Shown here one piece after another: positions 1 to 64,000 of a DNA stretch of 64,000 nt. Numbering within the stretch: position 1 is the stretch's first letter; every line of letters starts with the position of its first letter. Where the stretch lies: positions 1,015,507-1,079,506 of the forward strand of contig CP166960.1 of NCBI GenBank assembly GCA_041447175.1, written 5' to 3'. Source of the DNA: Candidatus Bathyarchaeia archaeon (GTDB lineage Archaea > Thermoproteota > Bathyarchaeia > Bathyarchaeales > Bathycorpusculaceae). The notes under the pieces were generated by a model that was not told the origin of the DNA, did no database searches, and worked only from the letters and a program-made list of their open reading frames with translations. The position numbers and the translations under genes were made by a program.

Positions 1-90
1 GACCCCAAAAAATTGCGCGCTGGAACCCGAACGCAAACGTCGGTTTTCCCGTATGGAAGCCAAACATCAACCATGAAACATCCCGATTAA
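1..90 (+). other. Left edge; possible C-terminal tail of an upstream gene
   Basis: Reading frame 1 is open from the window edge to a TAA at 88-90 (about 29 codons), and frame 2 is also open to a TGA at about 74. Either could be the end of a gene lying outside the window, but neither tail shows a recognisable motif. Positions 91-155 hold nothing I can identify apart from the 3' flank of the minus-strand operon. Confidence 0.15.
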
Positions 91-155
91 TAAAAAGACG
101 GAACGCGCATCTATTAAGCCTTGCCAGACAAACACAAGAAACGGCTTAAAAACGG

Positions 156-935
156 CTACACCTGCGGATTTAGACGGCTGACTTTGCTTAAAATCTTAAG
201 CCAAACATCACTTAGCTGGTCAGTTGGTTTGATGAAGAAAGGTTCATCGACAATGTTTAGCATGTCCCAATCGTTTGGACCATTGCCCACGCCGAAGGTT
301 CGGGGCTTCCCAAAAGCTCTCTCGTAAAGTTGGGTCAGCATGGCTGCAGCTTTGCCTTTGTTGTTGTTACCCGTTAAGTGATAGTAGCGGTCACCTTTAG
401 TTACGGACAACCCCGCTTGCTCGACAAGGTGAATCACCAATTCAGGGTCACCTTTAACGACCCGAAAAGGCTCATCATATTCTCTTTGCTTTGCTAAAGA
501 CGCCATCTTTAAGCTTAAACCACACTCCGCCGATAAGTCTTCAACACTCAAGTCTCCAAACCCAACAACCTCAACGTCAGCTTCAGCATTGACCATTTCC
601 AAAATCTCTCTAAGCTTAGAATAAGGAGTGCCTAACTCAAGTACCTGAAAGGTAAGGGTTCGCCGAGAATAAGTGAAATCGAAAGGAAAATACTCGTCAG
701 GGATGAAAATCGCGGCGCCGTTTTCAGAAATGAAAGGGTCACTAAGGTTTAAGGTTTTTTGGAAAAACTGGATTTCGGCGGAGGTTTTGCTGCTGCACAG
801 CACCACGGGTACGTGTAGGGCTAAAAGCTGCTTGACAACGGGTCGGGTTTGTTCATACTCGTACTTGTCGTTTAGCAGCGTGCCGTCTAAATCGGTGAAC
901 ACCACAGCTTTGGGGTTAGTGTTCAATGGCGGCAT
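156..935 (-). CDS. gpgP: Glucosyl/mannosyl-3-phosphoglycerate phosphatase (HAD superfamily)
   Basis: A 259-residue HAD-superfamily phosphatase of the mannosyl-3-phosphoglycerate phosphatase type. The nucleophile motif DLDGTL (D15, D17) lies near the N-terminus and the late GNGPNDWDML segment supplies the metal-binding acidic residues. Family role: dephosphorylation of hexosyl-3-phosphoglycerate to the compatible solute hexosylglycerate in the cytoplasm. Its first 20 bases overlap the end of the upstream synthase gene, so the two form an operon. Because that partner looks like a GT81 glucosyl-type synthase, I infer the product is glucosylglycerate; the phosphatase sequence alone does not separate mannosyl from glucosyl substrates. 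Confidence 0.88.
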   Translation of the reverse strand: MPPLNTNPKAVVFTDLDGTLLNDKYEYEQTRPVVKQLLALHVPVVLCSSKTSAEIQFFQKTLNLSDPFISENGAAIFIPDEYFPFDFTYSRRTLTFQVLELGTPYSKLREILEMVNAEADVEVVGFGDLSVEDLSAECGLSLKMASLAKQREYDEPFRVVKGDPELVIHLVEQAGLSVTKGDRYYHLTGNNNKGKAAAMLTQLYERAFGKPRTFGVGNGPNDWDMLNIVDEPFFIKPTDQLSDVWLKILSKVSRLNPQV

Positions 936-2103
936 TCCTCAAGCGTTCTCTTGCATCAGGCATCGCAGAAATAGTCCGCAGCCAGTCAGGCAGCTGAGCG
1001 GTGGTGGGTTTTTCCAGATACTTTCTGCCTTCAGTGATGATAACTTGAGAGAGAGAATCTACGTTGGTTTCTTCTTCATGACGGTCATACTCCAAAGAGT
1101 TGCATAATGCATCCGCATTGTATTGACGTATGCGGTCCTGGGCAAACCTACGATACGTAACTTCAAGACTAACCAGAAAAGACTCTGAGATGTTAATCCC
1201 CTCGGTTTCCGTCAGTGTCCGCAGCAAAGTAACAAAGCCGTCACCAGCAGTTTTAAGTAAAGATTCGGGACTCAGCGGCTTGTGAATATGATCAAAGAAG
1301 CCCAAGTCCACTTCGCAGATGCGTTTGTTTGAAACGTTACGGTAAAGTTCAGCCAGCATCCCTAATTCTAAGCCCCAGTCACTGGGTATCCTAAGGTTTA
1401 AGGCTAAATCGCTTAAAATGGCAATTTCACCAGACAACGTGTAACTGAAGCATTTAAGGTACCGTAGGAAAGTGGAGCGGTGGTCCAGCTTCTTTTGGAG
1501 GGCATCAATCACGGGGTTAATGAATAGTCGGCAGACGCGCCCGTACATTTTTTTGTTTTCCAGATTAATACGAGCATAGTAGCCCTTTGAGAAGGAAAAA
1601 TCAAGTTTTGGCTCCACAATAGTGTACAACAGTTTAGTTGGTATTAACCCAGAATAGTTGGCTATGTCAGCATCGTGAAGGGCTAAGGCGTAAAGCTCCA
1701 AGGAAGCTATACCTGTGGCAATCCAGAGGTCTTTACCTTTACCTTTTGAAGCAGTAATATCAAGCCCTTTACGTTTAAGTTCCTCCACAATAACTTGCAC
1801 TTCAGGCTTGTTACACCAAATTATCTCGCAGGGAATTTCGAACCGGTGGGACATCTGCATTGCTTTATCGTAGTCGTCGTCGTTGACTGTGGAAAGGGCG
1901 ATGAAGACTTTTTTCAGGTACTGACATTCGTTAAGACCGTTGATTATTTGAGTGAAGCTTGGGTTTTTGAAGGCATCCCCCAATATGGGAATTATCACGC
2001 CTGATGGATGTTTCTCTCGAAGACTGCTCAGCCTCGTCTGCATGGTGTTAAAGTCCATACTGAAGTCGTGAATACGCGTGATTCTATCTTGGTCAAAATC
2101 CAT
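916..2103 (-). CDS. gpgS: Glucosyl-3-phosphoglycerate synthase (GT81-type)
   Basis: A 395-residue GT-A glycosyltransferase. Visible features are a KGKGKDLW segment (119-127), the metal-binding HDAD (143-146), an SGE motif (224-226), the acceptor-loop-like WGLELGMLAE and the DHIHKPL motif (271-277). This set matches glucosyl-3-phosphoglycerate synthases (GT81), as known from Methanococcoides and mycobacteria, better than mannosyl-3-phosphoglycerate synthases (GT55). Expected reaction: NDP-glucose plus 3-phosphoglycerate gives glucosyl-3-phosphoglycerate, the first step of compatible-solute synthesis; the overlapping phosphatase gene completes the pathway. The start is the first ATG; an internal ATG at residue 16 is an alternative. 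Confidence 0.83.
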   Translation of the reverse strand: MDFDQDRITRIHDFSMDFNTMQTRLSSLREKHPSGVIIPILGDAFKNPSFTQIINGLNECQYLKKVFIALSTVNDDDYDKAMQMSHRFEIPCEIIWCNKPEVQVIVEELKRKGLDITASKGKGKDLWIATGIASLELYALALHDADIANYSGLIPTKLLYTIVEPKLDFSFSKGYYARINLENKKMYGRVCRLFINPVIDALQKKLDHRSTFLRYLKCFSYTLSGEIAILSDLALNLRIPSDWGLELGMLAELYRNVSNKRICEVDLGFFDHIHKPLSPESLLKTAGDGFVTLLRTLTETEGINISESFLVSLEVTYRRFAQDRIRQYNADALCNSLEYDRHEEETNVDSLSQVIITEGRKYLEKPTTAQLPDWLRTISAMPDARERLRNAAIEH

Positions 2104-2170
2104 AACAACATCCCCGCTTGCGCGTTAAACGTGGAAACGGTTAGCGGTATTTATAACTTTTCGCAGTCTT

Positions 2171-2180
2171 TATTTATAAA
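2171..2180 (-). promoter_or_regulatory. Candidate TATA box for the gpgS-gpgP operon
   Basis: On the minus strand these bases read TTTATAAATA, about 68 bases upstream of the gpgS start codon. An archaeal initiation site would fall about 25 bases downstream, leaving a leader of about 40 bases. No experimental support. Confidence 0.4.
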
Positions 2181-2284
2181 CGTCCCATCTCAAAGCCTAA
2201 CCCTCAAAGGCAAAACAGGAACCCTAAAATAAAGGCGTACAAAGCATTCTGTTGAACTTTCAGGTACAGAGTTTCAAAAGACAA

Positions 2285-2295
2285 TATTTATATGG
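2285..2295 (+). promoter_or_regulatory. Candidate TATA box for the cation exchanger gene
   Basis: An AT-rich TTTATATGG-type element about 65 bases upstream of the exchanger ATG, with a weak AGGGAGA ribosome-binding sequence between them. It lies in the 254-base divergent region shared with gpgS. Confidence 0.35.
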
Positions 2296-2357
2296 AAATG
2301 CCAATGCAACTCTGATGAAACAACCAAACATTAACGCCAAAAGGGAGAAAAACGTTC

Positions 2358-3386
2358 ATGGCAGAAATTGCTACTAGCGAATTAATCTTCAACATTGTAG
2401 TCATAGCTGTCTCTCTGGTTGTTTTAAACTGGGCAAGCAACACCACAATTAACAACGCACTTCGGGTTTCGTCCATAACAAAACTGGGAAAAACCTCCGT
2501 TGGCTTCACATTAATCTCTTTATCAACAACGTTACCCGAACTCACAGTCGCCCTCACTGCAGCCTTTTCAGGCGGTGCAGGTCTCTCATTCGGAAACGCG
2601 TTGGGTTCAAACATTTTCAACATATCCGCAATCATCGGTATAGCTGCAATACTCATGTACATCAAGCATATACGGGTCCCGAAAAGCTCCAGAAGCGCCT
2701 CAGGTATTAACGTGATTCCCTCACTTGCCAAGGCTGACCTAAACACAATTTACTTTGGGCTTCTGGTTTCATCCTTGATTCCGATGGTGCTCATCTACAT
2801 TTCCACAGCCTCTTGGATAGTCGGCTTGATTTTGCTGTTCATATTTGCTGCCTACATCTTCAAGTTAACTCAGGTCCGAATCCCCTCAGAGCAAACCGAA
2901 GAAGTACCTTTAGAGGAGAAAAAGAAACTAAAACGGTACATAGTCCTCACCATAATCGGAGCGCTAGGCGTCGTGGTTAGCGCCAATTTCCTAGTGGATT
3001 CAGCCATCGTCATCGCATCATCCTTTGGAGTCCCTCAAACAGTTATAGGGGCAACCATAATTGCGTTTGGCACAAGCCTGCCTGAACTGACCATAGGCGT
3101 GAAGTCTGTTCTGAAAGGACACGCAGGGCTTGCATTTGGCAACATCATAGGCGCCAGTTTCTTCAACACAACACTGATTCTTGGTGTCACCTTCTTTGTG
3201 CCGTACCTTGTAGGCACCGAGTTAGTGTTGAACATGGTTGTCTTCCGAAACATAGTCACATTCTCGATAATCATTAACATGTTCTTCTGGTATTTCCTCT
3301 CACAAGGCAAAATCAGCTTAAAAGAGGGCGCTCTATTTCTGGGGTTGTACGCACTTTTCCTGTTCACAACAATCGTGCAGGTTTAA
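2358..3386 (+). CDS. Ca2+/cation antiporter (CaCA family, NCX-like)
   Basis: A 342-residue polytopic membrane protein with the two inverted alpha-repeats of the Ca2+/cation antiporter superfamily. The first (about 49-90) contains SLSTTLPELT with E61 and ends in GSNIFN. The second (about 231-270) contains AFGTSLPELT with E243 and ends in GASFFN. The two acidic residues and small-residue helices form the ion-binding site in characterised members. A charged cytoplasmic loop (about 175-193, many Glu and Lys) joins the halves. Likely role: Na+- or H+-driven Ca2+ export. The first repeat has Ser where the second has Gly in the GTSLPE motif, so ion choice is not predictable. Monocistronic, divergent from gpgS. 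Confidence 0.88.
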   Translation: MAEIATSELIFNIVVIAVSLVVLNWASNTTINNALRVSSITKLGKTSVGFTLISLSTTLPELTVALTAAFSGGAGLSFGNALGSNIFNISAIIGIAAILMYIKHIRVPKSSRSASGINVIPSLAKADLNTIYFGLLVSSLIPMVLIYISTASWIVGLILLFIFAAYIFKLTQVRIPSEQTEEVPLEEKKKLKRYIVLTIIGALGVVVSANFLVDSAIVIASSFGVPQTVIGATIIAFGTSLPELTIGVKSVLKGHAGLAFGNIIGASFFNTTLILGVTFFVPYLVGTELVLNMVVFRNIVTFSIIINMFFWYFLSQGKISLKEGALFLGLYALFLFTTIVQV

Positions 3387-3484
3387 ACCCGTTCTAAACT
3401 CATTTTTGGGCAGGTAATTATTCGCCAGTACAGCAACTTCTTTAAACGCAGCAAACAATAATACTACCTCTGAGGATACTACTA

Positions 3485-4183
3485 ATGCCCGTTGATAAGG
3501 TTCCGGAAAAAAACAGCATCATATTCGTATGTATTAACAATTATTCGGGCGTACTCCTGAAGACCCCGTCAAAAACTGTACTCATTGACCCCGTGGACGT
3601 GAAAACAAAAAATTTTCCCCAACTAGACGCAATTCTGATAACCCACGAACACTACGACCACTTGGACCAGCGGCTAATTGCAGAAATCCAGAAAAACACT
3701 GGATGCAAAGTCATCGCTGATGCAACATCAGCCAAAAAACTCAAACTGTTAGTCCCCCCCGAAAGCCTCATAAAAACTCAAGCCGGCGACAAAAACATGC
3801 TCGGCGAAGTTAGGATTGAAACGGAAAACTGCAAACACCAAGCAGCCACCCCCGTCACTTATATAATAACCAGTGAGGACGACTTGAAAGTTTGGCACAC
3901 CGCGGATAGCATGCCTTTTCCAGAGATGGCCAAAATCGGCTTAAAAGATGACTTGGATGTTGTTTTCTGCACTGTAGGGATTGCATTGGGAGCTTCAGCA
4001 GAAAAAGGAAGCGAAATCGCGTGGTTAACCAAGCCCAAAGTGGCAGTTCCCTACCATAGCAGCTCAGTCGAAAGCCAAAGAAAGTTTGCCCAAATCCTAC
4101 GTAAAGAACTCCCAAAAACCACCTGTGTCGTTCCGGAAGTAAACAAGATTTATCAGGTCTCCCGAGGAGAGAAAAAATCTTGA
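3485..4183 (+). CDS. MBL-fold metal-dependent hydrolase (UlaG/UPF0173-like)
   Basis: A 232-residue metallo-beta-lactamase-fold protein. The metal motif HEHYDHLD is at 54-61, followed by an HTADSMPFPE segment and a late PYHSSS motif supplying further ligands. Length and motif order fit the small UlaG/UPF0173-like hydrolases, whose substrates are mostly unknown. The ATG sits just after an A-rich, T-poor leader. The stop TGA overlaps the TTG start of the following pyrE gene, so the two are translationally coupled. Whether it acts in pyrimidine metabolism is unknown; the coupling is only suggestive. Confidence 0.78.
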   Translation: MPVDKVPEKNSIIFVCINNYSGVLLKTPSKTVLIDPVDVKTKNFPQLDAILITHEHYDHLDQRLIAEIQKNTGCKVIADATSAKKLKLLVPPESLIKTQAGDKNMLGEVRIETENCKHQAATPVTYIITSEDDLKVWHTADSMPFPEMAKIGLKDDLDVVFCTVGIALGASAEKGSEIAWLTKPKVAVPYHSSSVESQRKFAQILRKELPKTTCVVPEVNKIYQVSRGEKKS

Positions 4184-4818
4184 ACACCCCTGAACAGAAA
4201 AAAATTGAAATCGCAAAAATCCTAACTAACAGTGACGCCCTAAAATTTGGGTTATTCAAGCTCACAAACGGAAAAGTCAGCCCCTACTACATTGACCTAC
4301 GCATATTGCCCAGTTTCCCAGACGCCTTCAGAGACATCTGCGACTTCTATGGTGAAACCATAACTAAACAGGTCGGAGTGAAAAAATTCGACCGCATTTC
4401 AGGTGTTCCCATTGCAGGCATACCGTTTGCCTCACAAGTTGCTTACAACTTAAGGAAGCCGTTTTTATATGTCCGAAAAGGCGCTCGCCTGCACGGCAGA
4501 GAACGACGCGTAGAAGGAATTTTAGTATCAGGAGACCGGGTCTTACTCTTAGACGATTTACTGACAACTGGTTTGACACTGAAAGCGGCGGCTGACGCGG
4601 TGCGGGCTGAAGGCGGAGTGGTTACGGAGGCGGTAGTCTTTCTGGACAGGGAAGAAGGGGGACAAGAAATGTTAGAACAAAACGGCATCAAGCTTCATGC
4701 AATGCTCAAAATAACTGATGTTGCAAACACATTGTATGATTTAGGGGCATTAGACGAAGAAAGTCTAAAGACCATCCTGAAACAGGTAAAAAAGAAAAAG
4801 CCTGCTGAAAAGGCTTAG
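4180..4818 (+). CDS. pyrE: Orotate phosphoribosyltransferase
   Basis: A 212-residue type I phosphoribosyltransferase. The PRPP-binding loop VLLLDDLLTTGLTLKAA is visible near residues 126-142, and the N-terminal KFGLFKLTNGKVSPYYIDLR is typical of OPRTases. Reaction: orotate plus PRPP gives OMP and pyrophosphate in de novo pyrimidine synthesis. Translation starts at TTG (4180), chosen because CCGAGGAGAG lies just upstream and because the codon overlaps the stop of the preceding gene. The Lys-rich C-terminus (KKKKPAEKA) runs four bases into the convergent TBP gene. Confidence 0.9.
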   Translation: MNTPEQKKIEIAKILTNSDALKFGLFKLTNGKVSPYYIDLRILPSFPDAFRDICDFYGETITKQVGVKKFDRISGVPIAGIPFASQVAYNLRKPFLYVRKGARLHGRERRVEGILVSGDRVLLLDDLLTTGLTLKAAADAVRAEGGVVTEAVVFLDREEGGQEMLEQNGIKLHAMLKITDVANTLYDLGALDEESLKTILKQVKKKKPAEKA

Positions 4819-5378
4819 TCGTCGTAAAATATAAGCAGCTTGTTTTCCAGCAGCAGATGCAACTGGTCTACGGCTACGTAAACATCTTCTTCCTTTTTAG
4901 CACCAGTACATACAAGTTTCCCGCTGGCAAACAGCAAAATTACAACTTTAGGGTCAGCCATACGGTAAATTAAGCCTGGAAACTGTTCAGGCTCATACAT
5001 CGTTCTTCCAAGCGTGAAGGCAGCTTTTTCCAAGTCAATCATTCCGCCAAGACTAGCGGAGGCAACAATGTTTTGAATTTTAAGTTCAGGTTTGCTGATG
5101 ATTATAATGCCGCCTTTTTTCAGTTCTTTCACAACTTTCATAACAGCGCGTCGTGCTTCTTTTTCACTCTTCGCGCCTGTACAAACCATCTTTCCCGAAT
5201 TAAAAATCAAAGTGGCGGTCTTTGGACGTTTAAGCCTAAAAACTAATCCTGGGAACTGTTCTGGACGATATTCCACACCAGGGTAGCCTTTGACAACAGC
5301 GTTGAGGTCAACTTTCTGGTTTAGCGTAGCTGATGCAACGACGTTTTCGATGGTTATTACAGGTTTGTTCTTGGGCAT
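4815..5378 (-). CDS. tbp: TATA-box-binding protein, copy 1
   Basis: A 187-residue TBP with two direct repeats of the saddle fold. Each repeat carries IENVVASA/IQNIVASA, an EQFPGL(V/I)(F/Y)R strand and a SGK(M/L)VCTGAK segment. It recognises the TATA element and nucleates the archaeal preinitiation complex with TFB and RNA polymerase. ATG at 5378 is preferred; a GTG three codons upstream (5387) is possible. The gene converges on pyrE with a four-base overlap. A second full-length TBP lies at 41.8 kb. Confidence 0.95.
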   Translation of the reverse strand: MPKNKPVITIENVVASATLNQKVDLNAVVKGYPGVEYRPEQFPGLVFRLKRPKTATLIFNSGKMVCTGAKSEKEARRAVMKVVKELKKGGIIIISKPELKIQNIVASASLGGMIDLEKAAFTLGRTMYEPEQFPGLIYRMADPKVVILLFASGKLVCTGAKKEEDVYVAVDQLHLLLENKLLIFYDD

Positions 5379-5418
5379 TATAAGCACTTCTGGCTAGTAA
5401 CCTTCCTATTAAAGGGCA

Positions 5419-5430
5419 CTGTTTATAAAT
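5419..5430 (-). promoter_or_regulatory. Candidate TATA box for tbp copy 1
   Basis: The minus strand reads ATGTATTTATAAACA here, about 45 bases upstream of the TBP start and overlapping the last codons of the signal peptidase gene. The TBP gene may therefore have its own promoter rather than being read through. Confidence 0.35.
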
Positions 5431-6163
5431 ACATCTGCACAAGTTTGTCTGTTTTTTTCTGTTCAACAATAACAGCAGTTCTTCGCTTCAAAGCAGGAAC
5501 AACGAATTCAACAAGTAGGATGATTAAAAGTAGAAAACCAATTATGGGTAAAGCAACATACCGGTTGTCCACCCCCACGACATCATGCATAAACATAGCA
5601 AGGCGCCCCAACCACGGCACCCGCATAACAAGTTTGCCGACAACTAAGTCTTGGCTAACTGCCCCCTGCGGAATACTTGCGTTACTACTGTACCAAGGGT
5701 CATACTCGTAGGGTTTAGCGGTTTCTGGCCAGTAATGTGACGGGTTACCATCCCCTTTGGTGAAGAAATAAAGTTTGCCGTTTATAGTCGTGCTCGCAAC
5801 GATTCGGTGAACGATAAGTTCATCTGGGTTGTCAGGTCGATGAAAAACAATGATGTCACTGTCAGGATACTGCGTCTTGAGCTCATTGGGAGCTACACCC
5901 TGAATTACAATTATATCCCCAACCTGCAAAGTTCTATCAAAAGGACGAAGCCAACCGTCACGTGAGCCGTCAGCATAAGGGATGCTCATGCTTCCACTTA
6001 CAACAGCCAATGCAGGGGGAATCTCGGTGTTAAAAACGATTTGTGAACCAAACCATAGGCCAAAAACAATACCGACCGTGACTAAAACAACCACAACTGT
6101 TTGAAAATAGTTATTTTGCAAGAGGTTTTTAGTTGAATGACGCAGTTTTTGGCTTTCACTCAT
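5423..6163 (-). CDS. Signal peptidase I, archaeal Sec11 type (copy 1)
   Basis: A 246-residue membrane protease of the archaeal/ER signal peptidase family that cleaves Sec signal peptides outside the membrane. It has an N-terminal transmembrane helix (about 21-43), the catalytic VSGSM (S58), IVHRI (H119 in place of bacterial Lys) and TKGDGN (D138). A second helix lies near 202-222, before a basic tail. The segment between the SGSM serine and the following VGD strand is longer than the usual SGSMxPxxxxGD, adding about a dozen residues including DGWLRPFDRT. The next gene is a close paralogue. An active enzyme is likely because all three catalytic residues are present. Confidence 0.9.
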   Translation of the reverse strand: MSESQKLRHSTKNLLQNNYFQTVVVVLVTVGIVFGLWFGSQIVFNTEIPPALAVVSGSMSIPYADGSRDGWLRPFDRTLQVGDIIVIQGVAPNELKTQYPDSDIIVFHRPDNPDELIVHRIVASTTINGKLYFFTKGDGNPSHYWPETAKPYEYDPWYSSNASIPQGAVSQDLVVGKLVMRVPWLGRLAMFMHDVVGVDNRYVALPIIGFLLLIILLVEFVVPALKRRTAVIVEQKKTDKLVQMYL

Positions 6164-6230
6164 TAATGAATCCTGTTTCAGTTATAATCAGATGTTTTAA
6201 TACTTTACCACTGACCGCTGCGGCACTAAA

Positions 6231-6881
6231 TCACGGCTTCATCGTCTGCAACTCACTTTGACTCTGCTTGTTGCGTTTAAGCAGAGGAAACACGAATTCA
6301 CTCACTATCAGCAGTACGATGAGGATAACAATTAAGGGGATAACTATCGTGTTGTTTGCGCCCGTACTCTGCATCATAATGGCTACCCAACCTATCCAAG
6401 GTACGCGCAGAATCACTTTTCCAACGACCATGTCTTGAGGAACAGGACTCCAAGGGTCATACTCGGAAGGCGAAATGGGGTCAGGCCACTTGTTCCAGCC
6501 GTTTCCGTCACCTTTGGTGTAAAAAGCCAATTCGCCATCAACTTGAGTTGGCGCCGCGATACGGTGAACAATTAATTCATTGGGTTTTTGTGGATTATGA
6601 TACACTATTACATCGCTGTTTGGGTAGTCCGTAAGGAGGTCTTGAGGATTTATTGGTTGGATAAGAAGTATGTCGCCTACATGGAGGGTTCGGTCAAAGG
6701 GGTGTGTCCAGCCATCGCAGAGACCGCCATAGGGGATGCACATGCTTCCTGATGGAACAACGGCAACATATCCTGCCTGCTCAACTAAGTAGAAGCCGCC
6801 TACTGCCGTAGCAACCAAAGCTATGAGTATAACTGTTTGAACGTTGCCGTCTTTTAGGGCTTTTTTGATGCGGGCAGTCAC
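6231..6881 (-). CDS. Signal peptidase I, archaeal Sec11 type (copy 2)
   Basis: A 216-residue paralogue of the neighbouring signal peptidase with the same plan: N-terminal helix (about 15-34), SGSM with S46, IVHRI with H106, TKGDGN with D125, and a C-terminal helix before a Lys/Arg-rich end. It shares the extended segment after the catalytic serine (DGWTHPFDRTLHVGD). It starts at GTG, 67 bases upstream of the other copy, so they probably share a transcript. The pair suggests a duplication with possible division of labour, fitting the many secreted proteins in this window. Confidence 0.9.
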   Translation of the reverse strand: MTARIKKALKDGNVQTVILIALVATAVGGFYLVEQAGYVAVVPSGSMCIPYGGLCDGWTHPFDRTLHVGDILLIQPINPQDLLTDYPNSDVIVYHNPQKPNELIVHRIAAPTQVDGELAFYTKGDGNGWNKWPDPISPSEYDPWSPVPQDMVVGKVILRVPWIGWVAIMMQSTGANNTIVIPLIVILIVLLIVSEFVFPLLKRNKQSQSELQTMKP

Positions 6882-7016
6882 GTTACTTCATCCATTAGGG
6901 GGCTAAGGTTAACTTGATGTAGTGATTGGAGCTTTAATACTTACCCGTAACGGGAGAACTAAGGTTTACAAAAAGAAAGGTTGGAAGCGATTGTTGTTAG
7001 CGTCAGGCTACCGTGG

Positions 7017-7187
7017 CTAAATTTTCTTTTTGCTTAGAACTTCGCGGAAGGTAGCGTGGCACTTGGGGCATTCGAAGAGCCCGATTTCTAGTTGCATGCG
7101 TTTGCCGGCTTTGTCTGGTCTTCCAGCCATTTTCCAAGTTTTCTTTGGTTTGGAAACGTCGGCTCCGCATTTGGGACATTTTGCCAT
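7017..7187 (-). CDS. Cren7-like small zinc-ribbon protein
   Basis: A 56-residue basic protein starting at ATG 7187 behind a good GGAGGA. It has two CPxC knuckles (C4/C7 and C40/C43), so one zinc ion is likely. The rest resembles the crenarchaeal chromatin protein Cren7: a Trp near residue 18, a Lys/Arg-rich loop, then IGLFECP and a TFRE strand where Cren7 has IGLFKDP and YFRH. I read it as a zinc-bearing relative of the Cren7/SH3-like DNA-binding fold. That is inference; a generic zinc ribbon is the alternative. The gene 277 bases upstream on the same strand resembles the methyltransferase known to modify Cren7. Confidence 0.72.
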   Translation of the reverse strand: MAKCPKCGADVSKPKKTWKMAGRPDKAGKRMQLEIGLFECPKCHATFREVLSKKKI

Positions 7188-7464
7188 GTTTTTTCCTCCA
7201 AATAATACGTTATCTATTCATGGTTTCGCATGACGAGAGATAAAAAACTTGCCCTTACGTTCCCATAGAAAACGCATATCGAAACATCAAAAATTAACAC
7301 TTTGATGTCAAAAACTATTGAATGGGCAAAAAAAGCCACAAGCATGCTATAGACAAAATGCGCTCAACAAGCCACCACCAACAAACAGAAACGCCTCCAC
7401 AAAAACAGCCAAACGTTAAACATAAACAAACAGAGTATTCACTGAGGCACAAAAATGAAAAAAA

Positions 7465-7941
7465 TTATTGCTTGTGATAAAGGTAAATCGTGTGAGACGG
7501 ATACCCTAACGAAGGGTTCTCCACGAAATTATCAACCTTCACGGGCTTCCAGCCAACAACCTCATAGTCGTGGCTCACAACCCGAACACCTTTTTTCAGT
7601 TCCGCTTCCATTTTCGGCTTAACCTTCTCGTTAGCACTGGTCGTCAAATAAAGGTAAACCACATCCGCTGAGGTCAAATCAACCTTGAACATGTCCCCGT
7701 TCACTATTGTTACGCGGTCACTTAAGCCATTGTCATGAATCACGTTTACTGCACGTTTAGCCAAATCTTCCCGCATTTCAACGCCCACAGCTTTAGCCCC
7801 AAAAGTTTTCGCCGCCATAATTACTGCTCGTCCGTCGCCAGAGCCTAAATCAAAAAGAATTTCGCCTGGCTTCAAATTGGCAAGTTCAAGCATATGCTGC
7901 ACCACAGGCATTGGACTTGGAACGAAGGGTGCAATAAACAT
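7465..7941 (-). CDS. Class I SAM methyltransferase, aKMT-like protein lysine methyltransferase
   Basis: A 158-residue minimal Rossmann methyltransferase with the SAM motif DLGSGDGR (31-38) and an acidic residue ending strand 2 (GVEMRED). Size, the N-terminal PFVPSP...HMLELA segment and the C-terminal GVRVVSHDYEVVGWKP stretch closely follow the crenarchaeal aKMT4 family, Dot1-like enzymes that methylate lysines on many proteins including Cren7 and Sul7d. A strong GGAGGT precedes the ATG. Its same-strand neighbour downstream is the Cren7-like zinc ribbon, a candidate substrate. Activity and substrate are inferred from family resemblance. Confidence 0.8.
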   Translation of the reverse strand: MFIAPFVPSPMPVVQHMLELANLKPGEILFDLGSGDGRAVIMAAKTFGAKAVGVEMREDLAKRAVNVIHDNGLSDRVTIVNGDMFKVDLTSADVVYLYLTTSANEKVKPKMEAELKKGVRVVSHDYEVVGWKPVKVDNFVENPSLGYPSHTIYLYHKQ

Positions 7942-7976
7942 TCAGTTACCTCCATGTTGATTTTGAGATTGCATAT

Positions 7977-8303
7977 CTAAGTCACGTAAGCATCTTTTTT
8001 CTGGGTGGTTCTTCTTGCTTCACCACATTTGACGCAGCTTTGCGCACATAGTTCAAGGTACTTTGCTTCATCTCCAGAACCGACGGCTTCGGCGGCTTTC
8101 TGGCATAAACCGCTGGGTTCGTCGCACCCTTCCTCTTTGCATAAGCCCGAGATGTATTGGCAAATTTCTTGGACATCTTTGGGCTCTAACACTGCGCGGT
8201 TAGTTCTAACCAGAAGACACAATTCCCGTGCCATTACACAGGTTTTCACATACTTGACCCGGTCTAAAACTTCTTCTCGGAGTTTTTTTCGGCTAATCTC
8301 CAC
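7977..8303 (-). CDS. Cysteine-rich helical protein of unknown function
   Basis: A 108-residue protein with nine cysteines (22, 29, 48, 55, 60, 67, 86, 90, 93) and no signal peptide. Three pairs are spaced by seven (22/29, 48/55, 60/67) in predicted helices, so they would line one helix face; the last three form CxxxCxxC. This suggests a helical bundle with a cysteine-lined core or a metal or Fe-S site, reminiscent of Cys-rich four-helix copper-storage or DUF326-like proteins, but I do not recognise the family. It starts at GTG behind AAGGAGA and is followed 36 bases later by the aKMT-like gene, so co-transcription is likely. Confidence 0.65.
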   Translation of the reverse strand: MEISRKKLREEVLDRVKYVKTCVMARELCLLVRTNRAVLEPKDVQEICQYISGLCKEEGCDEPSGLCQKAAEAVGSGDEAKYLELCAQSCVKCGEARRTTQKKDAYVT

Positions 8304-8545
8304 TTTAACGTCTCCTTAGTCGATATTGCGCTCAGTTGAATAATAGTTTTTCCACTTAAAAGCTTGTTGTATACAATGGATAAAATCGACTAGTTCCTGT
8401 CAAAAAAGTGCATGCGTGCTCAACACGGCTATTTTAGACTGCTGCGTAACAGATAAAGCATTGCCAGAAAAGTGAACCTTTCAATGAACCAAAGCACGAC
8501 AAATTTTATAGGACAACACAGCAAAATAAAGACTGGGTGTAAGTT
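8304..8545. other. Intergenic region before a small regulator gene
   Basis: Divergent region between the Cys-rich gene and the HTH regulator. An AATTTTATAGG stretch near 8502-8512 could be a TATA element for the plus-strand genes. I see no RNA gene or convincing repeat. Confidence 0.3.
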
Positions 8546-8659
8546 ATGAAGAAAACTGACTCAGTCAGGGCATGTAGGGAACAGGGTTGTTCATGGATCA
8601 ATATACAGTATAGGAGTGTTTTCATTGCTATGCCCCATAGAAATGAGGGGTTACAATGA
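8546..8659 (+). CDS. Possible 37-residue leader ORF coupled to the HTH gene
   Basis: An ATG-initiated ORF of 37 codons with two cysteines, whose TGA stop overlaps the ATG of the next gene as ATGA. A TATA-like element about 40 bases upstream would start a transcript covering both. The overlap is the usual archaeal form of translational coupling, but the peptide has no recognisable motif and no clear ribosome-binding site, so it may be chance. Confidence 0.3.
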   Translation: MKKTDSVRACREQGCSWINIQYRSVFIAMPHRNEGLQ

Positions 8660-8964
8660 GCAAGCCTGAGAACGCCGTATTTGAAACACCGATTTTAGTC
8701 TTACTTATCCTCACTAAAGGTGCTGAATCAAGAAGGAACATTTTGGTTACTCTGCTTTCTGGTCCCAAAAACTGTAATCGCATAGCAAAAGAAGTTCATT
8801 TGGACTGGTGGACTGTCCAAAAACATCTTCGCCATCTAAAGAAAGAAAACTTGGTAAAAAGGTCAGAGTTTGGAAATTCAAAGTTCTATAGCCTTTCACC
8901 CAAAGGTGAAGTTATTATACGAACATTTTTGCAAAGATGCACGGACCCGAAAAAGATACCCTAA
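8656..8964 (+). CDS. Winged-helix transcriptional regulator (ArsR-like fold)
   Basis: A 102-residue protein made almost entirely of a winged helix-turn-helix (about 22-92). The recognition region is DWWTVQKHLRHLKKENLV and the wing is FGNSKFYSLSPKGE. GAGGGG precedes the ATG. There are no metal-binding cysteines of classical ArsR sensors, so the signal is unknown. It lies next to the convergent rhodanese/bacteriocin-like pair and could regulate it, though nothing in the sequence proves this. Confidence 0.78.
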   Translation: MSKPENAVFETPILVLLILTKGAESRRNILVTLLSGPKNCNRIAKEVHLDWWTVQKHLRHLKKENLVKRSEFGNSKFYSLSPKGEVIIRTFLQRCTDPKKIP

Positions 8965-9157
8965 CACGTTTACTTCGTCCCAAAAGCTAAAAAAAAGATA
9001 ACCTTGTGCAGTGTAAAAGCTATTTTGGAGCTAAACTCAGCTTCAAGGTTAAAAACAGTCAGTAACCGTTTCGACATAACAAGAGTGGCGACAAATGAAC
9101 AAAGCCGTAAATTCTCTGCTCTTTTCAGAAATAAAAAAGAAAGTAGTGTGTGCAGGG

Positions 9158-9604
9158 TTACGTATAAGGCATGTAATTCCGTCGTTTGCCTATAGTGTAC
9201 CCCACTAATCCCCCAATAGTGGTAGGTATAACAACTAAGAGGATGATTGATAGAACTGGCCCAAGAGCACTGAAGGGGTAAGTCATGCCTGTAACTAAAA
9301 GAATGAAAACCACCGAAAACATAGTTAGGGAGAAGCCAAGTAAAGCACCAGCGCCAATGAAGGCAATTTTGTTAATAATATGCAGAGCTTGCGTGTGCCG
9401 ATATTTTGTCTGAATATGCCAGACTGCATAAACAAGAGGAACAGTTACAATGGTTACGAGAACACCACCAAAAAAGATGGATAAGTCGATATATGATAAG
9501 ATGAATAAGGCAACCTGTACGACTATAAGAACGGTATAGACTATAAAAAGCAGAGGCAAAAATTGCCTCCACGACTTGGACCCTTTTTCTGCCTCGCAGT
9601 TCAT
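9158..9604 (-). CDS. Four-helix membrane protein next to the halocin-like gene
   Basis: A 148-residue integral membrane protein with about four hydrophobic helices (roughly 14-36, 40-62, 77-102, 110-136), a polar N-terminus and a basic C-terminal GKRRN. I recognise no family. It follows the rhodanese/halocin-like gene on the same strand after 44 bases, with GGAGGT before its ATG, so the two probably share a transcript. By analogy with small membrane proteins of bacteriocin operons it might give immunity or aid export; that is speculation. Confidence 0.7.
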   Translation of the reverse strand: MNCEAEKGSKSWRQFLPLLFIVYTVLIVVQVALFILSYIDLSIFFGGVLVTIVTVPLVYAVWHIQTKYRHTQALHIINKIAFIGAGALLGFSLTMFSVVFILLVTGMTYPFSALGPVLSIILLVVIPTTIGGLVGYTIGKRRNYMPYT

Positions 9605-9648
9605 CCTAGTATGTTACCTCCTATGCACTTTTATTTTTTGCGATAAGG

Positions 9649-10977
9649 CTATGGACAGAGACCAGCTGCGGCACAGGCTATGGCGGCGCTAAACTCTAGT
9701 ACAAGGTAGTAGTAAACAAGTGTAGCACAGTAGGCACATATTGGTGGAAACAGAAAACATATGCCGATACAGCCCATTGTGAGAAGAGGAAGCGCAACTT
9801 GACATAGTGTGCATTCGGGTTCGGGGTCTATCAATACTGCTAAATTGTTAAGGATTTCTTTATCGTATTGTGGCAGTTGTTCTTGCACTATTCTAGAAAA
9901 GCGGCTAAGTTCCGTAGCCATTAGCTGATAGTTTTGACCAAGCTGCTCGAGTTTTGCTTCGTTGTTCTTCTGTCCCTCTTTAATGTAAGCTTGGCCTATC
10001 TTTGTAGCTACTTCATCAAGTGTGTTATACAACTGTGATAACGTGACAGTAGAGTTAATTTCTGCGAGGTCCAGAGAGAGGATTTTAGATGCTTCAACTG
10101 GTACGAAGTTTACGATAGTAACGGAGCTGTTGTAAGTCTTTGCGTCCAGCGGTGTGAGATTAGTAGCTATTGTAAAATTGTATTCCGCATGTTGGAGCAA
10201 ATAATCAAGGCTGTAATACTGTAGCGACGCCACGTTACTAGTGATTGTAATCATGGAGAAATTTGCCGCTTCGCTCACACCATTAGTATTGTTGCTATAA
10301 TGCCACAATACACTTTCAGTGATTGTAAACTCAAGCAATGTTCCGTTGAGTTCATACGTTACCATAGTTACTGTGTAATCTGCTCCCTCATACAGGGGGG
10401 TAATCTGAATGTTAGTTATTTCACTGGCGTCTTGGCACCCTTGACTTGTTTTGCATAAGACACAGTCCGTTAGCATTAACAAAGGTTCCATTTCAATATT
10501 AACTCCGTTTTCGCCAGTTGTGTCCACGGCTACATTGTGAGATGTAATGTAAGCTGGGTATTCAGCTTGTATCCACGCTGTTATTCCGCCAATCATGTTG
10601 TAGACGCCGTCGAAGCCCTGATCTGTAAGGATTTTAGATGCTATCGCGCTTCTTCCACCAGACCCACAATAAACAATTATTTTGGCGTCCATATCAAGCT
10701 CATTTGTTCGTATTTCAAGTTCATCAAGAGGGATTGAAATGGCCCCGTACAAATGGTTAAGGTTGTATTCATTTTCATTCCTAACGTCTAAAATGATGAT
10801 TGAGCCTCTTGTAGATTGATGCTTAATCATATCGTAGGCTTGTTGTACAGTGATGTCTTGGGAGTCGACCAGTTTAGGCGTTGCGAGAGCAGGTTGTACT
10901 AATACCAGCATCGAAAGCATTAGAGCTGATAACAGTACGGCGGTAACCAATTTTCTAAACTCCATAATTTTTAACAT
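9649..10977 (-). CDS. Secreted rhodanese with halocin C8-like cysteine-rich C-terminus
   Basis: A 442-residue exported protein. Residues 1-32 form a Sec-type signal peptide (cleavage expected after QPALA). Residues about 41-140 are a rhodanese domain with a complete active loop CGSGGR (C104), as in sulfur-transfer or persulfide-handling enzymes. Then come a CVLCKTSQGC motif (172-181), a threonine/asparagine-rich beta-type region and a helical stretch to about 380. The last 55 residues are hydrophobic with eight cysteines (389, 392, 403, 407, 414, 417, 435, 441): CxxC, CxxxC, CxxC, then a terminal C-x5-C ending in AAGLCP. That layout and ending resemble halocin C8-type bacteriocin domains. Whether it is a bacteriocin or a membrane-anchored redox protein is open. 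Confidence 0.72.
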   Translation of the reverse strand: MLKIMEFRKLVTAVLLSALMLSMLVLVQPALATPKLVDSQDITVQQAYDMIKHQSTRGSIIILDVRNENEYNLNHLYGAISIPLDELEIRTNELDMDAKIIVYCGSGGRSAIASKILTDQGFDGVYNMIGGITAWIQAEYPAYITSHNVAVDTTGENGVNIEMEPLLMLTDCVLCKTSQGCQDASEITNIQITPLYEGADYTVTMVTYELNGTLLEFTITESVLWHYSNNTNGVSEAANFSMITITSNVASLQYYSLDYLLQHAEYNFTIATNLTPLDAKTYNSSVTIVNFVPVEASKILSLDLAEINSTVTLSQLYNTLDEVATKIGQAYIKEGQKNNEAKLEQLGQNYQLMATELSRFSRIVQEQLPQYDKEILNNLAVLIDPEPECTLCQVALPLLTMGCIGICFLFPPICAYCATLVYYYLVLEFSAAIACAAAGLCP

Positions 10978-11295
10978 TTTTCTCAGCCCTTTTCTACCGG
11001 TGATTTATAGCTCTCTGCAAACTGTTAAGAGACTTTGGACGAGTCAGACCCAATTTGGGCACAAATTGCACCGCCACCCAACAAAAAACACTTTTTTAAA
11101 AAATGAGTGACTGCGCAATTAACTGTAAACTGAATACATTTTTCAAGAACCTTAGCGAGGAAAAGGCGAATACGAAGCAAGAATTGGTGTTAGAGGGGTT
11201 ACGGGGCGTCAGTATACATGAAGTTGTTGGTGTCTCCAAAATGCTTTTACCGCAGATTTTCCGCTTTACTTGTGTCCCGTTGAGGTTAAAGCGGA
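10978..11295. other. Divergent intergenic region, 318 bases
   Basis: Separates the rhodanese gene from the Lhr helicase. It contains A/T runs near 11085-11105 that could hold promoter elements for the helicase, and an unconvincing 69-codon ORF overlapping the helicase start. I see no RNA gene. Confidence 0.3.
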
Positions 11296-14172
11296 TTGCA
11301 AGAAGCTTCTGAGAACGTTTTTGAGTTACTCGTAAAACCTGTTCGAAGGCTTGTGGAACAAAAGGGGTTTCCAAAACCCACCGAGCCCCAAGAGAAAACC
11401 ATACCCAAAATCTTGGAAGGCAAAAACGTCCTCTTAATTTCACCCACCGCCACCGGCAAAACCGAAGCTGCATTTTTGCCTGTGCTCAGTATGCTTCTTC
11501 AGGCACCCAAGACACCAGGCATCAAAGCACTGTATGTTACGCCGTTGCGGGCACTAAACCGCGACATGCTAGAACGGTTGACATGGTGGTGTAACAACTT
11601 GGATATTCGGTTGGCGGTGCGGCATGGCGACACGGACTCAAAAGAGCGGGTGCGTCAGTCCCGAAGCCCCCCCGACATTCTGATAACTACGCCTGAAACG
11701 TTGCAGTCTATCCTTTCGGGGTGGCTTTTAAGGCAGTCTCTGCAAAGCCTCCGATGGGTAATCATCGATGAGGTCCATGAGCTTTCGGACAGCAAACGTG
11801 GCAGCCAACTCTCCCTCGCGTTGGAACGTATCCGAAACCTCATCGGCAAAGATTTTCAGATGATTGGACTTTCTGCCACCATCGGCAGCCCCGAAACTGT
11901 GGCTCAGTTTCTTGTTGGCTCCCAGCGTCCGGTGGAAATTGTGCGGGTCTCAGTCGCCAAGATGGTAAAGCTGCAGATTCTCTTTCCCAAACCCACTGAG
12001 GATGATGCGCGTTTAGCGGGGAAGCTGTTTACGCATCCTGAAGTGGCAGCAAGGCTGCGGGTAATCCGAGAGTACATGCTTAAACACAAATCAGTTTTGC
12101 TGTTCACCAACACCCGCTCCATTAGCGAAGTGTTGGCAAGCAGACTCAAAGTTTGGGACATGAACTTTCCCGTCAGCATCCACCACGGCAGCCTCGCCAA
12201 GCCCAGCCGCCTTGCCGCAGAGACGGGGCTAAAAAGTGGGGAACTGAAGGGGTTAATTGCAACCAGCAGCCTCGAGTTGGGCATTGATGTGGGCAGAATC
12301 GACTTAGTTATCCAGTACATGAGCCCGCGGCAGGTAACGCGGCTTATTCAGCGGGTTGGCAGGGCAGGGCACAGTTATGGGCATGTGGCGCGGGGCGTAA
12401 TAATTGGCATGGACAGCGACGACACGCTTGAAGCCCTCGTAATCGCAAACCGCGCTCTCAAGGAGGAGATGGAGACAGTGGTAGTTCCCCCTAAACCCTA
12501 CGACGCATTGACCCATCAGGTTGCGGGTTTGCTTTTGAAAACGCGGCGGTTAGACTTTTACGAAATCCTGAGGGTTTGCCAAAACGCTTTTCCATACGCA
12601 GACTTAACCATGGATGATGTAGAGAAAGTCCTCAAGTACATGCATACGCGGTTTCCAAGGCTTGCGTGGGTTAGCGTTGAGGATAAGGTGGCTCTTAAGC
12701 CCTCCCGAAGCAAGGCGCTTTTTGAGTACTACTTTGATAACTTGTCGATGATTCCTGTGGAGAAGCAGTTCTTGGTCATTGACCAAACTACGGAAAGCAG
12801 CGTGGGCGTGTTGGATGAGGCGTTCATGGCTGAGTATGGAAAGGTGGGAACCAAATTTATCATTCGAGGTAGCCCCTGGCAGATTGCTCATGTGACTGAC
12901 GATAAGGTGTACGTGCGTCCCGAGGAGGACCCCAGCGGCAGCATTCCCAGCTGGATTGGAGAGGAAATTCCTGTGCCCTTTGAGGTTGCCCAGGGGGTGG
13001 CACAAATCCGCGGGTTCGTGGAGGAAAAACTTCAAGGCGGTTTTTCGGTGGAGCAAACCGCGGGTTTGCTGGCGGAGACGTATCCTGCTGACGCTCAAAC
13101 CATTACCCGTGCGTTAAGTGAGACTGCCGAGCAAGTCAACGCAGGTATTCCTGTGCCAACGCCCAGCCGCATTGTGTTTGAGGATTGGGGCGAATTCGTA
13201 ATTATCCACAGCAACTTTGGAAGCTTAATCAACCGTGCTTTGGCGCAGTTTTTAGGGCAAGTTCTCAGCGACAAACTGGGATTTGGCATCGTCGTGCAGC
13301 ATGACCCCTACCGAATTTTTGTGCAGACCATGGGACGAGCCGACGTCATCCGCCTCATCGAAGTTTTTGATGAGCTAAAAGGCATGCCCGAGCAAACGGT
13401 TAAAGAAACGCTCACTAAATCCACAATCAAGACAGGACTTTTCAAACGCCGCGTGATTCATGTTGCCCGCAGGTTTGGTGCCCTAAAAAAATGGGCTGAC
13501 TTTAGTAACGTGAGCCTGCAAAAGCTTATCCAAAGCTTTGAGGGCACACCCATCTACGAAGAGGGCTTAAAAGAGGTCTTCACCAAAGACCTTGACGCCG
13601 ACGGCTTGGCAAGGGTTCTAAAACAGGTGGGCAGCGGGGAAATCCAGCTTTTGCCCGTGGACAACCAAGGTAACCCCACACCTGTGGCGCGAACAGGCAT
13701 CGAGAGGGTCAGCATGAAAACCGACCTTATCCCGCCTGAACGGATGCGGGCAGTTCTTATTGAATCCGCCAAGGCAAGGCTACTTAACGAGACAGGAAAC
13801 TTCATTTGCACCAACTGTTGGAACTACGCGGAAATGATTCGCGTAGCTGACCTCCCCGACCGACCCCAATGCCCTCGATGCGGCAGTTCAGCTTTGGGGT
13901 TGTTAAAGGTGGAAGAGGAAAAAGTGGACCCGCTCATCGAGAAACAAGGTCAAAAGCTTACCAAAGACGAAGAAAAACTGCGCACCATCGCCGAAGACAC
14001 CGCAAAGCTGATTGAACAGTTTGGGAAGCCAGCAGCGGTAGCTTTGAGCGCGCGAAAAGTGAAGGCTGCAGAGGTTAGGGATGTGCTGGAAAAGGAGCCC
14101 AAGTTAACGGACCGTTTTTACGAGTTGGTTATGGATGTGGAAAGAAAAACGTTAAGCAAACGTTTCGGTTAA
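11296..14172 (+). CDS. lhr: Lhr-family superfamily 2 ATP-dependent helicase
   Basis: A 958-residue SF2 helicase. N-terminal motifs are Q-like PTEPQEKTIP, Walker A SPTATGKTE (49-57), DEVH (158-161) and LSATIGSP. The second RecA domain contains TSSLELGIDVG and the arginine-finger QRVGRAGH. The long region after it fits the winged-helix and Lhr-specific domains of the Lhr core, used in DNA repair and recombination or RNA remodelling. Near residues 837-861 a CxxC...CPRC zinc ribbon follows, and the end is helical. The start is TTG at 11296 with TGAGGT ten bases before. GC content is a little higher than in its neighbours. Confidence 0.88.
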   Translation: MQEASENVFELLVKPVRRLVEQKGFPKPTEPQEKTIPKILEGKNVLLISPTATGKTEAAFLPVLSMLLQAPKTPGIKALYVTPLRALNRDMLERLTWWCNNLDIRLAVRHGDTDSKERVRQSRSPPDILITTPETLQSILSGWLLRQSLQSLRWVIIDEVHELSDSKRGSQLSLALERIRNLIGKDFQMIGLSATIGSPETVAQFLVGSQRPVEIVRVSVAKMVKLQILFPKPTEDDARLAGKLFTHPEVAARLRVIREYMLKHKSVLLFTNTRSISEVLASRLKVWDMNFPVSIHHGSLAKPSRLAAETGLKSGELKGLIATSSLELGIDVGRIDLVIQYMSPRQVTRLIQRVGRAGHSYGHVARGVIIGMDSDDTLEALVIANRALKEEMETVVVPPKPYDALTHQVAGLLLKTRRLDFYEILRVCQNAFPYADLTMDDVEKVLKYMHTRFPRLAWVSVEDKVALKPSRSKALFEYYFDNLSMIPVEKQFLVIDQTTESSVGVLDEAFMAEYGKVGTKFIIRGSPWQIAHVTDDKVYVRPEEDPSGSIPSWIGEEIPVPFEVAQGVAQIRGFVEEKLQGGFSVEQTAGLLAETYPADAQTITRALSETAEQVNAGIPVPTPSRIVFEDWGEFVIIHSNFGSLINRALAQFLGQVLSDKLGFGIVVQHDPYRIFVQTMGRADVIRLIEVFDELKGMPEQTVKETLTKSTIKTGLFKRRVIHVARRFGALKKWADFSNVSLQKLIQSFEGTPIYEEGLKEVFTKDLDADGLARVLKQVGSGEIQLLPVDNQGNPTPVARTGIERVSMKTDLIPPERMRAVLIESAKARLLNETGNFICTNCWNYAEMIRVADLPDRPQCPRCGSSALGLLKVEEEKVDPLIEKQGQKLTKDEEKLRTIAEDTAKLIEQFGKPAAVALSARKVKAAEVRDVLEKEPKLTDRFYELVMDVERKTLSKRFG

Positions 14173-14428
14173 CCAGCCAAATGGGTTGCTTGAAGGTATA
14201 GGCGGTCTGGCTTTAAGGTGCCATACTTGACTAAGATATAGTTCGTTGCTTCGTTTCGCGTTAATCCAAACCCCAGAGAATTGTTGCCTGGTTTTCTTCG
14301 CCAAGAAAAAACCCGTTGGCGTGGTGACTAGCAAACGTGACTAGCTTATGTTTATTATAATAAACAGGCTTTACCATCTTTTGCTTTCGCAAAAGTCAAG
14401 CGCCAAAATTTTTAGTGGAGGTGAAAAG
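14173..14428. other. Intergenic region, 256 bases
   Basis: No RNA gene or ORF I trust. It carries the likely promoter of the next gene (an AT-rich TTTATTATAATAAAC stretch near 14350) and its strong GGAGGTGA at 14417-14424. Confidence 0.35.
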
Positions 14429-15172
14429 ATGAGAAAATACCGCATCATTGGAGACACTCTGGCTTTTTCGTTATCGTTAGTTATCGCCTTGGCTATGGCT
14501 GCACCAGTTTTTGCTCAGGATTCAACAAACGACACAACGTACACGGACCACGGCAGCTATGGAATCGCAAATGTTCAGCCTTTGGATCAACCGTTTAACG
14601 TTAGCATATTGGCGGTAAACATTCAAAATGGTTCCTCAGGAAGTGGAGATTACCTGCGTCTCTCGTTAGGGAACGAATCGTCAGAATTTGTGCCCGTTGC
14701 CCTTATCACTAATAATGCACAATCATTAGATTTCAACGAGGCCGTGTACAATGGCAGCGCTGTTTGGACACTGCCCGACCAACAAAATGTCATACTTGTC
14801 AATAACAGCGATCTTGAAGTGTGGTTGGGTGATGATGATTTTGACGACGTAGACGACAATGATGAGGATGATGCACTCTTTGTTAATTTAGCGGTGCCCA
14901 TAGAAGTTTCGCTTCCTCCAAACATGTTCAATAATTTGTCGTCATTTACCCTTCCGCCTCTATCTATAATGTTTGAAGAAACAGACGATGATACCCATAA
15001 AACAGAAACTATGCCGGCTCTGCCTTCAGGCGCAGAGATAACGTTTGATAGCGAAATATCCGATGCATTTGTGTATTTCAATTGCCCAACGTGGAATATG
15101 ACAGGCGAAAAATCAACGCGGTTTGTTGGAACCTTCGCTTCAGAAGCGACAATAACCACTGTGCTGCCCTAA
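14429..15172 (+). CDS. Secreted protein of unknown function
   Basis: A 247-residue exported protein starting at ATG 14429, chosen because GGAGGTGA lies just upstream and the signal peptide begins there; cleavage is expected near VFAQ (about 28-30). The mature part is acidic, Asn/Thr/Ser-rich and beta-predicted, with a run of Asp residues (WLGDDDFDDVDDNDEDD, about 130-146) that could bind calcium. There is no C-terminal membrane anchor or sorting tail, so the protein may be released. I do not recognise a family. Confidence 0.6.
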   Translation: MRKYRIIGDTLAFSLSLVIALAMAAPVFAQDSTNDTTYTDHGSYGIANVQPLDQPFNVSILAVNIQNGSSGSGDYLRLSLGNESSEFVPVALITNNAQSLDFNEAVYNGSAVWTLPDQQNVILVNNSDLEVWLGDDDFDDVDDNDEDDALFVNLAVPIEVSLPPNMFNNLSSFTLPPLSIMFEETDDDTHKTETMPALPSGAEITFDSEISDAFVYFNCPTWNMTGEKSTRFVGTFASEATITTVLP

Positions 15173-15453
15173 CCGTGTTCACGTTTTTAAATTCTCACTC
15201 TCTCTTTTTCTTTACCCGAACATTTGGCAGCAAACCCAAAAACGTGGGTTACTTGTCACAGACAACATTGGAGGCAGCACTCTACTTCAACAAACCAATC
15301 AAGAATCTTTGGGCAAACACAGCCAGATGCTGTATCAACCAGCAGAGGGAAAAGACCAAAAAAGGGCGGGTGAACGCACTGGATGTAACGTGGGGAAAGT
15401 TAAAAAGCAGCCGTTCAAGTTAACCTAAACCCAACCGAACCCATCCAGTTAAC
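15173..15453. other. Intergenic region, 281 bases
   Basis: Begins with a T-rich CTCTCTCTTTTTCTTT stretch just after the secreted-protein gene, likely its terminator. The rest carries only an unconvincing ORF in another frame and the upstream region of prs. Confidence 0.3.
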
Positions 15454-16347
15454 ATGAGGGATACTAAAGTGAAGATTATTGTTGGACCCGCCTCGCAGGA
15501 GCTAGGCGAAAAAATCTCCCAACTAACAGGTTACGAAAAAGTCCCCGTGGCTTCAAGAATTTTCCCCGACGGCGAAAGCTACATCCGCCTCGAAGGCACC
15601 GTTGAAGGCGAAGAGGGGGCAATTGTGCAAACCACGTGCGCGCCACAGGACACACGGCTTTTGCAGTTGGCGTTTATGGCTGCAGCGGCAAAACGCAATG
15701 GAGCCACAAAAGTTCTCGTTGTCACGCCCTACTTGGGTTATGCTCGGCAAGACAAAATTTTTCTACAGGGCGAAAACATAAGCATTGAAACCTTAGCCGC
15801 CATGCTCAAAGCCGCTGGAATCGACCAACTTCTGACCATAAACGTTCACTCCGAACCTGCACTGGAAAAGTTTCCCTTCCCAGCCAAAACTTTGACTGCC
15901 ATTCCTCAGCTTGCGCAGTACTTTGTGGAAAAAGGCATTCAAAACGCGTTTGCCCTTGCACCAGACAAAGGCGCCATGTACATTGCCCAGCAAGCTCAAG
16001 CGGTTTTAGGCGGTGAAGTAGGGCACTTGGAGAAGCATCGTGACCGCTACACCGGCAAAACTACCCAAACCGCAGCCCACCTAAATGTGCAAGGTAAAAC
16101 GGTGATTATTTTCGACGACATCATCAGCACCGGCGGAACAATCGTTGGTGCCGCACAGATTTTGCGTGAACAAGGTGCAGCCCACGTTTACACTGCTTGT
16201 GTGCACGGCTTGTTTATTGGCGACGCCGAAAAACGCATCCTTGACGCGGGTGTGGAAGAAATCGTTTCAACCGACAGCGTCCCAAGCCACCTGAGCAAGG
16301 TTTCGTTGGCGCCGTTGATTGCAGACGCGTTGAAGGCGCAACGTTAG
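15454..16347 (+). CDS. prs: Ribose-phosphate pyrophosphokinase
   Basis: A 297-residue PRPP synthase. The PRPP-binding motif IFDDIISTGGTIVGAA lies near residues 219-234; RQDK and the HSEP segment around 127 are the usual active-site regions. Reaction: ribose-5-phosphate plus ATP gives PRPP and AMP, feeding nucleotide synthesis (including PyrE above) and histidine/tryptophan synthesis. The length fits the short archaeal class. The TAG stop shares one base with the GTG start of the next gene, so prs leads a three-gene operon. Confidence 0.93.
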   Translation: MRDTKVKIIVGPASQELGEKISQLTGYEKVPVASRIFPDGESYIRLEGTVEGEEGAIVQTTCAPQDTRLLQLAFMAAAAKRNGATKVLVVTPYLGYARQDKIFLQGENISIETLAAMLKAAGIDQLLTINVHSEPALEKFPFPAKTLTAIPQLAQYFVEKGIQNAFALAPDKGAMYIAQQAQAVLGGEVGHLEKHRDRYTGKTTQTAAHLNVQGKTVIIFDDIISTGGTIVGAAQILREQGAAHVYTACVHGLFIGDAEKRILDAGVEEIVSTDSVPSHLSKVSLAPLIADALKAQR

Positions 16348-17384
16348 TGGCGAAACTTTTCTTTTTGGTCAGCGGTGAATTCGAATCTCTCTCTTTTTCC
16401 GAGCTCCAAGCAATTCTCCAAGCAGAAGGCTACGCCTATTCGGTTACGGATAAACTGGACCAAATTCTGAGGCTTACCGCGGACGGGGAATGTGTCGTTC
16501 AGGTGCATCGCAGAAGTGCTTACACGCGTGTGTGTGCAGAGGAGTTGTTTGTGTGTGACGCAAACGAGCCAGCCATCACAGAAGCAGTGGCATCAGCAAA
16601 CTTTCAAAGTGTGCTTTGCGAGGGGGAAACGTTTGAGGTGCGCATCCGCCGAATCAAAGAATACGCCACCAAAGAAGCCACCATGCACCATGAACGCTTG
16701 CTGGGGAAACTCATCCTGCAAAACGCGCCCAAAGCCAAAGTGTACCTGAAAAAGCCGCAGAAAAGCTTCTTTGGCGTCCTCACCAGCGGTAAGCTGGTCT
16801 TTGGAATAAAACTTGCCGAAATCATCCCTAAACCGTTTGTGGAGCGCAGAGCCCGCAAGAAACCGTTTTTCCATCCTTCCGCCATGAACGCCAAACTGGC
16901 ACGCTGTATGGTTAATCTTGCGCAGCCAAAAAGTGGCGGTTTCGTTTTGGACCCGTTTTGCGGCACTGGAAGCACTGTTATCGAAGCCACACTTATTGGG
17001 TGCAGGGCGGTTGGGATTGATGTGCAGCCGCGCATGGCAAAGGGTGCACTGCGGAATGTTAGGCATTTTGGCTTGGAGCCTGAGGGCATGATTGTGGCTG
17101 ACGCACGAAAACTTCCGCTTGCCCGTTTGGACTGCATTGTCACTGACCCCCCTTATGGGAAATCCGCTACAACCCTGAAAAGCGGGACACGTGCTATGGT
17201 GGAAGGCATCTTCTCTTCTGCAAGCGCGCTGCTTGCGGGGGGGCAACGGATTTGTATTGCTGCACCTAAAACATTGGACATACGACGCATAGGTGAAACG
17301 TATGGCTTTAGGCATCTGGAGTCACATTTTGCTTATGTGCATCGGTCGTTAACTCGGGAAGTAGCTGTCTTCGAAAAAAGGTGA
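16347..17384 (+). CDS. tRNA (guanine-N2) methyltransferase, TrmG10/Trm11 type with THUMP domain
   Basis: A 345-residue protein. The N-terminal half (1-160) fits a THUMP RNA-binding domain; the C-terminal half is a Rossmann methyltransferase with SAM motif DPFCGTGST and catalytic TDPPYG. This combination is the archaeal enzyme making m2G/m2,2G at position 10 of tRNA. It starts at GTG, overlapping the prs stop by one base, and its TGA lies six bases before the RNase Z ATG. The operon thus pairs nucleotide supply with tRNA maturation. A related THUMP methyltransferase such as Trm14 is the main alternative. Confidence 0.85.
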   Translation: MAKLFFLVSGEFESLSFSELQAILQAEGYAYSVTDKLDQILRLTADGECVVQVHRRSAYTRVCAEELFVCDANEPAITEAVASANFQSVLCEGETFEVRIRRIKEYATKEATMHHERLLGKLILQNAPKAKVYLKKPQKSFFGVLTSGKLVFGIKLAEIIPKPFVERRARKKPFFHPSAMNAKLARCMVNLAQPKSGGFVLDPFCGTGSTVIEATLIGCRAVGIDVQPRMAKGALRNVRHFGLEPEGMIVADARKLPLARLDCIVTDPPYGKSATTLKSGTRAMVEGIFSSASALLAGGQRICIAAPKTLDIRRIGETYGFRHLESHFAYVHRSLTREVAVFEKR

Positions 17385-17389
17385 CCCGT

Positions 17390-18310
17390 ATGAGTTTACG
17401 TGTGGTTTTCTTGGGGACAAGCGCGGCGGTTCCAACGGCGAAGAGAAGTTTACCAGCAGTTCTGCTGCAGCGGGGCAATGAGCAGTTGCTGTTTGACTGC
17501 GGCGAAGCAGTACAGCGGCAAATGATAACCGCCAAAACAGGGTTGCATAAAGGCATGCACATCTTCATTACGCATTTACATGGGGACCACGTGTTGGGTT
17601 TGCCGGGGCTTTTGCAGACAATGGCGTTGATGAATAGGCAAAAACCTGTGGATGTTTATGGTCCTGTGGGGTTAGCGCGTTTTTTGGAGTGTACGCGGGA
17701 GACGCTTCAGTTTCAGCTTACCTTTGAGGTCACCGTGCATGAGTTTGAGGGTTCAGGCGTGGTTTGTGACCAAGAGGAATACACAGTTTCTGCGACCCCC
17801 ACTAATCACTCGATGGTAAGCTTTGGTTACGCGTTTGAGGAAAAGCCTCGTGCAGGAAAGTTCCACCCAGAAAAAGCCCAAGCATTGGGTGTTCCGTTGG
17901 GTGAAGCTTGGAGCTTGCTGCAGCGTGGCGTGGACTTTGTTTTGCCTGATGGGCGCGTGGTGAAAACTGAGGAGGTTTCGGAGGCGCCAAGGAAAGGCAG
18001 AAAAATCGTTTATTCAGGTGACACAAAGCCTTTTGAGGCGTTTGCAGCGTTTGCGGCGGATGCGGATTTGGTTATTCATGAAGCCACTTTTGAAGACGCT
18101 TTAAAGGAGAGGGCGGATGTGGATGGGCATTCGACGCCAAGCCAAGCGGCAGCACAAGCTAAAGCGGCAGATGCCAAGCTGCTTGTCTTAACCCACATAA
18201 GCGCACGATACACGGATACGGAGCTACTTTTAGAGCAGGCAAAAAAGGTTTTCCCCAACACCATAGTCGCGCAGGACTTTTTAGAGTTAGAGCTGCCCTT
18301 AAGCAAATAG
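17390..18310 (+). CDS. rnz: Ribonuclease Z (tRNA 3' endonuclease)
   Basis: A 306-residue MBL-fold nuclease with the LGTSAAVPT N-terminus, HLHGDH metal motif and YSGDTKP strand typical of RNase Z, which trims tRNA 3' trailers before CCA addition. ATG 17390 is preferred because GGTGA lies six bases upstream; a GTG three codons earlier is less likely. It is the last gene of the prs / methyltransferase / rnz run. The stop overlaps the 3' end of the convergent sugar isomerase gene by 12 bases. Confidence 0.9.
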   Translation: MSLRVVFLGTSAAVPTAKRSLPAVLLQRGNEQLLFDCGEAVQRQMITAKTGLHKGMHIFITHLHGDHVLGLPGLLQTMALMNRQKPVDVYGPVGLARFLECTRETLQFQLTFEVTVHEFEGSGVVCDQEEYTVSATPTNHSMVSFGYAFEEKPRAGKFHPEKAQALGVPLGEAWSLLQRGVDFVLPDGRVVKTEEVSEAPRKGRKIVYSGDTKPFEAFAAFAADADLVIHEATFEDALKERADVDGHSTPSQAAAQAKAADAKLLVLTHISARYTDTELLLEQAKKVFPNTIVAQDFLELELPLSK

Positions 18311-19084
18311 TTTTTGCAGTTTCTGCACCGTTTCCTCTACGTTAAAGACGGCTTCGGTGAGAACGGTTTCTGAGAAACCGGTGGCTTTGAGCATTTTTGC
18401 GAATTGCTGCCAGTCAATTGAGCCATAACCTAAACCAAGGTGCTCGTCAGTTTCTCCGTGGTTGTCGCTGATGTGAACGTGGGCGATTTGGTTGGGCAAC
18501 TGTTGCAGAAATGGCTCAATCTGGGCTTCCAAATGCGCGTGTCCAGTGTCTAAGACGATGCCGATGTCGGTTAAGCCTGTTTCCTTGTAGAAACGGTTAA
18601 AGTCATCGGGGGTTTTCATGAGGAAGTTGTATTTTTCAGGCAGGTTTTCCATGGCAATTTTCAACCCCAAATCAGCCGCATTCCGGTGCAGTTCGGTGAT
18701 GCTTTGAGCGTTTTGTTTCCAGTCTGCGCCGGGATAGAAGGAGCTTATGCCAGATTTGCAGCCGGGATGAAAAACCCACAAATAAGCGTCCAAATCGCTG
18801 GCGTATTGTTGGCTTTGTTTGAGGCGGTTCATGGTGGCTTTAAGCATGGTTTTGCTGGGGGAGGCGACGTTTATGTCGGCGAAGGGGGCGTGGATGGAGT
18901 ACTTGAGATTATAGGATTTTGCGGCTTCGTTAAGGGTTGCTACACGTTTTTTGTTTAAGGTGTGAGTTCCATCATCAACGATTTCAACGTGTGGAACGGG
19001 GGTTTTGTCAAGTTGTTTGGTCATTTTGTTGAAGGGTTCGCTGAGCATATAAAGCATAGAAAGCCCGATTCGGGGTTTGGACAT
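18299..19084 (-). CDS. Sugar phosphate isomerase/epimerase (xylose isomerase-like TIM barrel)
   Basis: A 261-residue TIM-barrel protein of the AP-endonuclease-2/xylose-isomerase superfamily. Metal-site segments visible are YSIHAPF, MENLPE, VLDTGHAHLE and HVHISDNHGETDEH, supplying the usual Glu/Asp/His ligands. The substrate cannot be told from sequence; family members isomerise or epimerise sugars and related compounds, while true DNA endonuclease IV is less likely given the small size. ATG 19084 follows GAGGA. The gene is convergent with rnz. Confidence 0.8.
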   Translation of the reverse strand: MSKPRIGLSMLYMLSEPFNKMTKQLDKTPVPHVEIVDDGTHTLNKKRVATLNEAAKSYNLKYSIHAPFADINVASPSKTMLKATMNRLKQSQQYASDLDAYLWVFHPGCKSGISSFYPGADWKQNAQSITELHRNAADLGLKIAMENLPEKYNFLMKTPDDFNRFYKETGLTDIGIVLDTGHAHLEAQIEPFLQQLPNQIAHVHISDNHGETDEHLGLGYGSIDWQQFAKMLKATGFSETVLTEAVFNVEETVQKLQKLFA

Positions 19085-19390
19085 TCGGATTCCTCAAGAG
19101 GGTTTGCGTTTACAGTTTAGCTCGCACCTAATAACTCTAGTCACCTTTGACGCGTGATTTCACATACGCTACCGTTAAAGACAGGTCCTCTGACAACAAC
19201 TTTCGAAAAACACATAACAGATTTTATGTTGCTACCTATTTGCGGACAAAAAGTTAAGTTAAATTAGAGGCGAGGAACACTGCGAAGGTCAATGTCTGCT
19301 GATATGAACAGGTTGAAGCGTTGACTTTTAGGAAAAAGCCATTCAAGGTTACTGCCAACGGGAAGGTGCTCGAAATGACCATGTATAGGG
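19085..19390. other. Intergenic region, 306 bases
   Basis: Lies between the start of the isomerase gene and the end of the GH63 gene, both on the minus strand. The only ORF here is antisense to the glycosidase and unconvincing. I see no RNA gene or repeat. Confidence 0.3.
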
Positions 19391-22120
<2,730 letters not shown>

Positions 22121-22279
22121 AAAATCACACCAAAACATGACCGCAAAAATTTTCATGTGAAAACGTTATTATAAGAATTTGTGACTGCTTGCAATCTACA
22201 AAGACCCAAAAAAATGGAGTGCCCCCTTGTTCTGGGGCTTTGCCTGTCTAAACATAAGTTATGGAAAGTTGGGTTACGT

Positions 22280-22651
22280 TCAATCGGCTTTTGTTTGGTC
22301 GTACTTATTTTTTTCTTGTTCCTCAGTTTTCATTTCACGGTCCAAAAAATAGCTTAAAAACGTTCGGATTAGGGCTATGGCGGCAAGTTTGCTGATTTGA
22401 TCCCAACTGGGCGCGACCGCGGTGCCAATGATGTCAGCGGCTAATTGAAATTCTAAAGCGATGATAAGAAAGCGCCCGAAAGCCAATCGAAGCTTCAGGT
22501 ACCTGACAATCCGTTCTCGGGAAAGCAGCGCTCTTAAAACCATGAAAACCGCCACCGCGATGCCTACGCCGATTATGGTGACGCTGGACATTTCGGCGAA
22601 CAGCTTTAAGCCTGCAGCGGCTTCTTTGAAAACCTCTTCGACTTCGCTCAT
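22280..22651 (-). CDS. DUF1622 family membrane protein
   Basis: A 123-residue protein with about three hydrophobic helices (20-40, 58-75 and 85-105), the RYLKLRLAFGRFLIIALEFQ-type central helix and a charged C-terminal tail rich in Glu/Lys. This matches the DUF1622 family of small membrane proteins of unknown function. It is the last gene of the sulfatase / BASS transporter / DUF1622 run on the minus strand, 26 bases after the transporter. Confidence 0.78.
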   Translation of the reverse strand: MSEVEEVFKEAAAGLKLFAEMSSVTIIGVGIAVAVFMVLRALLSRERIVRYLKLRLAFGRFLIIALEFQLAADIIGTAVAPSWDQISKLAAIALIRTFLSYFLDREMKTEEQEKNKYDQTKAD

Positions 22652-22677
22652 AACAAAATTCCTTCTGAAAGGTTCGG

Positions 22678-23553
22678 TTATTGGAGATTGTTAGCGTGTG
22701 AAGGCTTTTTTCGTCCCCATTCGCCAGCGGAAATCATCAGAAATACAAGAGCAACCAGCGATACGACCATAACTGTCACGCCGACTAGGGGTTTATCGGA
22801 AAAATTGACCGAAGCAACAAGTATACTTGCTGTGATGTTACGTTGTGCAGCGCCTAAGCCTGAGACGCGTTTGATGTCGGGATTTTTTGCACTCAGCAGG
22901 TAACCGGCAGTCAATGCAAAGGCGATGAAGAATACTGAAAATAGAATGGTGCCTGTGCCAAATGTGCTAAGAATTGGATTCCAGTATACTATGAAAAAGA
23001 GGAAAAGCAGCGCCAGTAAACTTACTGTTGTAACTGAGTTTAGCAGTTTGGCTGCGTGTTCAGCAAAGCTCTCGTAACGTTGCCTTATCAGCAAAGCTAA
23101 ACCGAGCGGAAAAAGCATAAGCAGCAGCAGGGGACGGGCGATGTCTAAGGGGTTAATTGCTGCCTCAGGAATTATGAATGGCAGAACAATAGGCAAAAGG
23201 ATTACCGTTGCGACCATAAGCAACGTCATTAATCCGACGGCGAATGCAATGCTTGCCTTAGCAAACTGAGCTAACTTGGGAAGGAAAGGTGCACCGGCAG
23301 CTAATGCGAGAATAAAAAAACCGATACGTACGTCTTCAGGAAAGGGAAGAAAAGTCCCTAACCCGATGATGACCGCGGGGATTATGAGAAAGTTTACAGC
23401 GAGCGATAAAGCCACGATTTTCAAGTTTTTCAGTGATTGCAAAATCAACTTTACGGTTAGGCTAAAGCCCATAGCCAGCATACTGCCGACTACGAACAAA
23501 AATGCGAAAAGGGGAATGAGTACGGAAGCAACTGGCGCAGCGACCTCAGACAA
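22678..23553 (-). CDS. BASS-family (bile acid:Na+ symporter-like) transporter
   Basis: A 291-residue polytopic protein with nine to ten hydrophobic helices and the fold pattern of bile acid:sodium symporters and ACR3 transporters: small-residue repeats such as AAGAPFLPKLAQFAK and a late GLGAAQRNITASILV helix that corresponds to the conserved crossing region. It starts at TTG with GGAGG ten bases upstream, 40 bases after the sulfatase stop. In this setting it may carry an organic anion or sulfate-ester product; arsenite transport is less likely because arsenic genes are absent. Confidence 0.8.
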   Translation of the reverse strand: MSEVAAPVASVLIPLFAFLFVVGSMLAMGFSLTVKLILQSLKNLKIVALSLAVNFLIIPAVIIGLGTFLPFPEDVRIGFFILALAAGAPFLPKLAQFAKASIAFAVGLMTLLMVATVILLPIVLPFIIPEAAINPLDIARPLLLLMLFPLGLALLIRQRYESFAEHAAKLLNSVTTVSLLALLFLFFIVYWNPILSTFGTGTILFSVFFIAFALTAGYLLSAKNPDIKRVSGLGAAQRNITASILVASVNFSDKPLVGVTVMVVSLVALVFLMISAGEWGRKKPSHANNLQ

Positions 23554-23593
23554 TCATCCGCGTCCTCCATGACACTGTTCAATCAGGGTCGCC

Positions 23594-25948
23594 TCACTGT
23601 CTGGCCATTACCGTACGCATTTTTGCTTCCGCATCTTCAATGAGCTCGCCGCTGACATCCACCACTATGCTGTTGATTTTTCCTGTAAACTTGAATTGCC
23701 CCTTGTAGTCAGGAGTCACAGGCGCACTGGGAGCTTCACCGATGGAGAATTTTCCGCTTAAGCCAATGGCAATCGGGATAGTAACAGGTATATCGCCTTG
23801 TCCAACCAGTTCGTTGTCAATGAAGAGTTTTCCGCGTCCAGCAGCGCCTTTTCCAGCAGCAGGGTCAGGCTTTCCAGTTACTTCAAATTCGTAACGCAGC
23901 TTATGGTGGCCTGTGGGAATGGTTTTTTCAGATTCAATATGGTATATGGCTTTGGCTAAATAATTGTGTACGTAGTGCAGTTTGTTATCTTTCACATATA
24001 GGGCGTAACCGCCGTCATTGGCACCGTGTGAAACAAGTAAACCCTCAACTGCATCGCTTGTTATGTCAACGTCTGCGGTGATTGTGTGCGTACGGTTAAG
24101 CACCTTCACAGCAACGTCTGGAGGAATAGGCTCAGTTTCAGGGTAGTAAATGTAACTTGTGCGTTCATCAGCTATCTGAGGCCTAACTTCAGCAAAGCGT
24201 GAAGTGCCTCTGCCGTCAACAGGTAACACGTGGTATTTGCCTGCTTCAACATACCACTGAGCAATCATCTCGATTAGGCGGGGCCTGTTTTCTTGTGCGA
24301 CGTTGTTGTTTTCAGTTGGGTCTTCAACCAGATTGTACAGTTCCCACCCAGTCGCGTCTAATCGCGTAAGTTCCTCGGCAGAAATGGGCATACCAAACGG
24401 TTTTCCTGCCTCGGCAAATGAGGGACCAGGCCAGGGACAAACCGCTCGCCACCCGTCATGATAAATCGAGCGGTGCCCCAGCATTTCAAAGTACTGTGTG
24501 TGGTGGTGGGTTGGGGCTGTGGCGTTGTCGAAGGTGTGGGCAAAGCTTAAGCCTTGGATTGGAGACTGCGCAACGCCTTTAATCATTGATGGCGGTTCAA
24601 TTTCCAACGCTTCAAGCACTGTGGGAACCATGTCTATGGCGTGGGCATATTGGGTTCGGAGTTCGCCTTTGGCTTTGATGCCTGCGGACCAGTGTACTAT
24701 GAAGGCGTCACTTGTTCCGCCCCGGTAGGTTTCGCGTTTCCATCGGCGAAATGGCGTGTCACCAGCCCATGTCCATCCCCACGGGTAGTGATTGAAGGTT
24801 TCGGGTCCACCGATTTTGTCCAGCATTTTAAGGTTATCTTCTAACAGTTCGGGGACATTGTTGAAGAACAGGTTTTCGTTGATTGACCCATGCGGTCCGC
24901 CCTCTGCGCTGGCGCCGTTATCCGACAGAACCATTATGAGCGTGTTGTAGAACTCACCTATGCTTTTCAGAAAATCCAGCAGTCTGCCAATGTGGTAGTC
25001 CGTGTGGGACAGGAAACCTGCAAAAACCTCCATCATGCGTGAATAGACCTTTTTCTCTTCGGGGGAGCATTCGCTCCAAGGTTTCACGTCGGGGTCATGA
25101 CGAGAAAGCTCTGCGTTTTCAGGCAGTATGCCCCTTTCTTTTTGTTTTTGGAAAACTTTTTCACGGTAGGCTTCCCAACCATCATCAAACTTGCCTTTGT
25201 ACTTGTCCGCCCATTCTTTGGGAACGTGGTGAGGGGCATGCATTGCGCCTGTACAGAAGTACATGAAGAAAGGCTTGTTTGGCGCGACCTGTTTTGCGCT
25301 GGCAATGAAGGAGATGGCTGTGTTTACCAAGTCTTCGGTTAAGTGGTAGCCTTCTTCAGGGGTTTTTGGCGGTCGAACGTTGTGGTTATCTGAGGTTAAG
25401 TCAGGATAGTACTGGTTGGTGTCGCCGCCCAAAAAGCCATAGTACCGTTCAAACCCGCGGGCTAAGGGCCAGCGGTTGTAGGGTCCAGCGCCTGAAATTT
25501 CGTTAGCTGGGGTTAGGTGCCATTTCCCCACCGCGTATGTGCTGTATCCTTTTTGTTGAAGAATCTCTGAAAGAAAACCGTTCTCGAAGGGGATATAGCC
25601 GTTATATCCGGGGTAGCCAGTGGAGATTTCGGTTATTGCAGCCATCCCGTTTGAATGGTGATTTCTTCCAGTTAGAATGCATGACCGAGTTGGCGAACAC
25701 AGCGCGGTGGTGTGCATGTTGGTGTAGAGTAAGCCATTGGAGGCGAGGCTGTCCAGATTAGGTGTGGATATGAGGCTTCCATAGCAGCCTAGCTGACCAT
25801 AACCGGTGTCATCCAAAATTATGAACAAAACATTTGGAGAACCTTCCTTGGCTCGAAGAGGCATCGGCCAAGCTGGACTTGACTGGTCAACCGTGCGACC
25901 GATGATTCCAGAAAATGCGCTTCCAGGTTTATACTCATTTAAAGGCAT
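23594..25948 (-). CDS. Type I (formylglycine-dependent) arylsulfatase
   Basis: A sulfatase of about 784 residues starting at ATG 25948 (AAGGTGA just upstream; a GTG three codons earlier is possible). The signature CSPTRS (C84 in this numbering) is the cysteine to be converted to formylglycine, followed by LTGR. Two Asp of the metal site lie in IILDDTGYG. The last 150 or so residues are a beta-sandwich tail, as in the long AtsA-like sulfatases of mycobacteria. There is no signal peptide, so cytoplasmic action is likely. No formylglycine-generating enzyme lies in the window. Large sulfatases are uncommon in archaea, so transfer from bacteria is plausible. Confidence 0.88.
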   Translation of the reverse strand: MPLNEYKPGSAFSGIIGRTVDQSSPAWPMPLRAKEGSPNVLFIILDDTGYGQLGCYGSLISTPNLDSLASNGLLYTNMHTTALCSPTRSCILTGRNHHSNGMAAITEISTGYPGYNGYIPFENGFLSEILQQKGYSTYAVGKWHLTPANEISGAGPYNRWPLARGFERYYGFLGGDTNQYYPDLTSDNHNVRPPKTPEEGYHLTEDLVNTAISFIASAKQVAPNKPFFMYFCTGAMHAPHHVPKEWADKYKGKFDDGWEAYREKVFQKQKERGILPENAELSRHDPDVKPWSECSPEEKKVYSRMMEVFAGFLSHTDYHIGRLLDFLKSIGEFYNTLIMVLSDNGASAEGGPHGSINENLFFNNVPELLEDNLKMLDKIGGPETFNHYPWGWTWAGDTPFRRWKRETYRGGTSDAFIVHWSAGIKAKGELRTQYAHAIDMVPTVLEALEIEPPSMIKGVAQSPIQGLSFAHTFDNATAPTHHHTQYFEMLGHRSIYHDGWRAVCPWPGPSFAEAGKPFGMPISAEELTRLDATGWELYNLVEDPTENNNVAQENRPRLIEMIAQWYVEAGKYHVLPVDGRGTSRFAEVRPQIADERTSYIYYPETEPIPPDVAVKVLNRTHTITADVDITSDAVEGLLVSHGANDGGYALYVKDNKLHYVHNYLAKAIYHIESEKTIPTGHHKLRYEFEVTGKPDPAAGKGAAGRGKLFIDNELVGQGDIPVTIPIAIGLSGKFSIGEAPSAPVTPDYKGQFKFTGKINSIVVDVSGELIEDAEAKMRTVMARQ

Positions 25949-26163
25949 AAAACTCACCTTTTCATTGTTTTTCAGAACTTCGTCACATGTGGAAACCTTT
26001 GCTCTGCTAAATAGATTTGTGATTGTTATTTAATGCCTACATAGACATTACTAGTTGTCAAGCCACAGCACACATCGGTGTTGCTGCATCATTACAGCTA
26101 CAAATACTTAAAAATTGTATCCGATATTAACTACTTGAAAAAATTTTAAGGAGACCAAAAAAG
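25949..26163. promoter_or_regulatory. Divergent promoter region, sulfatase and DUF1269-like gene
   Basis: A 215-base region between divergent genes. An ACAAATACTTAAAAATTG stretch near 26099-26116 is the best TATA candidate for the plus-strand gene, followed by AAGGAGA at 26149. AT-rich sequence near 26020-26035 could serve the sulfatase operon. Confidence 0.35.
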
Positions 26164-26685
26164 ATGGTTATGTCAAGCCAAAAATCCGTCATGTATGGCC
26201 CCATGCAACTGTTTGTGATGGGCTTTCCCGGAAACGAGTTCAGAGGCGAAATAGTCCCCGCGCTCAACGAAGCCAGAGACAAAGGCATCATCCGAATGAT
26301 TGACTATGTCTTTGTCATGAAAGACGAACAAGGCAACATCGACTGGGCTAAAGGCACAGACTTAGGCAGGAAAGAAATCAAGCAGCTTGACTCAGTCATA
26401 GGTGAATTGCTGGGTTTGGGCGCCGCCGGACCAAAAGGAGCAAAAACGGGCGCAGAAGCAGGCGCAAAATTCGCCGAAAACGACAGGGGCCTATCACGAA
26501 AAGAAATTGAACGAATTGCAGACGAAATTCCAAACAACAGCTCGGCACTGCTGATGATTGTGGAGCATCTGTGGGCGAAAAAAATCAAAGAAGCATTAGT
26601 CGACGCCGACGGAATCATGCTCGCACAAGGTATGCTAACTCCAGAAATAGTAATGGACATCGGAGCAGCATTAGCAGAATCCTAA
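26164..26685 (+). CDS. DUF1269/DUF6325-like protein
   Basis: A 173-residue soluble protein with FPGNEFRGEIVPALNEARDKG near the start and IIRMIDYVFVMKDEQG after it, the signature of a small bacterial/archaeal family annotated DUF1269 or DUF6325, of unknown function. A Gly/Ala-rich middle (GAAGPKGAKTGAEAGAKF) links to a helical C-terminal half that includes an EHLWAKKIKEAL helix. AAGGAGA precedes the ATG. The gene stands alone between divergent and convergent neighbours. Confidence 0.68.
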   Translation: MVMSSQKSVMYGPMQLFVMGFPGNEFRGEIVPALNEARDKGIIRMIDYVFVMKDEQGNIDWAKGTDLGRKEIKQLDSVIGELLGLGAAGPKGAKTGAEAGAKFAENDRGLSRKEIERIADEIPNNSSALLMIVEHLWAKKIKEALVDADGIMLAQGMLTPEIVMDIGAALAES

Positions 26686-26715
26686 AAAAGAAAACAATAG
26701 CACATTTTGAAATGA

Positions 26716-26792
26716 CGCCGTAGCGGCGATAACTGCGTAAGCAAACGATTTGATTTTACTGCGCAGTCTTTCCTTTCTTTTCTTTTTTACTT
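26716..26792. terminator. Hairpins plus T-tract between convergent genes
   Basis: A perfect five-base-pair stem CGCCG/CGGCG with a three-base loop (26716-26728) is followed by ACTGCG (26732-26737) and its complement CGCAGT (26762-26767), then a pyrimidine/T-rich run to about 26792. Placed between convergent genes, this is a likely transcription end signal for the plus-strand gene. Confidence 0.45.
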
Positions 26793-26959
26793 TACTTTGA
26801 CCGGTGGCTAAGGAACAAAAGCAAAAGCTTCAGATATAACGCTTTTTTGTAACAAAAATCCGGCGCCACACAAAAGGGTCTTTTGACAGGCATCGGTGAA
26901 AATGGGTAGGTTCATGATTTTCAAGGTTTGAACTCTCAGATGCTGAAGGATGCTGAAGG

Positions 26960-28015
26960 TTAGATTCTGAAGAGGTAGAAAATTACGAAGAATATCACTG
27001 GAACAATTAGTGAAAGTATGAATCCCCATCGATTAGCACGTCTTGTTAACGCCTCGTTTTTGTAAAAGAACCAGAGTACGAAACCGACAATTGTTACAAT
27101 CAGGTTCATGACCATGAAAACCAAGGTTGACAACATGAATAGGCTGTAAATGGTAAGTGATGAGGAAGGCGGAATTGTGGCGCTTATTGAGAAATTAAAC
27201 AATAAAGTTGTAACGAGCATGGAGGTGTTTAAGCCTAAGCGTAGACCAACTGACCCCGCATCCTTGAGGTTGAATAAAAAAGAAAAACCTGACACAATGC
27301 TAAAAATTATGGGCGTTATGAAACTTTGAATGCTCGTTGCAGCTCGTTGCCTTTGCTGGGTGACAACCATCTCTGCTCGTGGAAGCTCAACAGCCAAAGG
27401 GTAAGAATGAGTCGCCACTGACAACTCAATATCGGTGGTTACCCAACGGGAATTCTCAAAACCGGGGTCAATGCCGGTCTCATTTTCAAGCCAAACTAGC
27501 TGTATGTTGTATCCGTGGGTGAGCAACTCGACAGCGACCACTAATTCGATTGTGTCGAAGGGAAAATCGCTTGCATCAGGTGGCGAGCTAAAGGCACCGG
27601 TTATGCGGTAAATTTCGTATTTCACATCCCCGGTTAAGTCACTGCTTACAAGAACGGTGGTTGCAGGATTAACCGGATACCCGTTCATTAGATACCAATC
27701 AATTGTCTCGATGTTGGGGTCAACCCAGAAGAAGTAAAGGTAAATGTCAAGAGTGTATGAGCCTGAAAGATACTGGTAGCTGTAGATATTATTTAACCAA
27801 AGACCGATGTAAACAGTGTTGTTCTCGTATTCTGCTTCGGGGATTTCCCGTTGCGCTAATGGAAGGTCAAGTTCATCAGCCAAAGGCACCGATGGGTAAG
27901 CATTAACGACACAGGTATGAAGAAAGGCAGCAGCAGAAGCAGAAAACAAAAACCCAACTGCAACCAACACAAAAATAAAACGCAACCACACCCGTCGACA
28001 ACTCACACGCGGCAT
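26960..28015 (-). CDS. Pentameric ligand-gated ion channel-like protein
   Basis: A 351-residue protein starting at ATG 28015 behind GGGAAGG. It has a signal peptide (about 10-32), a beta-sandwich extracellular domain (about 65-225) and four transmembrane helices (about 231-249, 256-276, 286-312, 331-350). Hallmarks of the Cys-loop/pLGIC superfamily are the VYIGLWLNNIY strand, the FPFD of the Pro-loop (151-154), a Pro in TM1 and the SATIPPSSSLTIYS link between TM2 and TM3. The loop cysteines are absent, as in bacterial members such as GLIC. A homopentameric cation or anion channel is likely; ligand unknown. Confidence 0.8.
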   Translation of the reverse strand: MPRVSCRRVWLRFIFVLVAVGFLFSASAAAFLHTCVVNAYPSVPLADELDLPLAQREIPEAEYENNTVYIGLWLNNIYSYQYLSGSYTLDIYLYFFWVDPNIETIDWYLMNGYPVNPATTVLVSSDLTGDVKYEIYRITGAFSSPPDASDFPFDTIELVVAVELLTHGYNIQLVWLENETGIDPGFENSRWVTTDIELSVATHSYPLAVELPRAEMVVTQQRQRAATSIQSFITPIIFSIVSGFSFLFNLKDAGSVGLRLGLNTSMLVTTLLFNFSISATIPPSSSLTIYSLFMLSTLVFMVMNLIVTIVGFVLWFFYKNEALTRRANRWGFILSLIVPVIFFVIFYLFRI

Positions 28016-28297
28016 GAAAAAACCTTCCCTGTAGAAACCTGTATTTATCCACAATTTGAAAATCAAATAAACCTATGTGACTACAACACGCCACCTACAC
28101 AACAACAGGTCATTAAAGGCCGCCAGAAAACGGGAAAAAGTTTTCAAACAAGGTTAAAAATTGAAAAGTTTTAATCTTTCTGGATTCTATAGACCTGTAG
28201 AGGATAGCCAGTTCTTAAATGCCAACGGAAAAAACTGATGCTATGGATGCGCTTTTGAAACGCATTAAAAACCTTGGGGAATCACTGGTTGGAGTTT

Positions 28298-28660
28298 ATG
28301 GATGAAAATACGCGGTTAGCCTTGATTCGGACGCTACTGGCAACAGAAAGGAACTATTTAGCAGTCGAAAGAACACAGCTTGCCCAGTTGCGCACAGGTT
28401 TATCGCTTGCGTTGATTGCGCCTCCAGCAGCGGCAACTTTCACCTACATTTCAGGTTACCTCCCCGAAGCTTTTCGAATAGACATAATAGTCTACATTTT
28501 TCTCAGCATCATCACAATCTATGGGGCATACATAAGCGTCTCCGCATACATCGAGTTGAAGAAGACTCGAAAAGTCCAAAGTACAATAAGAAAACGCAAG
28601 CTGGAAGTCGTGGAAGAATCAGAGTTTGCTAAAACTTACTTAAAAGAAATATTCACTTAG
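28298..28660 (+). CDS. DUF202-like small membrane protein
   Basis: A 120-residue protein. The N-terminal LLATERNYLAVERTQLAQLRTGLSL is the signature of DUF202-type membrane proteins (LAxERTxLAxxRTGLA). Two hydrophobic helices follow (about 34-52 and 60-80), then a charged C-terminal helix. ATG 28298 is preferred over an in-frame TTG eight codons earlier because it begins the conserved region. Function unknown; members occur with stress and oxidative genes. Confidence 0.72.
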   Translation: MDENTRLALIRTLLATERNYLAVERTQLAQLRTGLSLALIAPPAAATFTYISGYLPEAFRIDIIVYIFLSIITIYGAYISVSAYIELKKTRKVQSTIRKRKLEVVEESEFAKTYLKEIFT

Positions 28661-28810
28661 CAAACCCCGACAATATGGATTGTTATTGAGCGGCATCAGT
28701 CACAAACTCTTAAAACTGTGGAACCCTCTACTTTTTTCAGTCTATTAAACAAATTTTGTATCTTGAATAAAATCATAACCTAAGGTCACAAATTGTTGGG
28801 AGGTGAAACC

Positions 28811-29128
28811 GTGATACGCGCATTTGCATCAATAGGCTTCATCATGACGTTAATAGGCGGATTGATTCTTATTTTTATGGGCATTGCAGGAATTCTAGGC
28901 ATTTTCTGGTTAATCTTCGCACCGATTTTTTCATTAACCGCGTTCATTTGGGGAATAGTAATGCTGGTGCTAGGCATAATCTGCGCTGGCGGAGCCAAAT
29001 TTGTTTCGAATGTCCCAACAGCAATCTTGATGATACTGATAGGTGTGGCTGCATCTCTACTGGGTGCATGGTTTACCGCTTGGCTAATCATAATTGGAGG
29101 AATATTTGGTCTTCTATCAAAGCTGTAA
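28811..29128 (+). CDS. Small membrane protein, DUF4064-like
   Basis: A 105-residue, very hydrophobic protein with three to four helices rich in Gly, Ile and Leu. GTG 28811 is chosen because GGGAGGTGA lies just upstream; an in-frame TTG at 28793 would come before the ribosome-binding site. The size and spacing resemble DUF4064-type bacterial membrane proteins, but the match is weak and the function unknown. Confidence 0.6.
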   Translation: MIRAFASIGFIMTLIGGLILIFMGIAGILGIFWLIFAPIFSLTAFIWGIVMLVLGIICAGGAKFVSNVPTAILMILIGVAASLLGAWFTAWLIIIGGIFGLLSKL

Positions 29129-29493
29129 CACCAGCACCAAAATATCCTTCATTTCTTCACATTTTTAAAAATTGAAGCTCGCCTTGTGTAGTTTAATCGT
29201 TATTCACGCGTGCTTTGTAAACGTAACCAAAATGAACTCCCTGATTACGAAACCAATTTTTTCGGTTTGAAATTCAGCTGCATACGTTTCTATAGAGAAT
29301 TTGCCTGTTGCATGGGCAAGCCTTATTAGTTCTTGTGAAAGCAACTACCTAGTCTTCACTGGGGATAAATACACATATTACGTGAAGAGATGATGGGACT
29401 TGAAAATAAAACTAAACACAAATTTAGCAAGACTTAACCCTAAGTCCGAAAAAAGATCCCGCAATCCACAAAATATTCGGGGGCAAGGTCACC
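29129..29493. other. Intergenic region, 365 bases
   Basis: AT-rich with no ORF I trust. A TACACATATTACG stretch near 29370 is a possible promoter element for the zinc-ribbon gene. No RNA gene recognised. Confidence 0.3.
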
Positions 29494-29742
29494 GTGAGTA
29501 ACCGACTTGTTGAAAACATCCGCATCATCGAAGAAGCGGAACGTCAAGGCAAACGTTTCTGCCCCCAATGCGGAAACAAAATGAAAACCTGCTGCGACGT
29601 CCACCGACAACTCAACATAATGGGACATACACCAAACGGCATCCACGAAGCCCCAGAGGAATGGGTCTGCTTCAACTGTGGCCTCAGAGAATACCGAGAG
29701 CTGGCAATGAGGGCCATTTGCGGCCGCGCGGGCACATTGTAA
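29494..29742 (+). CDS. Small zinc-ribbon protein
   Basis: An 82-residue protein with CPQCGNKM (C23/C26), a CC pair (33-34) and CFNCG (C59/C62), a plausible zinc-binding set. It starts at GTG behind CAAGGTCACC. The middle contains a His-rich segment (DVHRQLNIMGHTPNGIHE). Function unknown; small ribbons of this sort bind nucleic acid or proteins. Confidence 0.62.
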   Translation: MSNRLVENIRIIEEAERQGKRFCPQCGNKMKTCCDVHRQLNIMGHTPNGIHEAPEEWVCFNCGLREYRELAMRAICGRAGTL

Positions 29743-29978
29743 GGTTTCTCACATTCTTTTCTTTCTACTCAAGGAAAAACGAATTTTTAGGCAGGCAAAA
29801 CATTGTCGTAAGCCTACAACAAAGACTTATTTTCTTAATCAACTTCATCTTACAAAGTTGTTCTGTTAGAAAATTAGGTTAAAACACGATTACAGGCACG
29901 AATTGATTGAAACTGGAATCGGCGTCCTTGATTGCCTAATTTTCTTCAGCCATCAAGCATAGTTATGGAGGTATGTGA

Positions 29979-30311
29979 ATGTTTAGACCAGGACCGCTTG
30001 GTCGTGGAGGCGCCAGACGCAGAACCAGGAGAAGATGGCGAAGACGCACCGCCCTACTTATGATGACAACAAGCCAGAAACAGCAAATCCAGCAGCAGAC
30101 AGGAAAAAACCCTGAAACCATGACCGAAGATGAACTTAACGCCGCCATGACAAAAACTGGAATTCAACCTGTAGATGCTACAGACCAGCAAATTGCGGAT
30201 ATAGAAAAATTTGCGGACCTTAAAGAAAAAGGTGTCTTGTCTGAGAAAGAGTTTGAGGAAAAGAAAGCGCAAATTTTAGGCATAGCTCCCCCAAAACACA
30301 AGATACTATGA
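29979..30311 (+). CDS. SHOCT-domain protein with arginine-rich N-terminus
   Basis: A 110-residue protein. The N-terminus is strongly basic (GARRRTRRRWRRR), then comes a polar Gln-rich linker, and the C-terminal 30 or so residues form a SHOCT (short C-terminal) domain: EKFADLKEKGVLSEKEFEEKKAQIL. SHOCT domains are short oligomerisation or targeting modules. GGAGGT lies 11 bases before the ATG. The basic N-terminus could bind nucleic acid or anionic lipid. Confidence 0.68.
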   Translation: MFRPGPLGRGGARRRTRRRWRRRTALLMMTTSQKQQIQQQTGKNPETMTEDELNAAMTKTGIQPVDATDQQIADIEKFADLKEKGVLSEKEFEEKKAQILGIAPPKHKIL

Positions 30312-30428
30312 AATAACGTGCACAACCCGATTTTGAGGGTACCAAAAAACAGGAAGAGAAGCGCTGGCTTTCTTCCCACAAAAAGGATGGTTCAGGTGAG
30401 GAAATTGGGGATTTTAGTTTGGAAGCGG

Positions 30429-30728
30429 CTACACTACTGTGTGGGGTGTTTTTAGATGGTCAAGCAGGGATGAAACGTCTTTGATTTCTTCTTTTAGCAT
30501 TATGTCTTCGCCCATTTGGCCGATGAGGTTTGCGGGTAGAGGCACTACGGATTTGGTCATGAAGCCCCCTTTGGCGCCGTAGAGTTTTGCGACTTCATCT
30601 TCAAGTTTTACGTCCACTGACTTTAAACCCCAAGTGGTTTCGTCTAATTCCACGTCTTCAACTTTGCCGATGAGCATTCCGCGTTTGGCAAAAACCTTTT
30701 TTCCTTTTAGCTCATTTACTTTCACCAT
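30429..30728 (-). CDS. PRC-barrel domain protein
   Basis: A 99-residue protein that is essentially one PRC-barrel: VNELKGKKVFAKRGMLIGKVEDVELDE followed by a second beta half with LPANLIG. ATG 30728 is chosen because upstream codons encode a poor hydrophobic stretch. PRC-barrels take part in RNA processing (RimM-like) or photosynthetic-complex contacts; in archaea many are stand-alone, some implicated in cell division (CdpB). Function here is unknown. Confidence 0.78.
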   Translation of the reverse strand: MVKVNELKGKKVFAKRGMLIGKVEDVELDETTWGLKSVDVKLEDEVAKLYGAKGGFMTKSVVPLPANLIGQMGEDIMLKEEIKDVSSLLDHLKTPHTVV

Positions 30729-30939
30729 AATTATCACTACAAAAAAATATTTGTGAATTAATAAAAACATTTGTAGTAGTATTTTGACTACAATAATTTT
30801 TTGTTAATTAAGCTTCATAAAGAGCAGTTAAAAGAGAATAGTCAACACTTAAAAAATGAATAATCGCAAACAACAAGCAGACTAAACATTAATCCAAGAA
30901 GAAAAAGCAGAATCATTTACGACACTACAGGCCATCAAA

Positions 30940-31713
30940 TCAGAGGGTAAATGGGGGTTCCGCATCAAGCGCCGACAAAAGCTTTTGGGCAACCTGCTCT
31001 TGACTCTCGGAGCCAGTAATTGCAAGCCAGCAGCTACCTTCAGCACCGCACACACCACCAGCCGCGATAACCTCAGCAGTAACACCCGTCAAAAGCGCTA
31101 AGGCATCAAGCTCCGTGAAAACCTTCCCCGGCAAAGGCAAAAAACGATGACCAGTGGCACCCGGCGCATTCAATTTCTCCGCCAACCCAAACAAGTCGCA
31201 GGGCACGCGTTTCTCCAAACCTACAGGAATAATCAGACCGACCCTGCGTCCTGCAACCACCTGCAAAATGGTGCCCGCGGTTCCCGCCTGCGGATGCCCG
31301 ATGAGCACGGCAGCTTGCTTCTTCTGCAGGTCTACTGCGTTGGCGCCTTTCAAGATGACATCGCCTTCCTTAAGGTCCGCTGCTACATCATTGAGTTCTT
31401 TGCCTTTTTGCCAGACACCCTTGGATATTACGACATCTCCAGGAAACTGGCTGTCATCACTTAGACGTCCTTTAGAGGTTGTGGCTTGGTTTGGCGGTAA
31501 AGTGATGCCGCGGAAGAAACGTTTGCGGGAAAACTCTTCAGAAACGCCAAGGCTGCTTAAGAGTTCTTCTGCTATGTAGCCGTTTGTGGTTCCCGCCACA
31601 ACAACGATTGTTCCCTGTTTGAGGGCTGCTTTTACGTCTGGGTGTTGGGCGATTGCTTTGGCGATTAGTCGTTTTCCAGCGGAGGGTGTGACAACAAACT
31701 GTTTCATACACAT
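30940..31713 (-). CDS. Conserved protein of unknown function (257 aa)
   Basis: A soluble 257-residue protein I do not recognise. The N-terminal TPSAGKRLIAKAI and VAGTTNGYIAEELL suggest a nucleotide- or phosphate-binding Rossmann-like start, but it is not a classical Walker A. Middle motifs include GDVVISKG, GDVILKGANAVD and IGHPQAGTAGTI; the tail has GGVCGAEGSCWLAI with two cysteines. Gly-rich loops suggest an enzyme. The gene stands alone downstream of a tRNA gene. Confidence 0.6.
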   Translation of the reverse strand: MCMKQFVVTPSAGKRLIAKAIAQHPDVKAALKQGTIVVVAGTTNGYIAEELLSSLGVSEEFSRKRFFRGITLPPNQATTSKGRLSDDSQFPGDVVISKGVWQKGKELNDVAADLKEGDVILKGANAVDLQKKQAAVLIGHPQAGTAGTILQVVAGRRVGLIIPVGLEKRVPCDLFGLAEKLNAPGATGHRFLPLPGKVFTELDALALLTGVTAEVIAAGGVCGAEGSCWLAITGSESQEQVAQKLLSALDAEPPFTL

Positions 31714-31786
31714 GACCCAGTTGTGATTATTGGTTGTTTATGTTAATAAACTGTGAAGACCCCCACGCAGAGCTTAAAATTGTGTG

Positions 31787-31873
31787 TGGCGCGGGGTGGG
31801 GGATTTGAACCCCCGTGGCCTTGCGACCACAGACTTAGCAGGCCTGCCCCATACCAGGCTTGGGGAACCCCGC
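31787..31873 (-). tRNA. tRNA-Ser (anticodon GCU) with encoded CCA
   Basis: On the minus strand the acceptor GCGGGGT (31867-31873) pairs with ACCCCGC (31791-31797). The anticodon stem CAGGC/GTCTG carries the loop CTGCTAA (anticodon GCT, reading AGC/AGU serine codons). A long variable arm GTGGTC-GCAA-GGCCAC and the T-arm GGGGG-TTCAAAT-CCCCC are perfect. The discriminator G (31790) is followed by CCA in the genome (31787-31789). No intron. Confidence 0.95.
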
Positions 31874-31945
31874 ACGCCAAAGCTGACGCTACTCAATAGT
31901 CCACGACATTAATTATTATTTTGGTTTTGGATCAAAAAAAGTCCG

Positions 31946-34744
31946 CTAAACGGACTTATGTGCGGCTTGCCGCTTAACCAAAACCACCAAGAAAACAATG
32001 ATTGCCCCAAGGCTGCTTAGCAGCGTGAAAGCGATGTTTACGTAGTTATACGAGTAAGTTGCACGCACATCCAAAGGGGAACCCAACAGTAAACAAACAC
32101 TACTATTGCCGCTTTCCACTGCCCCACTCCAGCTCCCAAACACATAGAAAAAGGAAGCCGAAGTTGCCGTTAGCGTAATATTGGTTCCATAAGGAGCATA
32201 AACCGTTTGAGAAGAACCATGAAGAAGTTCACCTGAAACGTTCGCGTAAGCGTAGGAAACAGAAAGCTGCTCGGATGCTTCAACCGTTAACCCCGCAAGA
32301 AAAGTCGCGGTTTGATTAATCGCCCCGCCAACCGTTATCGATTGAACCTCACTTGCCCCAGAGTACGCGCCTGCACCTGACCCTGACCAATTTTCAAATT
32401 GCCACCCAGAATTTGGAGAAGCCACGAGTTGCAAAGAAACGCTCTCATCATACCAGCCGCTGTCTGGCTGTGTCTCTCCGCCGATGGGTGGAGTTGCCTG
32501 GTTTGTTACAAAAAACTGGTGCTGATATTGGACTGCGATGTTTTGGGGTTGACTGATTGTTCCCTGCGCTGCTGAGTCGGATAGCCAACGTTCCGAAGCA
32601 TTTGAGCAGGATAATAAACTGGGGGTTGAATATGCGGCTCCACTGTCCAGCCAGATTTTTGTGGGCGTACTCGTCAGGAGGTGGACAGCTGGAGAGGAGA
32701 AGGCAGTTGAAGAAAGTTTGGGTGGCTGTGGAGGGGAGTTGCCTGTGACTGAATAGGCTGCGGTCACAAGGTATTGATGGTGGTAAAGTATTTCCTTTGT
32801 TTGGGGCACACTGGCTATTCCCCCGGTTTGTTGAGTGGTTTGCCATCTTTCTTCAGGGGATAAATTGGAGGCGGGATTTTTAATGGACCATGAAGTACCT
32901 GAATCCAAGGCGTACATTGTGGTGGAAGACGAAAGAGTGCTTGTTTGCTTTGTCCCATTAAAAGTATAAGTTAATTGGGGAGCAAGAAAACCCGACGCTC
33001 CGCCCTGAACAGAATAACTCAAAGTCAAAGGAACATACACAGGCAGCAGGTTTGATGTTGAATCGATGAAGCCTTCCTTGTCCTTAACTAGCAAACTAAC
33101 TTGGTATGTACCCCCGAAGTCGTATACGTGGCTGATGATGGAAGAGTTTGTGTCTGTAGTGTTACCGTCACCAAAATCCCAAACGTATCGGGTTATAGGC
33201 GTTGGGGCACTTCTGTTTGAACCAGGCACAGAGGTTGAAGCGTCAAAGGTTAAAGACTGATTCGCCAAAGCCAACGTTTCAGCCCAGCTAAAGTTAGCGC
33301 TTGGAAGAGTTATCGGAGAAGGAAAATACGTAAATTGGGTATCTAAAGAACCTAACTTGATTACGTTTAGGATACTGTTCCAGTTTTGGTCAAATTGTAC
33401 TTCGTAAACTCCCGAACGGGGAAAGGTGTACGAAACGGGGTTAGTTCCGAACTGAAACGTCAAGTTTCCCACGTTAACGGGGATGCGGATGGTTGATTTT
33501 GGGTAGTCAAAACCGAAAAGGGAAGCAGAAGACAACCAGCATGCCTCTTGGTAGCCTTCGTCGTTTAGGGGCATCGCTAAACTTCCTGTTTCTGGAATTA
33601 TTCCTTCCAAGAAAAGGGTCATCATTCCCTCAGCGGTCGCAATGTCAGAAAATTCAGTCTGATTGGTGCTTCTGAACGTTCCGTGTGAGTAGAGGGGGCT
33701 GTTTAGGAGGGCGGTGGCGGCTTTAGTTTCGTTAAGCAAATCTGCAAAATCGTTCTTCCATGACGATAGCCCAGTGTATGCATGTAGCGCTTGAATGGCA
33801 ATTAACGTGTTTTCAAGTCGTAGCTCATGGTTAGTTTCCGAGTGGCTAAGCACACCTGGGATGCCCCAAGCCACACTTTGCAGCCCCTGCGCCAAAAGCT
33901 TATTGTATAAATCCAAATACACGCGGTCAAAATTCGGAAGCGTTTGCCCACGTGCAACGTAGTAGTTGCCTATTATTATTGCAAAGGAGCCTACTTCACA
34001 TTCGTACTCGTATTTGCTGTTGTACCCGTTGTATCCGTAAATTCGTCCGCCCCAAAAAGTGTCTTGAATATAATTCCATAGGTCAGCATCCTCATCGTTA
34101 AGTTTGACAAACGCATCTAAGGTTTCGGCAGCTTCATCGTAATAGCGAGGTTGCCACTGGAAAATTACTGAGTCCAAAGGATTATAGCCCAGTGAGGGCT
34201 TGCCAGCGGCTTGATAGGTGATGAGAAGGTCTTGGTACGCGGCGGTTGTGTTCCATTTTTCCGTCAAATTGTACTGAGGGGCATAACGGTACGCGTTCAA
34301 AACAAAGCGGTTCCTGACGCTGAAGTAAGATTGGTCGCCATCTTGCCAAGTAAGTGGAAGATTCTTAAGCATAGGAAGCTCAATCAAAGCTTGACGCGTA
34401 GCCTGCTCAATTATCGGAGAATCGTAACCGTCGATTTCACTGAACCGTTTTACCCTCAGTACATTAACCCAATCCTCACAAGAAACAAGCTGCTGGATAA
34501 GCGTATCATAATAGTTCAAGGGTAAGGCATTGAAAACCATTGCAAATTTGACAGTGTTTGGGTCTGCGGTCCAGTTAAGGTTACACGCGTTTATGGCTTC
34601 AGCTATTGTATAACTGATGGGTATAGATTCATTTTGTGTGGTTATTGTTTCGCTTTTTGCAGGTTTGATTGTTAAAAAGGCAGAAGAAATCATGAGGAAA
34701 AACAGAAAGGAAAAGGTTATTCGAAGAAATGTTTTTTTCTTCAC
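31946..34744 (-). CDS. Giant secreted surface protein with PKD domain and C-terminal anchor
   Basis: A 932-residue exported protein: signal peptide 1-31, then a long helical N-terminal domain to about 430 that looks like an alpha/alpha-toroid (repeated Trp/Tyr/Leu helices), a beta region, and a PKD domain near 505-580 with WDFGDGN and GGTYQVSLLVKD. Then come repeated Thr/Ser-rich beta modules with GWQFENWSGSG and an FGSWSG motif as in listerial/Gram-positive surface repeats, and a C-terminal transmembrane helix with the basic tail VKRQAAHK. Many NxS/T sites suggest N-glycosylation. Likely an adhesin or polysaccharide-binding surface enzyme; catalytic residues cannot be assigned. Confidence 0.72.
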   Translation of the reverse strand: MKKKTFLRITFSFLFFLMISSAFLTIKPAKSETITTQNESIPISYTIAEAINACNLNWTADPNTVKFAMVFNALPLNYYDTLIQQLVSCEDWVNVLRVKRFSEIDGYDSPIIEQATRQALIELPMLKNLPLTWQDGDQSYFSVRNRFVLNAYRYAPQYNLTEKWNTTAAYQDLLITYQAAGKPSLGYNPLDSVIFQWQPRYYDEAAETLDAFVKLNDEDADLWNYIQDTFWGGRIYGYNGYNSKYEYECEVGSFAIIIGNYYVARGQTLPNFDRVYLDLYNKLLAQGLQSVAWGIPGVLSHSETNHELRLENTLIAIQALHAYTGLSSWKNDFADLLNETKAATALLNSPLYSHGTFRSTNQTEFSDIATAEGMMTLFLEGIIPETGSLAMPLNDEGYQEACWLSSASLFGFDYPKSTIRIPVNVGNLTFQFGTNPVSYTFPRSGVYEVQFDQNWNSILNVIKLGSLDTQFTYFPSPITLPSANFSWAETLALANQSLTFDASTSVPGSNRSAPTPITRYVWDFGDGNTTDTNSSIISHVYDFGGTYQVSLLVKDKEGFIDSTSNLLPVYVPLTLSYSVQGGASGFLAPQLTYTFNGTKQTSTLSSSTTMYALDSGTSWSIKNPASNLSPEERWQTTQQTGGIASVPQTKEILYHHQYLVTAAYSVTGNSPPQPPKLSSTAFSSPAVHLLTSTPTKIWLDSGAAYSTPSLLSCSNASERWLSDSAAQGTISQPQNIAVQYQHQFFVTNQATPPIGGETQPDSGWYDESVSLQLVASPNSGWQFENWSGSGAGAYSGASEVQSITVGGAINQTATFLAGLTVEASEQLSVSYAYANVSGELLHGSSQTVYAPYGTNITLTATSASFFYVFGSWSGAVESGNSSVCLLLGSPLDVRATYSYNYVNIAFTLLSSLGAIIVFLVVLVKRQAAHKSV

Positions 34745-34924
34745 GCCTGTTTCCCGTTCCAGAAACCCAAGTTATGAGAGTTCACGTTAGAGAAAAATAT
34801 AATTGTCCAAGTAACTCCAAGTTTTTCCCCTATGCTATTTCCCCTCAATCTGTTTTATACTCGAGTGGATGGTTAACATTTAAAAGGGTTTCTTCAACAA
34901 AGAAAACCAATAACTGCATTATAA

Positions 34925-35722
34925 TTAACCAATTTTGTTGATGTCAACCTGAAAGCCATTGCTCTGTAGCACTTTGGCTAACTTGTATCGCCAAGTCCCC
35001 TCCCTATCAAACCGCGTGTAAGTGACGCCCAAGATGCCCTCGGGTAAAACAAACCCTTTCACATCTCTAAAAAGCGGCATGACCCGTTTACTGCTCAGCT
35101 TACCAAGAAAAAAACCCAGTTCCAGAACTAGGTTTTGGCTGACTTTGAGCATCACGGTTGAGGGGTCTTCGGGAGAAAGCAGAACAACCGCGAAAGTCAC
35201 ATCCGAGTACTCCGAAAATTCACCTAGCAAAGTTTTACCCTGATTTGGCTGCTCACGCAGCACAACGGGTTCCAGCCCAAGTTTCTGTAAAGTCTGGACA
35301 ACTTGTTGCTTCATGGGTTCATCTTTTCCGTGTAGAACATGAACTTGACGCCTTTCTGTCAAAGACATCGATGCCTCGCCCGAGTCGTCTTTTAGGGGGG
35401 TTAGGAATTTTTCTGTGCACAAGTGAACTCCGCTGATTTCGCCAAGGCAAACGCTTTCTACCACTTTTTTTCGGTCACTACAGTTTGAAACACACTCGCC
35501 GCTATGCAACCTTAGTTTACTGCAGTCGTCATTTGACCAAAAGATAACTACCCGCGCCACTTTTGAGGGACTAAGCAACCTGCCGCCTAGCCAAAACGGC
35601 TTGTTCGAGTTAAACGGCGTCACAAACGTGCGCGTCAACTCTTCTTCAGAGAGGTTGAAGCGAATCCCCGATTTCTCTTCGTCTTGGTATTCAAGGTAGA
35701 TGTGGTACTTAGGAGGAGTCAC
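34925..35722 (-). CDS. TIR-like (CAP12/Pycsar effector-type) protein
   Basis: A 265-residue protein. Residues 127-263 match the TIR-like CAP12/Pycsar-effector domain: VHVLHGKDE, KLGLEPVVLREQPNQGKTL, EYSDVTFAVVLLSPED and SQNLVLELGFFLGKL with a Glu (E201) at the position of the NADase glutamate. The N-terminal 110 residues form a separate domain (KYHIYLEYQ...LSEEELTRTFVTPF...KPFWLGGRLLSP) that I associate with other TIR-like proteins of unknown function. Known relatives degrade NAD+ in antiphage defence when bound to cyclic nucleotides. No cyclase or other defence gene lies alongside. The start is GTG. Confidence 0.75.
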   Translation of the reverse strand: MTPPKYHIYLEYQDEEKSGIRFNLSEEELTRTFVTPFNSNKPFWLGGRLLSPSKVARVVIFWSNDDCSKLRLHSGECVSNCSDRKKVVESVCLGEISGVHLCTEKFLTPLKDDSGEASMSLTERRQVHVLHGKDEPMKQQVVQTLQKLGLEPVVLREQPNQGKTLLGEFSEYSDVTFAVVLLSPEDPSTVMLKVSQNLVLELGFFLGKLSSKRVMPLFRDVKGFVLPEGILGVTYTRFDREGTWRYKLAKVLQSNGFQVDINKIG

Positions 35723-35789
35723 GTCGCATCACACAAAACAAAAAAGAAGCGTTGAAAAAAAGGTTTACGTAAACGTATGAGAACAGTGG

Positions 35790-36479
35790 TTAGGGTTTGG
35801 GTAAACTTAAAACTCGCCCCAGCACCTCAACAATGCGGTCAGCGGCTTCTTGGTCTGGAAACTCCAAGTCGTTCTCTGTGGGCTCAGTGCCAGCAAAAAG
35901 ACAAACCGCGTCGATATCGACAAGTTTTGTGAAACCAAAAATCAGCCCCGAGAAACCCATGAAAGGACCTTTATAGCCAACACCTACATCGAAGTCTTTT
36001 TTCATTTTATCAAGGGTGGCTTGGTTGTTGGCGGCACAGACAACCGTTTTCTCTTTTGTCCCAAACCCAGCCGCCACAATCATACGTTTAACCCCCATAT
36101 CCTTAAGATAATGCACAATGCTTTCAGCAACAGCGTACTGCCCAGAAAAGTTTGCATGATATCCTCTCACGAGAAGCAGCGGCGGCGTTTGACTGGCATA
36201 GAATTGAGTTTTGGGAAAATCAGCTACTCCACCCTCAACCACGGTTCCGCCCATGCCGGGAAGTGACGGATGAGCAGCATACGAGGGCGTAGTCTGATAG
36301 ACGGCTGGAAGGTGTGTGGAGTAAAGGTCTGCACAAAGTTTGGCGCTGGTTTTGGCGATAAGGCTGTCAACCACAAGTTTGCCGATGCTGCGTAGCCCAG
36401 GAGAACCTACAACTGCCACGGGCTCCACTAAGGTGGGGGTTTCGTAGCGGTTTATCCAGATGTCGCGGGTGGTTGCCAT
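35790..36479 (-). CDS. PAC2-family protein (proteasome assembly chaperone-like), copy 1
   Basis: A 229-residue protein of the PAC2 family: VAVVGSPGLRSIGKLVVDSLI at the start, then PPLLLVRGYHANFSGQYAVAESIVHYL and the GLIFGFTKLVDIDAVCLFAGTEP segment. PAC2 proteins are related to eukaryotic proteasome assembly chaperones and archaeal PbaA/PbaB. The paralogous gene lies immediately upstream (13 bases), so the two are probably co-transcribed and may form a heteromer. Confidence 0.83.
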   Translation of the reverse strand: MATTRDIWINRYETPTLVEPVAVVGSPGLRSIGKLVVDSLIAKTSAKLCADLYSTHLPAVYQTTPSYAAHPSLPGMGGTVVEGGVADFPKTQFYASQTPPLLLVRGYHANFSGQYAVAESIVHYLKDMGVKRMIVAAGFGTKEKTVVCAANNQATLDKMKKDFDVGVGYKGPFMGFSGLIFGFTKLVDIDAVCLFAGTEPTENDLEFPDQEAADRIVEVLGRVLSLPKP

Positions 36480-36492
36480 GCGTAAACCCCGA

Positions 36493-37269
36493 TTAGGTCA
36501 CGTAGCTGGGGCGCTTTCCGGACTGCGTCATTTCTTCTCGCACACGACGTTCAATTTCAGCCATCTTGGCGAATGCTTCATCCATTTCTATGGCTTGCTT
36601 CTCCATCGGCTCCATGTCCACTTCGATTCCTAAAATCTGAGTAAGCACGTTAAGGGCAGCTTTGGAAGCCCGCGGGTCAATAACGTATTCACCCGTCGGA
36701 GTCTGATAACCATGAGTTTCAGCTAACAGACAGACCGCTTCAACGTTTTTCTTCTTGGCTAAACCAATGATTAAGCCGTTTTCGCCTCCGATAATGCCGT
36801 GGTCCAGAACCTTGGCGCCTTTGGCTTTTGCTTGCTCAAGCAACTCGGCGGAGGTGGCGGTTGCGTAAACGTCGGGCACATCAAACTGCCGGTCAGTTAC
36901 CAACGCGGCAACGGAATAGACCCGCTTTAATCCGTGCTCAATTGCCCAATCCAGAACTTCTTCTGAAACCTCGTACTGTCCTTCAGGGGAAAAAGCTTGA
37001 GAGTTCCCTGAAAGGAAAACAAGGCTGTCCTCCGCTTCGGTTTTGAAGTTGTGTAACTCGTTGCGCAAAAGTTCCACTAAGCCATCTTCTTTTATGATGA
37101 CGTAAGGTGGAAAATGCTGGGAATAGATTTCGCCTATTGATTCGGCTTTAAGCTGCTGAATGAGATAGTCAACACTAAGCTTTCCGATGTAAGCCATACC
37201 AGGCAACCCAACGATGAGGGTTGACTCCTTAGCGGTAAACGGTTTGAGAATTTTTATCTCGGAGTTCAT
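36493..37269 (-). CDS. PAC2-family protein (proteasome assembly chaperone-like), copy 2
   Basis: A 258-residue PAC2 protein: STLIVGLPGMAYIGKLSVDYLI, SLVFLSGNSQAFSPEGQYEVSEEVLDWA and GGENGLIIGLAKKKNVEAVCLLAETHGY align with copy 1. Compared with it there is an extra helical C-terminal tail (about 225-258, acidic then basic). The first gene of the PAC2 pair; ATG 37269. The role in proteasome assembly is from family knowledge only. Confidence 0.83.
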   Translation of the reverse strand: MNSEIKILKPFTAKESTLIVGLPGMAYIGKLSVDYLIQQLKAESIGEIYSQHFPPYVIIKEDGLVELLRNELHNFKTEAEDSLVFLSGNSQAFSPEGQYEVSEEVLDWAIEHGLKRVYSVAALVTDRQFDVPDVYATATSAELLEQAKAKGAKVLDHGIIGGENGLIIGLAKKKNVEAVCLLAETHGYQTPTGEYVIDPRASKAALNVLTQILGIEVDMEPMEKQAIEMDEAFAKMAEIERRVREEMTQSGKRPSYVT

Positions 37270-37356
37270 AAGTTAAGAACTTACGTTCTTACTATTAAAG
37301 TTGAATGCTGAGAACAAAAAAGAGAAAAGACCGCAGGTCAATATTTTTAGTGGAGG

Positions 37357-37617
37357 TTGCTTGGCATTCTTTCGGCTTTCGTGGTCGTACCCGTTCCGTC
37401 CTACACAGAAAACACGGCTTGCCCCAAATGCGGCACGCAGACACCAACATGTTCAAACTACTGCCCCTTCTGCGGAACGCCCCTTCGACTGCCTGTTGTG
37501 CTAAAGATTTGCCCAAAATGCAAAAGCAAAATCCCAGAAACAGCGCGATTCTGCCCAGAATGCGGAGTAAAACAGGATCAACTGGACCGTGCGCCCTCCC
37601 AGATGGTGTCGAAGTAG
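37357..37617 (+). CDS. Small protein with two zinc-ribbon motifs
   Basis: About 86 residues with two tandem zinc ribbons: CPKCGTQTPTCSNYCPFCG (22-40) and CPKCKSKIPETARFCPECG (52-70), each with two CPxC/G knuckles. The start is uncertain: TTG 37357 overlaps the GGAGG, and a GTG at 37381 is an alternative. The last 40 bases overlap the convergent TrmB-family gene. Double zinc ribbons of this kind are common in archaea and mostly uncharacterised. Confidence 0.6.
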   Translation: MLGILSAFVVVPVPSYTENTACPKCGTQTPTCSNYCPFCGTPLRLPVVLKICPKCKSKIPETARFCPECGVKQDQLDRAPSQMVSK

Positions 37618-38426
37618 GTTTTGGCTAATTTAGTAATACAAGAGTTATTTGACCAGATTACTGAAGCCTTTGAACGTCCAACACTGGATATTTTTGGAAG
37701 TAACGTTTCTTTACCGTCGAGTATAAGGAAGCAAACGTCGGGCTGGCAAGCAGTGTATCGGATTCGAAAAAGGGGGTTTACTTGTAGGTCACAAATTTCT
37801 GTCAGCTCTGACTCAGTTGGAGAGTCCGTAAGAAGGCGCACAGCTACATTTCTGGATAAAGCCTTTTCAGCGACTTCAAGATTTTTGTTCAGATAAACTG
37901 CGGCTAGTTTACGTGGAATTATTGCACAGACGCTGTTAGACGTTTTTTCTAAAGCTTTTCGAAGTTTGAGGTAAAACGTCTCGCCACAAGGAAGTAAAAT
38001 CATCTGGTTGTTTTCTGAGGGCTGTTTGGTTAGGGGTTTATGCTGCAGGTCAACAACTAGACGATTTGCCCTCTTGGAGAGCTTTAGGTTCTCTTTTGCA
38101 CGCTTCAGAAGTAAGGCTTCAACAGCCTCTTTAATCGGCAGAGGTCTAAACCGTGCGGGTACAGAAACAATTTTTTCAGTTAAACCTAACTCCAACAAAT
38201 CAGCAACTGCACGATAAGTATCTGGGCGCGCAATTTTAGAGGTGTAAGCGATTTCCTTGGCAGAAGCTGTTCCAATCTCCAGCAACGTCAGATAGGAACG
38301 GGCTTGAGCACGAGTGAGCCCAAGGTCAACCAGCACATCAACATACTCTTCAGTGTCCTTTCTCAAAGTAACATCTTCTCCTAGAGTTATTTTCCCGCCA
38401 CAAGAGCAAGTATTGTGTCTTGACAT
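37578..38426 (-). CDS. TrmB-family transcriptional regulator
   Basis: A 282-residue regulator starting at ATG 38426. An N-terminal CSCGG (small metal-like motif) precedes the winged helix LVDLGLTRAQARSYLTLLEIGTASAKEIAYTSKIARPDTYRAV (about 36-78), then a long helix and a C-terminal half with phospholipase D-like/TrmB features (LPCGETFYLKLRKAL, ICAIIPRK...). TrmB proteins control sugar or metabolic operons. It is divergent from the small conserved gene that follows, sharing a 95-base promoter region. Confidence 0.82.
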   Translation of the reverse strand: MSRHNTCSCGGKITLGEDVTLRKDTEEYVDVLVDLGLTRAQARSYLTLLEIGTASAKEIAYTSKIARPDTYRAVADLLELGLTEKIVSVPARFRPLPIKEAVEALLLKRAKENLKLSKRANRLVVDLQHKPLTKQPSENNQMILLPCGETFYLKLRKALEKTSNSVCAIIPRKLAAVYLNKNLEVAEKALSRNVAVRLLTDSPTESELTEICDLQVNPLFRIRYTACQPDVCFLILDGKETLLPKISSVGRSKASVIWSNNSCITKLAKTYFDTIWEGARSS

Positions 38427-38521
38427 ATAATTATTAAATGTTCCTTCCAACTGTTGGAAGAACACCCACCAACTACATACTTAATAACAAAAAACAGCCA
38501 TGTACTCAATGGGCACCATCC

Positions 38522-38908
38522 ATGGCTCTTGATAATGCAGACAAGAAAGCACACAATAAAGTCACCACTACAAACGAGGATTTCGACTACTTGCTGCTTG
38601 AATCCATAGACGAAGCCTTCTCCACCTTAGGAGAATCCCCCAAAACTGCCATATACTACCATCTCGAGCACAAATTTGGAAGCCCTCGACGCACAATCCC
38701 TAGGCGAATTGAAGAGTTTTCAGATGCCCTTGAGAAAGTGTTTGGACTGGGCGCCAAGCATTTAGAAATAATCATTATGAAAAATCTTCACTGTAAAACT
38801 TTGGGCACATCACCTTCAGGAAAGGCATGGAACTCATCTGCTTTAACATTTTCTGCCTATATTCTGTTTCAAAAACAACTGTTTAATCAAAGGATGCCAA
38901 GGCGGTAA
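38522..38908 (+). CDS. Conserved archaeal protein, NPD4-like/uncharacterised
   Basis: A 128-residue protein starting at ATG 38522. Residues about 18-85 form a conserved helical domain: ESIDEAFSTLGESPKTAIYYHLEHKFG, IPRRIEEFSDALEKVFGLGAKHLEIIIMKNLH. I have seen this pattern in other Thermoproteota small proteins but cannot name a function. The C-terminal third is Ser/Ala/Phe-rich and less conserved-looking. It lies divergent from the TrmB regulator. Confidence 0.55.
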   Translation: MALDNADKKAHNKVTTTNEDFDYLLLESIDEAFSTLGESPKTAIYYHLEHKFGSPRRTIPRRIEEFSDALEKVFGLGAKHLEIIIMKNLHCKTLGTSPSGKAWNSSALTFSAYILFQKQLFNQRMPRR

Positions 38909-39215
38909 ACAGAAGCCAAAACGCTTTCAGCATTAGCCGATACTTTGGCATCATTAAACAATACTACCCTTTCTATCCAGAAATCATGGGGTAATTTGGG
39001 AATGAGCCGGATTAGAAGGATTCTGCCGTGTATAAGAGGTTTGTGAATCACTATATTATAAATCATCACTAGTAGCTTTTGAAAAAAGCAAACCCTCACC
39101 AGTATGTGTATATTTTCGTGTAAAAAAAGGGTTAAAAATGCAACTTTTTCACCACGCGTTAAGGATAACCACGTTAAAATCTTTCTTACTTTTGAGCAAA
39201 ATTACGGTGAAAAAG
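38909..39215. promoter_or_regulatory. Upstream region of the TFB-like gene
   Basis: A TATATTATAAATC element near 39051-39063 is a good archaeal TATA candidate for the TFB-like gene, giving a leader of about 130 bases if the start is at 39216. In-frame codons from 39138 encode a poor N-terminus, so I leave them as leader. No RNA gene seen. Confidence 0.4.
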
Positions 39216-39614
39216 ATGAGCATACTAAAACGCATACCTTTTGAAGAAGTTTCAATTGCCGCACACAGAATCTGGACAAACAAAATAATCAGCGACAAAA
39301 TTGCTCAAGAAGCAGACCAAATCATAAGTCAAGCATACAAACGAAAGTTCATATTTTTTAACGGGAAAAGCGCCAAATGCATCGTTGGAGGCTTATTTTA
39401 CATTCTGGGTTTTCGGTACGACGCGGTTAAGAAGCAGCGGGAACTTGCTGATAAATTGGGCACTACTGACGTGACAATACGAGCGTCGTACAAGCTGTGG
39501 TTGGAAACTTACCCCGATTTATTTGAGGACGTGATTGAAAAACTTGCACAAAACGAGGGGCTCCGCTACTACATCCTGGTTGATTTAAAGCAGATACGCA
39601 CTAAACCCAGATGA
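39216..39614 (+). CDS. TFB-like protein with a single cyclin repeat, no zinc ribbon
   Basis: A 132-residue protein starting at ATG 39216 (ACGGTGAAAAAG just upstream). Residues about 30-110 form one cyclin-fold repeat like those of transcription factor B: FFNGKSAKCIVGGLFYILG, ELADKLGTTDVTIRASYKLWLETYP. The zinc ribbon, B-finger and the other cyclin repeat of full TFB are missing. It may bind DNA or TBP and modulate initiation, or be a decayed TFB copy; the intact frame favours a functional protein. No full-length TFB lies in the window. Confidence 0.68.
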   Translation: MSILKRIPFEEVSIAAHRIWTNKIISDKIAQEADQIISQAYKRKFIFFNGKSAKCIVGGLFYILGFRYDAVKKQRELADKLGTTDVTIRASYKLWLETYPDLFEDVIEKLAQNEGLRYYILVDLKQIRTKPR

Positions 39615-39618
39615 AGAG

Positions 39619-40116
39619 TCAATGTTTTTCGAGTAGGTTGCTAACTTCGTCTTCAACTTCGGCGGGTCCTTCAAAGGATTCAAAATCGGATTTTTCCCAA
39701 ATGAAACCCACGGAGACATCGAGATGTTTTATTTCAAAGCATTCAAGGATGGCTTTTATGCTGTGGATTGTTTCGCCTTCGTCTCCTTTCTTCACTAAAG
39801 CGACGAGTTCTAGGTTGTGGTCACCATAGCTACGCCAGAGAAGCCGAATTTTTTTATGTTTAGAAAGCAAGTTGAATGCGCGGTCCATTTCGCGCTGAGA
39901 GATTCTTAAGCCCATGCATATTGGTACAATCCCAAGTTTTTCTAAGTTGATGGAGCAGCGGATGGTGTTTTTTATTATGCCACTGTTTTCGAGTGCGGCT
40001 ATTCTTCGATAGACGGTGTTTCGGGTTACGCCACATATACGTGCTAACTCTTCATAGGAGTTTATCCCAGAACTGAGCTGCTTGAGCAGTTGCCTGTCGA
40101 GTTCATCCAGAGGCAT
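39619..40116 (-). CDS. Lrp/AsnC-family transcriptional regulator
   Basis: A 165-residue regulator starting at ATG 40116. The N-terminal helix-turn-helix is LDRQLLKQLSSGINSYEELARICGVTRNTVYRRIAALENSGIIK; a C-terminal RAM-like alpha-beta domain follows (GIVPICMGLRISQREMDRAFNLL, NLELVALVKKGDEG). Lrp-type proteins respond to amino acids or global signals. The gene converges on the TFB-like gene. Confidence 0.85.
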   Translation of the reverse strand: MPLDELDRQLLKQLSSGINSYEELARICGVTRNTVYRRIAALENSGIIKNTIRCSINLEKLGIVPICMGLRISQREMDRAFNLLSKHKKIRLLWRSYGDHNLELVALVKKGDEGETIHSIKAILECFEIKHLDVSVGFIWEKSDFESFEGPAEVEDEVSNLLEKH

Positions 40117-40589
40117 ACACAAACATACACAACGATTAGTATAAAAAATTTTAGTGAAAAACAAAGCTTAAAAAACTTCAAAAAACTACGTTTCAAGAAA
40201 AAACTTGCACAGTTTGGAAAAATAAAGCTTAAAAAAAACACCCACACCATCATGCTATTTACAAAAAAGTGTTGACTTTCATAGAAAACCGCGTATACCG
40301 ATTAAAGAATTATGCTTTGGGCGAATCCACCTACAGACAAGGCGCAAGAAGGAAAAAAAGGCAATCGGAGAGAGACTCGACACCTTGTTCATGCTGTGGT
40401 CCGCCAAAGCTTTTCCTCCCGACGTGGCACTTTAGGCTGCAATTCTAAATAGAACAGTCAAAGCAGTTAAGAGTTGCACCAATATACTATATAGGGCTAT
40501 AAAGCCGCAGGGGCGGGTTTAAACTGTCTCTGGCTCCACAGCATATTTCTACCTCAAACAACATCACATATCCGCCGAGATGTAAAGCT
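40117..40589. other. Intergenic region, about 470 bases, before pelota
   Basis: No ORF I trust. AATATACTATATAGGGC near 40479-40495 is the likely TATA element of pelota. A GC-richer block at about 40320-40440, between AT-rich flanks, could be a non-coding RNA, but I cannot fold or identify it by eye. Confidence 0.3.
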
Positions 40590-41669
40590 GTGAAAATTAT
40601 CGAAACAAACTTACGCCAAGGCTTCGTCAAAGTCGTGCCTGACAGCCAAGATGACTTTTGGCATCTGTACAATGTCATCTACAAGGGTGATGAAGTCTAC
40701 GCTTACACAAGCCGCGCTATAAAAACTGACACGGAAGCCAGCCGCCCCAAAAGCGCTGAGAGAGTTTCTGCGTTTATGGGAGTAAAAGTGGAATCTGTAG
40801 CATGGGACAAATTTCTGGGGAAACTACGCGTCCACGGCATCATAATCCATGCGCCCGACATTATCCCCACTGGAGCGCACCACACGATAAGCGTTTCACT
40901 AAACCACCCCATAACGATTGTGAAAAAAGCATGGGAAAAACATACATTGGATAGACTAAAACGGGCAAGCGAAACTGAAAAACCAATGCTTATTGTCGCT
41001 ATAGATGACGAAGGCTACGCAATAGCAGAAACACGTCAGTACGGAATTGAAGTGAAAGCTGAGGAGCGTGTGAAGCTTCCCGGAAAATATGAAGCAGAAA
41101 AACGTCAAGGCGCCACAAACGAGTATTATAAACGGGTATTAAACAGCCTCGACCAGTTTTGGAGCCAAAACCATAACCCAATCGTAATCGTTGGTGTTGG
41201 ATTCATAAAAAACGACTTTGCAGCTTACCTCAAAGATAACGCAAGAGAAACCGCCAAATCTTTAGCTGACATAAAGAGCGTAAACAACGGCGGAATCGCT
41301 GGCATATATGAAGCGCTACGGTCCGGTGTCCTCCTTAAAGCGGCTCATGCGATGCGGGTACTGGAGGAAACGGAAGTGATGGAGGAAGCCATGAAACGTC
41401 TGGGCAAAGGAGATAGCACAGTAACCTATGGATTAAGCGATGTGGAAAAGGCAGCACAACTGGGGGCTATTGAGAAGCTGATTTTAGCTGATACTTTGCT
41501 GCGTGAGTCAGAAGATGAACAGAGACTGCAAATAGAGAAGATAATGCGGGAAGTAGATCACCGCGCTGGAAGCGTAACCGTCGTAAGCACCGAACATGAA
41601 GCGGGGTCAAAGCTTTTGGCTTTGGGCGGAATAGCAGCTCTTCTAAGATTTCCGCTTTACCAAGGATAA
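40590..41669 (+). CDS. pelA: Pelota (Dom34) ribosome-rescue factor
   Basis: A 359-residue eRF1-like protein with the three pelota domains: N-terminal Lsm-like (KIIETNLRQGFVKVVPDSQDDFWHLYNVI), a central domain with AIDDEGYAIAETRQYG and no GGQ motif, and a C-terminal eL30-like domain (LSDVEKAAQLGAIEKLILADTLLR, VTVVSTEHEAGSKLLALGGIAALLRF). With aEF1A-type GTPase partners it rescues stalled ribosomes in no-go decay. It starts at GTG 40590. It lies 103 bases upstream of the second TBP gene on the same strand. Confidence 0.93.
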   Translation: MKIIETNLRQGFVKVVPDSQDDFWHLYNVIYKGDEVYAYTSRAIKTDTEASRPKSAERVSAFMGVKVESVAWDKFLGKLRVHGIIIHAPDIIPTGAHHTISVSLNHPITIVKKAWEKHTLDRLKRASETEKPMLIVAIDDEGYAIAETRQYGIEVKAEERVKLPGKYEAEKRQGATNEYYKRVLNSLDQFWSQNHNPIVIVGVGFIKNDFAAYLKDNARETAKSLADIKSVNNGGIAGIYEALRSGVLLKAAHAMRVLEETEVMEEAMKRLGKGDSTVTYGLSDVEKAAQLGAIEKLILADTLLRESEDEQRLQIEKIMREVDHRAGSVTVVSTEHEAGSKLLALGGIAALLRFPLYQG

Positions 41670-41704
41670 GGCAACATGAAAATTTGTCCAATATGCGGAG
41701 TGCA

Positions 41705-41747
41705 AGTGCTTATAAAGGCATGGTGTTATATACCCGTAGGTATATAA
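41705..41747 (+). promoter_or_regulatory. Candidate promoter elements for tbp copy 2
   Basis: Two TATA-like stretches lie between pelota and the second TBP: CTTATAAAGGC (41709-41719) and TATATAAATTAA (41741-41752). The second would start transcription almost at the ATG (leaderless), the first about 35 bases upstream. A 23-codon ORF with CPIC overlaps this region but is probably chance. Confidence 0.4.
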
Positions 41748-41771
41748 ATTAAGGTGACACGGGATTCAGCA

Positions 41772-42359
41772 ATGACCAAACGACAACCGAAAATCTCGAT
41801 TCAAAATATTGTCGCTTCAGTTTCTTTAAACCAGAAGATCGACCTCCAAAAAATCGTGGAAAAATTCCCCCAAACCGAATACAACCCCAGCGTATTCCCC
41901 GGCTTGGTTTTCAGGCTTAAGAAACCCAAAACGGCGACGTTGATTTTCGGTACGGGCAAGATGGTCTGCACAGGCGCCAAATCCGAGAAGGAATCTCGTG
42001 CCGCCGTAGAAAAAGTTGTGAAGGAACTCAGAGGACAAGGAATCCAGATAACTGAAAAACCCATCGTCAACATCCAAAACATTGTAGCATCAGCCGAGTT
42101 AGGCGGCGAAATCGACCTGGAAAGTCTCGTCTACAAGCTGGGCAGAGTCATGTATGAGCCTGAGCAGTTTCCGGGAGCCGTTTACCGAATGGACGAACCA
42201 AAAGTAGTTTTCCTGATTTTCAGCGCTGGAAAGCTTGTTTGCGTGGGCGCCAAGAAGGAAGAGCAAGTCTACGCGGCGGTAGACAAAATCCAAAAAATAC
42301 TTGAAGAGAAGGACCTTATCTTCTACCCTGACGTGGAAGGCGCAGCCATCCCGCCATAA
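41772..42359 (+). CDS. tbp2: TATA-box-binding protein, copy 2
   Basis: A 195-residue TBP paralogue with both saddle repeats: IQNIVASVSLNQKIDL and IQNIVASAELGGEIDL, FPGLVFRLKKPKTATLIF and FPGAVYRMDEPKVVFLIF, GTGKMVCTGAK and SAGKLVCVGAK. It closely resembles copy 1 but has a Gln/Lys-rich N-terminus and an extra acidic/Pro tail (DVEGAAIPP). ATG 41772 is preferred (AAGGTGA upstream), with GTG 41754 as alternative. Paired TBPs may allow alternative promoters or simple dosage; no difference in function can be read from the sequence. Confidence 0.93.
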   Translation: MTKRQPKISIQNIVASVSLNQKIDLQKIVEKFPQTEYNPSVFPGLVFRLKKPKTATLIFGTGKMVCTGAKSEKESRAAVEKVVKELRGQGIQITEKPIVNIQNIVASAELGGEIDLESLVYKLGRVMYEPEQFPGAVYRMDEPKVVFLIFSAGKLVCVGAKKEEQVYAAVDKIQKILEEKDLIFYPDVEGAAIPP

Positions 42360-42378
42360 ACAACAACATCGCCCTTTT

Positions 42379-43089
42379 CTATTGTGCGCTTTTTAGTCTG
42401 CGTCGTACAGCAGGGTTTTCATCCTCAAACCGTTTCAGAACCAACTCGAATGTTTCTTCAGGCGCCAACTCTCTCTTGATAAACACGCCCGTTCTTCCAA
42501 CGACATCTCGCTTTGTAAGCGCATGCACTCGATCCATCACTGTTTCAACAGCTACACCCAGCAGTTTAGCCGCATAATCTTCTTGTCCAACTATGCTTGT
42601 TTCAGTGTGACCCCCCTTTGAGGGCTCAATAAGAATGAGCCGTTTATCCACACCTAACACCCGAACCCCTGCTTTAAGCTGATTGAGCGTCACTTCACCA
42701 CTAAACCTAAAAAATTCACGCTCCCTTCTGCGCATAGCCATCAAAGGAAAAGAGATAGTTGTTGAAGGGTCAAGTTCAAGGTAGGCTTTCATGGAGTATG
42801 CAGGGGTAGCTTGAATTACACATCGGCTTATAATGGGAACGTTTGCTTGTTCCAGTACCGTTTCAAGCAGGAAACTGCTGGGCGGATTGGGGAGGAAAAC
42901 ATCTATGTCGCTGTCTTTGGTTATGTCTCCGCGAGCAATGCTCCCGTGTACTATGGCTTGGATGTGTCTCTGCTCCAGCACATAAATTAAGTCTTGTGCT
43001 TTTTGCCTAAACTGTCCCAGCAGACTCCAATGCTCATTGCTGTAAGTGACTTGCCGAGTTTCTGGACGCTGTTTGGGTTTCTCATTCAC
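42379..43089 (-). CDS. DNA polymerase beta-like nucleotidyltransferase protein
   Basis: A 236-residue protein with the minimal nucleotidyltransferase motif: VHGSIARGDITKDSDIDVFL (about 48-67), i.e. GSxxxGD and DxD, in a Pol-beta fold. The remaining domain (SFPLMAMRRREREFFRFSGEVTLNQLKAGVRVLGVDKRL) fits an archaeal-specific family of unknown substrate. Possible roles include tRNA or small-molecule nucleotidylation; a MNT/HEPN toxin-antitoxin pair is unlikely because no HEPN partner is present. Starts at GTG; divergent from the tRNA thiolase. Confidence 0.78.
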   Translation of the reverse strand: MNEKPKQRPETRQVTYSNEHWSLLGQFRQKAQDLIYVLEQRHIQAIVHGSIARGDITKDSDIDVFLPNPPSSFLLETVLEQANVPIISRCVIQATPAYSMKAYLELDPSTTISFPLMAMRRREREFFRFSGEVTLNQLKAGVRVLGVDKRLILIEPSKGGHTETSIVGQEDYAAKLLGVAVETVMDRVHALTKRDVVGRTGVFIKRELAPEETFELVLKRFEDENPAVRRRLKSAQ

Positions 43090-43171
43090 ATTTACCGTCT
43101 CTATGGAAGAAAATTAGCTGAATAGTTTATTAGACGTTTGCCAATCAAGAATTGTTCACCGTGAAACATAA

Positions 43172-44113
43172 ATGAGCAAACAAACAACCAAATGCAGCAC
43201 ATGCAAACGCCGACTACCCTTCTACAGCAGACCTTATAGTGGGGAACGTCTATGCAAACACTGCTTTGGCGAATCCATTGAAGACAAAGTTCGTGCAACA
43301 ATCGTTCGTTACCGCATGCTCGAATATAATGACCATGTTGCAGTTGCAGTTTCCGGTGGCAAAGATAGCCTGACCCTGTTGGAGATTCTGGCAAAAATGG
43401 AGCGAAAATATCCCCGCGCCACATTGGTGGCGATAACGGTGGACGAGGGCATTAAGGGTTACAGGGATGAAGCTATGGAAATTGCGGCGCAAACCTGTGA
43501 AAAACTGGGCATCCAAAATCACACCGTTAGCTTCAAGGAACTTTATGGGTTCACGTTGGATGAAATTGTCACGCGAACCCGAGAACGGGGGAACGCTTTG
43601 ACTCCCTGTGCGTTCTGTGGCGTGTTAAGACGAAAAGCACTCAACTTAGCCGCTTTGGAGGTTAAAGCAAACAAAATCGCAACGGGTCACACGTTGGACG
43701 ATGAGGTGCAAACCAGCTTGCTAAACATTTTTCATGGTGATATTCCTAAAATTGCGGCTGAAAAACCAGTAACTAACAAAGTGCATCCAAGGCTGGTTCA
43801 GAAGGTGAAGCCACTTTGTGAAATTCCTGAACGTGAAAGCGCTTTGTATGCCTATGTGAGGGGCATAAGTTTTCAGAGCACACCATGCCCTTACGCGGGG
43901 GAAGCAATGCGCAATGATATCCGTGCCTTGCTGAACCGGATGGAGGAACGCCATGCGGGAACCAAACATACCGTTTTCAAGTCGATGGAGAAGCTGCGAC
44001 CAGCAATGCAGGAAATAGCACAGAAAGGGGAGTTTAAGGAGTGCCGTGAATGTGGCGAACCTGCAACGGGTGAAGTGTGCATGGCATGCCAACTACTTAA
44101 ACAAATTCGCTGA
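43172..44113 (+). CDS. ncsA: tRNA 2-thiolation enzyme (NcsA/TtuA/Ncs6-type)
   Basis: A 313-residue adenine-nucleotide alpha hydrolase. An N-terminal zinc site (C8/C11 and C28/C31) precedes the PP-loop SGGKDS (61-66); C146/C149 (CAFCG) and C239 (CPYAG) are the catalytic/Fe-S cysteines of the family; a second CxxC pair closes the C-terminus. Family reaction: ATP-activated 2-thiolation of uridine (U34 by NcsA/Ncs6, or U54 by TtuA) in tRNA with a ubiquitin-like sulfur carrier. The first cysteine zinc finger and sizes fit either; I cannot separate them. Confidence 0.88.
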   Translation: MSKQTTKCSTCKRRLPFYSRPYSGERLCKHCFGESIEDKVRATIVRYRMLEYNDHVAVAVSGGKDSLTLLEILAKMERKYPRATLVAITVDEGIKGYRDEAMEIAAQTCEKLGIQNHTVSFKELYGFTLDEIVTRTRERGNALTPCAFCGVLRRKALNLAALEVKANKIATGHTLDDEVQTSLLNIFHGDIPKIAAEKPVTNKVHPRLVQKVKPLCEIPERESALYAYVRGISFQSTPCPYAGEAMRNDIRALLNRMEERHAGTKHTVFKSMEKLRPAMQEIAQKGEFKECRECGEPATGEVCMACQLLKQIR

Positions 44114-44828
44114 ATTAAACGAACGGCCAGATGGGATTGGGACGAATTAAATTTAAAAACAATAACAGCCACCACCAAATAAGCCTGAACAAAACGATTG
44201 CCTTTGAAATAATGGACAGCTTCGTTACGGACAGAAGTGGCAGTTTCACGAGAAACAAACAAAAACAAATTTACTTCTCGTTCAAACCTGCCGAGGGAGA
44301 AAAAGCAAACTGGACGGCGGTTGGGTTTTCTAAACTCAGACGGGCAAATCGACCGGGTGGTTGGACTATTTTTTCTCTTGCTTTAGAGGGGTAATTGTTT
44401 TCAGGGTAACTATTTGGCTTCTATTTGGATGCTATTAGCAATTGTATGCAGAACCTATAGAGGGGTAGAGGTCTATCAAAACGTAGCCCACCTACCACAC
44501 CAACAGCAAGAAACAGCAATCTTCCCGTAAACGGTAACCCTAAACTCACGCCACCCACCCACAAATGAAGCCGAGACTATGAAAGAAAACTCACTATCAA
44601 GTAGACAACATAACGAATGCACAACAAAGTTAACAGTCGTTCTCAGTTCTAACTACTTTTGATTATGCCGTCTGATGAGCTGCTATGCTTTTGCCGTGTA
44701 CCGATTATTGTTTAGGCAAGCCACATCTGCTGTTGCATGAATGGCATAATTTGTCGGGTTAAAGCGGAATGCTTTTAAGATTACAGCGACCTTTCAAGAG
44801 GAGCTTTCCTTCATGTGAAGTGTTAAAA
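44114..44828. other. Gene-poor region, 715 bases
   Basis: The largest non-coding stretch. The only ORF of size is an 87-codon plus-strand frame with an implausible composition. A/T-rich segments alternate with GC-rich patches around 44470-44560 (repeated CCACC/ACCCACC), but I see no hairpin, RNA gene or repeat array. The region just before 44829 carries the upstream signals of the NifU-like gene. Confidence 0.3.
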
Positions 44829-45062
44829 ATGAGTGAATCTGTAGAAAAAAGAGTTCAAAGTGCATTGGACCTAATTAGGCCTCAGTTGCAAGCAGACGGC
44901 GGCGACGTAGAGTTCATAGCTTTTGAAGACGGCGTAGTTAAAGTTCGACTTCAAGGTCACTGCGCAGGTTGTCCTATGTCTATGATGACACTTAAGCAGG
45001 GCATCGAAGCGTTCCTTAAAAAGGAAGTGCCCGAAGTCGAAAGAGTCGAAAACGTTCAATAA
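44829..45062 (+). CDS. NifU-like Fe-S cluster scaffold
   Basis: A 77-residue protein that is one NifU C-terminal domain: LDLIRPQLQADGGDVEF, then the cluster-binding CAGCPMS motif (two cysteines) and MTLKQGIEAFLKKEVPE. Such proteins hold or pass nascent Fe-S clusters to apoproteins. ATG 44829 is the only good start. Its place near an Fe-S-dependent tRNA thiolase may be meaningful but is not proof of linkage. A T-run (CATCTTTTTTTC, about 45090-45102) soon after the stop is a likely terminator. Confidence 0.88.
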   Translation: MSESVEKRVQSALDLIRPQLQADGGDVEFIAFEDGVVKVRLQGHCAGCPMSMMTLKQGIEAFLKKEVPEVERVENVQ

Positions 45063-45263
45063 ACCACACAGAAAGACCAACAAAAGCTTTTCATCTTTTT
45101 TTCATTAAAACTGCCAAAATCCGGGTTTTTCGTTCAGTAGTTACTCCCAAAAACTGGGGACAAAACGAAAATACGCTTTTACAGATTAAAAACAAAGCGG
45201 ATTAAAATAGAATTATGATTATTAAAAAAGAAAAAGTGGTGAAAGATGTGTTTTGTTGATTTT
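45063..45263. other. Short intergenic region, 201 bases
   Basis: Contains the T-run after the NifU-like gene and AT-rich sequence before the convergent surface-protein gene. Nothing else seen. Confidence 0.3.
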
Positions 45264-45725
45264 TTACTTTTGTTTCTTTTTGACTATTGCGATTGTACCG
45301 AAAGCTGCAAATGCTGCGCCAACTGCTGCTAATGTTCCGAACACACTCTCAGGCAAGACGAACAAGGTTGCAACCGCGATTGTGAAAACTGGTTGCCCAT
45401 TAACGTTCACGAAGTAGTATCCAGATGTTGGTGGTACAAATGAGTTAATTGAACCTGCGGATTGCGCCATCCATGGCCCTGCAACTACGTTGCCATCAGA
45501 GTCAAGAATTGTAATGTCAGCTACGGAACCGTCGGGTGCTGTTGAAACAAGCTTTACATACACTGTTTCGCCATGATTAAATTGGTTCTTGGGTACGCCG
45601 GCTGCATCTTGCGTTATAACTGAAGCGGTTTGAGCCTCGATTGGTGCTGCAAAAGCCATACTTGCGGCTGCTGCGAGAGCTAGAGTACAGATAATAGTCA
45701 ATACTGCTATTTTTTTAACTTGCAT
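45264..45725 (-). CDS. Small secreted protein with PES-type C-terminal tail
   Basis: A 153-residue exported protein: signal peptide (about 1-30, cleavage after FAAP), then one beta-sandwich module with a central ADITILDSDGNVVAGP strand. The tail reads LFVLPESVFGTL, then a hydrophobic helix and basic end (VKKKQK). This tripartite tail resembles archaeosortase-type sorting signals (PEFG-CTERM and relatives) but with PES instead. The same module and tail end the 702-residue protein just downstream on the strand, so the small gene looks like a duplicated stand-alone copy. A strong GGAGG sits at the start. Confidence 0.7.
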   Translation of the reverse strand: MQVKKIAVLTIICTLALAAAASMAFAAPIEAQTASVITQDAAGVPKNQFNHGETVYVKLVSTAPDGSVADITILDSDGNVVAGPWMAQSAGSINSFVPPTSGYYFVNVNGQPVFTIAVATLFVLPESVFGTLAAVGAAFAAFGTIAIVKKKQK

Positions 45726-45886
45726 CCTCCATTCTCCTTTTTAGTTTACGGTAGTCTATGTTGTCTACCGTTGCTTATAAAACTTAATGGAAAAGCAAAG
45801 ACAGTTTTCTAGTCAAGTAATCAATAATGCAAATTCACATCTAGAAAAAAACTACATAAAAAATAAAGGAAAAGGTTGGGTGGTGT

Positions 45887-47995
45887 TTAGGGTTTTTTGT
45901 GTTTGTGTTTGTTGCTGTGGAGGGTGACTGCGGCTGCGAGGCATGCGATGGTGGCCATTAGGGTGCCTAGTGCGCTTTCGGGGACCACAAACAGGGTTGA
46001 AACGGCGATGTGAAACGCCGGTGACCCGTTAACCAGCACGGTAAAGTACCCTGCAAAGGGCGGCGTGAAGCTTACGGGTGAGTCTGCTTGGGCAAGAGTA
46101 AGCGCTGGACCAAACACGACGTTGCCATCCTGATCCTGCACCTGAATATCCACAACCGTGTGTTCTGGGCTAGGATGCCAATGAATAAAGACGGTCTGAC
46201 CCAAACTAAACTCGCTAAGCTCAACACCCGCATCATTAGTGGTCCAAACAGAAGCCGAAGTAGCATAAGTGACAGGCAAAGGCGTCAAACCAACATTAAG
46301 ATCAAAGACCGGCGGCGGAACCGTAACCACAATGCTGTCAGCGGAGTAGTATCCCGGTGCCTCCACGTGTACGCGGTAAGAACCTGCCAAGGTGTCCCAC
46401 TGGTACTGGCCGTTTACGTCGGTGATTTGCGGGTTCACGTCGGGCTGCATAATTTCGGGTGTTTGGCCGGTGGGCACGTTTTCCCATTCGCCGGCAACTG
46501 CGTTGTACCATTGTAGCCAGACGGTGGCGCCTTGGATGCGGTTGTTGGTGGTGACGTCGTAGACGTAGCCTGCGGGGTCAATGTACATGCCAAACTGCAC
46601 CGTATTAGTTGTGCCACTGGGGTAGTGAGGCGTATAGGTTACGGTAGCTTGACCATGACGCGGATAAAAGGTAGTGGTGTAAGTCCACGTAGGCGCAGGA
46701 CCCGCCATAGAACCCGTAATGTCCGCTCCACCATCATTCACATGAATCGTGATATCCACACTAACCGCAGCAGCATCAACATACGTAAAGGTGATTGGGG
46801 TTCCCCAGTACACTGTTGGTGTTGGTCCCGTGTTTCCTGTTAGGGGTCCAACGTCTACGTTGGGCGGCAAGGATGAACCTGTAACGGCTGTTTGGACGGA
46901 GAATTCGTTGTCGTCAAGTCGGGTTTCGATTGTGGTTGAACTGATTGCTGCAGAAGTAGTTAACACCGTGCCCACTGGGGTGGTGTCAGGAATACGTACA
47001 GTTACCGTCACACTTCCGTGACCATTAGGAAATGCGGGAACGCTCCCAAGATTCCAGGTTACTGTTGATCCAGCCAAGACTCCTCCGTCTGATGCCGATT
47101 GGAATTCAACTCCAGCAGGCAGGGTTGCTTGTAATTCAACGTTTGCTGCGGGGACACTTCCATAGTTGTTGTAGAAGATGGTGTATGTGGCAAGGTGCCC
47201 TTGATCCATTGATGCGGGACCATTCATTGACAAGTAAAGGTTTGCTCCGCTGAAAACGGGGAATTTGAACAAAATTGCCAAGCCAGGATTAATAACTTGC
47301 TGGTTGTAGGAATACTGTAGCCCCACGGTTCCCATGGGGTCTTCAATTCCGACTGTGGCTGACCCGCCGTTGTTGTACGGCCCAAGATCTGACGATGTTG
47401 ATCCAGAAACGCCACCAAAGTCTAAGTCATTGTATTGGAAGATAATGCTGTTTGAGCCTTCATAAAGTAGGGCTTCAAAAGTAACTCCACTTGATGAAGT
47501 GTGGTAGTGACCGTTGTTATACCATTCTGCTACGAAAATCCTGTTTGGTGCTGTTCCTATCGTTTGGTAGTATATTGCTGCGCCGCTTGTCCATGTAACT
47601 AGGTCGTCCCAGTAGGGTGCGAGAAAACCGTGAAGGTTGGGTGTCTGAGTTAGGGGTTGGTTTACGTATTGACTTGACCCGAAGGTCGAGAATAGTAACC
47701 CGTTGTTTCCGATTGTAATTTGGCTGTAATCAGTGCCGTAGTAGTTGAAGAAGAAGCCTAAGGGAACATTTGCGACATATGAATCGTCGGTACCGAATAA
47801 GATTTGAGTGCCAGTTTGGGTTATGTCAATCCAGTTGTATGTTGGCCCGTTGATGTCGTTGCTGTCTATGTATGTGTAGCCGAAAGAATCAGGACCGCCT
47901 GTAGTGGGATGTGGGTCTGCGTGGGCGAAGTTTAGAGCGGCAAATGTGCCAATTACAAGCACTAATATAGATATTATGGCAAATGATTTTTTCAA
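45887..47995 (-). CDS. Large secreted surface protein with PES-type C-terminal tail
   Basis: A 702-residue exported protein: signal peptide (about 1-26), a nidogen-like beta domain to about 235 (GNNGLLFSTFG, APYWDDLVTWTSGAAIYYQ), a DUF11-type immunoglobulin module near 240-365 with LPAGVEFQSAS, another beta module, a carboxypeptidase-regulatory-like module near 480-570 (DVTTNNRIQGATVWLQW), and a last module matching the 153-residue neighbour. The C-terminus LFVVPESALGTL, hydrophobic helix and basic HKHKKP tail form a sorting-signal-like end. Starts at TTG with GAGGAGAAAGGA. Likely a cell-wall-anchored S-layer or adhesion protein. Confidence 0.72.
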   Translation of the reverse strand: MKKSFAIISILVLVIGTFAALNFAHADPHPTTGGPDSFGYTYIDSNDINGPTYNWIDITQTGTQILFGTDDSYVANVPLGFFFNYYGTDYSQITIGNNGLLFSTFGSSQYVNQPLTQTPNLHGFLAPYWDDLVTWTSGAAIYYQTIGTAPNRIFVAEWYNNGHYHTSSSGVTFEALLYEGSNSIIFQYNDLDFGGVSGSTSSDLGPYNNGGSATVGIEDPMGTVGLQYSYNQQVINPGLAILFKFPVFSGANLYLSMNGPASMDQGHLATYTIFYNNYGSVPAANVELQATLPAGVEFQSASDGGVLAGSTVTWNLGSVPAFPNGHGSVTVTVRIPDTTPVGTVLTTSAAISSTTIETRLDDNEFSVQTAVTGSSLPPNVDVGPLTGNTGPTPTVYWGTPITFTYVDAAAVSVDITIHVNDGGADITGSMAGPAPTWTYTTTFYPRHGQATVTYTPHYPSGTTNTVQFGMYIDPAGYVYDVTTNNRIQGATVWLQWYNAVAGEWENVPTGQTPEIMQPDVNPQITDVNGQYQWDTLAGSYRVHVEAPGYYSADSIVVTVPPPVFDLNVGLTPLPVTYATSASVWTTNDAGVELSEFSLGQTVFIHWHPSPEHTVVDIQVQDQDGNVVFGPALTLAQADSPVSFTPPFAGYFTVLVNGSPAFHIAVSTLFVVPESALGTLMATIACLAAAVTLHSNKHKHKKP

Positions 47996-48240
47996 TCCTT
48001 TCTCCTCTCGCTATGTAGCGGCAAATCAGTTTATAAGATTTTTGTAATCGTAAAAAGTTATGCATGAAAAAGCTTCAAAAAACAGTATAGACCACACACG
48101 TGAATGCCAATAAAACAGACACATGCATTTTTTAACACTTCGAATGATTCAGCTAATCCATGAAAGGTAAAGACGCAATAATTTCGTCTGATACTATGTA
48201 AAAACTAAGGAGAAAAAAGAAAAAACAGCAGGTTACTTTG
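47996..48240. other. Short intergenic region, 245 bases
   Basis: Non-coding between two surface-protein genes on the same strand. AT-rich stretches near 48005-48060 could include the promoter for the 702-residue protein. No RNA gene seen. Confidence 0.3.
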
Positions 48241-49380
48241 TTATTTTCGTTTCTGCCAGAGGACGGCAATGGCAACCAACACTATCACCACTACAATAAT
48301 GACTGCAATTATCCAAGCGTACTCCCAAAGGTTTGACGAATCGTCTTGTATGGGTACATCTGATGCTTCACCAATGTTCACATTAAAGGAATTGCCGCCA
48401 ACAATGGGAAAAGATGCATTATCGTAAACGGTTGTGTCATCCACAGCAATCCATAGATGATAAGAATTGCCTACCGTGATGCCGTTAAAGATTGCCGCTC
48501 CATTTGCTCCAATCGGAGAGGAAAAAGACTCTATATGCACAACGCCACTAGTCAAGGGAGTGGTACCGTTAGTTACATGTATTATTACTGGCTCGTTTGT
48601 TGGCTCTTCACTGGGAGATGGCGTGGGAGTGTAAATTGGGGTTGTGGGGGTTGATGTTGGAGTTGGTGTTGAAGTAGGAGTTGAAGTAGGAGTTGGAGAG
48701 GGTGTAGACGTTGGTGTGGTTGAAGGACTTATGCTTGGAGTTGCGGATGGTGTTGGTGTAGGTGTTGATGTTGGAGAGGGGGACGGGGAAGTTGCAGCTG
48801 TTTCTTCAGGAACATCACTTCGGAGACTTAATTGATCAAGATACACTTGATTGGGAGCTGGGTATGAGAACGCGAATTCAATCAGGTTAACCTGTGAAAG
48901 ATTGAAGGAGTCTGAGGAACGAAAATCAAAGTTCTTGAGGTCCAAGACAAAGAAATGCCAGCCAGTGAAGTTATCGGCAATTAGTTTAGCGATGTTGTTG
49001 TTGTTAACATCGAGAATTGCAAAGGTAATCCATGCATTCGAGTTTGAACCGTGAAGCCAGAAACAAATACTGTTGTATTCTGAAAAGTCTTGTGTTTGAT
49101 TAAACCGATGATAGAAACCTACTGTCGCATATTGCCCAGAAGAGATAACGCCTTTAAGGCTAGATTGCCCAGCGAAAACGGTGGATGTTTCGGTTGTGAT
49201 TGTGGCTGTTAGGTTGCCAGTACCTCCATTGTAAACAGACCAGTACTCTTGACCTTGGTCATCGAATAGGACTGAGTCCAATGCGAATGCTGGTTGAGTA
49301 GTGCTGGAAACAAATAAAACTGCCAAAGCCAGAATTGCCATGGCAGGAATCCATTTCTTGGTTAAGGTTAGGTTGTGCAT
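48241..49380 (-). CDS. Secreted lectin-like surface protein with Ser/Thr/Pro stalk
   Basis: A protein of about 379 residues: signal peptide (about 1-34), a beta-sandwich of carbohydrate-binding-module type (about 38-195: a [24 protein letters not shown] strand and [16 protein letters not shown]), then a Ser/Thr/Pro-rich stalk of about 70 residues (repeats of STPTPTP), a second small beta domain, and a C-terminal helix with basic WQKRK end. The stalk is encoded by low-complexity DNA (see repeat). Likely a surface lectin or adhesin; sugar ligand unknown. Confidence 0.65.
48637..48792 (-). repeat. Low-complexity Ser/Thr/Pro-encoding DNA
   Basis: A run of short GTTGGA/GTTGGTG/AGTTGGAG units encoding the glycosylation-prone stalk of the lectin-like surface protein. 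Such DNA is prone to slippage, so stalk length may vary between strains. Confidence 0.6.
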
Positions 49381-49386
49381 TATCAA

Positions 49387-49703
49387 TCCACACTTGGCAC
49401 TTCTCCTAAGAATGGTTACACTTAAAACGTTTACTGTAATTTAAGGAATAACTCGTAAAAGCAGATATTACCAATTGTGCAATATTCCCCTGAGTAAGAT
49501 TTGAGGTAAGCATGTAAGGTATATGTTGGCTTAGCTTTTTTGAAGCGTTAGTTCAAATTCCATCTGTTGACATTTTATGAGTCTCTCCTTGGAGGAGGGC
49601 AGGCTAGGAAGCCTTGAGTCGCGGGGGTAATCTTTTGCACTAACATTGAGTTTTTTGGGTTCGTATGCATCAACCTAATATGTCTCGAATGCATTCTAGA
49701 TAA
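49387..49703. other. Intergenic region with two hairpins, 317 bases
   Basis: Contains a short CTCC/GGAG stem (49584-49595) and a perfect five-base-pair stem AGGCT/AGCCT with an AGGA loop (49601-49614), followed by a G-run (49621-49626). It could be a small non-coding RNA or a leader element of the OB-fold gene; neither is proven. Confidence 0.3.
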
Positions 49704-50456
49704 ATGTCGGATTCTTCAAGAAAAGGAAACAAGCGGCGGGCTTTTTTCAAGATGACTCTGACGGCTAACAACGAGGGGAAACACCTGAAACATAAGAAGA
49801 CATCGATAAGTGAATATCTAGCTTCGCTTTCCGTACAGTACAGCGTTTATCCAGCCGAGCTCTTTCAAACTTTGGTTAAAGCAAGAGAAAACAAAACAGC
49901 CAAAATTCAAGATTTAACTGTAGAATATCGAGGGAGCGTGGACCACGAAGCGATTTTTCTGATTAAACAAAATGACAACGTAGTTGTCCAATTCAGAGCT
50001 CCTGAAGAAGTTCTAAGACAAAAAGACATATCTTTTGAAAGCTGGATGGACACCGAGAAAATCCGCAAACAAATCGCAAAATTAAATCCCACTGAGCCTT
50101 CATCAACCTCTATTAATGATTTGCGGCATGGCATGAAGAAGGTTAACTTGGAAGCAAAAGTTGTAGAGATTGACAAACCTCGCATGGTACACACGCAGTT
50201 TGGTAGCAACGCACTCTTAGCTAACGCAACAATTGAAGACGCTTCGGGAAAAATTAAGCTCTGTTTATGGGACCAACAAGTAAATGCAGTAACAGTCGGC
50301 GATAATATCCAAATTACAAATGCGTCGGTTTCCACTTTTAAAGGCGAAAAACAGGTGCGGCTTGGAAAATCAGGCACATTAACGGTCATGCAGACGGATG
50401 TGCCGAAGGAAAAAGATGAACCTGAGGTTTCTTCTCGAAACGTTGCTTTTGCATAG
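49704..50456 (+). CDS. OB-fold nucleic acid-binding protein
   Basis: A 250-residue protein. Residues about 148-235 form an OB-fold of the RPA/single-stranded DNA-binding type: INDLRHGMKKVNLEAKVVEID, ATIEDASGKIKLCLWDQQ, VKIGDNIQITNASVS. The N-terminal half (30-140) is a separate alpha-beta domain I do not recognise; a basic N-terminus (RKGNKRRAFFK) precedes it. A likely SSB/RPA-type or tRNA-binding protein. An internal ATG 16 codons later (49752) could be the true start. Confidence 0.72.
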   Translation: MSDSSRKGNKRRAFFKMTLTANNEGKHLKHKKTSISEYLASLSVQYSVYPAELFQTLVKARENKTAKIQDLTVEYRGSVDHEAIFLIKQNDNVVVQFRAPEEVLRQKDISFESWMDTEKIRKQIAKLNPTEPSSTSINDLRHGMKKVNLEAKVVEIDKPRMVHTQFGSNALLANATIEDASGKIKLCLWDQQVNAVTVGDNIQITNASVSTFKGEKQVRLGKSGTLTVMQTDVPKEKDEPEVSSRNVAFA

Positions 50457-50573
50457 GCTATATTTTGTCTATTGCAAGTTTTTCTTTTCAGGTTTGCTCC
50501 AGTTCGGGTTGCCAAAAGAGGGTTAGTGTAACTAATTTATAGTGATAAGCAGGTTATAGTGTTCAGAAGGAAA

Positions 50574-50933
50574 ATGAAGGCTCGATGCGAAACTGTAGGT
50601 AAATATGTTTTACCGGTGTTCCGTTCACTTGTCGCAAAAGAGTTAGTAAATACCCACAACATGACGCAAATGGAAGCCGCCAAAGTTTTAGGAACTACCC
50701 AAGCAGCTATAAGCCAATACATCAACTCCAAACGTGCCTTCAAAGGCGCCCAACAATTCGGTAGAGTGCAACAAAAAATTGAAGCCGTCGCTAAAGAAAC
50801 AGCCATTAAACTCGCCAAAAAACAAATTACTTGGGAGGAAGTTTCGCTGGATGTGTGTAGGTTTTGTTTAGAGGTTTCGTGTAAAGAAAAAAAATTGCCT
50901 GCCTCTCAAACCCTTGAAGATTATGTAATTTGA
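50574..50933 (+). CDS. XRE-type HTH transcriptional regulator
   Basis: A 119-residue regulator starting at ATG 50574 (AGAAGGAAA upstream). The HTH is NMTQMEAAKVLGTTQAAISQYINSKR, followed by a helix and a C-terminal tail with two cysteines (CRFCLEVSC). The N-terminal PCETVGKYVLPVFRSLVAKELV is typical of this archaeal regulator family. It is co-directional with the cysteine synthase gene 113 bases later, so it may regulate sulfur metabolism, but that is inference. Confidence 0.78.
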   Translation: MKARCETVGKYVLPVFRSLVAKELVNTHNMTQMEAAKVLGTTQAAISQYINSKRAFKGAQQFGRVQQKIEAVAKETAIKLAKKQITWEEVSLDVCRFCLEVSCKEKKLPASQTLEDYVI

Positions 50934-51045
50934 GGTATACGCTTACGATGCGCTCTGAAGGCGTTTTGATTCTTCTTTGTTGGAGATACGGTTTTATATC
51001 GCCCTGAGTATAGCAGTGTTATGACATTTTGGTGGGGAAACAAAG

Positions 51046-51966
51046 GTGCACACGTATGACTCTGTTTTACAAACCATAGGAAAAACACCTCTTGTCAGGC
51101 TAAACAAGATTGCTACAGATTCAAAAGCGCAAGTTTTTGTCAAGGTGGAGGCACGCAATCCTGGCGGTAGCATAAAAGACCGCATATGCCTCAGCATGAT
51201 TAACGAAGCCGAAAAACAGGGTCTGCTTAAGCCCGAAACCGTGATAATTGAACCCACAAGCGGAAACACTGGCGTCGGATTAGCGATGGTTTCCGCCGTA
51301 AAAGGCTATCACCTTATTTTGACAATGCCCGAAAACATGAGCATAGAGCGAAGAGCCTTGCTGAAAGCCTACGGGGCGGAAGTGGTTCTCACATCTGGCT
51401 CAGAAGGCATGGCAGGGGCAGTTCAGAAGGCAAATGAAATTGCCGCTCAGACACCTAACTCGTTTATCCCGCAACAATTCAAAAACTCTGCAAACCCAAA
51501 AATCCACCGCGAAACAACGGGTCCCGAAATCTGGGCGGACACCGACGGAAAAGTTGACATGGTTGTTGCTGGTGTTGGGACAGGCGGAACCATAACAGGC
51601 ATCGCTGAATACATTAAACCCCTCAAAGCCACGTTCAAAGCAGTTGCTGTAGAACCCGCAAATTCGCCAGTGCTAAACGGCGGCAAAAAAGGCCCCCACA
51701 AAATTCAAGGCATCGGCGCAGGGTTTGTTCCCGACATTTTTAGGCGGGACTTGATTGATGAAATTTTCCCAGTTTCTGATGAGGATGCGTTTGAGACGGC
51801 GCGGTTGTTGGCGAAGAAGGAGGGCATTTTAGCGGGGATTTCGTCGGGGGCTGCTACGTTTGCGGCGTTGAAGCTTGCCAGGCGACCTGAAAATGCAGGA
51901 AAGCTTGTCGTGGTTATTCTTCCAGACACGGGTGAACGCTACCTCAGCATACCGCTCTTTCAATAA
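51046..51966 (+). CDS. cysK: Cysteine synthase (O-acetylserine/phosphoserine sulfhydrylase type)
   Basis: A 306-residue type II PLP-dependent enzyme. PLP lysine K44 lies in [22 protein letters not shown] binds the carboxylate; [16 protein letters not shown] is the phosphate-binding loop. Reaction: an activated serine plus sulfide gives cysteine. It starts at GTG 51046 behind GGTGGGG. In some archaea the acceptor is O-phosphoserine; the sequence alone does not decide. Confidence 0.92.
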
Positions 51967-52024
51967 GAAAACTGGCGGTGCATGTCTCGACAAAAAAGAT
52001 TTCTAAAAAGGAGAAAAAGGTGGT

Positions 52025-53293
52025 CTATGTAGGTGCCGCGGAAGCGAGGAGTTCTTTGGCTCGGTCCACGCGGACTTTACGTTCCTTCACCATCTGTTCC
52101 GCCACCAAATCAATCTGTGCACCCACGGCTCCTGCCTGTACTGCGATGTTTCTTGCGTGAAGGGACATGTGTCCCCGCTGAATACCCTCATTTGATAGCG
52201 CACGTAGCGCCGCGAGGTTTTGGGCTAAACCAACTGCTGCAAGGACTTCGCCGAATTCGTTGGCTGATTTGACGTTGAGGATTTTCATGGCAACTTTTGC
52301 GGTTGGGTGAGTTTTTACAGCGCCGCCGATAAGCCCCACTGCCATAGGCAACTCGATGGAGCCGACAAGGTCACCGTTGCCGTTTTTCTCCCACTGAGAA
52401 AGGGTTGTGTAGGCACCGTTTCGTGCTGCATAGGCGTGTCCTCCGGCTTCAATGGCGCGGTGGTCATTTCCAGTAGCTACAACAACAGCGATTATGCCGT
52501 TCATGGCTCCTTTGTTGTGTGTGGCACCTCTGTAGGGGTCTGCGGCTGCAAAAGCTGACGCTGCAACGATGCCGTCGACAACGTCTTCGCCGCCAACAGC
52601 GTCTTTAGAAACTGTACACCAAGCACGCGCCAACCGCTTCACAGCTAAATTGGTGATTATACGCAGGTAAACGTGACCACCTGTTAAGGCTTCAATCATT
52701 GGGGCTGCGGCTTCTGCCATCGTATTAACCGCGTTTGCACCCATGGCGTCCCGGCAGTCCACATGCAACTCCACAATCAACATTGTTCCCGCGGTTGTTT
52801 GGATGACTTTCGCGTCTAAGTCTTTGGCTCCTCCGCCAAAACTGTTCAAAACGGGGTCTTGGTCGTTTGCCTTTTGGAGTATTTCCGCTTTTGCACAAAG
52901 CACACGTTGCCTTGCTGCATAGGGGTCTTTTGTGCCAACAACTTGAATTTGCCCAATCATAACGGGTGTTGTGCTGCTGGTGTGGAAGCCACCACTTTCG
53001 CGCACCATACGTGCTGCGTAGCTTGCGGCTGCAACCACCGAGGGTTCCTCAATAGCCATCGGAATCAGGTAGTCTTTGTTGTTGATTTGAAAGTTTACGC
53101 CTATTCCCAGTGGCAAGGGGAAAGCTCCAACGACGTTTTCTATCATTCGGTCCGCGACAGCCATGGGCAAGGCACCCGTGTTTGACAAAACCGATGCTTC
53201 TTCGTCGGTCAAGTTAGCGAACTCTTTGACTTTTACTAATCGTTCATGAGGAGTAAGTTTGTAGAAGCCTGAAATGGCGGAAGATTTCTCCAT
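52025..53293 (-). CDS. Hydroxymethylglutaryl-CoA reductase, class II
   Basis: A 422-residue HMG-CoA reductase of class II (Pseudomonas mevalonii-like), lacking the class I N-terminal membrane or linker segments. Catalytic residues are visible: E52 in ENVVGAFPLPLG, K261 in THNKGAMNG, D277 in ATGND and GHMSLHARN (374-383). It reduces HMG-CoA to mevalonate, the precursor of archaeal isoprenoid lipids, using NAD(P)H. Most archaea have class I enzymes; class II here implies old gene replacement from bacteria, as known in some archaeal lineages. Confidence 0.92.
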   Translation of the reverse strand: MEKSSAISGFYKLTPHERLVKVKEFANLTDEEASVLSNTGALPMAVADRMIENVVGAFPLPLGIGVNFQINNKDYLIPMAIEEPSVVAAASYAARMVRESGGFHTSSTTPVMIGQIQVVGTKDPYAARQRVLCAKAEILQKANDQDPVLNSFGGGAKDLDAKVIQTTAGTMLIVELHVDCRDAMGANAVNTMAEAAAPMIEALTGGHVYLRIITNLAVKRLARAWCTVSKDAVGGEDVVDGIVAASAFAAADPYRGATHNKGAMNGIIAVVVATGNDHRAIEAGGHAYAARNGAYTTLSQWEKNGNGDLVGSIELPMAVGLIGGAVKTHPTAKVAMKILNVKSANEFGEVLAAVGLAQNLAALRALSNEGIQRGHMSLHARNIAVQAGAVGAQIDLVAEQMVKERKVRVDRAKELLASAAPT

Positions 53294-53381
53294 TTATTGC
53301 ACCAGACGTTTAACATATCGGAATTTGCATTTAAGTCTTGACTTCGGTTGCAGCGTAATATTTTTGAGATTTCAAGTTTGC

Positions 53382-54497
53382 TTAAGAGAGAATCTTTTTT
53401 GCTAATGCTTTGGCTCGTGAGGATTTCTTAAAAGTTTGAAGCGCCCAAAAAAACAGACCAAAGGACTTTCTTCTGTTCACTACGAACGTGACTCGCGGCA
53501 GGGAAGTGTGTGTCCAGACACTCATGTGGGGAAGATTAGTCAAGAAATCCAAATGTTTCACTTCATTTCCTTCAAACAAGGCACGTATCGCCACGTTTGT
53601 AATGTATATGCCTAAACCTAACTTGCGGTATTTTTCCACATAAGACGTTTTGACGCCAATGGCTACTTGTTTGTATTTGAAAATAATTGAGTAAGCTAGG
53701 CTTTGGCAATTAATTTCCAAAAACCACAAATACATCTTAAACTGGGGGTTAGCATTTACCAAAAAAATGGAAGCATGCCACGCCCACAACAAGTCAGCGT
53801 CCGCACTCATCCCGAGCTGAGAACGCCAAGTTTGTTTCCAACTGCTCCCTTCAATGGAAAGGATTTTTTGCAAAGCAAAGTTCGCAGTTTGTTTATCCAA
53901 ATCCTCAATGCAGGTAACGGTCCATTCGCCCGCTCGGGTAAGGTCTCTTTCTGCTACTCTAAACCTTTTCCTGAAAGCTGTTCCCTGCTTTTTTTGGAAC
54001 TCCTCCCAAGAACAACCAATGGGCAGGATACGATGCCCGTTTTCAATGTCGATTTTCCTGTTGTGACCGATGTTGTTTTTTTGGCATAGTCCCTCTAAGA
54101 TGGGAAGATTTGGGGACTCAACTGGAAATGTTAGGGATAGGGAGTGGCATTTCATTTTTTTAAAGAACAGGTTTAGGAGATGTTCTACAGCTTCTTTTCG
54201 GTATCTGTTTTCGAAAACGAAGTCGGGGGACAGGGAGTCTTTTAGAAGAAAGGAAACTGTTTGTAACCCTGAGAACCGTTTGAATACAACTTGGGATACT
54301 CCGATGATTTCGCCGTTTACGCGGGTAACTAAAACTGCAGGGGTTTTTTTGGGGCCCCTGTTTAGCTGCATAGCGGATTTGGTAAATTGGGAGAGCATGA
54401 AGGGGTTTTTGCTGTGTTGGTCAAGGAAGGCATCGATTTCAGATTCTACTTTGGCGAGTTCAATTGGGCTGGTTATTATGGTCGTTGTGAAACGCAT
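53382..54497 (-). CDS. GNAT-like/FemAB-fold acyltransferase (GNAT_6/BioF2-type)
   Basis: A 371-residue protein. The C-terminal half (about 140-340) matches a GNAT-like acetyltransferase of the BioF2/GNAT_6 (FemAB-related) type: RKRFRVAERDLTRAGEWTV, LWFLEINCQSLAYSIIFKYKQ, KTSYVEKYRKLGLGIYITNVAIRALFEG. The N-terminal half may be a degenerate first copy of the fold. Such proteins transfer acyl or aminoacyl groups, often onto surface polymers; the substrate is unknown. The gene stands alone on the minus strand, 120 bases before a tail-to-tail region. Confidence 0.68.
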   Translation of the reverse strand: MRFTTTIITSPIELAKVESEIDAFLDQHSKNPFMLSQFTKSAMQLNRGPKKTPAVLVTRVNGEIIGVSQVVFKRFSGLQTVSFLLKDSLSPDFVFENRYRKEAVEHLLNLFFKKMKCHSLSLTFPVESPNLPILEGLCQKNNIGHNRKIDIENGHRILPIGCSWEEFQKKQGTAFRKRFRVAERDLTRAGEWTVTCIEDLDKQTANFALQKILSIEGSSWKQTWRSQLGMSADADLLWAWHASIFLVNANPQFKMYLWFLEINCQSLAYSIIFKYKQVAIGVKTSYVEKYRKLGLGIYITNVAIRALFEGNEVKHLDFLTNLPHMSVWTHTSLPRVTFVVNRRKSFGLFFWALQTFKKSSRAKALAKKILS

Positions 54498-54677
54498 GGA
54501 TTATCACGCTAAAACTTGAGTTCAAGCCTCGTTACATGATTGACAATTAACCGTGTTACAAGGCTCGCATGTGTGACTTCAGAAAAAGTGAATTATTGTA
54601 TGTGCAAAACTGGTATAAATAATTTAATGGCAACCAAACGTTTGCTTTGCAAAACAAAAGAAAAACAAAGAAACCAG

Positions 54678-55700
54678 TTAACTAAAAGTAGCTTGGTAAC
54701 TTTTGCAGGGCATCGCAACTGCAGGTATGCCCAGTCGCGCATGAATAGCCTTTGCGAGCGCCTCACCGTGTCGTCCGCCATGATTGTCTGTGATTACCTG
54801 CTTAGGACGCGCCTGCCGCACATACTCAATTAGCCCGTCAAAATCTGAATGGTCACTTAATGCGATAACGTGTTCTTTTTCGCCGATGCGTCGGCAGGGT
54901 TTGCGGAATTCCCATCCGCTTACACAAATACGTTCGTTGGTTAAGCCGACTTTTCCTCGGTTGTTCATGTGATAAAACGCCACACATGGCAAATCCTCCT
55001 CCAACAGCATTTTGCCTTCCTTTTGAGAAGACAAAGTCATGCAGCCCAAACGCATCCCGTGTCGTGCACAAACTTGGGAAACATTGTAGACCTTCTCAGG
55101 CATCACAAACGGCACAGAAACATCAGCGTCGTGAAGAATCTGCATGACTTCCTGCAGTTTACCGTGGTAACCAAACACGTAAACGGTACCGCTTTTAAGC
55201 CGCTCTTCCACCATGTGAACCAAAAGCCGCCGCACATCCGCATCAAAGTTGCGCCTGCATGCGGGGTTGCCGTAAGTGGATTCCACCACAAGTGTGTCAC
55301 AGTTCAAAACAGGTGTACCCTCCAACTTGAAGTCTCCCGTCCACACGATACGTTCTCCGTTGGAGGTTTCCAAAAGCACCTGCGCTGCCCCCAAGATATG
55401 CTCGGCTTTGAAAAGGGTTATGCGTTCACCGTCAAACTGCATTGGCTTCTCGTAATTCATCGTCTCTATGTCGTCAAGTCTTGAACCTAACGGTCCCTCC
55501 AAAATGTCGATAAGGTCACGTGTGGCTTTGGTCATGAGAACTTTTTGGCATTCCCGCAGACTCCACCGTAACCCTCCCGTGTGGTCCGCATGCGCATGCG
55601 TTACAATTCTTAGGGGACGATTTTCGTGATAAGCATCACACGCTACCGAGTTACCCAACAATACCGCGCCACGCGACGTCACCGAAGCTTTCTCATTCAA
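54678..55700 (-). CDS. MBL-fold nuclease (beta-CASP-like/RNA or DNA exonuclease)
   Basis: A 340-residue metallo-beta-lactamase protein: HAHADHTGGLR is the metal motif, WTGDFKLEGTP the next strand, VVESTYGNP and a late ALSDHSDFDGLIEYV resemble the RMMBL segment of RNA-processing MBL nucleases (CPSF/Artemis type). The beta-CASP insert seems short. Likely a 3'-end processing or repair exonuclease. Starts at TTG overlapping the UPF0201 stop. It ends the UPF0200-UPF0201-nuclease run. Confidence 0.8.
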   Translation of the reverse strand: MNEKASVTSRGAVLLGNSVACDAYHENRPLRIVTHAHADHTGGLRWSLRECQKVLMTKATRDLIDILEGPLGSRLDDIETMNYEKPMQFDGERITLFKAEHILGAAQVLLETSNGERIVWTGDFKLEGTPVLNCDTLVVESTYGNPACRRNFDADVRRLLVHMVEERLKSGTVYVFGYHGKLQEVMQILHDADVSVPFVMPEKVYNVSQVCARHGMRLGCMTLSSQKEGKMLLEEDLPCVAFYHMNNRGKVGLTNERICVSGWEFRKPCRRIGEKEHVIALSDHSDFDGLIEYVRQARPKQVITDNHGGRHGEALAKAIHARLGIPAVAMPCKSYQATFS

Positions 55701-56122
55701 GCGGTTCCACTTCGCGACCGGGTGGTTCTGGGGGCAAGCCAGTCAACGAGTTGCTGGGGGTCTGAGGATTGCACGGTTACTTTTATGGGTCCAAGAGGTG
55801 ATTCAGCGTCTGCTTCACAGAAAGAAACATGCCCCGCATACGCCACTTGCTTGTTAAGGTAGAAAGTGAAGGTGTCACCGCGTAATCCATGAAAGAGGGC
55901 TTTTCGGGAGGCATCACGGATTTTGTCTCGGCTCAAAACGTTGCGAAAGGTGCCAAGGGGTTCGATGCCTTTGGCTTCTGCTGTTAGGATACTGCCTTTT
56001 GATGCAGGTTTAAGCTCGGTGGGCACATCTCCGAAAAGGTTCCATACTGCTTTTTTGACTTTCTCTTCGGACTCAGTTGGATTAACATCTACTTCTATAG
56101 ACATCTTAGTTACTTGCGCCAT
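55697..56122 (-). CDS. UPF0201 family RNA-binding protein
   Basis: A 141-residue protein of the archaeal UPF0201 family: NPTESEEKVKKAVWNLFGD, LSRDKIRDASRKAL and the FYLNKQVAYAGHVSF / SPLGPIKVTV beta strands. Structures of family members show an RNA-binding-like fold; the function is unknown. It starts at ATG 56122 within the end of UPF0200 (13-base overlap) and ends overlapping the MBL nuclease start, so the three genes are tightly coupled. Confidence 0.85.
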   Translation of the reverse strand: MAQVTKMSIEVDVNPTESEEKVKKAVWNLFGDVPTELKPASKGSILTAEAKGIEPLGTFRNVLSRDKIRDASRKALFHGLRGDTFTFYLNKQVAYAGHVSFCEADAESPLGPIKVTVQSSDPQQLVDWLAPRTTRSRSGTA

Positions 56123-56676
56123 TTCTCCTCAATCCTTTTCAAAAACTCAGCAACCTTCACGAACAACTCTTCCTTGGTCCCATCGTTTACGATAACACTT
56201 TCGGCTAACGCGATGGCAAACCCGATGCCTACGCTCAGTTCACGCATGTCCCGCTCGTGAAAAACCTCCCAAGTTTTTGGGTCATCACTTCTGCCCCGAA
56301 CAAAAAGCCGCTCAAAGCGGATTGCAGGTGCAGAATGCACGGTGATTAACTTGAAATCTGCCAAACGCTTCTGGAACACTTCCACCTCCGAGTAACTGCG
56401 AAGCCCATCCACAATCACTTTGGAGCTATGTTTTTCCAAAATTTTAGGTACACAGATCTCAGCTACAACACCTACGCCGCCTTTTTCACGAAGTTCCAGC
56501 ATGACTTCGCCCACGTTTGAAGGGGTTGGCTCCAATCCTCGCTGTGCAGTTTCACCCCGAATCACGTCACCCATGGTCACCACGTCGTATCCGAGTTCTT
56601 GGGCGGCTTCCACAACAAGGCTTTTTCCTGAACCCGGCATGCCAGTTAAGCCGATTACCAGTTTATTAGTGTCCAC
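56110..56676 (-). CDS. UPF0200 P-loop kinase-like protein (adenylate/dephospho-CoA kinase-like)
   Basis: A 188-residue P-loop NTPase starting at GTG 56676 (AGAGGA upstream; upstream codons belong to another small gene). Walker A GLTGMPGSGKS (9-19) is followed by a kinase lid region: AQELGYDVVTMGDVIRGE, VDGLRSYSEVEVF and RGRSDDPKTWEVF. Family name UPF0200, close to dephospho-CoA and adenylate kinases; archaeal members have no confirmed function. It overlaps UPF0201. Confidence 0.85.
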   Translation of the reverse strand: MDTNKLVIGLTGMPGSGKSLVVEAAQELGYDVVTMGDVIRGETAQRGLEPTPSNVGEVMLELREKGGVGVVAEICVPKILEKHSSKVIVDGLRSYSEVEVFQKRLADFKLITVHSAPAIRFERLFVRGRSDDPKTWEVFHERDMRELSVGIGFAIALAESVIVNDGTKEELFVKVAEFLKRIEEKWRK

Positions 56677-56768
56677 GTCTAGTCCTCTGCGTTTAGCATT
56701 AGTTTTGTTCACAATTAAAAAGCATTTGCAAATGTTCCTGTTCAACCAGCAAGCATACACAGACGCGG

Positions 56769-56885
56769 TTATCTTGCGCAGAAGGGTAACTCGTTTTTGG
56801 CTTTGTGATGCGCGACGCATTCGGTACATTTGCCGTGACGGGAGCAGTCCCGTTTGGGGCAAGGACAATTTGGTGCTTCAGTCAT
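56769..56885 (-). CDS. Tiny cysteine-rich protein (38 aa)
   Basis: A 38-residue ORF with ATG start, APNCPCPKRDC...RHGKCTECVAHH...LPFCAR. Six cysteines and a His-rich segment fit a compact zinc-bound peptide of a type found in methanogens, clostridia and other archaea as an unnamed cytosolic protein. It ends 92 bases before the UPF0200 start on the same strand. Too short for standard ORF lists. The conserved C/P/H pattern is the main support. Confidence 0.65.
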   Translation of the reverse strand: MTEAPNCPCPKRDCSRHGKCTECVAHHKAKNELPFCAR

Positions 56886-56999
56886 AAAATAGTCACCCGT
56901 ATAAGTTTCTTATAACCGTTTAGTCAAACAAAATCGCAACAACGATATTAAAAGCATTTATGATTGAAAACATAAACCTACTATCTGAGGAACTTTGCA

Positions 57000-57566
57000 A
57001 TGTCTGAGTCCGTGAGAGCATTCTTAGCCTTTGACGTAGATAACCCAGAAGTAAAAAAGAAACTGGCGTACATGCAGACGAAGGCTGTGCAGACAGGCGC
57101 AGATCTGAAACTGGTTGAAACTGAGAACATCCACATAACTATCCGTTTTCTTGGCGACATAACTTTGAGCATGGCTGACAAAATCTTTGAAGAGATGAAG
57201 AAAACCCAGTTTAAGCCGTTTCCTGTGCAACTCACGGGCGTTGGGGTTTTTCCCAACTTGAACTACCCAAGAGTGTTATGGGCAGGCATTGCGTTGGGCG
57301 CAGACCAACTCCAAAACGTCTTTAACCAAATCGAACCCAAACTACAGAGCTTGGGGTTCCCCGCGGAACGCAACGCTTTCAGCCCCCACTTGACGATTGC
57401 GCGGGTTCGTTCAGCCCGAAACAAACCGCAACTGGCGGATTACGTCACCAAAAACAAAACCTACGATTTTGGAACAACCAAAGCCCAATGTTTTCGACTC
57501 AAACGCAGCGTCTTAACACCCAATGGCCCAATATATTCCGCACTAAAAGAGTACTGCCCAAAATAG
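57000..57566 (+). CDS. thpR: RNA 2',3'-cyclic phosphodiesterase (2'-5' RNA ligase family)
   Basis: A 188-residue 2H phosphoesterase. Two HxTx motifs are present: H45-ITI and H130-LTI. In archaea the family opens 2',3'-cyclic ends or ligates tRNA halves through 2'-5' bonds. The gene lies 15 bases before the CCA-adding enzyme on the same strand, a recurrent archaeal pairing in tRNA maturation. Confidence 0.9.
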   Translation: MSESVRAFLAFDVDNPEVKKKLAYMQTKAVQTGADLKLVETENIHITIRFLGDITLSMADKIFEEMKKTQFKPFPVQLTGVGVFPNLNYPRVLWAGIALGADQLQNVFNQIEPKLQSLGFPAERNAFSPHLTIARVRSARNKPQLADYVTKNKTYDFGTTKAQCFRLKRSVLTPNGPIYSALKEYCPK

Positions 57567-57581
57567 CAGAAAGGTAACGCC

Positions 57582-59033
57582 ATGACCGCCACACCCACGC
57601 TGGAAACTGTGACCAGCCAGATTCTTCAGAAAAGCACTCCAACTCCAAAAGACAGACAGAAAAAAGGTGCACTTGCCAAAGAGTTGGAGCAAAAAGTTGG
57701 GGCTGCATGCGAAGAATTCGGCGTTAAAGCTGAGGTGAGGGTGGAGGGTTCTTTTGCAAAGGACACTTGGTTAAGTGAGGACCCTGACATTGACGTTTTT
57801 ATGCGGCTGCCCACATCTATTCCGCGGATGGCGTTAGGCGAAATCGCCCTCAAAGTTGCCCGTAAAGCCACTGCGGGTTCAGTGCAAGTGGAGCGGTTTG
57901 CTGAGCACCCCTATCTGGAAGCATTTGTACATGATGTTCGCGTGAATATTGTGCCCTGCTACGACGCCAAACCAGGAGAATGGTTAAGCGCCACTGACCG
58001 AACGCCTTACCACACTGACTACATCAACATGCACCTAAGCAAAGCCCTACGAGGAGATGTTAGGTTACTGAAGCGGTTCATGAAGGGCATTGGTGTGTAC
58101 GGGGCAGAAATCAGGGTAGGCGGCTTCAGCGGCTATTTATGCGAACTGTTGGTGCTTCATTACGGTTCATTTCAGAAAGTTCTTGAAGCCTTCGCGAACC
58201 ACAAACCCAAACGAACAGTAGACATTGAAGGTTACTATCAGAACAGGCAACGGGAACTTGAACTGCTTTTCCCTGAACCCCTCGTCATCGTGGACCCCGT
58301 CGATAAAGCCCGAAACGTCGCCTCCGCCGTCCAACCCCAACGGCTCCACACATTCGTCGCCGCAAGCCGCGCCTTCCTCAAAGAACCCATCGCCGAATTC
58401 TTTTATCCACTCAAAGTCACCCCTCTCAGCTTGGAAGAATTTGAAAAGGCTCTTATGAACCGCGGCTCCACAGTGCTCTTTCTTGTTTTGGGCAAAATCA
58501 ACGCAGTTCCTGACGTGCTTTGGGGACAACTGCACCGCACTCGAAAAGCGCTACGAAAACAGCTTGAACTCGCCGACTTTAATGTCCTGCGGGATGAAGT
58601 GTGGAGCGAAGAGGACGCTTTGTTTTCGGTTTTCGTTTTCGAAATCGACCAGCAAATCATACCTTCTATCAAGAAGCATTTGGGTCCCCCACTGGAGTTG
58701 CAAAACGAATGCAGCCGCTTCTTGGAGAAGTATCACTCAAACAGCAATGTGGTGGCTGGACCATTCATCGAAGAAGGACGCTGGGTTGTGGAGGTGTACA
58801 GAAAATTCATCGACGCAGCCGCGCTGCTGCAGGAGAAAGTGAAAGACGGTGGCAGAAAGGCAGGTGTGGCGGAACTTATAGCTCAAGAGGCACGTAAACG
58901 GTTTCTGGTTTTTGTCGGCGACCAAATTGTTGAACACTACAGCTACAGCGAAACGTTTGCTCAGTACCTGACAAGTTTTCTTTCAGGCAAGCCATTTTGG
59001 CTTGAACCAAAATGTAAAAAGCCAGTGAGCTAG
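57582..59033 (+). CDS. cca: CCA-adding tRNA nucleotidyltransferase, archaeal class I
   Basis: A 483-residue enzyme. The nucleotidyltransferase head carries GSFAKDTWL and the carboxylates D69 and D71; the following body and tail domains (LQGFSGYLCELLVLHYGSF, LEKYHSNSNVVAGPFIEEGRW) match archaeal class I CCA-adding enzymes. It adds or repairs the CCA end of tRNAs. Although the tRNA-Ser here has an encoded CCA, repair and other tRNAs would still need it. ATG 57582 is close to a GGTAACG sequence. Confidence 0.95.
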   Translation: MTATPTLETVTSQILQKSTPTPKDRQKKGALAKELEQKVGAACEEFGVKAEVRVEGSFAKDTWLSEDPDIDVFMRLPTSIPRMALGEIALKVARKATAGSVQVERFAEHPYLEAFVHDVRVNIVPCYDAKPGEWLSATDRTPYHTDYINMHLSKALRGDVRLLKRFMKGIGVYGAEIRVGGFSGYLCELLVLHYGSFQKVLEAFANHKPKRTVDIEGYYQNRQRELELLFPEPLVIVDPVDKARNVASAVQPQRLHTFVAASRAFLKEPIAEFFYPLKVTPLSLEEFEKALMNRGSTVLFLVLGKINAVPDVLWGQLHRTRKALRKQLELADFNVLRDEVWSEEDALFSVFVFEIDQQIIPSIKKHLGPPLELQNECSRFLEKYHSNSNVVAGPFIEEGRWVVEVYRKFIDAAALLQEKVKDGGRKAGVAELIAQEARKRFLVFVGDQIVEHYSYSETFAQYLTSFLSGKPFWLEPKCKKPVS

Positions 59034-59158
59034 GCTCTGGCTGGTAGTGTCTTTGGTTTTGGGTTTGCTTTAGGTTTTGGATAACGGCTTTTAACTGGAA
59101 CATCACTATTAAACTGCTATCTTATCCAGCTTAGGCTATATGTGAGGATTAAAGACAC
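59034..59158. other. Short intergenic region before the Dna2-like gene
   Basis: 125 bases. An ATCACTATTAAACTG stretch is a possible promoter for the Dna2-like gene. No other element recognised. Confidence 0.3.
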
Positions 59159-62100
59159 TTGAGCAGCCCCAGAAATAACCCCAACTATTCAGAAGAAAAA
59201 GCCTCAGGCAACAATGAAACGGGGGATTTGCCCTCGCTGGACGCCTCAGGAATCGCCGAATACATTCGCTTTGACTGCTGCCCCCGATATTTCAAGCTCA
59301 AGTTTGGTCCCGAAGGAAAAGCTGAGGAGAAAAGCCGCAAATGGCCCGAAGCCTTCAAGCCACTCAGCCCTCTGCTTTATGGTGCAGGTAGAGAACTCGA
59401 AGAGGCAAAAATAACAGAGTTGAAGGCAAAAGCCGCTGAATACCACGACTTAACTGACATAGACTCAAAGTATTGCGGATGGCAAAACGCAGGGGAAAAA
59501 GCCAGCCGAATCTTGGAGGAGGTTATCACAAAGCAGCTAAGTACCCCGTATTCTGAAGACGCAAAACCTATTCTTCTCTATCAGGTGCCTATGGTTGGAC
59601 GTGTCGGCATCTGGGAGTTAAAAGGGCGGGCAGACCTCATTGGCGTTTGGCCCGCCAAAGGCGGCAGAGTCAGGGTGCGGATTTTTGAAATTAAATCGTC
59701 ATGGAAGGAACAAACGGCTCATCGGATTCAGGTGGCAATTTATGCGCTGCTGCTTTCTAAGGGCTTGGACAAGCTATTCAAGGTGGACATAGAAGGCGGA
59801 GTAATAAACAAAGAATCCGACTTAGAAACACTCACCTACACAAGCATGCCCCGATTCAAGCTTGAACCCCTCATTCAGGATGTAGAACGACTTCTTTGCA
59901 AGGATGGAGAGCTTTACCGAATTCACCAAACTCCACTGTCAAAGGTAGAATATCAACTGGGTTTGCGTTGTGACAACTGCGGTTACAACGAATGCTGCGT
60001 CATTCGCGCTGTAGAAAGCGAAAGCATTGCCCTTCTTAACCTCACCCGCGGCGAACAGCACGCACTACAGAAACAGGGCATAAAGCAGTTGGAGGACCTT
60101 GCCCGCTTAAAGGTTGTGCCCGATGCCTGCTCTCAAAAGCCCTATAACTTTAAAGAAATTCCTGCACGTGAACCCAAGAAAGTTAAGGCGCTTTCAGCTG
60201 ACCTGATTATTGGACCTAAACTGGACCGTATGGTTCAACGTGCCCAATTCATGCTCGGTTGGATCCGCCCTAAAAGCCCATACGTAAACAAGACTCGTTG
60301 GATGCCTTGGCTGACCGGCACGGGATATGGGGGTCTTCCTGAGGACAGCGCGCAAGAAGGAAGTAACATGGCGCTTTTGTTTAAGCCCGACAGCATGGTA
60401 CGCGTGTATTTTCACATTCAGTGGGATTACATGTTGGATGTCTTGTCGATGGTGAGCGCCCGGATAAGTTGTACTCGATACCGCGGGAAACCAATTGACA
60501 TATCCATAGTTATTGGCGGATTGCCTGATGACCGAAAAGAATGCATTGAAGAAGAGCAAGATATGCTGGAGGAATTCTTTTCAAAAGTCACCAACGCCAT
60601 GAATCAGGTAGCCGCAGAAGTTGGATGCCCTGACGAGACACCAGTTCACCTTTACTTTTACACTCAACATGAACGTGACAAACTGATGGAGGCAGTTAGG
60701 CGTCAACCTTCTCTTATAAGCGCTAAAGCAGTCAGGGACCTTCTGGGACTAAGACAAGCCATCGACCAACCCATGTTCTCTATCATTCAAAACGAAGTCT
60801 TGCTTCGCAAAGCAGCCGGATTTCACAGCACGGGGCTTTTGCCTGTCCTTGAGCAAAGCGGCTACTTTGACTGGAACCAATGGAACGTCCAACGCCAAGA
60901 TGGGTCAACAGTAGATTTACGCCGAATCTTCCAGCAGGGTTTCTTCAATTTTACCCTCCCATTTTGTCGGACCCCAGAGGGGGCAATTACGTTTATCCTT
61001 GATTTCCACGACAACCGGCGCCATGAGGGACGCTACCCTGCACGGGCACGTTTCGGAAACCAAATCCCCATTGAATATATTTGGGCAGCCAAAGGACGCC
61101 TTGACAACTACAACGAAACGGGTTGGGCAAAAGTGCTTGTTGAGAAACGCATGTGGTGCGATTATCCACAGAAAACCCGCCGCGTAAGCGACGAAGAACT
61201 CACCTTGCTGGGCATAAAACTGTGCGTTGCGCTTGAACATATCGAGCGGTCACTAAACATACGAAACAGGCGGCTGGGCAAAAAACCAATACCCATTCCC
61301 AAAATCGCCGAATTCTCTCTGGGAACCGCAACTTTAGAGCGCAGCTGTAGAGAATTCCTTGACTTGGAATACTTTTCCAAACGCCAAGAAATGTACCAGC
61401 ATTATGCGTTGCTGCCTTACCAACGGGTAGCCACTGGGCGATCCGTGATTTTTGAATGCACAAGCGTGGAGGAAACGGAACGGGAATTCACGGTTAGGGG
61501 CAAAATGGTTTATGACGGCATCGGCCTCCCCAGTGGGGATTGCACCGCCAACGCCTGTAGACTCAAAGGCTCCGACAGTTCGGGCTCAGGTGACTGGCTG
61601 GTTGTAACTGAAGTTAAACGTAACAAGGAGGGACTCTTTGAAGAAGCCCAAGAAAGGTCACCTTCTGAAGTTGAGAAATCCGCACGCGCCATCGTCCAAA
61701 CAGTCAACCTCAACAAAATGGAAATCATCATCAAAGTGGTTACTTGGCCAAGCGGCAAGAAAAGAAAATACAGTGCATGGCACAATTTACCCACCACTGA
61801 CCCTGAAAAAGCCAGCCGCAGCCGATGCTACCAGCTTTTCGAGACAGGAAGAACATACATCCTTGACGAGTTAGCCGACGACATCATCTCTGAAAGGGCA
61901 GGTAAATGTCTAGAATACACCGACAGTAACGCATTTTACAGGCTGCTTTCGGGCTTCTTGACGGGCGAGAATGTGCCCTCTGAACATCAGGCATTACCAA
62001 AAGCAGGAGCAGAAAGATTTTTGGGTTGGGTTGACCAAAGGCGTCATGCACCCAAACCAGAACAGAAAGCGTTTATCGACCGCATTTTTAGTCCTGAACA

Positions 62101-63523
62101 AATCGTTATGCTTCAGGGACCGCCTGGAACGGGCAAAACGGAGTCGTTGCAGCTGGCGGTTTTGGCACACATCGCGGCGCATGGGGCAAGCGCCCGTTGC
62201 CGTGTGTTGATGGTTGCGCCCACCCACAAAGCTATCCACGAATTCGTCGCAAAACTTGCAAACGCTTGGCATGAGTACCTTGCTGATGGCGGAGTGGATT
62301 TGCGGGATCTGAAGATTTACCGTGTGTTAAGCAGTGATGTTTCAGCAGCAACAGCCTTTGATGGCGTTACATACCTTAACTATAACGAGGACAAAGAAGC
62401 CGTGGACCAGCTTCGAGCAAGTCTCATAAATCAGGGCAAATTGGTACCCGACAACGAAGACTGCTCCCCCCTGATTGTTTGTGTAACCCCGCCGGGTATG
62501 TATGGATTAATGAATAAAATCGGTGAAGGCGAACCCCCATGGGGCGAAGGTTTCTTTGACTTACTTGCAGTTGACGAAGCCAGCATGATGCGGCTGCCTG
62601 AACTGATTCTTTCAGGAGCATTCGTCAAAAAGAACGCTCAAATCTTGGTTGCGGGGGACCATCGGCAACTGCCGCCTATTGTCTCACATAACTGGGAAAA
62701 AGAAGACCGCCGCACAATCGAAGAAATGGCCTCATTCTTATCCGCGCAAGACTTCCTTCGCCTGCTGCGTCAAGAAGACCTTGGCCTTGAGCATATCCAA
62801 TGCAAACATAAGGCGAATATTCCTGCGGAGCGGCTCAGCGAAAGCCACCGATGCCACGAAGTAGTCGCAGCGTTTCTTAAAGAATGGGTGTACGAGAAAG
62901 ACGGCATCGACTTCCGCTCAGACCAAAAACAGACCCTACAGCTTGCAAACCCAAAAACCGCGGGGCTTTTGGCTGCATTGAAGCCTGAAAACGTGTTTGT
63001 CCTCATAGTGCATGATGAGGCTGAAAGTTTTCAGTCCAACTTGGTTGAAGCCAAAATTATTGAGGCACTGGTAAGAAATGCACCTTCAAACAATGTTGGG
63101 ATTGTTACGCCGCACAACGCGCAGCGGGGGTTAATAAAAAACCTGCTCTCTGACCGCGGGGAAATCCGTGTGGACACAGTAGAGAGGTATCAAGGCGGAG
63201 AAGGCGACTTCATCATTATTTCATCTACAGTCAGCGACCCTGATTATGTCCGCGCCGAAAGCGACTTTCTGCTTAACTTGAACCGCATTAACGTAGCTGT
63301 GTCTCGCATGAAAAAGAAACTTGTAATTGTCGCCAGCAAATCTATTTTCCAATTCATGCCCCAAGACGCTCGGGACTACGACAAGGCGTTGCTTTGGCGA
63401 GGCATCGCCCAGACGGTTGGGTTCACCGCAGACGCAAACCCTCTGTGGAGGGGAACCTTGCAGGAATTCACTGGACAGACGGCAGCCGAAGTTAAGGTGG
63501 AAGTTTACGCTAAATCACCCTAA
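59159..63523 (+). CDS. Dna2-like Fe-S nuclease-helicase fusion (1454 aa)
   Basis: A 1454-residue protein. The N-terminus is a RecB/Cas4-type PD-(D/E)XK nuclease with D159, then FEIK (E177, K179), and cysteines C40/C41, C271, C274 and C279/C280 arranged C-Xn-C-X2-C-X4/5-C, the Fe-S pattern of Cas4, AddB and Dna2. A long middle (about 300-960) I cannot assign. The C-terminus is a superfamily 1 helicase: Walker A GPPGTGKT (987-994), DEAS (1139-1142), GDHRQLPP, and the Upf1/Dna2-type DTVERYQGGEGDFIIIS and NVAVSRMKKKLVI. Likely roles: end resection, replication-fork or mobile-element processing. Start TTG 59159 is unproven. Confidence 0.82.
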   Translation: MSSPRNNPNYSEEKASGNNETGDLPSLDASGIAEYIRFDCCPRYFKLKFGPEGKAEEKSRKWPEAFKPLSPLLYGAGRELEEAKITELKAKAAEYHDLTDIDSKYCGWQNAGEKASRILEEVITKQLSTPYSEDAKPILLYQVPMVGRVGIWELKGRADLIGVWPAKGGRVRVRIFEIKSSWKEQTAHRIQVAIYALLLSKGLDKLFKVDIEGGVINKESDLETLTYTSMPRFKLEPLIQDVERLLCKDGELYRIHQTPLSKVEYQLGLRCDNCGYNECCVIRAVESESIALLNLTRGEQHALQKQGIKQLEDLARLKVVPDACSQKPYNFKEIPAREPKKVKALSADLIIGPKLDRMVQRAQFMLGWIRPKSPYVNKTRWMPWLTGTGYGGLPEDSAQEGSNMALLFKPDSMVRVYFHIQWDYMLDVLSMVSARISCTRYRGKPIDISIVIGGLPDDRKECIEEEQDMLEEFFSKVTNAMNQVAAEVGCPDETPVHLYFYTQHERDKLMEAVRRQPSLISAKAVRDLLGLRQAIDQPMFSIIQNEVLLRKAAGFHSTGLLPVLEQSGYFDWNQWNVQRQDGSTVDLRRIFQQGFFNFTLPFCRTPEGAITFILDFHDNRRHEGRYPARARFGNQIPIEYIWAAKGRLDNYNETGWAKVLVEKRMWCDYPQKTRRVSDEELTLLGIKLCVALEHIERSLNIRNRRLGKKPIPIPKIAEFSLGTATLERSCREFLDLEYFSKRQEMYQHYALLPYQRVATGRSVIFECTSVEETEREFTVRGKMVYDGIGLPSGDCTANACRLKGSDSSGSGDWLVVTEVKRNKEGLFEEAQERSPSEVEKSARAIVQTVNLNKMEIIIKVVTWPSGKKRKYSAWHNLPTTDPEKASRSRCYQLFETGRTYILDELADDIISERAGKCLEYTDSNAFYRLLSGFLTGENVPSEHQALPKAGAERFLGWVDQRRHAPKPEQKAFIDRIFSPEQIVMLQGPPGTGKTESLQLAVLAHIAAHGASARCRVLMVAPTHKAIHEFVAKLANAWHEYLADGGVDLRDLKIYRVLSSDVSAATAFDGVTYLNYNEDKEAVDQLRASLINQGKLVPDNEDCSPLIVCVTPPGMYGLMNKIGEGEPPWGEGFFDLLAVDEASMMRLPELILSGAFVKKNAQILVAGDHRQLPPIVSHNWEKEDRRTIEEMASFLSAQDFLRLLRQEDLGLEHIQCKHKANIPAERLSESHRCHEVVAAFLKEWVYEKDGIDFRSDQKQTLQLANPKTAGLLAALKPENVFVLIVHDEAESFQSNLVEAKIIEALVRNAPSNNVGIVTPHNAQRGLIKNLLSDRGEIRVDTVERYQGGEGDFIIISSTVSDPDYVRAESDFLLNLNRINVAVSRMKKKLVIVASKSIFQFMPQDARDYDKALLWRGIAQTVGFTADANPLWRGTLQEFTGQTAAEVKVEVYAKSP

Positions 63524-63586
63524 CCAGATGGCTGTGGACCTTGCCTGGATCCGTTATGCTCCACGAAAACAGGAATAGCCACAGTG

Positions 63587-63925
63587 TCATCTGAGAAGGG
63601 AAGGAGAAACCACACGGAAAAATGTCGTCTTTGAAATTCTGCGTTTATTGAGCCAGCCCATCCGCGCTAGCTGGTTCAGGTAATTGCTTTCGATGGCGCG
63701 GCACCGTCCAGTAAGATTTGAAACGTGAACAGCGGCGCATTCTCCTTTAGAAACAACCACCAAATAAGTCCGCCGTAGATGGTCAGGCAGGGCAATTAGT
63801 TTTGATTCCGCAATTTCCATTGGATGTGGCTTCCAGTTCGACATGCTGTTTTCAAGGTCGTCGAGTCGGAAACGGATACTCTGCATTTCTTTAAATATCT
63901 GGTCAAATATGGATCGTCTAACCAT
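63587..63925 (-). CDS. Small winged-helix protein
   Basis: A 112-residue protein: an N-terminal helix (IFDQIFKEMQSIRFRLDDLENSM, possibly a coiled coil), then a winged helix (ESKLIALPDHLRRTYLVVV, AAVHVSNLTGRCRAIESNYLNQLARMGWLNKRRISKTTFFRV). The length and arrangement are those of small archaeal DNA-binding regulators; the target is unknown. It converges on the Dna2-like gene. Confidence 0.65.
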   Translation of the reverse strand: MVRRSIFDQIFKEMQSIRFRLDDLENSMSNWKPHPMEIAESKLIALPDHLRRTYLVVVSKGECAAVHVSNLTGRCRAIESNYLNQLARMGWLNKRRISKTTFFRVVSPSLLR

Positions 63926-64000
63926 TTCATGTCCCCCGATTTTCTTTCACTTAAATGAAAGGGGCGAATTTAATGCTTCTTGCAAAATCAATTCACGCAG
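63926..64000. other. Right edge
   Basis: Upstream region of the minus-strand winged-helix gene, ending at the window boundary. A CACTTAAATGAAAG stretch could hold its promoter. Nothing else is visible. Confidence 0.25.

Follow-up and report, generated by a model that had tools for sequence, protein, structure and literature searches.

A secreted rhodanese protein of Bathyarchaeia with a precursor domain found before halocin C8 domains: a candidate archaeocin cassette

The window, a stretch of 64,000 nucleotides from a Candidatus Bathyarchaeia archaeon, contains on its minus strand an open reading frame (10977..9649) encoding a protein in which a signal peptide, a rhodanese domain, a middle domain and a hydrophobic tail with eight cysteines follow one another. 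A short gene for a membrane protein lies just downstream. The features are as follows.

9649..10977, minus strand: gene for the rhodanese/precursor-domain/Cys-rich-tail protein, 442 aa, or 438 aa if started at the second ATG (10965)
10882..10965, minus strand: signal peptide of about 28 residues, ending in ...VQPALA (sequence inspection; AF2 helix 3-22)
10567..10845, minus strand: rhodanese domain with intact CGSGGR loop (PF00581, E 5.2e-19; residues 45-137 of the 442-aa form)
9826..10542, minus strand: precursor (middle) domain, a beta-rich part and a long helical hairpin (about residues 146-384 of the 442-aa form), common to halocin C8-domain proteins of other archaea
9652..9822, minus strand: C-terminal hydrophobic tail with eight cysteines, predicted mature peptide region (AF2 pLDDT 30-40)
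9158..9604, minus strand: 148-aa protein with four transmembrane (TM) segments, candidate cognate immunity protein, 44 bp past the stop codon; homologues at the same place beside L002, L004, L006 and L130

The N-terminus of the protein resembles a signal peptide (MEFRKLVTAVLLSALMLSMLVLVQPALA). Its membership of the rhodanese family is given both by the domain score, 69 bits in a Pfam scan against a cut-off of 22.2, and by the intact active-site loop with the catalytic cysteine, VYCGSGGRS. The cysteines of the tail, ECTLCQVALPLLTMGCIGICFLFPPICAYCATLVYYYLVLEFSAAIACAAAGLCP, number exactly eight and are arranged as CxxC, CxxxC, CxxC and Cx5C. An initial annotation of this DNA, made from the sequence alone, had described an exported rhodanese with a complete active site joined to a C-terminus with this very cysteine pattern, and the observation is confirmed, except that the AAGLC motif, although present, does not end the protein, which terminates one residue further (AAGLCP). 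The middle region (about 240 residues) gave no Pfam or NCBIfam match over cut-off. Structure prediction, which the annotation had proposed for the tail, was carried out with AF2 (10 and 9 sequences) and yielded a confident model of the middle domain, but no confident fold for the window-type tail. A PDB fold search with the model of middle domain and tail returned nothing at E below 0.001, and a PDB sequence search gave no match. A saposin- or amoebapore-like reading of the CxxC...Cx5C pattern was considered, the tail model being of low confidence.

Homologues with the whole architecture, which the annotation had suggested looking for, do occur in other Bathyarchaeia, including Ca. Bathyarchaeum tardum, and the architecture is kept at 37-46% identity. 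In a 7-sequence alignment six of the tail cysteines are invariant, and the tail of the window protein is 55% identical to that of G008; taken together, these three observations indicate that the tail pattern is more than a product of chance. A profile of the middle domain and tail matches 17 of 257 Bathyarchaeia genomes, with up to 4 matches per genome. The middle domain is far better conserved than the tail. The rhodanese is absent from some Bathyarchaeia members (L009/L135, L140), one member (L129) has no tail, and members from genus g12 continue beyond the Cys-rich segment, which is therefore not terminal there, with a lectin-like domain (L044, L045, L047, L134 and L137, the first with a sub-threshold F5/8 type C match). 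In G374 (L221, 5465-7910) two precursor genes stand in tandem, their Cys-rich tails differing from each other; the gene for a 259-aa membrane protein overlaps the first of them. The secreted rhodanese module at the N-terminus also exists outside this family, in Bathyarchaeia proteins (L008, L010, L019, L020, L049, L052, L055) where it is fused to NosD/pectate-lyase-like beta-helix repeats rather than to the precursor domain.

The annotation had likened the tail to halocin C8, a peptide that is cut from the precursor ProC8 (PMC11509114). Like the window protein, ProC8 (TIGR04449; PF22862, Hac8_like_N) is an exported precursor with a hydrophobic Cys-rich end that starts with CxxC and finishes with Cx5C, but the halocin has about 10 cysteines as against 8. 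The comparison by which the annotation had said its reading could be refuted, TIGR04449 (a 69-position domain with a curated cut-off of 24 bits) against the window protein, gave no match at E up to 10. The same was true of the middle and tail parts of L002, L004, L006 and near homologues, while the positive control, Haloferax P0002, scored 46.7 bits; among the genomes of 61 relatives none had a match over cut-off. Against a profile of 19 halocin-type domains the window tail scored 1.6 bits, a value equalled by 112 of 1000 shuffles, and hhalign of tail against halocin gave a probability of 11.6%. Relatives with the same tail subtype fared better, shuffles scoring as well in 0/1000 cases for L130 and in 5/1000 for each of L004 and L006, but most of this signal was gone when the cysteine positions were fixed (7/1000 for L130, 70/1000 for L006), and the likeness of these tails to the halocin profile is only suggestive. 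Membership of the window protein in TIGR04449 was rejected on the absence of a match and the non-significant profile score; its tail is a separate subtype outside that family.

The middle region, which the annotation had placed where halocin precursors carry an immunity part, fared no better against known halocin precursors: a Pfam scan found no Hac8_like_N in the window protein, and hhalign of the middle domain against the haloarchaeal precursors gave a probability of 0.1%. Homology to the N-domains of haloarchaeal or methanogen halocins was accordingly rejected, and the immunity part is more likely to be the separate gene 44 bp downstream. The window protein further differs from ProC8 in its rhodanese and in that no twin-Arg signal was seen.

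The link to halocin C8 came instead from other archaea. A set of 393 Halobacteriota genomes was searched with TIGR04449 only, which gave 26 places above cut-off, and the open reading frames at these places were then scored with the Bathyarchaeia middle-domain profile, the tail being excluded. Among 10,458 open reading frames, three of the proteins so fetched contained the middle domain (L161, 6.4e-13; L149, 1.7e-11; L165, 2.2e-11), while all remaining ones outside the family had E above 1. L161 and L149 have the middle domain immediately followed by a halocin C8 domain that exceeds the curated cut-off (35.6 and 60 bits with TIGR04449, respectively); L165 is a frameshifted copy in which the middle domain is followed by only the start of a halocin C8 domain. 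None of the three has a rhodanese. Since the proteins were fetched with the tail model alone and scored with the middle domain alone, the association between the two is independent of the way it was found. The middle domain is thus a halocin-type precursor domain, homologous to the pro-region of halocin C8-domain proteins, and the halocin-like idea of the annotation, which fails for the window protein as such, is supported in kind.

With the halocin-linked members added to the middle-domain profile (profile A5), matches were obtained in 16 of 393 Halobacteriota genomes, several of them weak or confined to the tail, and in Thermoproteota outside Bathyarchaeia. The Bathyarchaeia and non-Bathyarchaeia middle-domain profiles align with a probability of 99.9% (E 1.4e-35), the non-Bathyarchaeia rows having themselves been gathered by profile. 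All non-Bathyarchaeia members read out lack the rhodanese except L200 and L201, close homologues of the Bathyarchaeia form from genomes placed only to the same phylum. Judged by these profiles, the proteins constitute a previously unnamed family of precursors present in several archaeal lineages. Its distribution is sporadic.

The tails of the family are hypervariable and are exchanged between precursors. This emerged from a pairwise comparison of 41 tails against shuffled controls, in which the top null score was 49 bits in 84,050 comparisons. L018, a rhodanese member from the genus of the window, and L209, a rhodanese-free protein from a different taxonomic family outside Bathyarchaeia, have 59% identity in the tail over 81 aa (127 bits) but 24% in the precursor domain over 84; for L133 and L206 the values are 51% for the tails and 27% for the precursor domains. 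Against the halocin profile, the tail of L209 reaches 20.8 bits, which 0/1000 sequences attain in each of two kinds of shuffle, and L149, whose halocin domain is bona fide, has matches to L209 (60 bits) and L018 (54 bits). Since the L209 tail is halocin-profile-positive and the L018 tail matches it, a rhodanese protein of the window's own genus is tied to halocin C8 through its tail as well as through its precursor domain. The window tail belongs to another subtype: it matches L002 at 76 bits, and L006, L004 and L130 are linked to L002 or to each other.

The gene downstream is a recurrent partner. A TM partner was defined as a gene of 50-300 aa with at least 2 TM segments, called by a simple hydropathy rule, that starts at -45 to +120 bp downstream. 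The window gene has such a partner; over the family as a whole the count is 23 of 37 members, compared with 56 of 616 control open reading frames of at least 250 aa in other loci (9%; Fisher p=6e-14); in the other 14 of 37 no gene fits this definition. Precursor and TM gene thus show an operon-like pairing. The proteins encoded beside L002, L004, L006 and L130, whose precursors have the tail subtype of the window, are homologous to the 4-TM protein of the window, with pairwise E down to 8e-40, and unrelated tail types go with unrelated TM partners: halocin-type tails (L149, L018, L209 and several haloarchaeal genes) are followed by short proteins with 1-2 TM segments, those behind L149, L018 and L209 having two. 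In G006, a congener, precursor and TM gene are both present as decayed remnants. Behind one precursor (L130, 2451-3300, G161) there are two consecutive 4-TM genes; the second, which is broken, may be an orphan immunity gene. In L159, 258 bp downstream of a methanogen halocin C8-type gene, a thioredoxin/DsbD-like membrane protein is encoded that could be a thiol-handling partner.

A similar arrangement is known from the virus SSV9, in which B310, a secreted archaeal toxin, is followed by C108, a 3-TM gene (PMC8628083). Like the window protein, B310 has a signal peptide (about 300 aa in all) and a small TM gene behind it on the same transcript, and it shows allelic diversity; it lacks, however, a Cys-rich tail, and it was rejected as a relative for want of sequence homology to the precursor domain. 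The sulfolobicins SulA and SulB, secreted antimicrobial proteins of crenarchaea that are encoded together (PMC10117752), were likened to the cassette by description only.

From the sequence comparisons, I consider it probable (roughly 0.62) that the window gene encodes the precursor in an archaeal bacteriocin (archaeocin) cassette of two genes, the other being a TM immunity gene behind it, and that the rhodanese was added in Bathyarchaeia; the interpretation of the initial annotation is in this sense partly supported. The signal peptide would export the precursor, whose middle domain would act as a pro-region carrying the hydrophobic, disulfide-rich C-terminal peptide and keeping it inactive. 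Some protease would then free the peptide, which may insert into the membranes of competing related archaea, while the 4-TM protein would protect the producer. The N-terminal rhodanese, apparently a Bathyarchaeia-specific addition, would probably serve the Cys-rich peptide in cis, in its sulfur or thiol chemistry; that it deals with persulfides or disulfides is a guess. Most lineages lack the rhodanese, which is therefore not needed for the core function of the family. In favour of an archaeocin cassette I count the halocin-linked middle domain, the exchange of tails, the pairing with TM genes and the patchy distribution (17/257, and the joint decay in G006). Against it stand the window tail, which is not significantly halocin-like and has no confident fold, the non-terminal segment of g12, the presence of the 4-TM domain in wHTH regulators (see below) and the 14/37 members without a TM gene.

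The annotation had itself offered another reading, a secreted redox or persulfide-transfer protein whose rhodanese would load or reduce sulfur and hand it to the Cys-rich tail, the latter serving also as a membrane anchor. The tail is indeed hydrophobic and rich in cysteines, there are many secreted rhodaneses besides these in Bathyarchaeia, and among the 19 members whose rhodanese loop was found by pattern the catalytic cysteine is kept in 18. The remaining one, L200, has a serine there, however, and the precursor domain with its tails does without a rhodanese in Halobacteriota, in other Thermoproteota and in some Bathyarchaeia. A transfer site would moreover be expected to be conserved, whereas the tails are hypervariable, and the TM partner has no conserved cysteine. 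This reading is weakened to the point of being unlikely.

A second alternative is suggested by the 4-TM domain, which also forms the membrane part of wHTH-4TM regulators found in Bathyarchaeia genomes without the precursor, so that immunity is not its sole possible role and sensing is a live alternative. The tail could then be released as a pheromone, for which the paired 4-TM protein would be the membrane receptor or sensor. The cassette protein has lost the HTH, however, other tail types are paired with unrelated TM proteins, and the tails, which are long (50-110 aa) and rich in cysteines, are akin to the halocin C8 domain, first defined by an antimicrobial; peptide signalling therefore seems improbable to me. 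In seven such regulators (L231, L232, L233, L234, L236, L238, L240) the motif KPKWWRRFW...GKRR is common to the membrane half and the cassette 4-TM protein.

Finally, a structural or adhesive cell-surface protein with the Cys-rich hydrophobic end as membrane or lipid anchor, which would suit the many N-glycosylation-like NxS/T sites of the middle domain and the lectin-like domain of g12, is improbable as well, since an anchor would not be expected to be swapped between distant precursors, to be paired with a TM gene or to occupy the position of halocin C8 domains, and L129 has no tail at all.

A tentative extension, to which I give somewhat less than even odds, is that the archaeocin cassette belongs to an as yet unnamed system of secreted toxins, polymorphic Cys-rich peptides, that would be widespread in archaea. 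One conserved pro-domain would there carry interchangeable peptides at its C-terminal side, with halocin C8 as one of several types, and every peptide would be matched by a small membrane immunity gene of its own; Bathyarchaeia would have added the rhodanese as a cis-acting sulfur or disulfide maturation enzyme. Antagonism in archaea has been little studied outside haloarchaea and Sulfolobus, and neither a rhodanese-bacteriocin fusion nor archaeocins in Bathyarchaeia were found in the literature searched, which lay mostly outside subscription journals. If the archaeocin reading is right, the middle domain would provide a sequence handle with which to find precursors of bacteriocin type in genomes of Bathyarchaeia, of Archaeoglobus-like archaea and of other Thermoproteota, halocin C8 would fall within a larger modular family, and rhodaneses would acquire a testable new role inside a toxin precursor.

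Two further loci of the window lie near the cassette on the minus strand. At 7977-8303 a small Cys-rich protein is encoded that has no Pfam match and is, by eye, possibly of the four-helix-bundle copper-binding type. An adjacent signal-peptidase-I-like pair is found 3-4 kb from the cassette, at 5423-6163 and 6231-6881; the protein encoded by the former has a sub-threshold PF10502 match, and that encoded by the latter is similar by eye.
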